From assembly GCA_029561465.1 (NCBI GenBank), contig JAKQIZ010000128.1:1-41541 (forward strand): a stretch of 41,541 bases of DNA, in the 5' to 3' direction. The notes beneath the pieces are model-generated. The model saw nothing but the letters and a program-made list of their open reading frames with translations. It searched no databases and had not been told where the DNA came from. The DNA comes from Deltaproteobacteria bacterium. GTDB lineage: Bacteria; Desulfobacterota; Syntrophia; Syntrophales; UBA8958. The stretch's first letter is position 1. The number at the start of each line of letters is the position of its first letter. This document shows positions 1 to 41,541 of the stretch, one piece after another. A program made the position numbers and the translations under genes.

Positions 1-341
1 CCTTCTGAAAATCCGATATTGCCCGGGGATTGCCGATCTGAGCATAGACCATCCCCCTGATGTTATAGGCATCAGGTAATTTTGGATCGAGTTCGATGGA
101 CTTGTTGAGATCCTCGATCGCTTTACTGAACTGGCCCTGGATTGACGGCCAGCTCAAACTGCGCCCTGTCGTTCGTCGTAAGCCCACGGTTGTAATAGGC
201 AATGCCCCGGTGATTGTATGCCTCGGCATAATCGGGATTCAGGGCGATGGCCCGGGTAAATTCATCAATGGCCAGAGATTCCTCCCGACTGACCGTATAA
301 TGATATTTCCCCATACGTTTTGATGGTTTGGGCCATAGCAA
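1..341 (-). pseudogene. TPR-repeat protein fragment, frameshifted and cut by the window edge
   Basis: On the minus strand, an open frame from 341 to 123 encodes a tetratricopeptide unit (AIALNPDYAEAYNHRG). It then runs into a stop at 123. In another frame, from about 145 down to position 1, translation gives a second typical unit (KAIEDLNKSIELDPKLPDAY, then NIRGMVYAQIG). Removing one C near 138-142 joins the two parts as ELAVNQGQFSKAIED, so the break is a single-base frameshift. The spacing between the two units is about 16 residues longer than the canonical 34, so the first unit may also be rearranged. TPR proteins are protein-protein interaction scaffolds; the role here is unknown. The start is not clear and the gene continues beyond base 1. 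A sequencing error cannot be told apart from a real mutation. Confidence 0.6.
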
Positions 342-406
342 CTATTTCGACTTACGCACCGGGAGGGCATAGTATTGGAAATCAAAAAACAATTTAATGA
401 TTGGAG

Positions 407-1189
407 CTACCGGCCTTTGAATACGGGAGACCGTTTGGTAAGGAAGGCATCCACCCCTTCCCGGTGGTCTTCCGTGCCGAGGCAAAACAGTTGAATCCCT
501 GTCTCCAGCTCAATGCCGGCCTGGAGATCCAACTTGTCGCTCTGATTGAGAATCTTCTTCATGAGCCCAATCGCCACGGGGGCATAACGGGTCAACTGCG
601 CGGCAAAAATGGAGGTTTCCTCCCAGAGCTTATCGTCGTCGATAAGGCGATTGACCAGGCCGATCTCGTAAGCCTTGGCGGCGTCGATCACATCGCCGGT
701 GAACATGAGTTCCTTGGCCCGGTGCAGACCCACGGTGCGGGGCAGGAAATAGGTCGCGCTGCCGTCGGGAATCAGGCCGATGCGGACAAAGCTCTGAGAA
801 AAGCGGGCCGCCCGGCCGCAGAAGATCAAATCGCAGGCCAGGGCCAGGCTGAATCCCGCCCCGGCCGCCACGCCGTTCACCATGGCGATGACCGGTTTGG
901 ACATGTGGACGATGAGATTGACGATCTCGGCGATATCCTGAATATACCGCCGGGATTTGGCGATATTGTCGAACGTGAGGATATAGGGCAGATCGCCGCC
1001 GGCACAGAAGGCCCGGCCGGCCCCGGTGAAGATCACCGCCCGCACCGTGGAATCTTCCTCGACCTCTCTAAGGGCCACCCGAGTATCGTCGAGGAGCGCC
1101 TGGGTCATGGAATTCAGCGAGGCGGGATTGTTCATGGTAATCTTGGCGATGTTGCCGATTCTCTCCAGTAAAGCCGCTTGCTCAGCCAT
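407..1189 (-). CDS. Enoyl-CoA hydratase/isomerase family protein (crotonase fold)
   Basis: This 260-residue protein has the usual crotonase length. The two oxyanion-hole segments are visible: FCAGGD near residue 61 and GVAAGAGFSLAL near 106. The following region reads GLIPDGSATYFLPR; an Asp-Gly there resembles PaaG-type isomerases more than classical hydratases, which carry a Pro-Glu. It therefore probably hydrates or isomerises an unsaturated acyl-CoA in the cytoplasm. The ATG at 1189 is preceded by a good ribosome site (GGAGGTG). The gene is divergent from the flavoprotein at 1344, and a sigma-70-like promoter for it lies at 1221-1249. The CoA-transferase at 2133-4034 suggests an acyl-CoA degradation context. 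The exact substrate cannot be read from the sequence. Confidence 0.9.
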   Translation of the reverse strand: MAEQAALLERIGNIAKITMNNPASLNSMTQALLDDTRVALREVEEDSTVRAVIFTGAGRAFCAGGDLPYILTFDNIAKSRRYIQDIAEIVNLIVHMSKPVIAMVNGVAAGAGFSLALACDLIFCGRAARFSQSFVRIGLIPDGSATYFLPRTVGLHRAKELMFTGDVIDAAKAYEIGLVNRLIDDDKLWEETSIFAAQLTRYAPVAIGLMKKILNQSDKLDLQAGIELETGIQLFCLGTEDHREGVDAFLTKRSPVFKGR

Positions 1190-1220
1190 CTGTGCACCTC
1201 CGTTGTCTTTTCGATAGTTC

Positions 1221-1249
1221 TCTATAAATGTTTACGGGTGAGAATTCAA
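1221..1249 (-). promoter_or_regulatory. Sigma-70-type promoter for the crotonase gene
   Basis: On the minus strand TTGAAT (1244-1249) and TATAGA (1221-1226) are separated by exactly 17 bases. The implied start of transcription is about 25 bases upstream of the ATG at 1189, just ahead of its ribosome site. Both hexamers match the consensus at four or more positions. Confidence 0.55.
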
Positions 1250-1265
1250 CTGCGGCGCTCCCCCC

Positions 1266-1303
1266 TTGACAAAAACGCCCGGATGGACCATGAAATGGTC
1301 CAT
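1266..1303 (+). promoter_or_regulatory. Promoter element overlapping a perfect inverted-repeat operator
   Basis: A perfect dyad has arms ATGGACCAT (1283-1291) and ATGGTCCAT (1295-1303) around a GAA spacer. A TTGACA hexamer lies just upstream at 1266-1271, so a -10 at 17-base spacing (about 1289-1294, poor match CATGAA) would fall inside the dyad. A bound dimeric regulator would block it. The site lies 40 bases before the flavoprotein ATG and between two divergent genes, so it could control one or both. The 9-3-9 layout fits MarR- or TetR-type repressors. No regulator gene is adjacent. Confidence 0.5.
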
Positions 1304-1343
1304 ATTGGGATATTTATAAAAACAATCGGGAGGCAAGAAGATC

Positions 1344-1919
1344 ATGAAGGTAGTCGCTCTCAACGGCAGCGCCAGGAAAAACGGGAACACCGCCATTTTG
1401 CTCAACACGGTCCTGGAAGAACTCCAGCGGGAAGGGATGGAGACGGAACTAATCCAGATGGACGGCATCGCCCTGCCGGGGTGCCGGGCCTGTTACAAGT
1501 GTTTCAAGAACAAGAACAGGCACTGCTCCGTGGAAACGGACATGCTCAACGAGGTGATCGACAAGATGCTGGCGGCGGAAGGCATCCTCCTTGGGTCACC
1601 CACCTACTTCTCCGACGTCTCGGCGAACATGCGGGCCTTCATCGAGCGTTGCGGCTTCGTAGCCCGGGCCAACGACTACATGTTCAAGCGCAAGGTCGGG
1701 GCCGCCGTCGTCGCCGTACGCCGGGCCGGGGCCATCCCCGCCTTCAGCGGCATGAACCTCTTTCTCCATTACATGCAGATGATCATGCCCGGTTCCAGCT
1801 ACTGGAGCATGGCCCTGGGCCGGGACATCGGCGACGTCCGCAAAGACGAAGAGGGCATGCAGATCATGCGGGACCTGGGCCGGAACATGGCCTGGCTCAT
1901 GAAGCAGATTTATCGCTGA
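1344..1919 (+). CDS. NADPH-dependent FMN reductase / iron-sulfur flavoprotein family
   Basis: The 191-residue protein begins MKVVALNGSARKNGNT, the phosphate-binding loop typical of flavodoxin-fold FMN reductases. It is followed by CRACYKCFKNKNRHCSV, a compact cysteine cluster (about residues 48-63) like that of archaeal and anaerobic iron-sulfur flavoproteins. ILLGSPTYFSDVSANM then forms the second flavin contact. It probably moves electrons between FMN, and perhaps an Fe-S cluster, and small acceptors in the cytoplasm. The start is supported by GGGAGG about 10 bases upstream. The gene is monocistronic as far as can be seen and sits behind the dyad at 1283-1303. The physiological partner is unknown. 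Confidence 0.85.
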   Translation: MKVVALNGSARKNGNTAILLNTVLEELQREGMETELIQMDGIALPGCRACYKCFKNKNRHCSVETDMLNEVIDKMLAAEGILLGSPTYFSDVSANMRAFIERCGFVARANDYMFKRKVGAAVVAVRRAGAIPAFSGMNLFLHYMQMIMPGSSYWSMALGRDIGDVRKDEEGMQIMRDLGRNMAWLMKQIYR

Positions 1920-2132
1920 AAAACTCCTTCCTCCGGTAAACCGCCCAGGCTTCCGATCTTTGGGAACGCCCCGCGATCCCCTTTTACCCTCCGCCGCCAT
2001 CGGACAAAAATGGATGATAAATTCGGACGGAGGCGGATTGGTAACCATTGGATCTCCCATTATTATCTATACGAACGGACAGTCCGGAGCCGCCGGGCCG
2101 CCCGCCCATAGATGAAAAGAAAGGGGTCCATT

Positions 2133-3230
2133 ATGGCTGCATTCGCATACAATCAGGAAGCGCTGGTGAACCTGAAGATCGAAGACACCTCCGTCCTGGA
2201 CCGACTGGTCGATTTTTCCTCCGCCCGGGCGGCCCATCTGAAAAAAGATCATTCCCAGCGGGATAAACGGATGTCGCTGTCCGAAGCCGTGGCGGAGTTC
2301 GTACAGGACGGGGATATCGCCACCGACACCGGCTTCGCCTACGTCCGCACCTGCCACCAGGCCTATTTCGAGATGATCCGCCAGGGCAAGAAGGGACTGC
2401 ACTTCATCGGTTCGCCCAACACCAATCAGAGCTACATGATCAACTTCGGGGTCTGCGCCTATTCCCACAACTCCTATATAGGGGCGGAGATGCGGGGGAC
2501 AGACCGCAATTATTCCCGCCAGTTGAAAAACGGCAAAGTCAAGATCCTCTCCGAGTGGAGTCACGGCACCATGGCCCAGGGTTTCAAGGCCGCCCAGTTG
2601 GGGGCGCCGGGGATCTTCAGCAAGCAGATGCTGGGCTCCGACATCATCCGTTACAACCCCTACGTGCGGGTGATGCAGAACCCCATGCGCTCCGATCCCG
2701 ATCCGGTGGTCTTCATCCCCGCCCTCTACCCCGACGTCTCGGTCATTCACGTCCAGCAGTGCGACAAGTGCGGCAACGCCCGGATCTACGGCCCTGCGGT
2801 CAACGACATCGCCATCGCCGCCGCCGCCCGGAAGCTCATCATCACCGCCGAGGAGATCGTCCCGGAAATAGATCTGCGTTACAACAACAAGGGGGTGGTC
2901 ATCCCCTTCATGAACGTGGACGCCGTGGTGGAGCTGCCCTTCGGGGCCGTTCCCGGCAACATGCCCGGTTACTATTACTGGTCCCGCCAGTGGTGGGAAA
3001 AGTTTCTCCGCTATGGCACCCTGAACGACGAAAACCTTCAGGAGTTCATGCAGTACTGGGTTTTCGACTGCAAGGATCAGTTCGACTTCGTGGAAAAGCT
3101 GGGCGGCGCCCGCTGGATAGCCAAATCCCGCCGGCTGACCAAGGCCGCTGAATACGACAACGAAGACGAAGGATTCGATTTTTCCTACGAACCCTATACG
3201 CTCAAGAAAGACCCCGGCGTCTATTACTAA
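2133..3230 (+). CDS. CoA-transferase subunit A (glutaconate CoA-transferase type)
   Basis: This 365-residue protein matches the alpha subunit of family I acyl-CoA:carboxylate CoA-transferases. Recognisable parts are MSLSEAVAEFVQDGDIATDTGF, the GAPGIFSKQMLGSDI stretch, and a late VNDIAIAAAARKLIITAEE segment. The ATG at 2133 is chosen because AAAGGGG lies 6-9 bases before it; the upstream in-frame ATG at 2112 has no such site and would add seven residues. Subunit B follows after 15 bases. Together they should transfer CoA between an acyl-CoA and a carboxylic acid in the cytoplasm. In syntrophs such enzymes activate short-chain or dicarboxylic acids. The substrate here cannot be assigned. Confidence 0.88.
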   Translation: MAAFAYNQEALVNLKIEDTSVLDRLVDFSSARAAHLKKDHSQRDKRMSLSEAVAEFVQDGDIATDTGFAYVRTCHQAYFEMIRQGKKGLHFIGSPNTNQSYMINFGVCAYSHNSYIGAEMRGTDRNYSRQLKNGKVKILSEWSHGTMAQGFKAAQLGAPGIFSKQMLGSDIIRYNPYVRVMQNPMRSDPDPVVFIPALYPDVSVIHVQQCDKCGNARIYGPAVNDIAIAAAARKLIITAEEIVPEIDLRYNNKGVVIPFMNVDAVVELPFGAVPGNMPGYYYWSRQWWEKFLRYGTLNDENLQEFMQYWVFDCKDQFDFVEKLGGARWIAKSRRLTKAAEYDNEDEGFDFSYEPYTLKKDPGVYY

Positions 3231-3245
3231 GGGAGGAAAAGAACG

Positions 3246-4034
3246 ATGACGAACGATAAACCATTGAACCCCCTGGAAATGCTGGCCTACATCCTGTCCC
3301 TCCAGATCCGGGATCATCAGGTGGTATATGTCGGGACCGGGCTGCCCATGGTGGCGGCCATCCTGGCCAAGAAGACCCATGCCCCCCACATCACCATGGT
3401 CTATGAATCGGGGGGGCTGAACCCCATCCCCGGGGACATGCCCTGGTCCGTAGGCTGTCCCTTCACCTGGCGCAAGGCCGCCCTGATCCAGGAGATGGCC
3501 TACTCCTTCGCCCAGGTCTATAACGGCTTCGTGGACATCGCCTTTCTCGGGTTCGCCCAGGTGGATATGTACGGCAATGTGAACACCCATCTGATCGGGA
3601 ACGATTTTCTCCAGCCCAAGGTGCGCCTCACCGGCTCGGGAGGCAACAACGATCTCACTTCGCTGGCGGAAAACATGGTCCTCGTCGGCCTGCACACCCC
3701 GGATAAGTTTCCCGCCCGGGTGGATTTCATCACCAGCGTGGGGCACCTCACCGGGGGCGCTTCCCGCCGGGAGGCGGGGCTCCTGGGTAACGGCCCCATC
3801 GCCGTTGTCACCAATGCCGGCGTCTTCGATTTCGAGGAAGAAAACAAGCGCATGCGGGTCCAATCCCTCCAGCCCGGTGTCAACTTCGAGCTGGCTCAGC
3901 TTTGCACCGGCTTCGAACTGCTGCGGCCGGAAGGAGAAATACCCGTCACCCCGGCGCCGTCCCCGGAGGTCCTGGCGATCCTCAGGACCCAGGTCGATCC
4001 CAACGGCGTCTTTACCAGCATCCCCGGAATGTAA
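3246..4034 (+). CDS. CoA-transferase subunit B (glutaconate CoA-transferase type)
   Basis: The 262-residue beta subunit follows its partner by 15 bases with a strong GGGAGGAAAA ribosome site. The segment MVYESGGLNPIPGDMPWSVG places a glutamate at residue 54, the position of the CoA-ester-forming glutamate in Acidaminococcus glutaconate CoA-transferase. The later LTGSGGNNDLTSLAENMV and THLTGG-like regions are also typical of beta subunits. The protein is therefore expected to be catalytically competent. It forms a heteromeric enzyme with the 2133-3230 product. A GC-rich hairpin follows at 4061-4093, which fits the end of a two-gene operon. Confidence 0.88.
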   Translation: MTNDKPLNPLEMLAYILSLQIRDHQVVYVGTGLPMVAAILAKKTHAPHITMVYESGGLNPIPGDMPWSVGCPFTWRKAALIQEMAYSFAQVYNGFVDIAFLGFAQVDMYGNVNTHLIGNDFLQPKVRLTGSGGNNDLTSLAENMVLVGLHTPDKFPARVDFITSVGHLTGGASRREAGLLGNGPIAVVTNAGVFDFEEENKRMRVQSLQPGVNFELAQLCTGFELLRPEGEIPVTPAPSPEVLAILRTQVDPNGVFTSIPGM

Positions 4035-4060
4035 ACAACATTCTCCATCCTCCCTTCTTC

Positions 4061-4093
4061 CGGGAGGCGGCGCCTTGCGGCCGCCGCCTCCCG
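4061..4093 (+). terminator. GC-rich hairpin after the CoA-transferase genes
   Basis: An 11-bp perfect stem (CGGGAGGCGGC, 4061-4071, with GCCGCCTCCCG, 4083-4093) encloses an 11-base loop, 27 bases after the stop of subunit B. No run of T follows, so it is either a weak intrinsic terminator or an mRNA 3'-end stabiliser. The remainder of the gap up to 4300 shows nothing else recognisable. Confidence 0.5.
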
Positions 4094-4300
4094 CCCTCCT
4101 ACGATGGCTTGACAGCCCAGCGGGTTCCCCGTATAGTTCCGGGCCGAGATTGCGGCGCCCACCCGGTGAGGCCGGCGCACGGCGTACTCTCAAGTGGCCG
4201 CCGGTCCGTTGCCCCGGCTCGGCCCCCGGGACGGAACGACGGGGGCCGGAGATCCGCCGACCGGTCCGAATCGAGCGCGAGGAAAGGAAAGCGACACCCC

Positions 4301-6142
4301 GTGTTTTTGCCCGTAACTCCGGAAGAGGTCCGCGCCCACGGCTGGAGAGCCCTCGACGTCATCCTGGTCACGGGAGACAGTTACGTGGACAGCCCCTATG
4401 TGGGCGTCGCGGTGATCGGCAAGTTCCTCCTCGCCTCCGGATACCGCGTCGGCATCATCCCCCAGCCCGACCTCGCCGGCGGCGCGGACATTACCCGTCT
4501 GGGGGAGCCGGAACTATTCTGGGGCGTCACCGGCGGCTGCATAGATTCCCTTGTCGCCAACCGCACCGCCGCCGGTAAAAGGCGCCGCTCCGACGACTTC
4601 ACCGCCGGGGGAATCAACAACCGCCGTCCCGACCGGGCCGTCATCGCCTATACCAACCTGATCCGGCGGTACTTCCCGAAGACGAAGCCCATCGTCCTGG
4701 GGGGCATCGAGGCCAGCCTCCGGCGTATCGCCCATTATGACTTTTGGTCCGATCAGGTTCGCCGTTCCATTTTGTTTGACGCCAAGGCGGATTACCTCGT
4801 TTACGGCATGGGGGAAAATACGGTCCGGGATCTTGCCGACCTCCTCCGGGCCGGCCGGAGGGTAACCGACCTCAAGGGTATCTGCTATGCCGCCGGAGAG
4901 AAGAAAGACGGTTTCCTGGCAATCCCTTCCTGGGAGGAAGCGGCGACGAGTCCGGAGGCGTTTACCAGGATGTTCCTCACCTTCTACCGAAACCAGGACA
5001 CCCTGACCGCCCGGGGCCTCGCCCAACGTCATGGCGGCCGTTGGCTGATTCACAACCCCCCGGCGGCGCCCCTGACCCAGAAGGAAATGGACGAGGTCTA
5101 TGACCTGGACTTCGCGCGGGACGCCCATCCCTGCCACCGCCGGGCCGGTGCCGTCCGGGCCCTGGAGACGATCCGCTTCTCCATCCCCACCCACCGGGGT
5201 TGCTATGGGGAATGTAACTTCTGCGCCATCGCCGTTCATGAGGGGCGCACCGTCAGTTCCCGGAGTGAGGCGTCGATAATCCGGGAAGGGTCCCTCATCG
5301 CCTCCCGGCCCGATTTCAAGGGTTATATCCACGATATCGGGGGGCCGACGGCCAACATGTACGGATTTGAATGCAGGAAAAAGCTGGCCCGGGGGGTCTG
5401 CCCGGACCGCCGTTGCATGTACCCCAAAATCTGCGCGAACCTCCAACCCGATCACGGCCCCCAGCGCGCCCTCCTCCGGAAACTCGCCGCGCTGCCCGGC
5501 GTGAAAAAGGGCATCGTCGCCTCGGGCATCCGTTACGACCTCCTCCTGGCCGACGGGAAGCAGGGCCTCCCCTATCTTCGCGACGTGGTCAACCGCCACG
5601 TCTCCGGCCAACTCAAGGTCGCCCCGGAACACGCCGTGGAACGGGTCCTCCGTTGTATGGGGAAGCCGGGCATCGCGCCCTTTCTCTCCTTCCGCGACCA
5701 CTTTTACCGCCTCACCGCCCAGGCGGGGAAGCAGCAATTTCTCTCCTGCTATTTCATCGCCGCCCATCCCGGCTGCACCCAGGACGACATGGAAGGGCTC
5801 CGCCGCTTCACCCGCCGGGAGTTTCACGCCCCAGCCGATCAGGTCCAGATCTTCACCCCCACCCCCGGCACTATTTCCACGCTCATGTATTGCACGGAAC
5901 GAAACCCCTTCAGCGGCCGTCGCATCTTTGTGGAAAAAACGGCCTCCGGCCGGGAGCGGCAAAAACAAATTCTGGTTGAGAAAAAAATCCCCTTCCGGTA
6001 TGCAGAGAAAAACAATCAGGCCACTGTAACGGAGGGAAAAACCATGGGCAAGGACAAAGACGTCAAGAAAGAAACCAAGAAGAAACCATCCAAAACGCTG
6101 AAGGAGAAAAAGGAAGCCAAACGGCAGAAAAGAGCCGGTTGA
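4301..6142 (+). CDS. ygiQ: YgiQ family radical SAM protein
   Basis: Read from a GTG at 4301, the protein has 613 residues and begins FLPVTPEEVRAHGW, then VILVTGDSYVDSPYVGVAVI. That is the conserved N-terminus of YgiQ proteins, so the longer open frame upstream is not coding. The radical SAM cluster motif is CYGECNFCAIAVHEG (nt 5204-5245), and DIGGPTANMYG follows as in the family. C-terminal PTPGTISTLMYCTERNPF and a lysine-rich tail (last ~35 residues) complete it. Family members bind a 4Fe-4S cluster and SAM; their substrate is not established. AGGAAAGG lies 14 bases before the GTG, which is a rather long spacing. The gene is convergent with arnD. Confidence 0.88.
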   Translation: MFLPVTPEEVRAHGWRALDVILVTGDSYVDSPYVGVAVIGKFLLASGYRVGIIPQPDLAGGADITRLGEPELFWGVTGGCIDSLVANRTAAGKRRRSDDFTAGGINNRRPDRAVIAYTNLIRRYFPKTKPIVLGGIEASLRRIAHYDFWSDQVRRSILFDAKADYLVYGMGENTVRDLADLLRAGRRVTDLKGICYAAGEKKDGFLAIPSWEEAATSPEAFTRMFLTFYRNQDTLTARGLAQRHGGRWLIHNPPAAPLTQKEMDEVYDLDFARDAHPCHRRAGAVRALETIRFSIPTHRGCYGECNFCAIAVHEGRTVSSRSEASIIREGSLIASRPDFKGYIHDIGGPTANMYGFECRKKLARGVCPDRRCMYPKICANLQPDHGPQRALLRKLAALPGVKKGIVASGIRYDLLLADGKQGLPYLRDVVNRHVSGQLKVAPEHAVERVLRCMGKPGIAPFLSFRDHFYRLTAQAGKQQFLSCYFIAAHPGCTQDDMEGLRRFTRREFHAPADQVQIFTPTPGTISTLMYCTERNPFSGRRIFVEKTASGRERQKQILVEKKIPFRYAEKNNQATVTEGKTMGKDKDVKKETKKKPSKTLKEKKEAKRQKRAG

Positions 6143-6244
6143 TGCGGTTGCGGCCGTTGTTCCCGCGGGCCGTATCAGCGGGCGCATCTCATTGATCTGC
6201 TTAAATTCTCTGCCGTAAGGAACGATTTCCCGGACGGATTGATG

Positions 6245-7105
6245 TCACACCGCGCAGGGGGCGGCCCGGCCGGGGAGGAGGGCCAACTCGTATTTTCGCC
6301 TGGGCAGGCCTTGGGGAGCCAAGTCCGTGGATATTTCCCCCAGGGTCCGCACCTCGCAATCCATCCCCCGAATTGTCCCCATGAGATCGAGAAAGGGCTG
6401 GTTCCAGGCTCCCCCCTCCACCTCGGCGTGGACGGGGAGGACATGGATGCCGCCCCCTTTCAGGCACGAAATAATTTCCTCCCCCGCCGCCCGAATACCC
6501 AGTTCCTCGAAACAGGGCAGGTCGGAAGGGATCTCGGGGACGCCGATCATTTCGTGGAGAAAGGGCGCCCGCGCCCGGGTGCAGCTCAGGTACTTGAAGC
6601 CCCGGCGGCCGGCAATCCGCAACACCCGGTCGTCCACAAGCCAGGCAGGGGCACCGAAGGAAGCGGCCTCCCGACCCGTCACCGCGCGAAATGCGTTCAG
6701 ACCCTTGTGGAACCAATCCTCTATCCACCCTTCGGAGCGGCGGGACAGGCCGTCCTGCCAGCGCCGGTGGTCCCAGGCGTGAAACTCCACCTCGTGGCCC
6801 TCCGCCATGATCCGGCGGACCAGATCGGGAAAGGACAGGGCGATGAACGGCGACGGCAGGAGCGTTCCATACAGGGCCGTCTTGATGCCATAGAGGGCCG
6901 GGGCGTTGCTTTTCAGCATCTTTTTCAGGAAACGGGGATTTTTCAGGAGTTGTAGGATCGCCAGCCCCGAGGCGTCGGGACCCATGCTGAGGTAGAAGGT
7001 CCCCTTGACCTCCAGGGCCGCCAGGCTCTCCAGGAGGCGGGGAACCCCCTTTTTCATCCCCTCGTGGGTGTCAACATCGATCTTCAGTCCCAGGATGCGT
7101 TTCAT
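6245..7105 (-). CDS. arnD: Polysaccharide deacetylase family, ArnD-like deformylase
   Basis: The 286-residue protein begins with the NodB-type motif LGLKIDVDTHEG and has EVEFHAWDHRRWQDG, as in ArnD. ArnD removes the formyl group from undecaprenyl-phosphate-Ara4FN in the inner membrane to give the Ara4N donor used by ArnT. Later conserved parts are FGAPAW and HVLPVHAEVEGG. The gene is last in the arnB-C-A-A-D order and overlaps the decarboxylase gene by 35 bases, so the two are probably translationally coupled. The Arg/Pro-rich C-terminal end is not conserved. No signal peptide is obvious. Assignment rests on motifs plus the complete pathway context. Confidence 0.85.
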   Translation of the reverse strand: MKRILGLKIDVDTHEGMKKGVPRLLESLAALEVKGTFYLSMGPDASGLAILQLLKNPRFLKKMLKSNAPALYGIKTALYGTLLPSPFIALSFPDLVRRIMAEGHEVEFHAWDHRRWQDGLSRRSEGWIEDWFHKGLNAFRAVTGREAASFGAPAWLVDDRVLRIAGRRGFKYLSCTRARAPFLHEMIGVPEIPSDLPCFEELGIRAAGEEIISCLKGGGIHVLPVHAEVEGGAWNQPFLDLMGTIRGMDCEVRTLGEISTDLAPQGLPRRKYELALLPGRAAPCAV

Positions 7106-8117
7106 TTTCTTCCAGGAAGGAGTAGATCGTCTTGGTCAGGGAGGTTTCGAGGTCGATCGCCGGTTCCCAGTCCAAAAGCTTCCGGGCCTTGGCGATACTC
7201 GGTTTGCGGGTGTAGATGTCCTGATAGCCCTTCCCGTAGTATTCCGCCGCCGCCACTTCGGTGATTTCCGAATATTCCCCGTCCCGCCGGTGGTCGGGAT
7301 GGTCCATGAAGATCTTTTTCATCAGGTGGGCCAGTTCCGCCACGGAGCACTCGTTGTCCGGATTGCCGATGTTGATGATCTCGTTCCGGCACCGGTCGTC
7401 CTTGTTTGCCAATATTTTCATCAGGGCGGCGATCCCGTCATCGACATAGGTGAAGCACCGCTTCTGGCGCCCCCCGTCCACCAGGGTGATGGGCCGCCTC
7501 ATGAGGAGCTCGGCGATGAACTGGGTAACCACCCGTGAGCTTCCCTCCTTGGCCGCATAGAGGGAATCGAGGCGGGGACCGATCCAGTTGAAGGGCCGAA
7601 AGAGGGTGAATTCCAGATGACCCCGGGTCCCGTAGGCGTAGATCACCCGGTCCAGAAGCTGCTTGCAGCAGGAGTAGATCCAGCGCTCCTTCTGGATGGG
7701 TCCGACGACCAGGAAACTCTCGTCCTCGCTGAACTCGGGATCGGGGCAGGCCCCGTAAACCTCCGACGTGGAAGGGAAGACCACCCGTTTGCGGTACTTG
7801 ACGCACTGTTTGACGACATTCAGATTCATCTCGAAGTCGAGGTTGTAAACCCCGATGGGGTCCTCCACGTAGAGCTTCGGCGTGGCGATGGCCACCAGGG
7901 GCATAATGACGTCGCACTTTTTGACATGATACTCGATCCACTCCCGGTTGATGGCGATATCGCCCTCTAAAAACTGGAAACGGGGATTGCACAGGGCGCT
8001 CTCCAGACGGTCTTCACTTAAATCCATGCCGTAAACCCGCCAATCCGTCGTTGCCAGGATGCGGTTGGTAAGATGGTGTCCGATAAATCCGTTTACGCCC
8101 AAGATCAATATCTTCAT
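7071..8117 (-). CDS. arnA: UDP-glucuronate decarboxylase, separate ArnA C-terminal domain
   Basis: Read from the ATG at 8117 (MKILILGVNGFIGHHL), this 348-residue protein is a short-chain dehydrogenase with the GxxGxxG NAD motif at residues 7-13. It has the ArnA C-domain signature FPSTSEVYG and the catalytic YSCCK (YxxxK), then LFRPFNWIGPRLDSL and the NIGNPDNE segment. It should oxidatively decarboxylate UDP-glucuronic acid to UDP-4-keto-arabinose. In Escherichia coli this domain is fused behind the formyltransferase; here it is a separate gene 121 bases downstream of the formyltransferase gene. The longer open frame to 8165 is rejected because the Rossmann fold begins at MKIL. It overlaps arnD by 35 bases. 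Confidence 0.88.
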   Translation of the reverse strand: MKILILGVNGFIGHHLTNRILATTDWRVYGMDLSEDRLESALCNPRFQFLEGDIAINREWIEYHVKKCDVIMPLVAIATPKLYVEDPIGVYNLDFEMNLNVVKQCVKYRKRVVFPSTSEVYGACPDPEFSEDESFLVVGPIQKERWIYSCCKQLLDRVIYAYGTRGHLEFTLFRPFNWIGPRLDSLYAAKEGSSRVVTQFIAELLMRRPITLVDGGRQKRCFTYVDDGIAALMKILANKDDRCRNEIINIGNPDNECSVAELAHLMKKIFMDHPDHRRDGEYSEITEVAAAEYYGKGYQDIYTRKPSIAKARKLLDWEPAIDLETSLTKTIYSFLEENETHPGTEDRC

Positions 8118-8238
8118 CTGCAAATGCACTCCTATACGTTTGACTTTTTTGACAAATAAAAGCACCCCTCATGGCGGCGGGCATACGGTTCAGGTCATGT
8201 CCCGAAACGGGGCGGTTTTCCGTCCCGGGGGCGAGGGC

Positions 8239-9342
8239 TCAGCCCAAGACGATTACACCGCCCAGATCTCGGAAATATTGCCATATCTCCTCATCGCTCA
8301 TCCTTTTTCCGGCAATCTCGACGTGGAGGAGCCGGAGACGGCCCGTTCCGGTCGCCACGTACACCTCCCGCCGTTCATCGACAAGGACCAGTCCCGGCGG
8401 GGGATCGCCTGGACTCCCATTCTTATCCCGGCCTTCTGTGCCGGCGGGGGTCGCCCCTGAAAGGACGCCCTCTCCGTTGCCCCCCGCTCCGGATGGTGGG
8501 CCTGCCGCCTGTCCCGGGAAAGCCAGCGGCGTCCCCGCCGCCGCCGGAGCCGTTTCCAGCGCCGCTCCCCCATCTGCCGGCGGCGTCGCAACCGGTTCGG
8601 GGAGACCCCACCAGATCAGCATCTTCGTCCCGTCGGGCAGGAAGGTGAAGGCCCCGGGATAGGGGTCGGCGACGGCCCGGATGAGGTCGTAGATCCGCCG
8701 GGCCGGCCGGTTCCAGTCGATACGCCCGTCCGCCGGCTTCCGCCTGCCGAAACAGGTGGCCCGGGCGTGGTCCTGGGGGATCCGGGGGGTCCGTCCCGAC
8801 CGGATCAGGGGCAGCGTCTCGTCGAGGAGGAGCGCGGCCTCCCGGCACAGCTTCCCGTACAGGGTAAAGGCCGTATCGTCAAAATCTATCGCCACGGCCC
8901 GCTGGCTGACGATGTCCCCGGCGTCGGCCCGGGCGGTCATCCAGTGCAGGGTGACGCCGGTCCGTTCCTCCCCGTTCGCCAGTACCCAGTTCACGGGGAC
9001 CCGCCCCCGGTAGGCGGGCAGGAGGGAACCGTGGAGGTTGAAGGCCCCGGCGGGGGCCAGCGCCAGGATCTCGCTGCGTAACATTTTACGGTAATAGAAG
9101 GAGAAGATGACCTCCGGGGCCAGGGCGGCGATCCGCGCCGTCCATTCCGGGGCGTTGACGTCTTCGGGACGGCAGACCGGGAGCCCCCTTCCCTCCGCCC
9201 ACGCCGCCACCGAGGCATACCATTGTTTTTCTTCCGGATCGTCCCGGTGAGTGACCACCCCAAGGATGTCGAAGCCGTGGCGCGCCAGGGCCTCCAGGCC
9301 CGTTACGCCCATGTTGGAATAGGCAAAGACGACGGCCTTCAC
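8239..9342 (-). CDS. arnA: UDP-Ara4N formyltransferase, separate ArnA N-terminal domain with a long insertion
   Basis: The 367-residue protein carries FNLHGSLLPAYRG with Asn102 and His104, and ARADAGD with Asp140. These are the same positions as the catalytic Asn, His and Asp of Escherichia coli ArnA. It should add a formyl group from N10-formyl-THF to UDP-Ara4N. The C-terminal OB-like domain (DPYPGAFTFLPDGTKMLIWW onward) is interrupted at about residues 249-316 (nt 8395-8598) by a Gly/Ala/Pro-rich linker. The domain then resumes with REVYVATGTGRLRLLHVEIAG. It overlaps arnC by 4 bases (9339-9342). The decarboxylase half is encoded separately downstream. Confidence 0.88.
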   Translation of the reverse strand: MKAVVFAYSNMGVTGLEALARHGFDILGVVTHRDDPEEKQWYASVAAWAEGRGLPVCRPEDVNAPEWTARIAALAPEVIFSFYYRKMLRSEILALAPAGAFNLHGSLLPAYRGRVPVNWVLANGEERTGVTLHWMTARADAGDIVSQRAVAIDFDDTAFTLYGKLCREAALLLDETLPLIRSGRTPRIPQDHARATCFGRRKPADGRIDWNRPARRIYDLIRAVADPYPGAFTFLPDGTKMLIWWGLPEPVATPPADGGAALETAPAAAGTPLAFPGQAAGPPSGAGGNGEGVLSGATPAGTEGRDKNGSPGDPPPGLVLVDERREVYVATGTGRLRLLHVEIAGKRMSDEEIWQYFRDLGGVIVLG

Positions 9343-10313
9343 GACCCGCTCCGGTCCCGGACGCCGTGGATATGTTCGATGACGTATTCCGGACGCCTTC
9401 TCACCTCCCGGTAGATCCGGCCGATATACTCGCCGATGACGCCGAGGGCGAAAAATTGCAATCCCACGAAGATGAAGAGGACGGCGAAAAGGGTGAAGAC
9501 GCCCTGAGCCGCCCAGAGGGCCCCATAGACCAGCCGCGCCACGGCGAGAAAGACGCCGAAGCAGACCCCCAGGACGGACATGAGGATGCCGCCGTACATG
9601 AGCATCTTCATGGGAAAGTCGGAGAAGGAGGCCACCAGGTCAAACTGGAGGTTGATAAGCTTGCGCAGGGGGTAGTTGGACTTGCCGCCGTGGCGTTCCT
9701 CATGGGCCACCTCGATCTCCGTCAACCGCTTGGCGAATACCGTCGCCAGGGCCGGGATGAAGGTGGCATGCTCGTGACATTCCCGCATCCGTTCCACCAC
9801 GGGGCGGCGGTACGCCCGGAGCATGCATCCCCAGTCCGTCATGTGGACGCCGGTGATGCGCCGCGCCACGATGTTGATGAGCCGCGAGGCCCCGAGGCGG
9901 AAGGCCGAATCCCGGCGCCGGCGCCGGATCGTCCCGACGACGTCGTAGCCGCCGTTTTCCATCTCCGCCACCAGGCGGGGGATCTCCTCCGGCGGATTCT
10001 GGAGATCTGCGTCAAGGGTAACGACGATGTCCCCCCGGACGATGGAGAAACCCGCCATAATGGCGGCGTGCTGGCCGTAGTTCCGGGTGAGTTCCACCAC
10101 CCGCAGCTCCGGATTCTCCCGGACAAGATCCTTGAGGATCGCCAGGGATCCATCCCGGCTGCCGTCGTCGATCATGACGATCTCATAGGGTCTCCCCAGG
10201 GATCTCAGCACCGGTTGGAGGCGCCCGATGAGGGCCGCCAGGTTGTCCTCTTCGTTGAAGACGGGAATGACCACCGATATGACGGATTCAGTTTCGGTCA
10301 CCGAATTTTCCAC
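9339..10313 (-). CDS. arnC: Undecaprenyl-phosphate Ara4FN transferase (GT2), ArnC-like
   Basis: This 324-residue GT2 glycosyltransferase starts with SVVIPVFNEEDNL, has MIDDGSRDGS and the metal-binding VTLDADLQNPPEEIP, and the acceptor region RLINIVARRITGVHMTDWGCM. Two hydrophobic C-terminal segments (about residues 233-257 and 270-295) anchor it in the inner membrane. It moves Ara4FN from UDP to undecaprenyl phosphate. The two C-terminal membrane helices and the neighbouring arn genes favour ArnC over the closely related DPM-like or GtrB enzymes. The gene overlaps the formyltransferase by 4 bases. Upstream lies a 384-base gap with a repeat that separates it from arnB. Confidence 0.87.
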   Translation of the reverse strand: MENSVTETESVISVVIPVFNEEDNLAALIGRLQPVLRSLGRPYEIVMIDDGSRDGSLAILKDLVRENPELRVVELTRNYGQHAAIMAGFSIVRGDIVVTLDADLQNPPEEIPRLVAEMENGGYDVVGTIRRRRRDSAFRLGASRLINIVARRITGVHMTDWGCMLRAYRRPVVERMRECHEHATFIPALATVFAKRLTEIEVAHEERHGGKSNYPLRKLINLQFDLVASFSDFPMKMLMYGGILMSVLGVCFGVFLAVARLVYGALWAAQGVFTLFAVLFIFVGLQFFALGVIGEYIGRIYREVRRRPEYVIEHIHGVRDRSGS

Positions 10314-10520
10314 CCACCATGGTTATGGAGTTCCCCATCCATTGTTTTCTCCTGACGATGCGCTTCTATTTTGCGACGCCGCCCCGCTATTAGCGGTTCA
10401 TCTTCCGGGCCGCCCGCTGCGCCGCCGGGTGCTGCCCCGCTGAACCGTCACCGCGCAACGCCAGCCATAGAGACACATTTTCCCCGATTAGGCAAGCCCT
10501 TTATCCCCGGCCGCAGGTAA

Positions 10521-10694
10521 ACTTGACGGCATCGTAAAAAGTCCGGATGCTTCGTTGCGCTTCATCCCTCGTCACTGCGACGTACGTCCAAGTACGCCTC
10601 ATTCCTCAGGATTCGCGCGCCTCGCCTGCGGATCTTTTTACGATGCCGTCCCAAATGGGACATTTTTTGACCTTTTACGATGTCGTCAAACTTG
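10521..10694 (+). repeat. MITE-like inverted-repeat element between arnB and arnC
   Basis: The left arm has GACGGCATCGTAAAAAG (10525-10541). Its near-perfect complement CTTTTTACGATGCCGTC is at 10634-10650, and a second, weaker complement with TTTTACGATGTCGTC ends near 10690. The inside holds shorter palindromes (ACGTACGT near 10580). There is no coding capacity. Such non-coding palindromic elements, with fixed ends and an intergenic position, are typical of dispersed repeats in deltaproteobacteria. It fills most of the 384-base gap 10314-10697, in which no gene was seen. In RNA it would fold into a long hairpin between arnB and arnC. Confidence 0.7.
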
Positions 10695-10697
10695 TTC

Positions 10698-11840
10698 TTA
10701 GAGGATCTCCCGCACCGCGTCACAGACATAGTCCGCGTCGTCGTCGCTCATCCCCGGATACAGGGGCAGGGAGACGATCCGGTCGGCTGCCCGCTCCGTC
10801 TCCGGCAGCGCCGCCGCGCAATCCCCGAAACGCTCCCGGACGTACCGGAGGCGGTGGGTCGCGGGAAAATGGAGGCCGTAGCCAATGTTGTACTCCGACA
10901 AGCGGGCCATGAGGCGCTCCCGGCTCATGGCCGCCACCTTCACCACGAAGAGGTGCCAGGCATGGACATGGGGAAAGACGGGACTTCCCGGCAGCTCCAG
11001 GCCGTCGATGCCCGCGAGCCCCGCCAGATACCGCCCGGCCAGCTCCGCCCGGCGCCGGTTCAGCTCCGGCCATTTCGCCATCTGCGCCACGCCGATGGCC
11101 GCCAGGACGTCGGGAAGATTGCACTTGAAGCCCGGCGCCTGAATGTCGTAATCCGGGTTACCTCCCTTGCCGTAGCGCTTCCAGGCGTCCCGCTCGATCC
11201 CGTGGAATCTCAGGAGCCGCAGGCGCCGCTCCAGATCTTCGTCGGCGAGGGTGATCATCCCCCCTTCGCCGGTGGTGATGTTCTTGATGGGGTGAAAGGA
11301 AAAGACGGCGGGCCAGCCGCTACCGCCGGCATGGACGTCCCGGCAGTAAGTGCCGACGGCGTGGGCCGCATCCTCGATGACCACGAGCCCGTGACGCTTC
11401 GCGATTGTCGTGATCGTCGGCATGTCCGCCGGGGCGCCGGCGAAATGGACGGGGATCACGGCCCTGGTCCGGGGGGTGATCAGGGCCTCCAGGAGGTCCG
11501 GATTCATGTTCAGGGTGGGATAATCGATGTCGATGAACACCGGACGGGCGCCGCGGAGGGCGATCATGTTCACCGTCGAGGCGAAGGTCAGCGACGGGGT
11601 GATAACCTCGTCCCCCGGTCCGATCTCCAGGGCGGCGAGGAGGAGTTGCATCGCCGCCGTCCCGGAGGTAAAGGAAACGGCCCGCGCCGCCCCCGTCAGT
11701 TCCTGGAAGGACTGTTCAAATTCCCGGCACACCGGCCCGGTGGTGATCCATCCCGAACGGAGGCACCGGGTCACCGCCGCGATCTCCTCCCCGCCCAGGG
11801 CGGGTTTGCTCAAGGGTAAAAAATCCGGACGTATCTTCAT
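10698..11840 (-). CDS. arnB: UDP-4-amino-4-deoxy-L-arabinose aminotransferase (DegT/ArnB family)
   Basis: The 380-residue PLP enzyme of the DegT/DnrJ/EryC1 family opens with FLPLSKPALGGEEI and GWITTGPVCREFE. It has FTSGTAAMQLLL, EDAAHAVGT (Asp157 contacts the PLP ring nitrogen in the family), and the PLP lysine in SFHPIKNITTGEGG (Lys186). It transfers an amino group from glutamate to UDP-4-keto-arabinose, giving UDP-Ara4N. It is the first gene of the minus-strand arn set. The start is ATG at 11840; just beyond it lies a gap shared with the divergent patatin gene. The repeat downstream may partly uncouple it from arnC. Confidence 0.88.
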   Translation of the reverse strand: MKIRPDFLPLSKPALGGEEIAAVTRCLRSGWITTGPVCREFEQSFQELTGAARAVSFTSGTAAMQLLLAALEIGPGDEVITPSLTFASTVNMIALRGARPVFIDIDYPTLNMNPDLLEALITPRTRAVIPVHFAGAPADMPTITTIAKRHGLVVIEDAAHAVGTYCRDVHAGGSGWPAVFSFHPIKNITTGEGGMITLADEDLERRLRLLRFHGIERDAWKRYGKGGNPDYDIQAPGFKCNLPDVLAAIGVAQMAKWPELNRRRAELAGRYLAGLAGIDGLELPGSPVFPHVHAWHLFVVKVAAMSRERLMARLSEYNIGYGLHFPATHRLRYVRERFGDCAAALPETERAADRIVSLPLYPGMSDDDADYVCDAVREIL

Positions 11841-12001
11841 GCTTACGGCTGCCTTCCCGAAGGGATGATTTTTTCGAGGTTCTAAACCGGATCGGCGGCG
11901 GCGTCAACGATTATCTTCATCCCGCTGCCGCCATCATCCCGTTGAACGACGCCCTGCCGGCTTCGGGGCGCCGGCGATCATTTATAAGCTCCATTTTCTC
12001 A

Positions 12002-12030
12002 TTGACTTTCACCGGACGTCTCCCTATACT
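12002..12030 (+). promoter_or_regulatory. Near-consensus sigma-70 promoter for the patatin-like gene
   Basis: TTGACT (12002-12007) and TATACT (12025-12030) are separated by exactly 17 bases, each one base from the consensus. The expected start near 12037 leaves a leader of about 98 bases before the ATG at 12135. The rest of the 11841-12134 gap shows no gene; the arnB promoter must lie there too but is not obvious. Confidence 0.7.
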
Positions 12031-12134
12031 CCCTGCACGGTTAAGGTAATTAGCGCCATTTATCAACAATTTGACCCCAGCCAACCCATACGCCCGTTTT
12101 ATAACAAGCTTCCAGAGGACAATGGGATTTAGCG

Positions 12135-13010
12135 ATGTTTACCTCGGACCATTCAGTTCCCAGACAACCCAAAATATCCCTGGTATTGTCCAGTGGCGGA
12201 CTTAAACCGGTGGCCGCCGTTTCCCTTTTTGAATTTCTAGACGAGCAATCCATTCCCGTCAATCTAATGGTGGGGTGCAGCGCCGGGAGCATTATCAGCG
12301 CCCTCCGCGGGATAGGGTACGGCACCCGGGAGATGATCGATTTCTTCCGGGGAGTGGAACGGTTCAAACCTTTTGATCATATCGATTATCGCGCCTTGCT
12401 CGGCTTGGCCAAGCTGCCGTTTGGCAAGTTCAACATGCATTCCGGGATCCTCCACCCTCAAAAATATCGCATGATTTTGAAGGAGACCTTTGGAGACACC
12501 CGGATCGAGGACCTTCGCCCGAAAGTCTTGATGCAGACCACGGACGTGAGCACCGGGGAAGGGGTAATTCTTGACCGCGGACTGGTTTGCGACGCCCTTT
12601 ATGCCTCCAGCGCCATATTCCCCCTTTTGCCCCCCATTGAATTCGCCGGGCGCTGGCTGAGCGACGGTTATTACACCTCGCCCCTGCCCGTTTCCGAGGC
12701 CGTCAAACAGGGCATGGATGTCATCATCGCCGTGACGTTTTTCGATCCCATCGACATGGACGCCCACAGTTACACGGCTTGTCTTTCCAATTACTACAGC
12801 ATCCAGGGCGACGCCACGACCCGTTATCAAATGGCCCTGTCCATCGACATGCACACCCATGAAATCGTCATTATCCAAGTGCCCTTCAAAAACCCCGTCA
12901 ATATATGGGATATCGATTATATCCCGGAAATTATCGAGCTCGGCCGCATCGCCATCGAGGCGCGCAAAAACGACATCCTCGCCGCCATAAAGCATTATTC
13001 GAGACCTTGA
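12135..13010 (+). CDS. Patatin-like phospholipase family protein
   Basis: The 291-residue protein has the patatin fold markers. There is an oxyanion-hole stretch LVLSSGGLKPVAAVSL, which is less glycine-rich than the usual GGGxRG. The nucleophile elbow is VGCSAGS (GxSxG, Ser near residue 50), and LSDGYYTSPLPVSEA carries the catalytic aspartate in a DG motif. It probably hydrolyses acyl esters of membrane lipids. No signal peptide is seen, so it is likely cytoplasmic. A strong promoter lies at 12002-12030; the ribosome site (GAGGA, about 15 bases upstream) is weak. The last two codons and the stop lie inside a dispersed repeat (13001-13133), so the C-terminus may have been replaced by its insertion. 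Confidence 0.85.
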   Translation: MFTSDHSVPRQPKISLVLSSGGLKPVAAVSLFEFLDEQSIPVNLMVGCSAGSIISALRGIGYGTREMIDFFRGVERFKPFDHIDYRALLGLAKLPFGKFNMHSGILHPQKYRMILKETFGDTRIEDLRPKVLMQTTDVSTGEGVILDRGLVCDALYASSAIFPLLPPIEFAGRWLSDGYYTSPLPVSEAVKQGMDVIIAVTFFDPIDMDAHSYTACLSNYYSIQGDATTRYQMALSIDMHTHEIVIIQVPFKNPVNIWDIDYIPEIIELGRIAIEARKNDILAAIKHYSRP

Positions 13011-13133
13011 AAAACTCCGCTCCAGCATCCATATCGTCATTCCCGCGAAAGCGGGAATCCAGTATTATGAAGAAGTTTCTGGATTCCGGGTCAAGCCCGT
13101 AATGACAGATAAGGGCGTTTTTCAAAGGTTTCT
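13001..13133 (+). repeat. Dispersed inverted-repeat element overlapping the end of the patatin gene
   Basis: The element begins GAGACCTTGAAAAAC at 13001 and ends with GTTTTTCAAAGGTTTC near 13117-13132, forming imperfect terminal inverted repeats. Inside, CGTCATTCCCGCGAAAGC (13036 on) pairs imperfectly with the complement near 13085-13107 (GGATTCCGGGTCAAGC, then CCGTAATGAC), giving a long hairpin. The patatin stop codon (13008-13010) is within it. A matching end lies at 41401-41415. It has no coding capacity, and RNA folding could act as a terminator. Confidence 0.75.
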
Positions 13134-13269
13134 ATTCATGATTCCATAGGTCCTTCCGATCTTTTAGTTTCGATCATGGCAACATCATGTATTCTTCAAA
13201 TATAAATAATTCCGATTTATTCGGAGACTTTCTCCTTGTGAAGCGGAGGATAAAAGCATGACATGACGG

Positions 13270-13320
13270 CAGCCGACGCAAAGCGGCATGAAAATGCCGC
13301 GCAGACCTTCAGGTCCGCTG
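13270..13320 (+). promoter_or_regulatory. Structured leader upstream of the GGDEF-hemerythrin gene
   Basis: A 7-bp stem GCGGCAT (13283-13289) with ATGCCGC (13294-13300) is capped by a GAAA tetraloop. A second small hairpin has GACC and GGTC around TTCA (13304-13315). CAGC (13270-13273) and GCTG (13317-13320) could close both into a three-way junction that contains GACGCAAAG. The fold ends 30 bases before the start at 13351. It may be a regulatory leader, but it does not match the c-di-GMP riboswitch layout well. Confidence 0.3.
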
Positions 13321-13350
13321 TGGATATTTACATACTTGAGAGGTGTAAAA

Positions 13351-15480
13351 ATGAATCGCCTGATGTTACAGACCAAACTTATCGGTTTCCTTTTGCTTAC
13401 CAGCGCGGTTATCATTGTTTTCTCTCTATACCTGCTCATCGACGCCTGGCGGGCAAACGACAGGGCGGAGGCCATCATCGAGCTCAACCGGCAAGCCGAT
13501 TTCCTCTTTATGTCCTTAAAGGATCTGACTTTTGAACGGGGACGAACGAATGTCGTCCTGTCGTCGGGGAAACCGGTTTCATCTTCGGACCGGGAGTTCA
13601 TCGAAACGCGACGCAAGTCGGTGGATGAAAAAATCACCCGGGGGCTGGCCTGGCTGGAGAAAGAAGATCCGCCGTTGGCCGACAGGCTGCGCGGGGATTA
13701 TAAAAATATGCTGCGCCTGAGACAGGAAGTTGATTCGGTTGTGTCCGGCAACGCCACGGCGGAGCGCCTCCGCCTTGCGGAGGTCTGGTATGAACAAACT
13801 ACCGGGATCATTCATTATATAATCAAAGTTCTGGAAATTATCGGCAAGAGGCAGGAGGCTCCCCGTCGTTTTGGCATTTATCAACGCTTGCTCATCGACA
13901 CCCTGGTATTCCGGGACAGGATCGGCCAGAGCGGCAGCATCATGACCGCCGCTCTTGCAAAAAATCTTCCCTTGTCCGCAATGCAATATCGTCGTTTTAC
14001 GGAGAATCTGGCCCAGGCCGATTATGTTTGGTCCGAAATAGAGGCGGAATCCGTCATTCTCCGCGACGAAAAGCTCGATCAACAGAAAGCCGTCGTGTAC
14101 AAAGAATATTACGGTAAATATCGGCCGGTATTGGAGGAAAACATTCCGACGGCTCTTGCCGGGAAGTCATCGCCGGAGAAGATCAGGCAACTGAAAGAGC
14201 TGTCGGTTACGGTGTTTGATTCGGTATTCGTTCTGCTTCATCAATACAAGGACGCCGTTGCCACGGAAATGGATGAACAGAAAAACAAAGCGTTTATTTC
14301 CCTTGTCCTTGCCATGATTCAATTCATCATCGCCTTGACAATCGTTGCCGCGACCATTTTCTATTTCCGCAGCAGATTATTCCAGCCTCTGGATCATCTG
14401 ATCCGGGCGCTGGGAAGCATTCAACGGGGGGAAAACGTATCCGACTTGAGCGCGGAAATGACCCGTGCCGATGAAATCGGACAACTGGCCGCGGGTGTCA
14501 AAATGCTGGAGAAAAGCATGGCCGAGGAGAGGATACTGAGGAAACTGACGGAGCACCGGGCCGTCAGAGATGAATTGACGGGCCTCCACAACCGGCATTT
14601 CCTGGAGATGAATCTTGAAAGCGTCATGAACCGTTCCGACCGTTACGACGAATACGTCTCGATGGTGATGTTCGACCTGGATTTTTTTAAACGGGTGAAC
14701 GACTCCTGGGGGCATCCGGCCGGGGATGCGGTGCTCAGGCAAACCGCCCGTCTTGCGGAGCAACTGGTTCGCGGCTCGGACTGGTTGATACGTTTCGGCG
14801 GCGAGGAGTTTCTTGTACTGATGCCCCAAACCACGATTGAGGGGGCAGTCGTGGCTGCCGAAAAGCTGCGCAATTCTTTCGGACGCCACAATCATCCGGG
14901 GATCGGCATTGTTACGGCAAGCTTCGGCGCTTCGCAGAGGAAGAAAAATGAATCGTTCAGTGCTTGGTATGCGAGAACTGACGCGGCCCTGTATGAAGCG
15001 AAACAGACCGGGCGAAATCGCGTGGTCAGTGCGACGGAAGTCGACTTGCCCGTCCGGGCGGCGCAAGTAACATGGCTCGCCCAATGGGAAACCGGACATT
15101 CATTGATCGATGGGCAGCACAAGAAACTGGTGGAACTGTCGAACAGCCTGATCGCGGCGTCAATTTCGCCTGAGCTGGAACCGGAAAAGGTGCTGACGTG
15201 TTTGAACGAGCTGCTGGATTGCCTGGTAAGGCATTTTGAGAGCGAAGAAAAAATTCTGAAGGAGGCAGGCTACCCGGAGGCTGCGGATCACGCGGCGCGG
15301 CACTTTGAATTGCTGCGAGAAATCGACCAACTGAAGGCGTCTTATCTTGAAAAAGAGATCAAGGATTCGGCCTTCTTTTTATTTGTTGTGAACGATGTAG
15401 TGATGGAACATATGCTTAAGGAAGATAAACTCTTTTACCCCTATATCCCCCCTTCCGGAAACCACGGTGTAACTTGTTGA
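13351..15480 (+). CDS. Membrane diguanylate cyclase with C-terminal hemerythrin domain
   Basis: From the ATG at 13351 (AGAGGTG site upstream) the protein has 709 residues. A first membrane segment lies at about 9-30, followed by a periplasmic helical sensor of about 280 residues and a second membrane segment at about 313-337. A HAMP-like linker leads to a GGDEF domain that starts near DELTGLHNR (407). The active site reads FGGEEF (483-487) and is preceded by RGSD (474-477), a canonical product-inhibition I-site. The C-terminal hemerythrin domain (575-700) keeps the diiron ligands: QHKKL, HFESE, HAARH and HMLKED. It should make cyclic di-GMP in response to periplasmic signals and to oxygen, NO or iron state at the diiron site. 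The periplasmic part resembles nitrate-sensing helical domains, but only weakly. Confidence 0.9.
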   Translation: MNRLMLQTKLIGFLLLTSAVIIVFSLYLLIDAWRANDRAEAIIELNRQADFLFMSLKDLTFERGRTNVVLSSGKPVSSSDREFIETRRKSVDEKITRGLAWLEKEDPPLADRLRGDYKNMLRLRQEVDSVVSGNATAERLRLAEVWYEQTTGIIHYIIKVLEIIGKRQEAPRRFGIYQRLLIDTLVFRDRIGQSGSIMTAALAKNLPLSAMQYRRFTENLAQADYVWSEIEAESVILRDEKLDQQKAVVYKEYYGKYRPVLEENIPTALAGKSSPEKIRQLKELSVTVFDSVFVLLHQYKDAVATEMDEQKNKAFISLVLAMIQFIIALTIVAATIFYFRSRLFQPLDHLIRALGSIQRGENVSDLSAEMTRADEIGQLAAGVKMLEKSMAEERILRKLTEHRAVRDELTGLHNRHFLEMNLESVMNRSDRYDEYVSMVMFDLDFFKRVNDSWGHPAGDAVLRQTARLAEQLVRGSDWLIRFGGEEFLVLMPQTTIEGAVVAAEKLRNSFGRHNHPGIGIVTASFGASQRKKNESFSAWYARTDAALYEAKQTGRNRVVSATEVDLPVRAAQVTWLAQWETGHSLIDGQHKKLVELSNSLIAASISPELEPEKVLTCLNELLDCLVRHFESEEKILKEAGYPEAADHAARHFELLREIDQLKASYLEKEIKDSAFFLFVVNDVVMEHMLKEDKLFYPYIPPSGNHGVTC

Positions 15481-15486
15481 TATAAT
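15478..15486 (+). promoter_or_regulatory. Extended -10 promoter ahead of the DHS-like operon
   Basis: TGATATAAT at 15478-15486 is a perfect extended -10 (TGnTATAAT) directly at the end of the GGDEF gene. No good -35 is present, as is usual for this class. It could start a transcript of about 350 bases before the gene at 15840. Confidence 0.4.
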
Positions 15487-15556
15487 GCGGCAAGACAGGG
15501 AAGGGTCATTCGCGACTTTTTTCGCCGTCGTCAAGCATAGGGACGGAGAACTTCGC

Positions 15557-15721
15557 ATGTCAAAGGATATTGGGGTCTTTTTTATTGACACCGGGGCTTA
15601 TTTATGGGATGTAGCAGCCCTACTTGTTAGTCTGATAATTCACCCGGACACCGACGTCGCAGACCACTTCCCGATTCTTGGCGCTTTATGTGCCGAGCTC
15701 GGAGAAGCATACTTCCGGTAG
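15557..15721 (+). CDS. Possible small protein, 54 residues
   Basis: An ATG at 15557 with GGAG eight bases upstream opens a 54-residue frame with a central hydrophobic stretch (AYLWDVAALLVSLII). It is in the 359-base gap between the GGDEF gene and the DHS-like gene. No family was recognised and the sequence may simply be untranslated leader. The rest of the gap (15481-15556, 15722-15839) shows no further feature. Confidence 0.2.
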   Translation: MSKDIGVFFIDTGAYLWDVAALLVSLIIHPDTDVADHFPILGALCAELGEAYFR

Positions 15722-15839
15722 GCAACCTCGGCGCCAACCGTTCATCCACCCGCTGAGAAGGCGGAACAAATGAAGATTGTTCCGGATTCATACCGCCTTC
15801 GACACACCCGCCAAGGGAATAAACCATAGCGAAGGTGAC

Positions 15840-16835
15840 ATGAAGAAAACAAACTCCTATCTATCGGTAAACGAATTCATCACCCATCACTTCCGCCACT
15901 TCAACGCCTCGGAACTCAAACGGGCATCGGAAGCCTATGTCTCCCACCTGCAACGGGAAGGCAAGATGTTTCTCGCCATGGCCGGGGCCATGAGCACGGC
16001 GGAGTTGGGGCTCAGCCTCGCCGATATGATCCGTAACGACAAGATCCACGCAATTTCCTGCACGGGGGCGAATCTCGAGGAGGATATCTTCAATCTCATC
16101 GCCCAAAAGGACTATGTCCCCGTGCCCAACTACCGGTCCCTGTCGGCGGAGGACGAGCAGCGGCTTTTCGAGAGGAAGCTCAACCGCGTCACCGATGTCT
16201 GCATCCCCGAGGTCGCGGCCATGCGACGGTTGGAGGAATGCGTTCTTCAGCTCTGGAAGCAGGCCGAAGCGGAGGGAAAACGCTATTTCCCCTACGAATA
16301 CATGTACGCCCTGATCCGCGGCGACGTCCTCCGGGAAAGCTGCCAGATCGACCCTCGTGACTCCTGGCTGGTTGCCGCCTCGGAAAAGGACATCCCGATT
16401 TTCGTTGCCGGCTGGGAGGACTCGACGCTGGGGAATGTCTTTGCCGCCAGTTATCTTCAGGGAAAAATCCGACGTTTGGACATCGTGAAAACCGGAATGG
16501 AGGCGCTGCTGTCCCTGGTGGCCTGGTACAAGGAGCGTTCAGCCCGGCATGAGATCGGCTTCTTCCAGATTGGCGGCGGCATTGCTGGCGACTTCTCCAT
16601 CTGCGTCGTCCCGCTGATCCAGCAGGATCTCAATGAAGACTGCCGATTATGGAGCTACTACTGCCAGATATCCGACAGTACCACCTCTTACGGTTCCTAC
16701 AGCGGCGCCGTCCCCAATGAAAAGATCACCTGGGGAAAGCTGTCGCCGGACACCCCCAGTTTCATCATCGAGAGCGACGCCACCATCGTCGCCCCCCTGA
16801 TCTTCGCCTATGTCCTGGGCGCCGACGGCGAGTGA
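15840..16835 (+). CDS. Deoxyhypusine synthase-like protein lacking the catalytic lysine
   Basis: The 331-residue protein (ATG at 15840, GAAGGTG just upstream) belongs to the deoxyhypusine synthase fold. It has an NAD-binding SCTGANLEEDIFN (73-85), the VPNEKITWGK segment (291-300), and the ESDATIVAPLIF C-terminus. In true enzymes a lysine in the motif GGGVxKHH forms the covalent imine with the aminobutyl group. Here the region reads IGGGIAGDFSI (244-254), with Gly250 in place of that lysine. Bacteria have no eIF5A substrate, so it is not a hypusination enzyme. It probably does NAD-dependent amine or other chemistry by a different route. It heads the operon with an amidotransferase, an amidase and an importer. 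The longer frame from 15777 is not preferred. Confidence 0.85.
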   Translation: MKKTNSYLSVNEFITHHFRHFNASELKRASEAYVSHLQREGKMFLAMAGAMSTAELGLSLADMIRNDKIHAISCTGANLEEDIFNLIAQKDYVPVPNYRSLSAEDEQRLFERKLNRVTDVCIPEVAAMRRLEECVLQLWKQAEAEGKRYFPYEYMYALIRGDVLRESCQIDPRDSWLVAASEKDIPIFVAGWEDSTLGNVFAASYLQGKIRRLDIVKTGMEALLSLVAWYKERSARHEIGFFQIGGGIAGDFSICVVPLIQQDLNEDCRLWSYYCQISDSTTSYGSYSGAVPNEKITWGKLSPDTPSFIIESDATIVAPLIFAYVLGADGE

Positions 16836-16944
16836 AGGGGACGAGGGCTCTCGATACCGTCGATATATTTATGTTTACCCTTAGCGTTTTCATCTCCGCG
16901 ACTATTCAAACAGGGAGCGACAAAACCCAAAGGAGGGCAAATCC

Positions 16945-18567
16945 ATGTGTACCATCTGCGGTCATTTTTCCCATGGGGAAGCCATAGCGGCAACGGACAT
17001 TTACGACATGTTGAAAAAAATGGCGCACCGGGGTCCGGACATGCACGGCGTCTATCTGGACGGCGTCGTGACGAGGCGCAAAACCGTCGAGGAATTCAAG
17101 ACACTGCTGAAGCGGAAAATCCGGATCGCCTTGGGGCACTCCCGCCTGGGAATCATCGGCTCGGAGGATCTATCCCAGCCCTACACCTCCTGCGATGGTA
17201 AACTTACCCTGATCAAGAACGGGGAGATCTACAACCACGAAGCCCTCAAATCGCTGCTGCTGTACAGCCATCACCATGGAACAACCAGCGACAGCGAGAT
17301 ATTGGTCCACCTCCTCGAGGAGTCTTATCGCGGCGACCTCCTGGAAGCGGTGAAGCGGGTGATAGGGATCATTGACGGCATGTACGCCTTCACCGTCACG
17401 GACGGTGAATCCGTCGTCCTTGCCCGGGACCCCATCGGCAAGAAACCTTTGTATTATGTGGAAAGCGGTCCCGTCACTTACTTCGCTTCGGGAAAAAAGG
17501 CCCTCTGGAACGGAACGGAAGAGCCTGTAAGGCTTCGTCCCGGGGAAATCGTCTGCATCGACAAAACCGGGCGGTCCAACCACACCGGCGTGGCGATCCA
17601 AATGCCCCAAATAGACATCGTGGATTTTCGCGACGCCGTGGAAAGATACAAGATCGTCCTGGTAAAGGCCATGCAAAAGCGGTTGGCCGGCCTCCGGGAA
17701 GATTGTCTCGGGGTGATTTTTTCCGGGGGGATAGACTCGGTCCTGATCGCCAAGCTGCTCCAGCGGGAAGGGAAAAATATCACCTGCTACTGTACCGGCA
17801 CCGCCGATTCGGGGGACATCCTGGCGGCCCAGACCGTGGCGGGGCAACTCGGGCTGGAGCTCAAGACCGCCATCATCGACGCGGACTTGGTCCAGGGCAT
17901 CCTCTCCGAGGTGATCCGGAACGTGGAAGAGGGGGGCCTCCTCCAGGTGGAGGTGGCCATCCCCATGTACATGGCGGCGAAGATGGCCGCGGAGGACGGG
18001 ATTCGCGTCATGTACACCGGCCAGGCGGCGGACGAGCTTTTCGCCGGGTATCCGTGGTACAGCGACGTCTTGAAGGAATGGGGCTATCTGCGCCTCCACG
18101 AGCAGCTCTGGGAGGATCTCAACTACCTCTACGACGACACCCTGGAGCGGGAAGACAAACTGACCATGTCTCATTCCATCGAGTTGCGGGCCCCCTATCT
18201 CGACCGGGATGTCATTCGGACGGCCATGCGCATCTCCCCGCGTCTGAAGATCCAGGGCAGCTCCGACGAGCTTCGCAAGCGGGTCCACCGCCAGGCCGCC
18301 GTGGAGCTGGGGGTTCCCCCCTTCCTGGCCTTCCGCGTCAAGGATCCCGCCCAATCCGGTTCGGGGATCCACCAGATCATCGAAACAATCGCCCGGACGC
18401 AGAACGTTGCCTTGGATAAGGAGCTGGTCACGGAAAACATCAAGATCGACAAGGGCAGCCTGTACCGTTACGGGCGGGGGGTTTATGGAGAGGAGGCGTC
18501 CCGGGACTATATCCAGCGCCTCCACCGGGAAATACAGAATTCCTACAAACCGGCAATTCTCGAATGA
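16945..18567 (+). CDS. Asparagine synthase-like glutamine amidotransferase
   Basis: This 540-residue protein starts MCTICGH, so Cys2 becomes the N-terminal glutaminase nucleophile. It has HRGPDMHG, NGEIYNH and GTTSDSE of the class II amidotransferase domain (about 1-200). The synthetase half carries the pyrophosphatase loop FSGGIDSVL (259-267) and TGQAADELFAGY (358-369), where the family usually has GEGADE. It should use glutamine nitrogen and ATP to amidate a carboxyl group. Its place between a DHS-like gene and a nitrilase argues for a specialised substrate rather than housekeeping asparagine. The ribosome site AAAGGAGGG is strong. It lies 109 bases after the DHS-like gene and 15 bases before the nitrilase. 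Confidence 0.88.
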   Translation: MCTICGHFSHGEAIAATDIYDMLKKMAHRGPDMHGVYLDGVVTRRKTVEEFKTLLKRKIRIALGHSRLGIIGSEDLSQPYTSCDGKLTLIKNGEIYNHEALKSLLLYSHHHGTTSDSEILVHLLEESYRGDLLEAVKRVIGIIDGMYAFTVTDGESVVLARDPIGKKPLYYVESGPVTYFASGKKALWNGTEEPVRLRPGEIVCIDKTGRSNHTGVAIQMPQIDIVDFRDAVERYKIVLVKAMQKRLAGLREDCLGVIFSGGIDSVLIAKLLQREGKNITCYCTGTADSGDILAAQTVAGQLGLELKTAIIDADLVQGILSEVIRNVEEGGLLQVEVAIPMYMAAKMAAEDGIRVMYTGQAADELFAGYPWYSDVLKEWGYLRLHEQLWEDLNYLYDDTLEREDKLTMSHSIELRAPYLDRDVIRTAMRISPRLKIQGSSDELRKRVHRQAAVELGVPPFLAFRVKDPAQSGSGIHQIIETIARTQNVALDKELVTENIKIDKGSLYRYGRGVYGEEASRDYIQRLHREIQNSYKPAILE

Positions 18568-18582
18568 AACGGGGGTTATGCA

Positions 18583-19464
18583 ATGAAAAAGCTCATTACC
18601 CTGGCCCAGATAAGCTGTGACGCCCAGGGCTTCCAGAGCCATATCGAGCGGATCAAGGCCGTCATCGCCCAATACCGTGCTTCCGATCTCATCGTCTTTC
18701 CCGAACTGATCCTCCACGGCCACCCTTCCCGGGAACGGCCGGAAGGATTTCTTTTCCGCCGTAGCGAAGGGCGAGAGCGACGTCTTTCGGAAGACATGGC
18801 CGCTTATGTCCGCGAACTGGACGCCCGGATCATTATCGGGGAGATCCGGCGCAAGGGGGATACGTTTTACAACCTGGCGACCTATATGGACTACGCCACG
18901 GTCCAGAGTTACGCCAAGGTCCATGTCCACTGGACGGAGCAGTTCGTTCCCGGCCGCGATTTTCCCGTCCTGTCAACCCCCGCGGGCCGCCTGGGGATGA
19001 CCGTCTGCTTCGATTCCGCCTTCTCCGAAATCGGCCGGGTCCTGGCCCTCCGGGGCGCCCAGATCATCGTCAACATCTCCGCCGTCCCCAGGAGCTTCCC
19101 CGTGAAGTACATGCGGCGGCGCCTGGCGGCCCTGGCCCTGAACAACCAGCTTTTCGTCGTTTACGTCAACAGGCCCGGTCCCTTTTTCTCCGGTGCCAGC
19201 GCCGTTTTCAATCCCCGGGGGGACATCCTGGCCCATGCCGGAGAGGGGGAAGAGGTGTTTCAGGTGGAGATCGATCTCGAAGAGATCCGGAGCTGGCGGC
19301 AAGAGGAAGATATTTACGGTCGCCGGCGTCCCCTCCTCTACCGGGAAATCGGGGCGGAACAGCAGAAGCGACGGGGCGGCAGGAAAAAGTGGGAGGCTAT
19401 AAGGGAAGGGATGTCTCATGCGCCGCCGCCGGCGCCGCGGCAGACGGGAAGCGCCCATGGATAG
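18583..19464 (+). CDS. Carbon-nitrogen hydrolase (nitrilase superfamily amidase)
   Basis: The 293-residue protein has the full nitrilase triad: Glu41 in VFPEL, Lys112 in YAKVHVH and Cys142 in TVCFDS. The fold ends with the usual AVFNPRGDILAHAGEGEE region. It should hydrolyse an amide or carbamoyl group in the cytoplasm. Carbamoylputrescine amidases belong to this superfamily, and with the DHS-like neighbour a polyamine-type substrate is possible, but nothing in the sequence proves it. The Arg/Lys-rich C-terminal tail (from about residue 262) is not conserved and overlaps the transporter lipoprotein gene by 8 bases. Confidence 0.88.
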   Translation: MKKLITLAQISCDAQGFQSHIERIKAVIAQYRASDLIVFPELILHGHPSRERPEGFLFRRSEGRERRLSEDMAAYVRELDARIIIGEIRRKGDTFYNLATYMDYATVQSYAKVHVHWTEQFVPGRDFPVLSTPAGRLGMTVCFDSAFSEIGRVLALRGAQIIVNISAVPRSFPVKYMRRRLAALALNNQLFVVYVNRPGPFFSGASAVFNPRGDILAHAGEGEEVFQVEIDLEEIRSWRQEEDIYGRRRPLLYREIGAEQQKRRGGRKKWEAIREGMSHAPPPAPRQTGSAHG

Positions 19465-20773
19465 AATTTCCTCTCGATATCCCGAGGGCTTTCGGCCCGG
19501 ACGGACGGCAGCGGTTTTCCTTGTCCTCCTGGTCCTCTGTCTTTCCTTTGCCGGCTGCGGACAGGAGGCTAAGAAGGCAAACGGCCAAATTCTCCGTTTC
19601 TACACCTGGAAACCGAATCAGCCCGAGGTCTGGGAGGAGATCGTCAGGATTTTCGAAGCGGAACACCCGGGAGTTAAGGTCTGGCGCGAGATCGGCCCCC
19701 ATTCCTCCACATCCTTTCATGATCTGTTGACGCAGAAGCTCAAGAACCGCAGCAAGTATCTCGACGTCTTCCTTATGGATGTGGTCTGGACGGCGGAGTT
19801 CGCCGCCGCCGGCTGGGCCCTGGCCCTGGATGATCGCTTCCCCAGGACAGAACAATCCCGCTATTTCGCCAACGTCATCCAGGCCAACACCTACGGCGGG
19901 AAGATCTACGGCGTCCCCCTGTACATCGACACGGGAATGCTCTATTACCGCAAGGATCTCCTGGCGAAGCACCGGTTAACACCGCCCAAGACATGGCCGG
20001 AGCTGGTAAGGCAGGCCGGGATCATAACCGCCGGTGAACCGGACATTTACGGCTTCTCCGCGCAGTTCAAGCAATACGAGGGACTGATCTGCAATATGAT
20101 GGAATTCATCCTGGCCAACCGGGGCCGCCTCATCCATCCCGAAACCGGGAAGGCGGCCCTGGCGGATCAGCCGGCCCGGGAGGCCGTCCAGTTCGTCCGA
20201 AATCAAATCATCGGCAAGACCGCCCCGGCGGGGATCCTGGCATACGAGGAACCAGAGTCTCTGGCTCTCTTTGTTCAGGGCAAGGCGGTATTCCATCGCA
20301 ACTGGCCCTATGCCTGGGAGGCCGCCAACGATCCCTCCCGGTCCCGGGTAGCCGGCAAGGTCGGCATTGCCCCCTTGCCCGCCTTTCCCGGCGGAGCAAG
20401 CCGTGCCGCCCTGGGGGGCTGGCAGTTGGGAATCAGCCGTTATTCGGAAAACAAGGAACTCGCCTGGAAGTTCATCGCGTTCCTTTCCAGCCCCAGGATC
20501 CAGAAGCTCCTGGCCCTGAAGGCCTCCCTGGCCCCGACGAGAAAGGATATCTATGACGACCGGGATATATTGGCGGTCTGCCCCCAGTTCCGAGAAATGA
20601 AGAGGGCGTTCGTCTCCGCGGCGCCCCGGCCAGTAAGTCCCCTTTACCCGGCCCTGTCGAACGTAATGCAGCGGTATTTCAGCCGGGCACTCTCCGGCGC
20701 CGCCGCCGACATCAACCGGGAATCCTTGGCCGTCGCGGCGGAAATGGAGCAGTTATTGACCCTCGCGCCTTGA
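19457..20773 (+). CDS. ABC transporter substrate-binding lipoprotein (CUT1 type)
   Basis: From the ATG at 19457 the protein has 438 residues: a signal peptide with FLVLLVLCLSFAGC, where the lipobox cysteine is near residue 33. Then comes a family 1 extracellular binding domain (LRFYTWKPNQPEVWEEIV, DVFLMDVVWTAEFAAAGW, YGVPLYIDTGMLYYRKDLL). The start is chosen because it gives a normal short n-region; the frame runs further upstream without support. It should bind its ligand in the periplasm and deliver it to the permeases that follow. Most relatives bind oligosaccharides such as maltose or trehalose, but the operon context suggests another compound could be the ligand. Confidence 0.88.
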   Translation: MDRISSRYPEGFRPGRTAAVFLVLLVLCLSFAGCGQEAKKANGQILRFYTWKPNQPEVWEEIVRIFEAEHPGVKVWREIGPHSSTSFHDLLTQKLKNRSKYLDVFLMDVVWTAEFAAAGWALALDDRFPRTEQSRYFANVIQANTYGGKIYGVPLYIDTGMLYYRKDLLAKHRLTPPKTWPELVRQAGIITAGEPDIYGFSAQFKQYEGLICNMMEFILANRGRLIHPETGKAALADQPAREAVQFVRNQIIGKTAPAGILAYEEPESLALFVQGKAVFHRNWPYAWEAANDPSRSRVAGKVGIAPLPAFPGGASRAALGGWQLGISRYSENKELAWKFIAFLSSPRIQKLLALKASLAPTRKDIYDDRDILAVCPQFREMKRAFVSAAPRPVSPLYPALSNVMQRYFSRALSGAAADINRESLAVAAEMEQLLTLAP

Positions 20774-20790
20774 GGAGGCATGATATCACC

Positions 20791-21717
20791 ATGACGATTC
20801 CCACACGAAGCGTCCATTGCCTCGCCCCGCGGCGGCGCCGGGAGAGGCTCTTCGCGGCGGCGCTCCTTTTCCCCTGTTTCGCCTTTGTCGCCGTCTTCGC
20901 CTTCTATCCCATCATCCATTCCCTCTATCTCAGCCTGTACCGGATCATCCTCGGCCTGCCCGGACTGAGCCAGCCATTCGTCTATCTGGAAAACTACCGC
21001 CAGTTGTGGGGAGACGCCGTCGCCCGCCACGCCCTGGCTAACACCTTCCTCTTCGTGGCCGTCTCCACAACCTGCGAGATGCTGCTGGGCCTCGCCATGG
21101 CCCTGGTGATCAACCGTAGCTTCCGGGGCCGGGGGCTGATCCGGGCCGCCGTCCTGATCCCCTGGGCAATCCCCACGGTGGTGGCCTCCCAGATGTGGCG
21201 CTTCATCAACAATGACCACTACGGCCTTTTGAACTTCCTGCTCTACGGGAGCGATCTGGCCTCCTACCAGGCCTGGCTGGCCGACCCGACCTTCGCCATG
21301 GCCGCCGTCGTGGTCGCCGATATCTGGAAGACCTCCGCCTTTGCCGCTCTCATCATCCTGGCGGGCTTGCAGACCATTCCCGACGAGCTCTACGAGGCGG
21401 CCCGCCTGGACGGGGCCACGGCCTGGCAGCGGTTCACCCGGATCACCCTGCCATTGATAAAGCCCGCCCTCCTCATCGCCCTCCTCTTCAGGACCATGGA
21501 CGCCTTCCGGGTCTTCGACCTCGTCTTCGTCATGACGCAGGGCGGCCCGGCGGACGCCACCAACGTCCTGCAATTCTACGGCTACAAGAAAATGTTCGCC
21601 GAGGGTCTCCTGGGTTACGGGGCGACCATCTCGGTCCTGGTATTCCTCATCATCCTGGCCCTTTCCCTCGTCTATGTCCGATTTCTTGGCCGGGAAATCA
21701 TGGAGGAAAGACCATGA
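20791..21717 (+). CDS. ABC transporter permease, MalF type
   Basis: This 308-residue permease (ATG at 20791) has an N-terminal membrane segment (LFAAALLFPCFAFVAVFAFY) and about six helices in all. The EAA loop reads EAARLDGATAWQRFTRITLP, which contacts the ATPase. It is the first of two CUT1 inner-membrane subunits. AGGAGG at 20773-20778 is the ribosome site, 12 bases from the ATG, and a TTG at 20770 would extend it by seven residues. The coding region is tightly linked to the lipoprotein gene (stop 20773) and overlaps the next permease by four bases. Confidence 0.9.
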   Translation: MTIPTRSVHCLAPRRRRERLFAAALLFPCFAFVAVFAFYPIIHSLYLSLYRIILGLPGLSQPFVYLENYRQLWGDAVARHALANTFLFVAVSTTCEMLLGLAMALVINRSFRGRGLIRAAVLIPWAIPTVVASQMWRFINNDHYGLLNFLLYGSDLASYQAWLADPTFAMAAVVVADIWKTSAFAALIILAGLQTIPDELYEAARLDGATAWQRFTRITLPLIKPALLIALLFRTMDAFRVFDLVFVMTQGGPADATNVLQFYGYKKMFAEGLLGYGATISVLVFLIILALSLVYVRFLGREIMEERP

Positions 21718-22538
21718 AGGCCCGCCTCCGGCGTCTCCTCTTCCTTCTGTCCGTTGCCCTCATCGCGGCCTTCAGCATCCTGCCTTTTCTCTGGTTCATC
21801 GCTACGTCATTAAAGACTCAGATGGAGATAACGGCGATTCCGCCCACCCTCCTGCCCTCCTTTTCTCTGGACTTCTACCGTTCCGCCCTGGATGACTACC
21901 ACCTCCTCCACTATCTGAAGAACAGCGTCATCGTCGCCGGTGCAGCCACCGCGGGAACCATCGGGATCTCCCTTTTCGCCGGCTACGCCCTGGCCCGCAT
22001 CCCCCTCCGGCACAAGCCCCTCATCATGGGCAGCCTGCTCCTTGTCGCCATGTTCCCCCAAATCTCCATCGCCGGACCAGTCTGGCAGATCCTTGCCGCC
22101 CTTGGATGGCTGAATTCCTACCAGGGGTTGATCCTGCCTTACATCACCCTGTCGCTGCCTTTGGGGGTCTGGATCATGACGGGATTCTTCCGGGAACTGC
22201 CCCAGGAGTTGGAAGACGCGGCCCGTGTGGACGGCTGCGGCCATCTGCAGACCCTCTTCCGCATCATCATCCCCCTGGCGGCGCCGGGGGTCTTCACTGC
22301 GGCGATCCTTGTTTTCATCTATGCCTGGAACGAATTCTTCTTCGCCCTCCTCATCATGACCCAGCGCCCCTACCAGACCCTCCCCGTGGGGATCGCCCTT
22401 TTTCAGGGCCAATACACCATCCCCTGGGGGGAGATAGCCGCGGCCTCCACCATCGCCACCATCCCCCTGGTTCTCCTCGTCCTCCTTTTCCAGCGGCGGA
22501 TCGTCCGGGGCCTCTCCGCCGGGGCCATCAAGGGATAA
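21714..22538 (+). CDS. ABC transporter permease, MalG type
   Basis: The 274-residue second permease starts on the ATGA overlap with the first. It has the N-terminal segment FLLSVALIAAFSILPFLWF and an EAA loop EDAARVDGCGHLQTLFRIII, followed by PLAAPGVFTAAILVFIYAWNEF, a MalG hallmark. It forms a heterodimeric channel with the MalF-type subunit. The ATPase gene begins 4 bases after its stop. No odd feature was seen. Confidence 0.9.
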   Translation: MKARLRRLLFLLSVALIAAFSILPFLWFIATSLKTQMEITAIPPTLLPSFSLDFYRSALDDYHLLHYLKNSVIVAGAATAGTIGISLFAGYALARIPLRHKPLIMGSLLLVAMFPQISIAGPVWQILAALGWLNSYQGLILPYITLSLPLGVWIMTGFFRELPQELEDAARVDGCGHLQTLFRIIIPLAAPGVFTAAILVFIYAWNEFFFALLIMTQRPYQTLPVGIALFQGQYTIPWGEIAAASTIATIPLVLLVLLFQRRIVRGLSAGAIKG

Positions 22539-22541
22539 GTC

Positions 22542-23603
22542 ATGGCCGGGCTAACGATAGAAAACCTCACGAAGATATACGGCGGCGGCGCCGTGGTGGA
22601 CAACGTCTCCTTCACCGTGGCGCCGGGGGAATTCTGCATCCTGTTGGGACCCTCGGGTTGCGGGAAAAGCACGATCCTGCGCCTCATTGCCGGACTGGAG
22701 GAGCAGGAGGGAGGGAGGATCATGATCGGCGACCGGGACATCGGGGCGCTGAATCCCCGGGATCGGGACGTGGCCATGGTCTTTCAGAGCTATGCCCTGT
22801 ATCCCCATCTCAACGTCTATGAAAACATCGCCTTCCCCCTGCGGGTCCGAAAAACCCCCGTCGGGGAGGTAGATCGTCGGGTCCGGGAGACAGCCGCCCT
22901 CCTGGAGATTGCCGAGCTGCTCCCCAGAAAGCCCCGGGAGATCTCGGGAGGACAGCGGCAGCGGGTGGCCATCGGCCGGGCCATCGTCCGCAGCCCGCAG
23001 TTGTTCCTCTTCGACGAGCCTCTCTCCAATCTCGACGCCAAGCTCCGGGCCGCCATGCGGGTGGAACTGGCGGGACTCCACCGTCGCCTCCGGGCCACCA
23101 CCCTCTACGTCACCCACGATCAGGTAGAGGCGATGACCCTGGGGCAAAAAATCGTCCTCATGGATCGCGGGGTGGTGCAGCAGATCGGCGCTCCCCGGGA
23201 GCTCTACGAAAGGCCGGTCAACCTTTTTACGGCTTCTTTCCTGGGCACGCCGCCTATCAATCTCTTTACGGGACGCCTGATGAATAGCGGCGACGCCATG
23301 ACCGTCAGATTTCCGGACTTTCAGATCGACCTGGGCCGGGAGGCCAGGCTTGCGCCCTACGGGGGAGACGAATTGACCGTGGGCATCAGACCCGAGGCCA
23401 TCCGGGTCGGGGCGGGCCCTCTCCGGGGAATTCTGGAGCACATGGAACATACGGGCGCCGACACAATCCTCTACCTGCGCCTGAGAGCGGCGCGGCTTAT
23501 CGCCCGGGCGACGGCGGATTTTTCCTCCCCCCTGGGCGCGACCCTGGAGTTCGACTTCGATGCGCAGTACCTACATTTCTTCAACAAGGGGCAAAGAGTG
23601 TGA
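22542..23603 (+). CDS. ABC transporter ATP-binding protein, MalK/UgpC type
   Basis: The 353-residue ATPase has Walker A GPSGCGKST, Q-loop MVFQSYALYPHLNVYEN, signature ISGGQRQRVAIGRAIV, Walker B LFLFDEPLSNLDAKLR and switch histidine YVTHDQVEAMTL. The C-terminal TOBE-like domain (from about residue 235) is the regulatory part of MalK-type ATPases. It completes a four-gene importer (19457-23603) that is contiguous with the three enzyme genes upstream. The next gene (23623) is on the opposite strand, so this is the operon end. No terminator hairpin is clear in the 19-base gap. Confidence 0.92.
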   Translation: MAGLTIENLTKIYGGGAVVDNVSFTVAPGEFCILLGPSGCGKSTILRLIAGLEEQEGGRIMIGDRDIGALNPRDRDVAMVFQSYALYPHLNVYENIAFPLRVRKTPVGEVDRRVRETAALLEIAELLPRKPREISGGQRQRVAIGRAIVRSPQLFLFDEPLSNLDAKLRAAMRVELAGLHRRLRATTLYVTHDQVEAMTLGQKIVLMDRGVVQQIGAPRELYERPVNLFTASFLGTPPINLFTGRLMNSGDAMTVRFPDFQIDLGREARLAPYGGDELTVGIRPEAIRVGAGPLRGILEHMEHTGADTILYLRLRAARLIARATADFSSPLGATLEFDFDAQYLHFFNKGQRV

Positions 23604-23622
23604 AGAAGGCATGGCTCGGCTT

Positions 23623-24390
23623 TTATTCCGGCTTTACACAAGTGAACACCGTGTATTCATCCTCTCCCGTATCGTACCGACCCTCGTGCACCTCGAAACC
23701 TGCTTCACGCAGAACCTGCCGCCATGTGTCCAGAGAGAAGATTCCCATCGTCCAGTGTTCCGTTTCAATTCGCAGGCGGCCATGATCGCGAATCATATAG
23801 AGGATCGTCGTTTCATACTGATCATCCGCAGGGTCAGGGTCATACACGTTCTCGACAAAAACAACGTCCAATCCGTCGCGTGTGGCCCGGGTGGTCGTTG
23901 TCCTGTTCTGCCGGAAGGTCTCGATTGTCACGTCAGGCGTGGCGATCATGACGCCGCCGGGGTTCAAGTGGGCATAAGCAGTGCGAAACGCCGCCTCGAA
24001 GTCGGCCCGGCAGTTCATATGTGAGATCGCATCGTCCATCATCACGGCGTCGAAGGTTCGGCCGAGTCTGCACGTCCGCATGTCGCCTTGGACAAATGTG
24101 CAGTCCGGGTTCAGTGCTTTCGCTTGCTCGAGCATGGCGGAACTCACATCCAGGCCGGTGACGTTGAACTCATGCTTCAGGTTCAGGACGTTCTTGCCGC
24201 CCCCGCACCCGATGTTCAGTAGTGTGTTTGCCGGTCGCTTGGCGTGCCGTCGAATCAGGCCAGTGACATGTTTGCAGTAGTGCGCGTATTCCGTGGCGGC
24301 ATCGCCCCACATCGGCCACAGCCACGCCAAGTCAGTGTAAAGATGACAGGTGTCTTTCAATGCTTTTCTTATGCCGAAAGTGGGTATCAC
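23623..24390 (-). CDS. Class I SAM-dependent methyltransferase
   Basis: The 255-residue protein has motif I LLNIGCGGGKNV, the acidic residue after beta-2 in VTGLDVSSAM, and DAVMMDDAISH then LNPGGVMIATP (motif III). It is a small-molecule or general methyltransferase of unknown substrate. The second half (ETTILYMIRDHGRLRIETEHW) resembles methyltransferases often found alone in bacterial genomes. Its codon use looks less GC-rich than the genes on either side, and it is next to a transposase/toxin remnant, both consistent with acquisition by transfer. The true start may be 8-10 residues into the frame. Confidence 0.8.
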   Translation of the reverse strand: MIPTFGIRKALKDTCHLYTDLAWLWPMWGDAATEYAHYCKHVTGLIRRHAKRPANTLLNIGCGGGKNVLNLKHEFNVTGLDVSSAMLEQAKALNPDCTFVQGDMRTCRLGRTFDAVMMDDAISHMNCRADFEAAFRTAYAHLNPGGVMIATPDVTIETFRQNRTTTTRATRDGLDVVFVENVYDPDPADDQYETTILYMIRDHGRLRIETEHWTMGIFSLDTWRQVLREAGFEVHEGRYDTGEDEYTVFTCVKPE

Positions 24391-24425
24391 CGGCGCGAGG
24401 CACGAGCGTCCGGTGGACTAAAAAG

Positions 24426-24674
24426 TTATGCCAATAATTCGTCTATCGGCAATATTTGATTGCCATGACGGATTGTCATAATAGACTCTTGTTTTTTTTC
24501 GACGCGGTATATTATCCGATAATTGCCATAGATGATTTCTCTAAATTGGTCATTCCCTATTTCAGGCACTATGTCCACATTCATGCTCAGCGAGAGCCCC
24601 TTGGCATCCCGAATCAGATGAGCCAGGCAGGCCTGGGGGAGTCCAATCCATTTGCAGTACACTCGGTAGCAGTC
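24426..24674 (-). pseudogene. Chimeric remnant: IS66-like transposase fragment joined to RelE/ParE toxin end
   Basis: On the minus strand, codons from 24674 to about 24585 read DCYRVYCKWIGLPQACLAHL then IRDAKGLSLS, which resembles the catalytic region of IS66-type transposases (xDGYxxY, then CLAHLIRxARGL). From about 24584 to 24426 the frame reads MNVDIVPEIGNDQFREIIYG followed by NYRIIYRV and a TIRHGNQILP end. That is the C-terminal half of a RelE/ParE mRNA-interferase toxin. The N-terminal half of the toxin, an antitoxin and the rest of the transposase are all missing. The open frame has survived the fusion (78 residues from a GTG at 24662), but a working toxin is not expected. Confidence 0.65.
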
Positions 24675-24716
24675 GCCGGCACTGACGGGCGCCGGCAGTC
24701 AGAACTTGTCATTGGG

Positions 24717-26894
24717 TCATTGAGGAAGCGACAGGAGGTAGAATTTCCCGTTGTCCCAGATGGTCCGGGACGCGGGAAAGGAGCGCTGCAAGGTGGCCAC
24801 ATTGCCCCTGCCCTCCGTAACGGCGAAGGATGCCCCACCCGTCGCGCCCTCCGTAGCGGTTGCTCCCCTGTTGGCCGGCGGGGATGTGTCGTGGGCGTCC
24901 CCCCGGGCCGTTTCCTTCTTTGCGGCCACTTCGGGGGGCGCCGTCACTCCAGAGGCGACCGCCGCTGCAGGCGGGGTGGCCCCGGCGGCGGTCGCCGCCG
25001 CCCCGCCCACCCCGCTCCACCGGGCATTGACATCCCGGATGAACTCCCCGTCGGTGGGGAAGCGGCGCGCCCGCTCCGCCGGCGCGAGCTGCTCCGCCCC
25101 GAATCTCAACTCCCCCAGATCCTCCACAATGGGCGTTTTCCGGCCCGTATAGAAATCGATGCCGTACATGGTCGTGCGGTACTGATACAGAACCGCCGTC
25201 GCCGGGACATGGGCCCGGATTGCCCGCACCACGTCCAGGGCCGACTTCCCCGGAGTAAGATAGTGGGCCAGGGGCATAAGAAGGCTGCCAAGATACAGGG
25301 CAAAGAGGAGATAGATCGAAGCGAACCACCCGGGTTTTGCCCGTCGGCGGAGCATCTCCGGGACGATTGCCAGGGCCGCGGCGAAGAGGACGGGAAGGAA
25401 AAGCCACAACAGGCATCCCCCCGGCGGGCCAAGGCGCCGGTACTCCTCCAGGAACAGAGGAACCACCGTGAGTCCGGCCAGGGCCAGGGCCTGCAAAAGC
25501 GGCGGCAGGAGCGGCCAGACCGGGCCCCCGCCCCCCGCCGTCGTCCCGCCGCATCGGGATGGCGGCAACGCCCCCGAGCCCAGGCAGTCGAATCCTCTCG
25601 TCCTTCGTTCTTCCCGGCGCGACCCTGAGCGCTCTTCGCAAACCCGGAAGAGATGGCCCAAAAGCGCCGCCGGAGGAAGCATCGCCGGGGCGATGTAGGA
25701 GGCCAGTTTGGACGAGGAAAGGGAAAAAAAGAGGAGAATGAAGCCGGACCAAACGGCAGATAGGCGGATCTCCTGCCGGGAAAAGAGGGGCTGGGCGCTG
25801 GCCCTGCCTGCATCTCCTGCACTTCCGGGGCAAGCCGCGTCTTCCATGTCGTCCGCGGCCCCCAAGGCGCTCACAGCGCCCGCTTCCCCCGCAACACCTC
25901 CATGGCCTTGGTTGACTGCATCGCCCGCCTCCCCTGACTCTTCCCGTTTCCCGGACGGTTTTTTCGCCCGGCGCAGGGACGCGGCGGCGGGGGCGAGGAA
26001 GGCCCACCAGGGGGTGGTTCCGAAGAACGCCACGGGAAGATAATACCAAAACGGTTCGACCCGCTCATGGATCTGTGTCGTATAGCGGAGAAAGTGCTCG
26101 TGGATGAAGAAAAACCACAGGAAATCGGGATTGGCCCGCTGGGCCAAAAAGAGCCAGGCCCCAACGGGGAGGGCGAACAGGACGATCCCGCCGGGGGAAA
26201 AGAGACGGAAGATGTCCCACCCCCGCCGCATCCAGAGGAGATAGAGGAGGAGGATCGCCGGGGGGAAGAGCACCCCGATCACCCCCTTGGTCAGGAAGGC
26301 CAGGGCACAGGCGCCGTAAAATCCGTACCGCCACCGGTTCCGCCCCGGGCCGCCGGGGGCATGGAAAAAAAGGAAGCCGCACCAGATGGCCAGGCAGACA
26401 AAGAAGGTCAGGGGCATGTCGAGGATGTTGATCCGGCCCAGGGCAAAGGGCAGGAGGCTCACGGACAGGATGGCGGCGCCGTAAAGGCCCGTTTTCCGAT
26501 CATGGAAGAAGCGTCCCATACCATAGACCAGCAGCAGACACCCCCAGGCGGAGAGCCCCGCGGTCAGCCGGGCGGAAAAGGCGTTTTCCCCAAAGAGCCG
26601 GAAGAACACCGCCGTCGCCCAGTAGGCCAGGGGGGGTTTCTCCAGATAGGCCACCTCCTTGAGATGGGGCGTTACATAATCACCTGTAATATTCATGTAT
26701 TGAGGAATGAGGGCATAGCGCGTCTCATCCGGTTCCATGAGGGGCAGGACGGGAAGGGACAGGACATAGAGAAGCAGGGGCAACAGCATAAGGACGAAAA
26801 AGGGGCACTGGAACACGGCGGGCCATTTTTCGCCGGCAGCGGCGGATGAAACCGGCGGCGGCGGTGGGGATATGGAGGCTGTAATTTTGTCCAT
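24717..26894 (-). CDS. arnT: ArnT-like lipid A glycosyltransferase with three linker insertions
   Basis: The 725-residue membrane protein has the ArnT signature: LPLMEPDETRYALIPQYM (about 50-67) followed by YLEKPPLAYW (83-92), with about twelve membrane helices in the first 540 residues. ArnT transfers Ara4N from undecaprenyl phosphate to lipid A on the periplasmic face. It is about 170 residues longer than typical ArnT because of Ala/Gly/Pro-rich blocks at about residues 311-371, 418-456 and 628-697. It lies 13 kb from the arnB-arnD set. It ends with a soluble C-terminal domain near WDNGKFYLLSLPQ. A related PMT-family function cannot be fully excluded. Confidence 0.85.
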   Translation of the reverse strand: MDKITASISPPPPPVSSAAAGEKWPAVFQCPFFVLMLLPLLLYVLSLPVLPLMEPDETRYALIPQYMNITGDYVTPHLKEVAYLEKPPLAYWATAVFFRLFGENAFSARLTAGLSAWGCLLLVYGMGRFFHDRKTGLYGAAILSVSLLPFALGRINILDMPLTFFVCLAIWCGFLFFHAPGGPGRNRWRYGFYGACALAFLTKGVIGVLFPPAILLLYLLWMRRGWDIFRLFSPGGIVLFALPVGAWLFLAQRANPDFLWFFFIHEHFLRYTTQIHERVEPFWYYLPVAFFGTTPWWAFLAPAAASLRRAKKPSGKREESGEAGDAVNQGHGGVAGEAGAVSALGAADDMEDAACPGSAGDAGRASAQPLFSRQEIRLSAVWSGFILLFFSLSSSKLASYIAPAMLPPAALLGHLFRVCEERSGSRREERRTRGFDCLGSGALPPSRCGGTTAGGGGPVWPLLPPLLQALALAGLTVVPLFLEEYRRLGPPGGCLLWLFLPVLFAAALAIVPEMLRRRAKPGWFASIYLLFALYLGSLLMPLAHYLTPGKSALDVVRAIRAHVPATAVLYQYRTTMYGIDFYTGRKTPIVEDLGELRFGAEQLAPAERARRFPTDGEFIRDVNARWSGVGGAAATAAGATPPAAAVASGVTAPPEVAAKKETARGDAHDTSPPANRGATATEGATGGASFAVTEGRGNVATLQRSFPASRTIWDNGKFYLLSLPQ

Positions 26895-26937
26895 CGTTTC
26901 CGCCCGGACTTAATATATCGGGGGCCGGCATATACCA

Positions 26938-27045
26938 CCCTCCCCTTCAAGGGGAGGGCCGGGGTGGGGATGGGTCTAATCCCCCCCCCGCCAGCACCGG
27001 TAATTACCCCCTCCCCCTCCTGATACTCCCCCTTGAGGGGGAGGA
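26938..27045 (+). repeat. GC-rich palindromic repeat pair in the arnT/GT9 gap
   Basis: Two palindromes lie in the 246-base gap 26895-27140: CCCTCCCC and GGGGAGGG around TTCAA (26938-26958), and CTCCCCC and GGGGGAG around TTGA (27026-27043). The second is preceded by CCCCCTCCTGA and is a copy of the element at 32893-32928. Between them is a C9 run. This type of intergenic element is common in GC-rich proteobacteria. No gene was seen in the gap. Confidence 0.65.
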
Positions 27046-27140
27046 ATAAAATGACTTACGATGAAACTGCCATTTCCATGCTTTGTGGCGCTCCACGGGG
27101 CATGAGGGTTTTTCGCGTGGGCGTCGGCATTGAATGCCCT

Positions 27141-28376
27141 TCATGCCCCGGCGTCAGGACCTTCCCGTCCCGCCCGTTTTGCCAGCGCCGCCGCGACCCG
27201 AACGTAAACCTCCCCCACGGAGATGGACTGCATGCAGAGGTTGTTCCGGCAGGGGGAAAAACGGTGGTTGAAGACGTTGACGCAGGGGCTGCACGCCAGG
27301 GGGGAATGAATCACCTCGCCGTTCCCGCCGATGGCGCCGAACAGGGCCGGGGTCTCCGGGCCGTACATCACGATGCCGTGGATCGGCGTCAGGGAGGCAA
27401 AATGACCCGGCCCGCTGTCGTTGGTCACCAGGATATCGGCCAGAACATACAGGGCGAGGAGTTCCCGGAGCGTCGTTTTCCCCGCCAGGGACGCCACCCG
27501 GTCCCCCCCGATCCGGGCGGCTACCTCCTCGGCGGCCTGCCGTTCCGACGGGGCGCCGGTAATCGCCATGCGGGCCTCGGGGTGCCGGGCCAGGATCATC
27601 CGTCCCAGTTCCACAAACCGTTCCGCCGGCCACTTGCGCAAGGGCAGCATATCGCTGGCGTTGGGATTGAGGAGGACCAGCGGCCCCGCCTCCCGGCCGT
27701 GCAATTCGTCCTTCAGCAGCACCCGGACCCGCTGTTGCTCCCACTCCGTCGGGTCAAAGACCGGCAGGAACTCCCGGAAGGTCCCGACGTCCAGCTTCAC
27801 CAGCGGCACATCGCCGGGGTCGGACTCCAGGGCCGCCACGAGGAGATGATAGAATTTGGCCGTGTGCAGGTAGGGATTGTACTGGACCCGGTGGGTCAGC
27901 AAATCGCCCCTGTAGGGGGCCTCGCTGGTGAAGCGGTGGAGGCCCACCCGGCGCCGCGCCCCGGTGAGAAAGGACAGGATCGCCGACGCTCGGGCGAAGA
28001 ACTCCATGTCCACGGTGGCGTCGATCCGCAGGCGCCGCACCTCCGCCAGCATGTGCCAGACGTCCCAGAGAAAGACCCCGAAGGTCTGGTGACGGATGGG
28101 AAAGATGTTCTCCGGCGGGACCATATCCAGGATGTCGAGGATCGGCCGGTTCTCCTCGAAGACGCAAAAATAGACGTTTTCCCGTCCCACCATCGCCACG
28201 GCCCGCTCCAGGGCGCTGTAGGCCAGGACCGTGGCCCCCTGCTCGATGAGCTTGAGAAACAGGATCTTCCGGACGGGTGGCGCTGTGGCGCCATCTCCCT
28301 TCCCCAGCGCATCCCCAACACGCCTCACCCCGGTAAGGAAGAAGCAGGCCAGGCGTCCCATCCAGATGTCGATCAT
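27141..28376 (-). CDS. Glycosyltransferase family 9 (heptosyltransferase type)
   Basis: Read from the ATG at 28376 (MIDIWMGRLACFFLTGVRR), the protein has about 411 residues. It shows two Rossmann halves: an N-terminal RKILFLKLIEQGATVLAYSA and a C-terminal UDP/ADP-sugar site LVLLNPNASDMLPLRKWP, then VTNDSGPGHFASL. The last is the diagnostic GT9 motif. It probably adds a sugar to the LPS core, using a nucleotide-heptose or similar donor. The Cys-rich tail (CSPCVNVFNHRFSPCRNNLC) is a further conserved trait of some GT9 enzymes. A TTG at 28439 gives a longer frame without clear support, so the start is uncertain. A TTGACA hexamer on the minus strand (28453-28458) may belong to its promoter. Confidence 0.8.
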   Translation of the reverse strand: MIDIWMGRLACFFLTGVRRVGDALGKGDGATAPPVRKILFLKLIEQGATVLAYSALERAVAMVGRENVYFCVFEENRPILDILDMVPPENIFPIRHQTFGVFLWDVWHMLAEVRRLRIDATVDMEFFARASAILSFLTGARRRVGLHRFTSEAPYRGDLLTHRVQYNPYLHTAKFYHLLVAALESDPGDVPLVKLDVGTFREFLPVFDPTEWEQQRVRVLLKDELHGREAGPLVLLNPNASDMLPLRKWPAERFVELGRMILARHPEARMAITGAPSERQAAEEVAARIGGDRVASLAGKTTLRELLALYVLADILVTNDSGPGHFASLTPIHGIVMYGPETPALFGAIGGNGEVIHSPLACSPCVNVFNHRFSPCRNNLCMQSISVGEVYVRVAAALAKRAGREGPDAGA

Positions 28377-28439
28377 TCTAATCGTTTCCGGATTCAATAA
28401 CCGTGATCCCCCGCGAAAAAGTTTTCCTGGCTTAATCAA

Positions 28440-28775
28440 AAATCAACGTTACTGTCAAACAATGATTGTCGATCATTTCCCTTCGCAGGCTTGCATATTT
28501 TTCCCGACATATCAAGGAAACAACAAATGATGACGGCATCGCAAAAAGGCGTCATGAACTTTTCCTCACTGATGTTCCTGATCTTCGGCGCCGATATTCG
28601 GCGGCCTCATCGGAGGAGGTAATCCGCGTCCGGACCGGTGAACGCGGGCAGGGGCCATGATGTATCCGGGAGATATTGAGGTCAAGAACGGAGCGGGAGG
28701 GTCTTCTTGACGGCGCCGCTTGCGTTCGCCGGTTTTTTATGCCATGGAATACGAAACAACAGGGAGGAGATCACC
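28440..28775 (+). other. Gap with a solo half of the MITE-like repeat
   Basis: This 336-base gap separates divergent GT9 and cupin genes. It holds GACGGCATCGCAAAAAG (28532-28548), which matches the left end of the 10521-10694 element with one change. No matching right end was found nearby, so it is a remnant. No conserved frame was seen. Confidence 0.45.
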
Positions 28776-29126
28776 ATGAAGCTCATTCATTACGAGGAGA
28801 TCGAGGCGACACATTTCGACAGTGAGGCGGCGAAGGCCCTGTCGGGCCGGGTCCTCATCGGCAAGGCCGACGGCGCCGATCACTTCTGCATGCGCCTGTT
28901 CGAATTTCAGCCTGGAGGCCACTCCCCGCGTCACACCCATCCCTGGGAGCATGAGATTTTTTTCCATGCCGGCCGGGGGGAAGTGTTTTCCGACGGCGTA
29001 TGGAAGCCCGTCCGGGCCGGCTGCGCCGTCTTCGTCCCGCCGGGGGTGGAGCACCAGGTAAGAAACGCGGGGCCGGACAAGCTCGTGATGCTCTGTCTGG
29101 TGCCGCCGGCGGCGCCGGAGTTGTAG
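28776..29126 (+). CDS. Small cupin-domain protein
   Basis: The 116-residue protein (ATG at 28776 after GGGAGGAG) is a single-domain cupin. Motif 1 is HSPRHTHPWEHEIFFHAGRG, and motif 2 is PPGVEHQVRN. Two His, one Glu and a later His are placed to bind one metal ion. Proteins of this size act as small-molecule binding or isomerase enzymes; no substrate can be given. A GC-rich stem-loop follows its stop and the cyclophilin gene starts 71 bases further. The longer frame from 28707 is not favoured. Confidence 0.85.
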   Translation: MKLIHYEEIEATHFDSEAAKALSGRVLIGKADGADHFCMRLFEFQPGGHSPRHTHPWEHEIFFHAGRGEVFSDGVWKPVRAGCAVFVPPGVEHQVRNAGPDKLVMLCLVPPAAPEL

Positions 29127-29130
29127 GCCG

Positions 29131-29147
29131 CCGGCCAAAGCGGCCGG
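29131..29147 (+). terminator. Stem-loop after the cupin gene
   Basis: CCGGCC (29131-29136) and GGCCGG (29142-29147) form a 6-bp GC stem with an AAAGC loop five bases after the stop. No T run follows, so termination would be weak. Confidence 0.35.
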
Positions 29148-29196
29148 TAAGGGTGAACGCGCAAACACATAAACAAACAACGGAAAGGAATCCCCA

Positions 29197-29682
29197 ATGG
29201 AGACAAAACAGTGGCGGCGGGTGCCGGAGATGCAGATCGATCCGGGTAAAGCATATTTCGTAACCATGGCGACCGGCCGGGGGGAGATCGAACTCGAACT
29301 GTACCCCCAACACGCGCCCCAAACCGTCAACAACTTTGTTTTTCTCACCCGCGCCGGCTACTATGACGGGGTGACGTTTCACCGGGTGATCAAGAATTTC
29401 GTCATTCAGGGCGGCGATCCCACGGGCACCGGCCGGGGCGGTCCCGGGTATCAATTCGCGGATGAGTGCCGGGGCAATCCCCTGAAGCATGAAACGGGGG
29501 TCATTTCCATGGCCAACGCCGGCCCGGGAACCAACGGCAGCCAGTTTTTCATCACCCACTCGCCCCAGCCCCATCTGGACGGACATCACACCGTCTTCGG
29601 CCGGGTGGTGAAGGGACAGGACGTGGTCAACGCCATCGAGCAGGGGGACCGGATGGTGAAGGTGACGGTGCGGGAGGCTTGA
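29197..29682 (+). CDS. Cyclophilin-type peptidyl-prolyl cis-trans isomerase
   Basis: The 161-residue protein is a full small cyclophilin: [39 protein letters not shown] and [12 protein letters not shown] are all intact. Arg, Phe and Gln of the active-site region (FHRV, IQGGD, SQFFI) are present. There is no signal peptide, so it acts in the cytoplasm as a proline isomerase and folding helper. The ATG at 29197 has GGAAAGGA upstream. It may share a transcript with the cupin gene, 70 bases upstream. Confidence 0.92.
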
Positions 29683-29812
29683 TCCCGGCGATAACGGCAA
29701 GATAGCCATCCCGTTTCCATTTGTCGCCAACGTCCGAAGACAAGGAAAATTTGGTTCGAAAACCGTTTTATCCGTACCCCGGCATGGGGAAAATATAAGG
29801 GAAGAGGATGAG

Positions 29813-30946
29813 ATGAAGGAAGTATTCTCCGTGAGCGCCATCGGCAGTCTGGAATTGAAAAACCGTTTCGTCCGCTCGGCCACCTGGGAGGGCATGGCGG
29901 ATGAAGCAGGTCGACCCCGGCCGCAATATCTGGAGACCATGATCGCCCTGGCCCGGGGGGGCGTGGGACTGATCATTACGGGCCATGCCTTCGTCAGTCC
30001 CGAAGGGCAAGCCACGCCGTGGCAGTTGGCCATCGATCGCGACGATTGCCGGGAAGGGCTGCAGGAGATAACCGCCGCGGTCCACGCCGCGGGCGGAAAG
30101 ATCGTCGTCCAGCTTGCCCATGCGGGATTCTTTGCCGCCGCCGGCATTACCGGCCGCGACCGGCTGGTCGTTTCCCCACAAGAGAGCCAGGATCCATCCC
30201 CCCAGAAGGAAATAGATAAACAGGGTTTGCAGGAACTCCTTGGCGCTTATGCCGCGGCGGCGGGGCGGGCCCGGAAAGCGGGCTTCGACGGTGTCCAGGT
30301 CCATATGGCCCACGGCTATCTTTTAAGTCAGTTCCTATCGCCGGCCTTCAACCGGCGGCGGGACGGCTATGGAGGGGATATTCATAACCGCAGCCGGATT
30401 CACCGGGAGATCTGCGGGGCCATCCGGGATACCGTGGGGAAGGATTATCCCCTGCTGATCAAGCTCAACGCCCAGGATTTTATCGAAAACGGTCTCACCG
30501 TCCCGGAGGCGGCCGCCGCGGCACGGCTCATGGTGGATGCGGGCGTGGACGCCGTGGAGTTGAGCGGCGGGACGATCATCAGCGGCCGTCTTTCGCCCAG
30601 CAGGACAAAAATCAATGCCCCGGAAAAAGAGGCCTATTTCCGGGAGGAGGCCCGGTGGCTGCGGGAAAACGTCCAGGTACCGCTGCTCCTTGTGGGGGGC
30701 AACCGGTCTTATGAAGTCGCCGCCGGCCTCCTGGCCGAAGGAGCCGCCGACTATATCTCCCTGAGCCGTCCCCTCATCCGGGAGGCGGACCTGATCCGGC
30801 GCTGGGAGGAAGGGGACCGCCGTCCCGCCGCCTGCGTCTCCGACAACCTCTGCTTTGCCCCCGCCTTCGAGGGCCGGGGGATCTACTGCGTCACCGCGGA
30901 GCGGAAAGCGGCTCGCAGCGGAAAGATCGTGAGAGAAGAACCGTAG
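29813..30946 (+). CDS. NADH:flavin oxidoreductase, Old Yellow Enzyme family
   Basis: The 377-residue TIM-barrel flavoenzyme starts with KNRFVRSATWEGMADEAGRP and has VQLAHAGFFAAAGI. The family signature VHMAHGYLLSQFLSP is followed by NRRRDGYGGDIHNRSRI. The C-terminal phosphate-binding region LLLVGGNRS and CVSDNLCFAP are also present. It should bind FMN and reduce activated double bonds, with NAD(P)H as donor. It lacks the long second flavin domain of 2,4-dienoyl-CoA reductases. ATG at 29813 follows GGAAGAGG closely. It is the last intact plus-strand gene before a decayed region. Confidence 0.9.
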   Translation: MKEVFSVSAIGSLELKNRFVRSATWEGMADEAGRPRPQYLETMIALARGGVGLIITGHAFVSPEGQATPWQLAIDRDDCREGLQEITAAVHAAGGKIVVQLAHAGFFAAAGITGRDRLVVSPQESQDPSPQKEIDKQGLQELLGAYAAAAGRARKAGFDGVQVHMAHGYLLSQFLSPAFNRRRDGYGGDIHNRSRIHREICGAIRDTVGKDYPLLIKLNAQDFIENGLTVPEAAAAARLMVDAGVDAVELSGGTIISGRLSPSRTKINAPEKEAYFREEARWLRENVQVPLLLVGGNRSYEVAAGLLAEGAADYISLSRPLIREADLIRRWEEGDRRPAACVSDNLCFAPAFEGRGIYCVTAERKAARSGKIVREEP

Positions 30947-30980
30947 CGAAGCGGCCCTCCGCCGGGCCCGCGATCCGCTG

Positions 30981-31371
30981 GTAAACCCGACCCTGCTACA
31001 AAACAGCGGCTTCGTCTTCGGGATCATGGCCATTGGCATCGTCTTTTTTTTTCATCGGCGGCAATCTGTTTTTAATGCCCTTTTATCTCAAATATTCCCT
31101 GGAGCTTAGGGTCGATAGCGCCGGTTTGCTTTTCTCTCTCTATCCCGCCGCGGGATTCATCGTCAAGGGCGCCATTACCTCCCTGGATGCGGCAAAAAAG
31201 CTGATCGACATCGGCGGCATTGTTGTCAGAGTCGTGGACCGGGCCTGGCTGGAAGGGCCAAACCATGTGAAAATTCCCCTGACATTGTTTGCCCCTGGTT
31301 AGAAGGTGCAATGCAAGGGTGACTGGACCGGAAAAGGGGAGCTCACGGCCTTCAAGGTGGTTGTCGAGTAG
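30981..31371 (+). pseudogene. Decayed MFS transporter fragment plus unknown C-terminal piece
   Basis: Codons from 30981 read VNPTLLQNSGFVFGIMAIGI, as in EmrB/QacA-type MFS exporters. At a T9 run (31044-31052) the frame shifts and continues GGNLFLMPFYLKYSLELRVD then SAGLLFSLYPAAGF. From about 31160 the same frame runs into an unrelated piece (ITSLDAAKKLIDIGGIVV, AWLEGPNHVKIPLTLFAPG). A TAG at 31300-31302 interrupts it, and reading on gives KVQCKGDWTGKGELTAFKVV up to a TAG at 31369-31371. So two unrelated gene pieces are fused, one frameshifted and one with a nonsense codon. No function is expected. Confidence 0.6.
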
Positions 31372-31468
31372 GACCGCCCCCGGCGCCCTGCCTTTTGGCC
31401 GGACCGTACGAAGAAGCTGCAAGGCGCCTTGTGTTTCCCTTCCGACCGACGCCTGGCGCCGGAGAAAG

Positions 31469-31482
31469 GCGCCGAACGGCGC
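31469..31482 (-). terminator. Short hairpin directly after the biotin carboxylase stop
   Basis: On the minus strand GCGCC and GGCGC enclose GTTC immediately after the TGA at 31483-31485, followed by CTTTCTCC. It is a small possible intrinsic terminator. The rest of 31372-31482 shows nothing else. Confidence 0.3.
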
Positions 31483-32886
31483 TCAGGGGTGGAAATTCGC
31501 GGCGATATGCCGGGCAGGGTCGAACAGATCGCCGTGAAGGTCCAGGTAGGAGGTGTCGAAGCGGCCGGCCCGGAAATCGGGTTCATTGCAGATCGCCACA
31601 TAAAACGGAATCGTCGTCTTGAGGCCGACGATGACGAACTTCTCCAAGGCCTCCTTAAGCCGGTCCACGGCTTCCGTCCAAGAGGAACCCCAAACCGTCA
31701 GCTTGACCAGGAGCGAATCATAGACCGTGGGGACGGTGTAGCCTTCCCTGATGACGCCGTCCAGGCGGATGCCGGGACCGGCGGGCGGCCGGAAACCGAC
31801 CACCGTCTTGCCCCCTTCGGGCCAGAAATGATTCCCCGGATCCTCCGCGTTGACCCGCACATGGATCGCGCAGCCCTCGGCGGCCACGTCCTCCTGCTCC
31901 AGGGCGAGGGGTCGGCCCTCGGCGATCTCGATCTGCTTGGCGATGATGTCGATTCCCGTCACCATCTCCGTAACCGAGTGCTCGACCTGGAGCCGGGGGT
32001 TGACCTCCATGAACCAGAACTCCCCCTGCTGCTCGTCGTAGAGGAACTCGACGGTGCCGGCGTTGACGTAGCCGGCATGGCGCGCCACCCGGACGGCCGT
32101 CCGGCACATGGCATCCATTATGTCGCCGGGAACGGCGGCAGCCGGGGCCGTCTCGAGGAGCTTTTGATGGCGCCGCTGGATGGAGCAGTCCCGGGAGCCC
32201 AGATGGATCACCTTGCCGTAGGCGTCGGCCAGGATCTGGATTTCGACGTGGCGCGGCGCCACGATGCCCTTCTCCGCATAGACCGCGTCGTCGTTGAAGG
32301 CCAGCAGCGCTTCGCGCCGGGCGTGATGAAGCTGCTGTTCCAGGTGCGCGGCGTCCTTGACCTCCCGGATGCCCCGGCCGCCCCCGCCTTCGACGGCCTT
32401 CAGCAGGATGGGATAGCCCACGGCCTCGGCAAAGGCCAGGGCCTCCGCCACGCCCGCCGGTCCAGACGCCAGCACCTCCGTGCCCGGGATCGTGACGATC
32501 CGCTCCTGCCTCATCATCTCCTTGGCCATCACCTTGTCCCCCAGACGCCGCATCACCTCCGGAGGGGGACCGATGAAGACCAGGCCGTTGTCCCGGCAGG
32601 CGGCGGCGAATTCGGCGGATTCGGAGAGGAATCCGTAGCCGGGATGAATGGCGTCGGCACCCGCTTCTTTCGCGGCCCGGATGATCTTCTCGCTGTTCAG
32701 GTAGTCCGTGAGCGGGCCCGCTCCGATGGGTATCGCCGCATCGGCGCGGCGGATGAACAGCGTTTCGCTGTCGGGTAGCTCGTAAACGGCGATTGCCTCC
32801 CGTCCCATTTCATGCAGGGATTTGGTGATCGACTGGACCACCTCGCCGCGATTGGCGATCAAGATTCGCTGCAGCCTTCGTATCAT
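31483..32886 (-). CDS. Biotin carboxylase (ATP-grasp), stand-alone subunit
   Basis: From the ATG at 32886 the protein has 467 residues. It has the N-terminal RILIANRGE and the ATP-grasp core: LLKAVEGGGGRGIREV, YGKVIHLGSRDCSIQRRHQK and FMEVNPRLQVEHSVTEMVTG. The C-terminal cap includes KLTVWGSSWTEAVDRLKEAL. It should carboxylate biotin on a separate carrier protein. After the start, VVQSITKSLHEMG replaces the more usual IAxRIIRxCRELG, so it is a divergent member. No carrier or carboxyltransferase gene is in the window. The frame extends to 33000, but the repeat at 32893-32928 supplies an AGGAGGGGG ribosome site just before the ATG. Confidence 0.87.
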   Translation of the reverse strand: MIRRLQRILIANRGEVVQSITKSLHEMGREAIAVYELPDSETLFIRRADAAIPIGAGPLTDYLNSEKIIRAAKEAGADAIHPGYGFLSESAEFAAACRDNGLVFIGPPPEVMRRLGDKVMAKEMMRQERIVTIPGTEVLASGPAGVAEALAFAEAVGYPILLKAVEGGGGRGIREVKDAAHLEQQLHHARREALLAFNDDAVYAEKGIVAPRHVEIQILADAYGKVIHLGSRDCSIQRRHQKLLETAPAAAVPGDIMDAMCRTAVRVARHAGYVNAGTVEFLYDEQQGEFWFMEVNPRLQVEHSVTEMVTGIDIIAKQIEIAEGRPLALEQEDVAAEGCAIHVRVNAEDPGNHFWPEGGKTVVGFRPPAGPGIRLDGVIREGYTVPTVYDSLLVKLTVWGSSWTEAVDRLKEALEKFVIVGLKTTIPFYVAICNEPDFRAGRFDTSYLDLHGDLFDPARHIAANFHP

Positions 32887-32892
32887 TGGCCC

Positions 32893-32928
32893 ATCCCCCT
32901 CCTGAGCTCCCCCTTGTAAGGGGGAGGA
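32893..32928 (+). repeat. GC-rich palindromic repeat supplying a ribosome site
   Basis: CCCCCTCCTGA then CTCCCCCTT and AAGGGGGAG around GT (32907-32926) match the element at 27005-27045. On the minus strand its edge reads AGGAGGGGG 7-8 bases before the biotin carboxylase ATG. The rest of the 32887-33049 gap shows nothing. Confidence 0.6.
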
Positions 32929-33049
32929 AGAAAATAATTTCTTGGACGGTAAAGAAGCGATGACGCCGGTCACCCATCGCGGTTTATAAGGAGATAACAT
33001 CCGGTTTTCGCGACAAGTTTATATACCGGGGCCGCTGCGCCTGTCAATG

Positions 33050-33183
33050 GGAAACCACCTGCCCGCGAGCCGTTTGATGATATCCGTAATGAGGCCCGAG
33101 GCGGCGACGGTGGTGAAAACGAAGAGGAAAAGGCATATCCAGTCGTCGTGCCGTCAGAGGAAGCGGACCGTCAAACCCAGGAG
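33050..33183 (-). pseudogene. Duplicated PAP2 segment with a nonsense codon
   Basis: About 134 bases here match 33500-33633 inside the PAP2 gene at a constant 450-base offset with no gaps, so the duplication is in frame. In this copy the TGG codon for Trp is TGA (33154-33156), which ends the PAP2 gene. Beyond the stop the minus-strand frame still reads RHDDWICLFLFVFTTVAASG and LITDIIKRLAGRW, the same as the internal copy with changes. This is the start of a decayed second PAP2 copy; its catalytic remainder is missing. Confidence 0.75.
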
Positions 33184-33852
33184 GACAACGGTCCAACTCA
33201 TATTCCTTATTTGGCGCCCCAGACGGAAATACCGCAGGCGTGCCAGCACCAGCACCGTCATGACGGCCACATAGGCCCCGGCCAGGATGTCGCTGAGATA
33301 ATGGGCGCCGATGATCACCCGGCTCATGCTGACCAGGATCGCCAGGGCATACCAGAGGAGGCGCCAGCGGGGAAAAAGGATCGCCAGGGCCACCCCGCAG
33401 GCCCAGATGGTGGTGGCATGGCCCGAGGGGAAGGAGGTCTGCTCGTAGCCCACGCCGAAGAGATCGAATCCGTAAAAATGATCGGTGAAATAGGCCTTGG
33501 GACGCCACCGGCCCGCGAGCCATTTGATGATATCCGTAATGAGGCCCGAGGCGACGACGGCGCTGAAAACGAAGAGGGAACGACGCATCCAGTCGTCGCG
33601 CCGCCAGAGGAAGCGGGCCGCCAGACCCAGGAGGGCGGCGGCGATCAGGGACCAGGTCGATTCTCCCAACACGGTGACGTACGAAAAAAAAACGCCCACC
33701 TGGAAAGGCAGCTCATTGCCGGCCCGGGCGAGGGGCAGATCGAGGTAGAAATAGGCCGCCGCGACGGCCGCGCCGACCAGGAGGGTAAAGAGCAGGACCT
33801 CCTTCCGGGAAGCGGCGAAGAACGCCGGGGACTGCAATTCCTTTTGCGCCAT
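33154..33852 (-). CDS. PAP2 family phosphatase (lipid A or undecaprenyl-PP type)
   Basis: The 232-residue membrane protein has all three PAP2 motifs: KWLAGRWRP (KxxxxxxRP), FPSGHAT and SRVIIGAHYLSDILAG. About five membrane helices are visible. It removes phosphate from a lipid phosphate on the periplasmic side; in this setting LpxE- or PgpB-like activity on lipid A or undecaprenyl diphosphate is likely. The gene starts 4 bases after the GT39 gene stop, so the two are cotranscribed. The C-terminal ~15 residues (TVVLLGLTVRFL) come from a duplicated internal segment ending at a mutated Trp codon, so this tail is not native. Confidence 0.85.
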   Translation of the reverse strand: MAQKELQSPAFFAASRKEVLLFTLLVGAAVAAAYFYLDLPLARAGNELPFQVGVFFSYVTVLGESTWSLIAAALLGLAARFLWRRDDWMRRSLFVFSAVVASGLITDIIKWLAGRWRPKAYFTDHFYGFDLFGVGYEQTSFPSGHATTIWACGVALAILFPRWRLLWYALAILVSMSRVIIGAHYLSDILAGAYVAVMTVLVLARLRYFRLGRQIRNMSWTVVLLGLTVRFL

Positions 33853-33856
33853 TCGA

Positions 33857-35524
33857 TCACCTGATCCCCTGGTAGTTGCGGCACCAGACGAATTCCACGG
33901 AATCCACCTTGCCGCCGTTGAGCACGATATCCAGCTTCCCCGCCACTTCGCAGGCGGTGCAGCGATAGGCCGGACAGATGTCCAGCCCGTGAAAATGAGT
34001 CTTCACGAAGAGGAGATCATACCCCAGCGGCGCCGCCGGTTGCCACACGTCGAATTGATCCGGACGGTTGTCCAGGACGAAGACCTCCCGGCCGTAGGGA
34101 AGGCTGTAATAGATCATCCGGCTCCCCATCGTCCAGTTGGTCACCGCCACGGCTCGCCGGGGGGCGGGGGCAACGACGGCCTTCCCGCTCTCGCCCGTCG
34201 GGGATGCTTCGGCGATGGGCCCTTGCCCGCCATTCCGTGCCGGCCGCCCGTATTCCGGCGCCGGGGCGACGGGCGGAACCGGGACGATCCCCCTGCCGCT
34301 CCGCTCCGCACCATCCGCGCGTCCCGGGGAAAGCTCCCCGGAGGCTTTGTCCCGCCGATCTTCCCGTTCCGCTCCCGCTGGTCCCCGGCGCAGCAGGGCG
34401 TCCCCCTCCCGGGCGATCAACTCGTAGCCCACAATGTCCCGGAAGGGCGACCGGTAATCCGGGAAGGTGAACCATTTAGCCGGCAGGGCCGCGGCGAGAA
34501 AAAGCGTCAGCGTCAGGCTGAAGCCGACGGAAAAAAAGAAGAGATTCCTCTGTACCCGGCTGCTGGAACCAAGGAGAGAATAGGCGCCTACGGGGATGAA
34601 CAGGAGATAGAACAGGCTCGGCCAGTGGGGGAGGGTCCGCTCGTACAGGGAAGAGTAAAAGAAGAACAACAGGATCGTCACGCCGAAAAGGACGGCGAGG
34701 CGGATGCGGTCGTCGGTCTCCCGCCCGCTCCGATAGAGGCCGTAAAAGGCCACTAGAAACAGCGGGGGGCTGTAGGCCCCGAACTGGGCCAGGAGAGAGA
34801 CGAGGAACGACTTGGCGCTCGGGGCCGTCGCCGCCAGGACATGCCCCCCCTGGTAATGGAAACTAATGAAATCATTCTGGATATTCCAGACTAAAACGGG
34901 ACTGATCACGACGAGGGCGATCCCCGCCGCCAGGTACATCCCCGGGGCGTACAGGAGGTCGTAGCGTTTCTTCAGGAGGAGATAGACGAGCAGGGGCGGC
35001 AGGAAGAGGACGGCGGTGTATTTGGCCAGGCCGGCCAGGCCGAGGAGGAGCCCCAGCATGACGAAATCCCGCCTCCGCGCTTGTCCCCGCGGAGCCGCGG
35101 CGATGTTCCCCATCGCCGTCATGAGGGGGAAGATGATCAGAAGGAGGAAGCAGTCGGGGAGAAGCATGACGCTCAGGGCATTGAAGAGGAAGGAGCTGTT
35201 CACGGCCACGACGGACAGGAAGGCGACCAGCGGGGAGTTGGAAAAGGAAAGGACCCACCGGTGGAGGAACAGCGAGACGGCGGCAAAGAGGATGATCGCC
35301 GGCAGCCGCACCAGGAATTCATTCGTTCCGAACAGTTTGTAAAGGGGCCAGTGGACCCAGCCCACCAGGGGGGGGTGATCCACGTAACTCCAGTCCAGGA
35401 AATAGGCGTAGAGAAAATAATGGGCCTCATCGACACCCAGGCCGAAGGTGGGGGCCACCAGCAGGCGCAGGAGGGTCATGCCGCCCAGAAAGAGCAGGGT
35501 CAGGCGGTCCCAGTTCACCTTCAC
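33857..35524 (-). CDS. GT39-family membrane glycosyltransferase (ArnT-like)
   Basis: The 555-residue protein (GTG start at 35524) has FGLGVDEAHYFLYAYFLDWS, the acidic loop of PMT/GT39 enzymes, followed by HPPLVGWVHWPLYKLFGTNE and about eleven membrane helices. It transfers a sugar from a lipid carrier on the periplasmic side. The acceptor is unknown; lipid A or a glycolipid is plausible beside the PAP2 phosphatase and the LPS genes. A Gly/Ala/Pro-rich insertion lies at about residues 381-455 (nt 34160-34384), after which the soluble domain resumes with AVTNWTMGSRMIYYSLPYG. It is followed by the PAP2 gene after a 4-base gap. Confidence 0.82.
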   Translation of the reverse strand: MKVNWDRLTLLFLGGMTLLRLLVAPTFGLGVDEAHYFLYAYFLDWSYVDHPPLVGWVHWPLYKLFGTNEFLVRLPAIILFAAVSLFLHRWVLSFSNSPLVAFLSVVAVNSSFLFNALSVMLLPDCFLLLIIFPLMTAMGNIAAAPRGQARRRDFVMLGLLLGLAGLAKYTAVLFLPPLLVYLLLKKRYDLLYAPGMYLAAGIALVVISPVLVWNIQNDFISFHYQGGHVLAATAPSAKSFLVSLLAQFGAYSPPLFLVAFYGLYRSGRETDDRIRLAVLFGVTILLFFFYSSLYERTLPHWPSLFYLLFIPVGAYSLLGSSSRVQRNLFFFSVGFSLTLTLFLAAALPAKWFTFPDYRSPFRDIVGYELIAREGDALLRRGPAGAEREDRRDKASGELSPGRADGAERSGRGIVPVPPVAPAPEYGRPARNGGQGPIAEASPTGESGKAVVAPAPRRAVAVTNWTMGSRMIYYSLPYGREVFVLDNRPDQFDVWQPAAPLGYDLLFVKTHFHGLDICPAYRCTACEVAGKLDIVLNGGKVDSVEFVWCRNYQGIR

Positions 35525-35834
35525 GGGCGGAAACCTCTTGACGCACGGGGCCGGCGCCCACGCTCCTCACTCCTCATCCCCGGCTCGCTTAGCGCTGCCC
35601 GTTTGTCGGCCATCGTTAACCCCTGACCCGGACAAGCCGGAACCGCACAGGAATCCAAATTTCCGTCAAAAAATGCCCGGACCTTATCGCTGGGCGGCTG
35701 ACGATGAACTCCCTTCCTATCACATCCATTTATCGACCATTTCGCTCTCTTTTCGGTGGAATTGCATCGGCCATGGAAACAACGGTTGAGTTCCTTTGAT
35801 AATTGCGCCGAAACGATCCCCCGTCCTGCATGCC
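35525..35834. other. Gap without a recognisable gene
   Basis: Both flanking genes are on the minus strand, so this 310-base gap should hold the promoter of the GT39 gene and the end of the antiporter transcript. No conserved frame, hairpin terminator or repeat stood out. Confidence 0.4.
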
Positions 35835-37853
35835 TCATCGGCCCTCCACCGTTTCCATCGCCGGCTCCGCGACCGGGGGGGAAAAGAAATCCGCGGCGGC
35901 GGCCAGTTTTTCCGGGGCGCCGAAGACCACCAGGATATCCCCCGCCAGGATCAGCGTTTCCGCTTCCGGGTTGTAGATCATCCCCTCCCCCCGGCGGATG
36001 GTCAGGAGGGTCACCCCGTGACGCTTCCGCAGGGCCAGCTCCGCCACGCTCCGGCCCGCTGCGGGGGCGTCCCCGCCGATCCGGAAGGTGGCGATCTCCG
36101 CGTCGGGAAAGCAGATCTTCAAGTCGGAGCAGGTAATGGATTCCGGCGCGACGTTGCGCAACATGTCATAACCCGCCGCCCTCACCTCGGCGATGAACTG
36201 CTCGATCTCCGGCTTGGGGATCAGGTATTTCCGCAACACGCGGCTGAAGATCTCCACGGAGGTCTCGAATTCCTCGGGGATCACCTCGTCGGCCCCCAGA
36301 TCGTACAGGACCTTCATCTCCTGGATGAAGCGGGTCCGGACGATCACGTGGAGTTTGGAATTCATCTGTTTGGCCAGTTCGGTGATCCGCCGCGTCGCCG
36401 GGGGATCGTTGATGACGATGACCATCGCCCGGGCGTACTCGATGTCGGCGTGGCGCAGTACCGCCTCGTGGGTGGCGTCGCCGTAGTAGATCGGCTCCCC
36501 GACTTTCCGCTCCCGCCGCACCGTCTCGGGATTCATCTCCAGGATCATGTAGGGGATCGCCGCCTTGGCCGCGGCCCGGCTCACGTTCCGGCCGTTGAGG
36601 CCGTAACCGATGACGATCAGGTGATCCCGGCGCCGGGTCCGCGTCACGTGGTTATGGATTGGTGAGCCGGTCTTCCAGCGGTCCGGCAGGGGCCAGCGCA
36701 CCACCTGATCGGCCACGGCCGGGGCGATCCGCAGGAGAAAGGGGCTCAACACCATGGTGATCACCGATACGGCCAGAAAGACTTGATAGACCTGACCTCC
36801 CATGAGTCCGTACTTCACCCCTACCAGGGAGAGGACAAAGGAGAATTCGCCGATCTGACTGAGGGACAACCCGGCGATGAGGGCCGCCCGCAGCGGCAGT
36901 CCTTCGAAGAGCACCGACAGGAAAGCCGCCGCCGTCTTCAGCAGGATCACCCCCAGGATCAGCAGGCAGACGATGACCGGCTCGGAAAACACCACTTCGA
37001 TATCGAGGAGCATGCCGATGGATACGAAGAAAAAGCTTAAAAATACGTCCCGGAAGGGGAGGATATGGCCGATGGCGTCATGGCTGTACTCCGATTCCGA
37101 GATGATCAGCCCGGCCAAAAAGGCCCCGAAGGCCAGGGACAGGCCGATGGCATTGGTCATCCAGGCGACGGCCAGACAGATCACGATGATCACCAGGAGA
37201 AACAGCTCCCGGTTCTTCGTCTTGGCGACATTGAACAGGATATAGGGGATGACCCAGCGGGCGCCGATGTAAACGGCGACGATCGTCAAGACCCCCTTGA
37301 GCAGCAGAGTGAGGAGCGATCCGCCGACGTCGCCTCCCGCCCCGCCCAACAGAGGGGTCAGGAGGATCATGGGGATGGCGACGATGTCCTGAAAGATGAG
37401 GATGGCCAGGGCCGCCCGTCCCTGCGGGCTGTCGATCTGGGACTGATCCTGAAGGAGCTTCAGCACGATGGCCGTGCTGCTCAGGGAGAGGAGGCACCCG
37501 AAAAACACCGCCTGTCCCCAGGGATACCCCCCCATCAACGCGAAGGCCATGCCGGCCAGGATGGAAAGACCCACTTGCACGCCCCCGCCGATGAGAACCG
37601 CCCCTTTCATCTTGAGGAGCGTCCGGAGGGAAAACTCCAGACCGATGGTAAACAGCAGCGCCACGACGCCGAATTCCGCCAGGACCTTCACGTTGTGCTC
37701 GGAACCCACCAGTTTCAGTCCGGCGGGACCGGCCAGGATGCCGGCGACGATGAAGCCGACGATGGAGGGGATGCGGAGCTTGGAAAAGAGATAGATGACC
37801 GTCACCGAGACGAGGAAAATGACGATAATGTCTTTGAACAGCGGACTTTCCAT
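35835..37853 (-). CDS. Kef-type K+/H+ (CPA2) antiporter with TrkA-N and TrkA-C domains
   Basis: The 672-residue protein has about twelve membrane segments in the first 385 residues, including GVVALLFTIGLEFSLRTLLK and VFFGCLLSLSSTAIVLKLL (the CPA2 core). A cytoplasmic RCK domain follows with HLIVIGYGLNGRNVSRAAAK (Rossmann, about 405-425). A TrkA-C domain closes it (TLLTIRRGEGMIYNPEAET, LAGDILVVFG, about 585-655). It exchanges monovalent cations for protons across the inner membrane and is likely gated by nucleotide or glutathione binding to the RCK domain. The cation (K+ or Na+) cannot be told from the sequence. Confidence 0.9.
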   Translation of the reverse strand: MESPLFKDIIVIFLVSVTVIYLFSKLRIPSIVGFIVAGILAGPAGLKLVGSEHNVKVLAEFGVVALLFTIGLEFSLRTLLKMKGAVLIGGGVQVGLSILAGMAFALMGGYPWGQAVFFGCLLSLSSTAIVLKLLQDQSQIDSPQGRAALAILIFQDIVAIPMILLTPLLGGAGGDVGGSLLTLLLKGVLTIVAVYIGARWVIPYILFNVAKTKNRELFLLVIIVICLAVAWMTNAIGLSLAFGAFLAGLIISESEYSHDAIGHILPFRDVFLSFFFVSIGMLLDIEVVFSEPVIVCLLILGVILLKTAAAFLSVLFEGLPLRAALIAGLSLSQIGEFSFVLSLVGVKYGLMGGQVYQVFLAVSVITMVLSPFLLRIAPAVADQVVRWPLPDRWKTGSPIHNHVTRTRRRDHLIVIGYGLNGRNVSRAAAKAAIPYMILEMNPETVRRERKVGEPIYYGDATHEAVLRHADIEYARAMVIVINDPPATRRITELAKQMNSKLHVIVRTRFIQEMKVLYDLGADEVIPEEFETSVEIFSRVLRKYLIPKPEIEQFIAEVRAAGYDMLRNVAPESITCSDLKICFPDAEIATFRIGGDAPAAGRSVAELALRKRHGVTLLTIRRGEGMIYNPEAETLILAGDILVVFGAPEKLAAAADFFSPPVAEPAMETVEGR

Positions 37854-37995
37854 ATCTCCTTGTACCCTTCGGCCGGGGGAAATGTCAAATGGATTATCGA
37901 CGCTAAGATTATTGAAATTTCACGGCTATTGTGCTAACTCACAGCAGCGTCGCCAATAGTCGCCGCCTAAATTACCCCTAGGGAGGAACATAGAT

Positions 37996-38712
37996 ATGGC
38001 CGTATTGGAATGGACAAAAGATGAGAACGTCGCCGTCATTACCATGACCAATGGCGAAAACCGCCACAACCCCACCTTTACCGAGGCCATTTTAAAGGCC
38101 TTTGACGAAATCGAAGCCAACGGCGACATCACCGCCGTCGTCATCACCTCCAACGACCCCAAGAACTGGTCCCAGGGCATCGACCTGTTGTGGATGATGG
38201 ACGTCTTCGGAAAGAAGGACTTCCAGGCCATCAAGGACTTCATGTACGGCCTCAACCGGATCTTCAAGCGGATCCTTCTCTACCCCATGCCCGTCGTCGC
38301 CGCCATCAGCGGTCATGCCTTCGGGGACGGCAGCATCATGGCCTGCGCCTGCGACTTCCGGTTCATGAGATCCGACAAGGGATTCTTCTGCTTCCCCGAG
38401 GTGGACATCAGCATCCCCTTCCTCCCCGGCATGTTCGCCCTGCTGAGAAAGGCCATGCCCTACTACAAATTCGAGGAAGCCGTCTTCAGCGGCAGGCGCA
38501 TGGGGGCCAAGGAACTGGAGGAGCATCACGTCATCGTCAAGGCCTGCGCAGATAATGAAGAACTCATGAAGGAGTCCGTGGCCTTCGCCAAGGCCTTCAA
38601 AAAGAAGCGGGCCATCTTCGGGGAGATGAAAAGAAGGATGCACAAGCACATCGTGGAGCTCATGGACAAGGAAGACCCGGAATACATCGAACCCCTGAAG
38701 CTCATGATGTAG
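37996..38712 (+). CDS. Enoyl-CoA hydratase/isomerase family protein
   Basis: This 238-residue crotonase has WSQGIDLLW in place of the usual AGxDL oxyanion hole, and GHAFGDGSIMACACDFRFM as the second. FPEVDISIPFLPGM carries the Glu of the catalytic region. The layout resembles delta3-delta2 enoyl-CoA isomerases. It is distinct from the crotonase at 407-1189 (different oxyanion and catalytic motifs). GGGAGGA lies nine bases upstream of the ATG. The lptF gene starts 6 bases after its stop, so an acyl-CoA enzyme shares a transcript with LPS export genes; a link to lipid A acyl chains is possible but unproven. Confidence 0.88.
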   Translation: MAVLEWTKDENVAVITMTNGENRHNPTFTEAILKAFDEIEANGDITAVVITSNDPKNWSQGIDLLWMMDVFGKKDFQAIKDFMYGLNRIFKRILLYPMPVVAAISGHAFGDGSIMACACDFRFMRSDKGFFCFPEVDISIPFLPGMFALLRKAMPYYKFEEAVFSGRRMGAKELEEHHVIVKACADNEELMKESVAFAKAFKKKRAIFGEMKRRMHKHIVELMDKEDPEYIEPLKLMM

Positions 38713-38718
38713 ATCTCC

Positions 38719-39873
38719 ATGAGGATCATGAACAAGATCATCGATCGCTATATCCTGAAGGAGATCGCCTTCCCCTTTTTCATGATCCTCTTCATCCTCA
38801 CCTTCGTTCTGCTCATGGGGAAGATCCTCCAACTCATGGACCTCATGGTGAACAAGGGGATCCGGGTCACGGACATCGCCCTGCTGGTCATCTACCTGAT
38901 GCCGTCGTTTCTTTTGTTCACCATCCCCATCTCCCTGTTCGTGGCCATCATGATGGGGCTGGGCCGTCTCTCCGGCGACAACGAACTCCTGGTCCTGAAG
39001 GCGGCGGGCCTGAGCCTCCACCGGCTGGCCCGCCCCATCCTCGTGGCCGTGGCGGCCTGCTTCCTGCTCACGGCCGTGACCAGCTACTATCTCGCCCCCC
39101 ACGGCAATTTCGCCGTCAAGACCCTCCTGTTCGACCTGGCCCGGCAGAAGGCCAGCGTCGGGATCAAGGAAAAGGTCTTCAACGACGAATTCAGCGGCAT
39201 TCTCCTGTACGCCGACCGGGTCCCCGTGAGCGGTGAGCACATGGAGGGGGTCCTGATCTCCGATACCCGGAACACTGCCGAACAGCGCACCATCATCGCG
39301 GAGAGGGCCTATCTCGTCGCCGATCCCCGGGCCATGACCGTAACGCTGCGCCTGGAAAACGGCGCCACCCACAGCGTGGACCGAAATCTCAACAACTACC
39401 GGCGGATGGACTTCGGCCGCTATGACCTCAAGCTGGATTTTGGAGCGGCGATGGCCGGCGACGCTGAGAAGACCAAGGCCAGCACCGAAATGACCGTGGG
39501 AGAAATGGTGCGGCGGATGCGGGACAAAAAGCTCAAGGACGAGGATCTGCGGGAGTTGGCCATCGAAATCAACAAGAAGTTCTCCATCCCCTTCTCCACC
39601 CTGGTGTTCGGCATCCTCGGCATCCCCCTGGGGATCAGAAAACACCGTACCGTCAAATACTGGGGATTCACCATCGGCCTGGCCGTGGTGATCACCTATT
39701 ATCTCCTGCGCCTGGGCGGCGAGGCCCTGGCGGAAACGGGGCGGCTGACGCCGTTCATCGGCGCCTGGGCCCCCAACATCATCCTGGGGGTCGCCGGGAT
39801 CTGGCTGTTTATGCGGGCGGCGGCGGAAAAACCCCTTTGGACCGGATTCCGGGGAAGGCGTGCCAGCCCATGA
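38719..39873 (+). CDS. lptF: LPS export ABC transporter permease LptF
   Basis: The 384-residue protein starts IIDRYILKEIAFPFFMILFI, the YjgP/YjgQ N-terminus. It has four N-terminal-to-centre membrane helices, a periplasmic beta-jellyroll domain (about residues 130-265), and C-terminal helices from PFSTLVFGILGIPLGIRKHR. With LptG and LptB it extracts LPS from the inner membrane. GILLYADRVPVSG and the following strands belong to the jellyroll. The ATG at 38719 or 38728 could be used. The gene overlaps lptG by four bases (39870-39873), so the pair is translationally coupled. Confidence 0.92.
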   Translation: MRIMNKIIDRYILKEIAFPFFMILFILTFVLLMGKILQLMDLMVNKGIRVTDIALLVIYLMPSFLLFTIPISLFVAIMMGLGRLSGDNELLVLKAAGLSLHRLARPILVAVAACFLLTAVTSYYLAPHGNFAVKTLLFDLARQKASVGIKEKVFNDEFSGILLYADRVPVSGEHMEGVLISDTRNTAEQRTIIAERAYLVADPRAMTVTLRLENGATHSVDRNLNNYRRMDFGRYDLKLDFGAAMAGDAEKTKASTEMTVGEMVRRMRDKKLKDEDLRELAIEINKKFSIPFSTLVFGILGIPLGIRKHRTVKYWGFTIGLAVVITYYLLRLGGEALAETGRLTPFIGAWAPNIILGVAGIWLFMRAAAEKPLWTGFRGRRASP

Positions 39874-40952
39874 GAATACTGGACCGCTATCTCATCCGGG
39901 AATATCTGAAGCTCTTTTTGCTGCTGATGGTTTCCATTATTTCCATCTATCTGATCATCGACTTCTTCGGCAAGATCCGGATGTTCATCAGCAACAACGC
40001 CACGTTCACCCAGATGGCGGCCCATTTCTTCTACATGATCCCCACGATCGTTTCCCAGACCACACCCGCCGTGATCCTCCTGGCGACCCTCATGACCTTC
40101 GGCGCCATGTCGAAGCACAACGAGATCGTAGCCGTGAAGGCAAACGGCGTCAGCCTCTACCGCCTCAGCCTCCCGCTGGTTTTCATCTGCCTGGCGGTGA
40201 GCATCGTCCTCTTCTTCTTCAGCGAACTCATCACCCCCCGCTCCTTTCACCGGGCGGAATACATTCGCCTGGTGGAGGTCCAGAAGCAGGAGGCCCTGGG
40301 GATCTTCAAGCAGAACGAGATCTGGTACCGGGGAAGCAACACCATCTACAACGTCCGGATGTTCGACGTGAATAACAACTCCCTCCACGGCATCACCATC
40401 CACTACCTCGATCCCTCCTTCCTGCTGGTAAAGCGCGTCGATGCGGGAAAGGCCCATTGGCGGGACGGCAAATGGATCTTCGAGAGTGTCCTGATCAGTT
40501 CCCAATCCCCCGGCGGCGGCTTCCCAAAGCTGGAGCGGCATGATGTCCTGGAGATCAATCTTCCTGAAAAACCTGATGATTTCAAGCAGGTGCAAAAAGA
40601 GGCAGACAAGATGGGCTTCTTCGAACTGTATCCCTATATCAGGAAGCTGGAAAGGGAGGGCTACGACGCCACCCGCTACCGCGTAGATCTCCACGGCAAG
40701 CCGGCCTTCAGTGTGGTCAGCCTCATCCTCCTCGCCATCGGCATCAGTTTCTCCCTCCGGTCGGAGCGGAGCGGCGGGGTGGCCCAGAGCATCGGCGCCG
40801 GGGTCGTTATCGGCTTTTCCTACTGGCTGGTCTTCGCCTTTTCCCTCTCCCTGGGCCGTTCCGGCAACCTGCCCCCCATCCTGGCGGCCTGGCTCCCCAA
40901 TCTGCTCTTCGGCGGGGCGGCCTACTACCTGATCCGCCGGGTCAACACCTGA
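39870..40952 (+). CDS. lptG: LPS export ABC transporter permease LptG
   Basis: From the ATG at 39870, which overlaps the lptF stop (ATGA), the 360-residue protein begins MRILDRYLIREYLKLFLLLM, the LptG N-terminus. It has the same membrane/jellyroll/membrane plan as LptF. NEIWYRGSNTIYNVRMFD lies in the jellyroll, and the C-terminal helices include GVAQSIGAGVVIGFSYWLVF and LPPILAAWLPNLLFGG. Together they form the LPS export channel. The end of the gene overlaps the stop of the minus-strand HsdR fragment by 11 bases, so insertion or deletion next to it has not disturbed it. Confidence 0.92.
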   Translation: MRILDRYLIREYLKLFLLLMVSIISIYLIIDFFGKIRMFISNNATFTQMAAHFFYMIPTIVSQTTPAVILLATLMTFGAMSKHNEIVAVKANGVSLYRLSLPLVFICLAVSIVLFFFSELITPRSFHRAEYIRLVEVQKQEALGIFKQNEIWYRGSNTIYNVRMFDVNNNSLHGITIHYLDPSFLLVKRVDAGKAHWRDGKWIFESVLISSQSPGGGFPKLERHDVLEINLPEKPDDFKQVQKEADKMGFFELYPYIRKLEREGYDATRYRVDLHGKPAFSVVSLILLAIGISFSLRSERSGGVAQSIGAGVVIGFSYWLVFAFSLSLGRSGNLPPILAAWLPNLLFGGAAYYLIRRVNT

Positions 40953-41400
40953 TCATTAGCGGATCGGGATAGAGTTTCTTGAGTTCCTCCTGCCGCCAGA
41001 CGGAGGCCACGGCATTGTTTACCCCCAGGACCTGATGGTTGCGTGCGACGATCTTCCGCGTTCCCCCGGCCCGGCTGTCGTCAAAGAGGATGAAGTTCTC
41101 GACCAGATCGAGCAGGCGTTCCCGGTTCAGCATCCCATCGAGCAGGGCCTCGGCATCCACGCACCCCTTCTCCTTCTCCGCGTTGCGCTTCCACTCGACG
41201 AAATGGTCCCACTTGCTGGTGATCGACCCGTAGCAGGCCTTGTCCCCATTGCTCACCACGAGAAAGGCGTTGTGATGGAAAGCGTGCGGAACGACGTTGG
41301 GGTCCAGATACCAGGTCAGGTTGTTGTCGAATCCGGCCCGGATGTTCTTGTAGACCGCCTTGAGTTCGATAAACACCAGGGGCAGGCCATTGACAAAGCA
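40942..41400 (-). pseudogene. Type I restriction HsdR fragment, truncated at both ends
   Basis: The minus-strand frame reads CFVNGLPLVFIELKAVYKNI, then HAFHHNAFLVVSNGDKACYG, SITSKWDHFVEWKR and KIVARNHQVLGVNNAV. This is the N-terminal nuclease region of HsdR; the ELK carries a nuclease-motif Lys. Only about 150 of about 1000 residues remain. The 5' side is cut at 41401, where a repeat end (GAGACCTTTGAAAAA) begins, and a TGA lies in frame just beyond. The 3' side stops inside the end of lptG. Neither HsdM nor HsdS is seen. It is a relic, not a working restriction enzyme. Confidence 0.8.
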
Positions 41401-41541
41401 GAGACCTTTGAAAAATGGCTTCGCCGCGGCTCAGAAATCTTTTTCGCCTCTGAATGGGTAACGTATAAACCTTATTCATTACCGAGCGTTAAGTTCAATC
41501 ACGCAACGGCGAAAAACATTTGATTCGCCGCTTGCGAACCA
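41401..41541. repeat. Repeat end abutting the HsdR fragment, cut by the window edge
   Basis: GAGACCTTTGAAAAA (41401-41415) matches the end of the element at 13001-13133 (GAGACCTTGAAAAA and, as complement, TTTTTCAAAGG). The following 126 bases to the window end are AT-richer, with no conserved frame. Other parts of the repeat (CGTCATTCCCGCG) are not present, so it may be a different member of the same group or an end remnant. Confidence 0.5.

Follow-up and report, generated by a model that had tools for sequence, protein, structure and literature searches.

A decayed copy of the middle of a PAP2 phosphatase gene, probably a local and lineage-specific partial duplicate, ends the reading frame of the intact gene

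Beside an intact PAP2-family phosphatase gene of a Deltaproteobacteria bacterium lies a second, decayed copy of the middle of that gene (copy A, with its counterpart inside the gene termed copy B), which is quite probably a dead, lineage-specific partial duplicate that arose by local duplication. The repeat, the pattern of change in copy A, the intact PAP2 domain and the absence of such a copy from the relatives searched are all established. The window, that is, the whole stretch of DNA that was analysed, comprises 41,541 nucleotides of contig JAKQIZ010000128.1, and the features concerned are collected in Table 1.

Table 1. Window coordinates of the PAP2 gene, the two copies and the neighbouring genes.
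Feature	Coordinates	Strand	Basis
FMN oxidoreductase gene, facing the PAP2 gene	29813-30946		PF00724
accC-like biotin carboxylase gene	31483-33000	-	Pfam; start more likely near 32886
Copy A, the decayed member of the repeat, with one in-frame TGA	33050-33183	-	117/134 bases identical to copy B
TGA that ends the PAP2 frame; its homologous codon in the gene is TGG (Trp) at 33604-33606	33154-33156	-	
PAP2-family phosphatase gene, 232 aa, complete domain	33154-33852	-	Pfam PF01569, E 3.8e-23
Coding sequence of the extended tail QIRNMSWTVVLLGLTVRFL, residues 214-232	33157-33213	-	Comparison with orthologues
Copy B, the segment of the PAP2 gene that served as source (residues 74-117)	33500-33633	-	Repeat comparison

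The repeat pair and the intact PAP2 gene

Copies A and B were aligned without gaps at the positions given in the initial annotation, and differ at 17 of the 134 bases. A repeat search of the window returned the pair in a longer form of 144 bases with 86% identity, in which copy A spans 33048-33191, and listed it as the only direct repeat of at least 40 bases in the 41.5 kb. A search of the organism's own genome with 32880-33260 assigned the repeat an E value of 3.3e-43, far beyond chance. The copies are offset by 450 bases, a multiple of three, so that copy A is read in the PAP2 frame; the "450-base in-frame duplication" of the initial annotation therefore describes the offset and its frame correctly but not the duplicated length, which is that of the repeat pair. 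As had also been claimed, the Trp codon of the gene is replaced by TGA in copy A, where the PAP2 frame ends, and this is the one in-frame stop among the 44 codons of the copy. The PAP2 protein has a second match on the window contig at 33049-33165, confined to residues 80-118 (E 1.7e-10); given this extent and the limits found by the repeat search, an arrangement of two full tandem genes was rejected.

The PAP2 gene is intact. Its protein matches PF01569 with 82.1 bits, against a cut-off of 27.2, over profile positions 4-126 of 130, and carries all three catalytic motifs, starting at residues 110 (KWLAGRWRP), 142 (PSGH) and 177 (SRVIIGAHYLSD), the definitions of which we take to be KX6RP, PSGH and SRX5HX3D. 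Over 206 codons compared with the orthologue of the nearest relative (G002), dN/dS is 0.41. The enzyme would be expected to perform the ordinary function of a PAP2 phosphatase, with a slightly longer C-terminus, and copy A itself is expected to be without function.

In its domain and motifs, the gene resembles other members of the PAP2 superfamily (PF01569); it differs in its C-terminal end, which exceeds those of the six orthologues read by 12-17 residues. Alignment with these orthologues, which had been suggested for recognizing the native C-terminus, showed by eye that they end 4-9 residues past the sequence FRL (FCL in G006), compared with 21 in the window protein; loci L006 and L008 are in reverse orientation, and their ends were read from the list of open reading frames. 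The tail QIRNMSWTVVLLGLTVRFL occupies the position at which relatives carry short variable ends. Its last 9 residues (11 if the weaker part of the longer repeat is counted) are copy A read in frame, and its first 8-10 residues are not derived from copy A. The earlier description of the tail as foreign thus stands in that the frame ends in copy A and the tail is longer than those of the relatives, but does not extend to these first residues.

Decay and age of copy A

A gapless comparison of copy A, copy B and G002 over the 134 bases yielded 30 variable sites, with 14 private to A, 3 to B and 13 to G002, and none at which all three differ. The difference in private changes between A and B is significant (two-sided p = 0.013). 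From the inferred common state, copy A has acquired 12 nonsynonymous changes, the nonsense change included, and 2 synonymous ones, and copy B 2 nonsynonymous and 1 synonymous. No sign of purifying selection was seen in copy A, at small numbers and with 12 of its 14 private changes at codon positions 1-2, which is not significant alone against an expectation of two-thirds (p = 0.11). Third positions account for 2 of these 14 changes, compared with 37 of the 76 between the PAP2 gene and G002 (Fisher p = 0.020), and 13 of the 14 are from GC to AT (one-sided p = 0.031). Together with the nonsense codon, these counts bear out the earlier view that one copy has decayed.

Copy A has the attributes of a pseudogene fragment, as it is homologous to a living gene, incomplete and interrupted by a nonsense codon. 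It resembles a bacterial pseudogene under AT-biased mutation in the direction of its changes, in the nonsense codon and in the lack of visible protein constraint, and differs in being a fragment of only 134-144 bases; such a mutational bias is put forward as a general claim in PMC2936535.

At 4 of the 13 sites at which A and B agree and differ from G002, the latter has the same base as each of the four other relatives in the site table, so that A and B carry common derived bases. This suggests that copy A derives from the window PAP2 gene itself and arose after divergence from G002. The table was compiled without G003, the sequence of which missed the search pattern, and G003 was included in the tree. 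The maximum-likelihood tree places A with B, with a support of only 73 over this short stretch, and assigns branch lengths of 0.133 to A and 0.018 to B. On these comparisons, and with the small numbers involved, copy A is most likely a dead fragment that originated after the nearest relative had split off.

In annotation, 33050-33183 should be entered as a pseudogene fragment and the PAP2 gene as an intact gene whose C-terminus is extended. The arrangement, in which a partial duplicate has decayed next to an intact gene, looks like an ordinary trace of past genome rearrangement; it matters little past annotation, as a small case of a gene end that moves when the adjoining interval is rearranged.

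Origin of copy A

The PAP2 protein was searched against 60 genomes, the organism's own included, of which 21 had matches, with 27 matches listed; a DNA search of the same 60 genomes gave matches in 11. A close orthologue is present once each in six of the seven other same-genus genomes, at 56-83% identity, and the additional PAP2 matches in genomes with a close orthologue are 29-40% identical. The seventh genome (G004, 82% complete) has a distant match only (33%), and the sole other PAP2 gene found in the organism's own draft genome is on contig C103, at 29% identity. Among the 27 listed matches from the 60 genomes, no second match resembling copy A was found besides the window's own.

A local duplication would have linked the sequence just beyond the old PAP2 stop with a position 450 bases earlier, within the gene, perhaps by way of a short match, for example GCCCTCC. 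The resulting copy would have been cut off after ~140 bases, where the accC-bearing DNA adjoins. A small length change directly ahead of the old stop would have shifted the latter out of frame, so that translation would continue into copy A and end at its TGA. The sequence that directly follows the PAP2 homology is ATGAGTTGGACC in the window and ATGAGTCCGACC in G002, the latter containing the G002 stop; if the two are homologous, the window has two bases fewer ahead of the point of that stop, which would place the old stop out of frame. The match between them as a remnant of the native end is suggestive only. In a banded comparison of the 21 bases before copy A with G002, a score as high arose in 50 of 5000 shuffles and in 168 of 5985 G002 pieces; with 26 bases, the counts were 31 of 2000 and 34 of 1991, respectively. 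With the start of copy A included, these values became 2 of 2000 and 4 of 1991, but the added bases can owe their match to copy A itself. With G002 taken to represent the ancestor, its downstream sequence shares an exact match of at most 7 bases (GCCCTCC) with the start of copy B, a length compatible with chance.

Partial gene duplication via short repeats in bacteria provides a parallel, in that a gene segment recurs as a direct copy next to the original and that a short match may be present at the joint. The present case differs in that copy A is truncated at its far side, the joint is eroded and the mechanism is one that we infer. In PMC5426353, RecA-independent recombination between short direct repeats is treated in terms of deletions.

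The initial annotation had invoked unequal recombination between two tandem PAP2 genes, of which the second, once complete, would have lost most of its length by recombination or deletion. This origin would account for two homologous copies in the same orientation and frame, with A decayed, but we consider it unlikely: two close copies are present in no relative searched, the close orthologue being single in the six same-genus genomes that have it, and copy A matches the gene middle only. Moreover, the searches recovered neither the start nor the N-terminal or C-terminal portion of a second gene, although a traceless deletion would look alike. As A carries derived bases in common with B, the second gene would also need to be a recent duplicate. 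Local partial duplication fits better than such recombination, with the joint itself unproven.

There is a slim chance that copy A arrived together with accC from a related strain, at the margin of a segment brought in by recombination or insertion. This would suit the adjacency of accC to copy A, the variability of the interval within the genus and the eight relatives, none of which has an accC match (E at most 1e-100) on the contig of its own PAP2 orthologue. Against this, A groups with B and not with G002 (support 73), in-place change accounts for the differences of A with no need of a donor, and the distant PAP2 gene on the contig of the best accC match outside the organism's own genome (G003:C65, 67% for accC) is, at 39% identity and ~17 kb from that match, too dissimilar as the source of copy A.

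An assembly or binning artefact, conceivable in a draft genome of 194 contigs with 5.64% contamination, is very unlikely because the copies are 13% apart and the flanking gene order is kept, with the flanking blocks 88-89% identical in DNA to G002 and the PAP2 and oxidoreductase genes on one contig in G001, G003, G005, G006 and G007. Occasional read-through of the TGA, which would add the Trp position and 44 further codons to the PAP2 protein, has practically no probability; if true, the protein would gain a second copy of a membrane segment and a broken first catalytic motif. Such coding was rejected, as copy A shows no constraint.

The variable interval and the accC-like gene

The interval between the PAP2 and oxidoreductase genes varies among species, and the flanks are kept. 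Between matched gene parts, its length is ~0.24 kb in two relatives (G005, G006), ~0.4 kb in G007, ~1.8 kb in G003, where it holds a frame that we take to be ABC-transporter-like, and ~13.9 kb in G001. In G002, the flanking genes are each close to the end of a separate contig; the two contigs have a 122-base end in common, so that the interval would be ~1.6 kb. The same interval in G002, read by eye in the last 1.5 kb of contig C30 (L064), seems to contain a small gene pair between two near-identical stretches; the pair is presumably toxin-antitoxin-like, and the stretches seem to us to resemble transposon remains. No PAP2 or accC match was found in the ~2.5 kb of the G004 contig beyond the oxidoreductase gene. 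In G008, from another genus, a heptosyltransferase-like gene comes next after PAP2, with the oxidoreductase gene on a different contig.

The window interval contains copy A, the accC-like gene and gene scraps, and the alignment of the window with G002 ends at 33213 and 30948, copy A itself excepted. The region 30940-31490 (551 bases) was searched for its origin. Scraps of two genes are found at 31057-31371, between the oxidoreductase gene and accC; they include a 36-aa piece with a weak match (37%, E 0.0075) to a transporter-like frame of G001, which we assume to be correctly labelled MFS, and a 211-base segment (31161-31371) with 73% identity to a DUF5666-domain gene on contig C69 of the organism's own genome. 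Pfam searches with the 89-aa and 116-aa frames beside accC returned 0 families.

For accC, the start called at 33000 seems to lie too far upstream: of the 20 other accC matches, 15 have their first aligned query residue at 39-43 and the others at 19-34 and 121, in keeping with an ATG at 32886 (residue 39). The organism's own genome has 3 matches to the window accC (E at most 1e-100), the other two being 58-59% identical. Upstream of accC, at 32890-32929, lies an element of ~40 bases, palindromic by eye and presumably REP-like, which occurs at 11 further places in the organism's own genome and recurs in all 7 same-genus relatives except perhaps G002, for which two rows are PAP2 matches.
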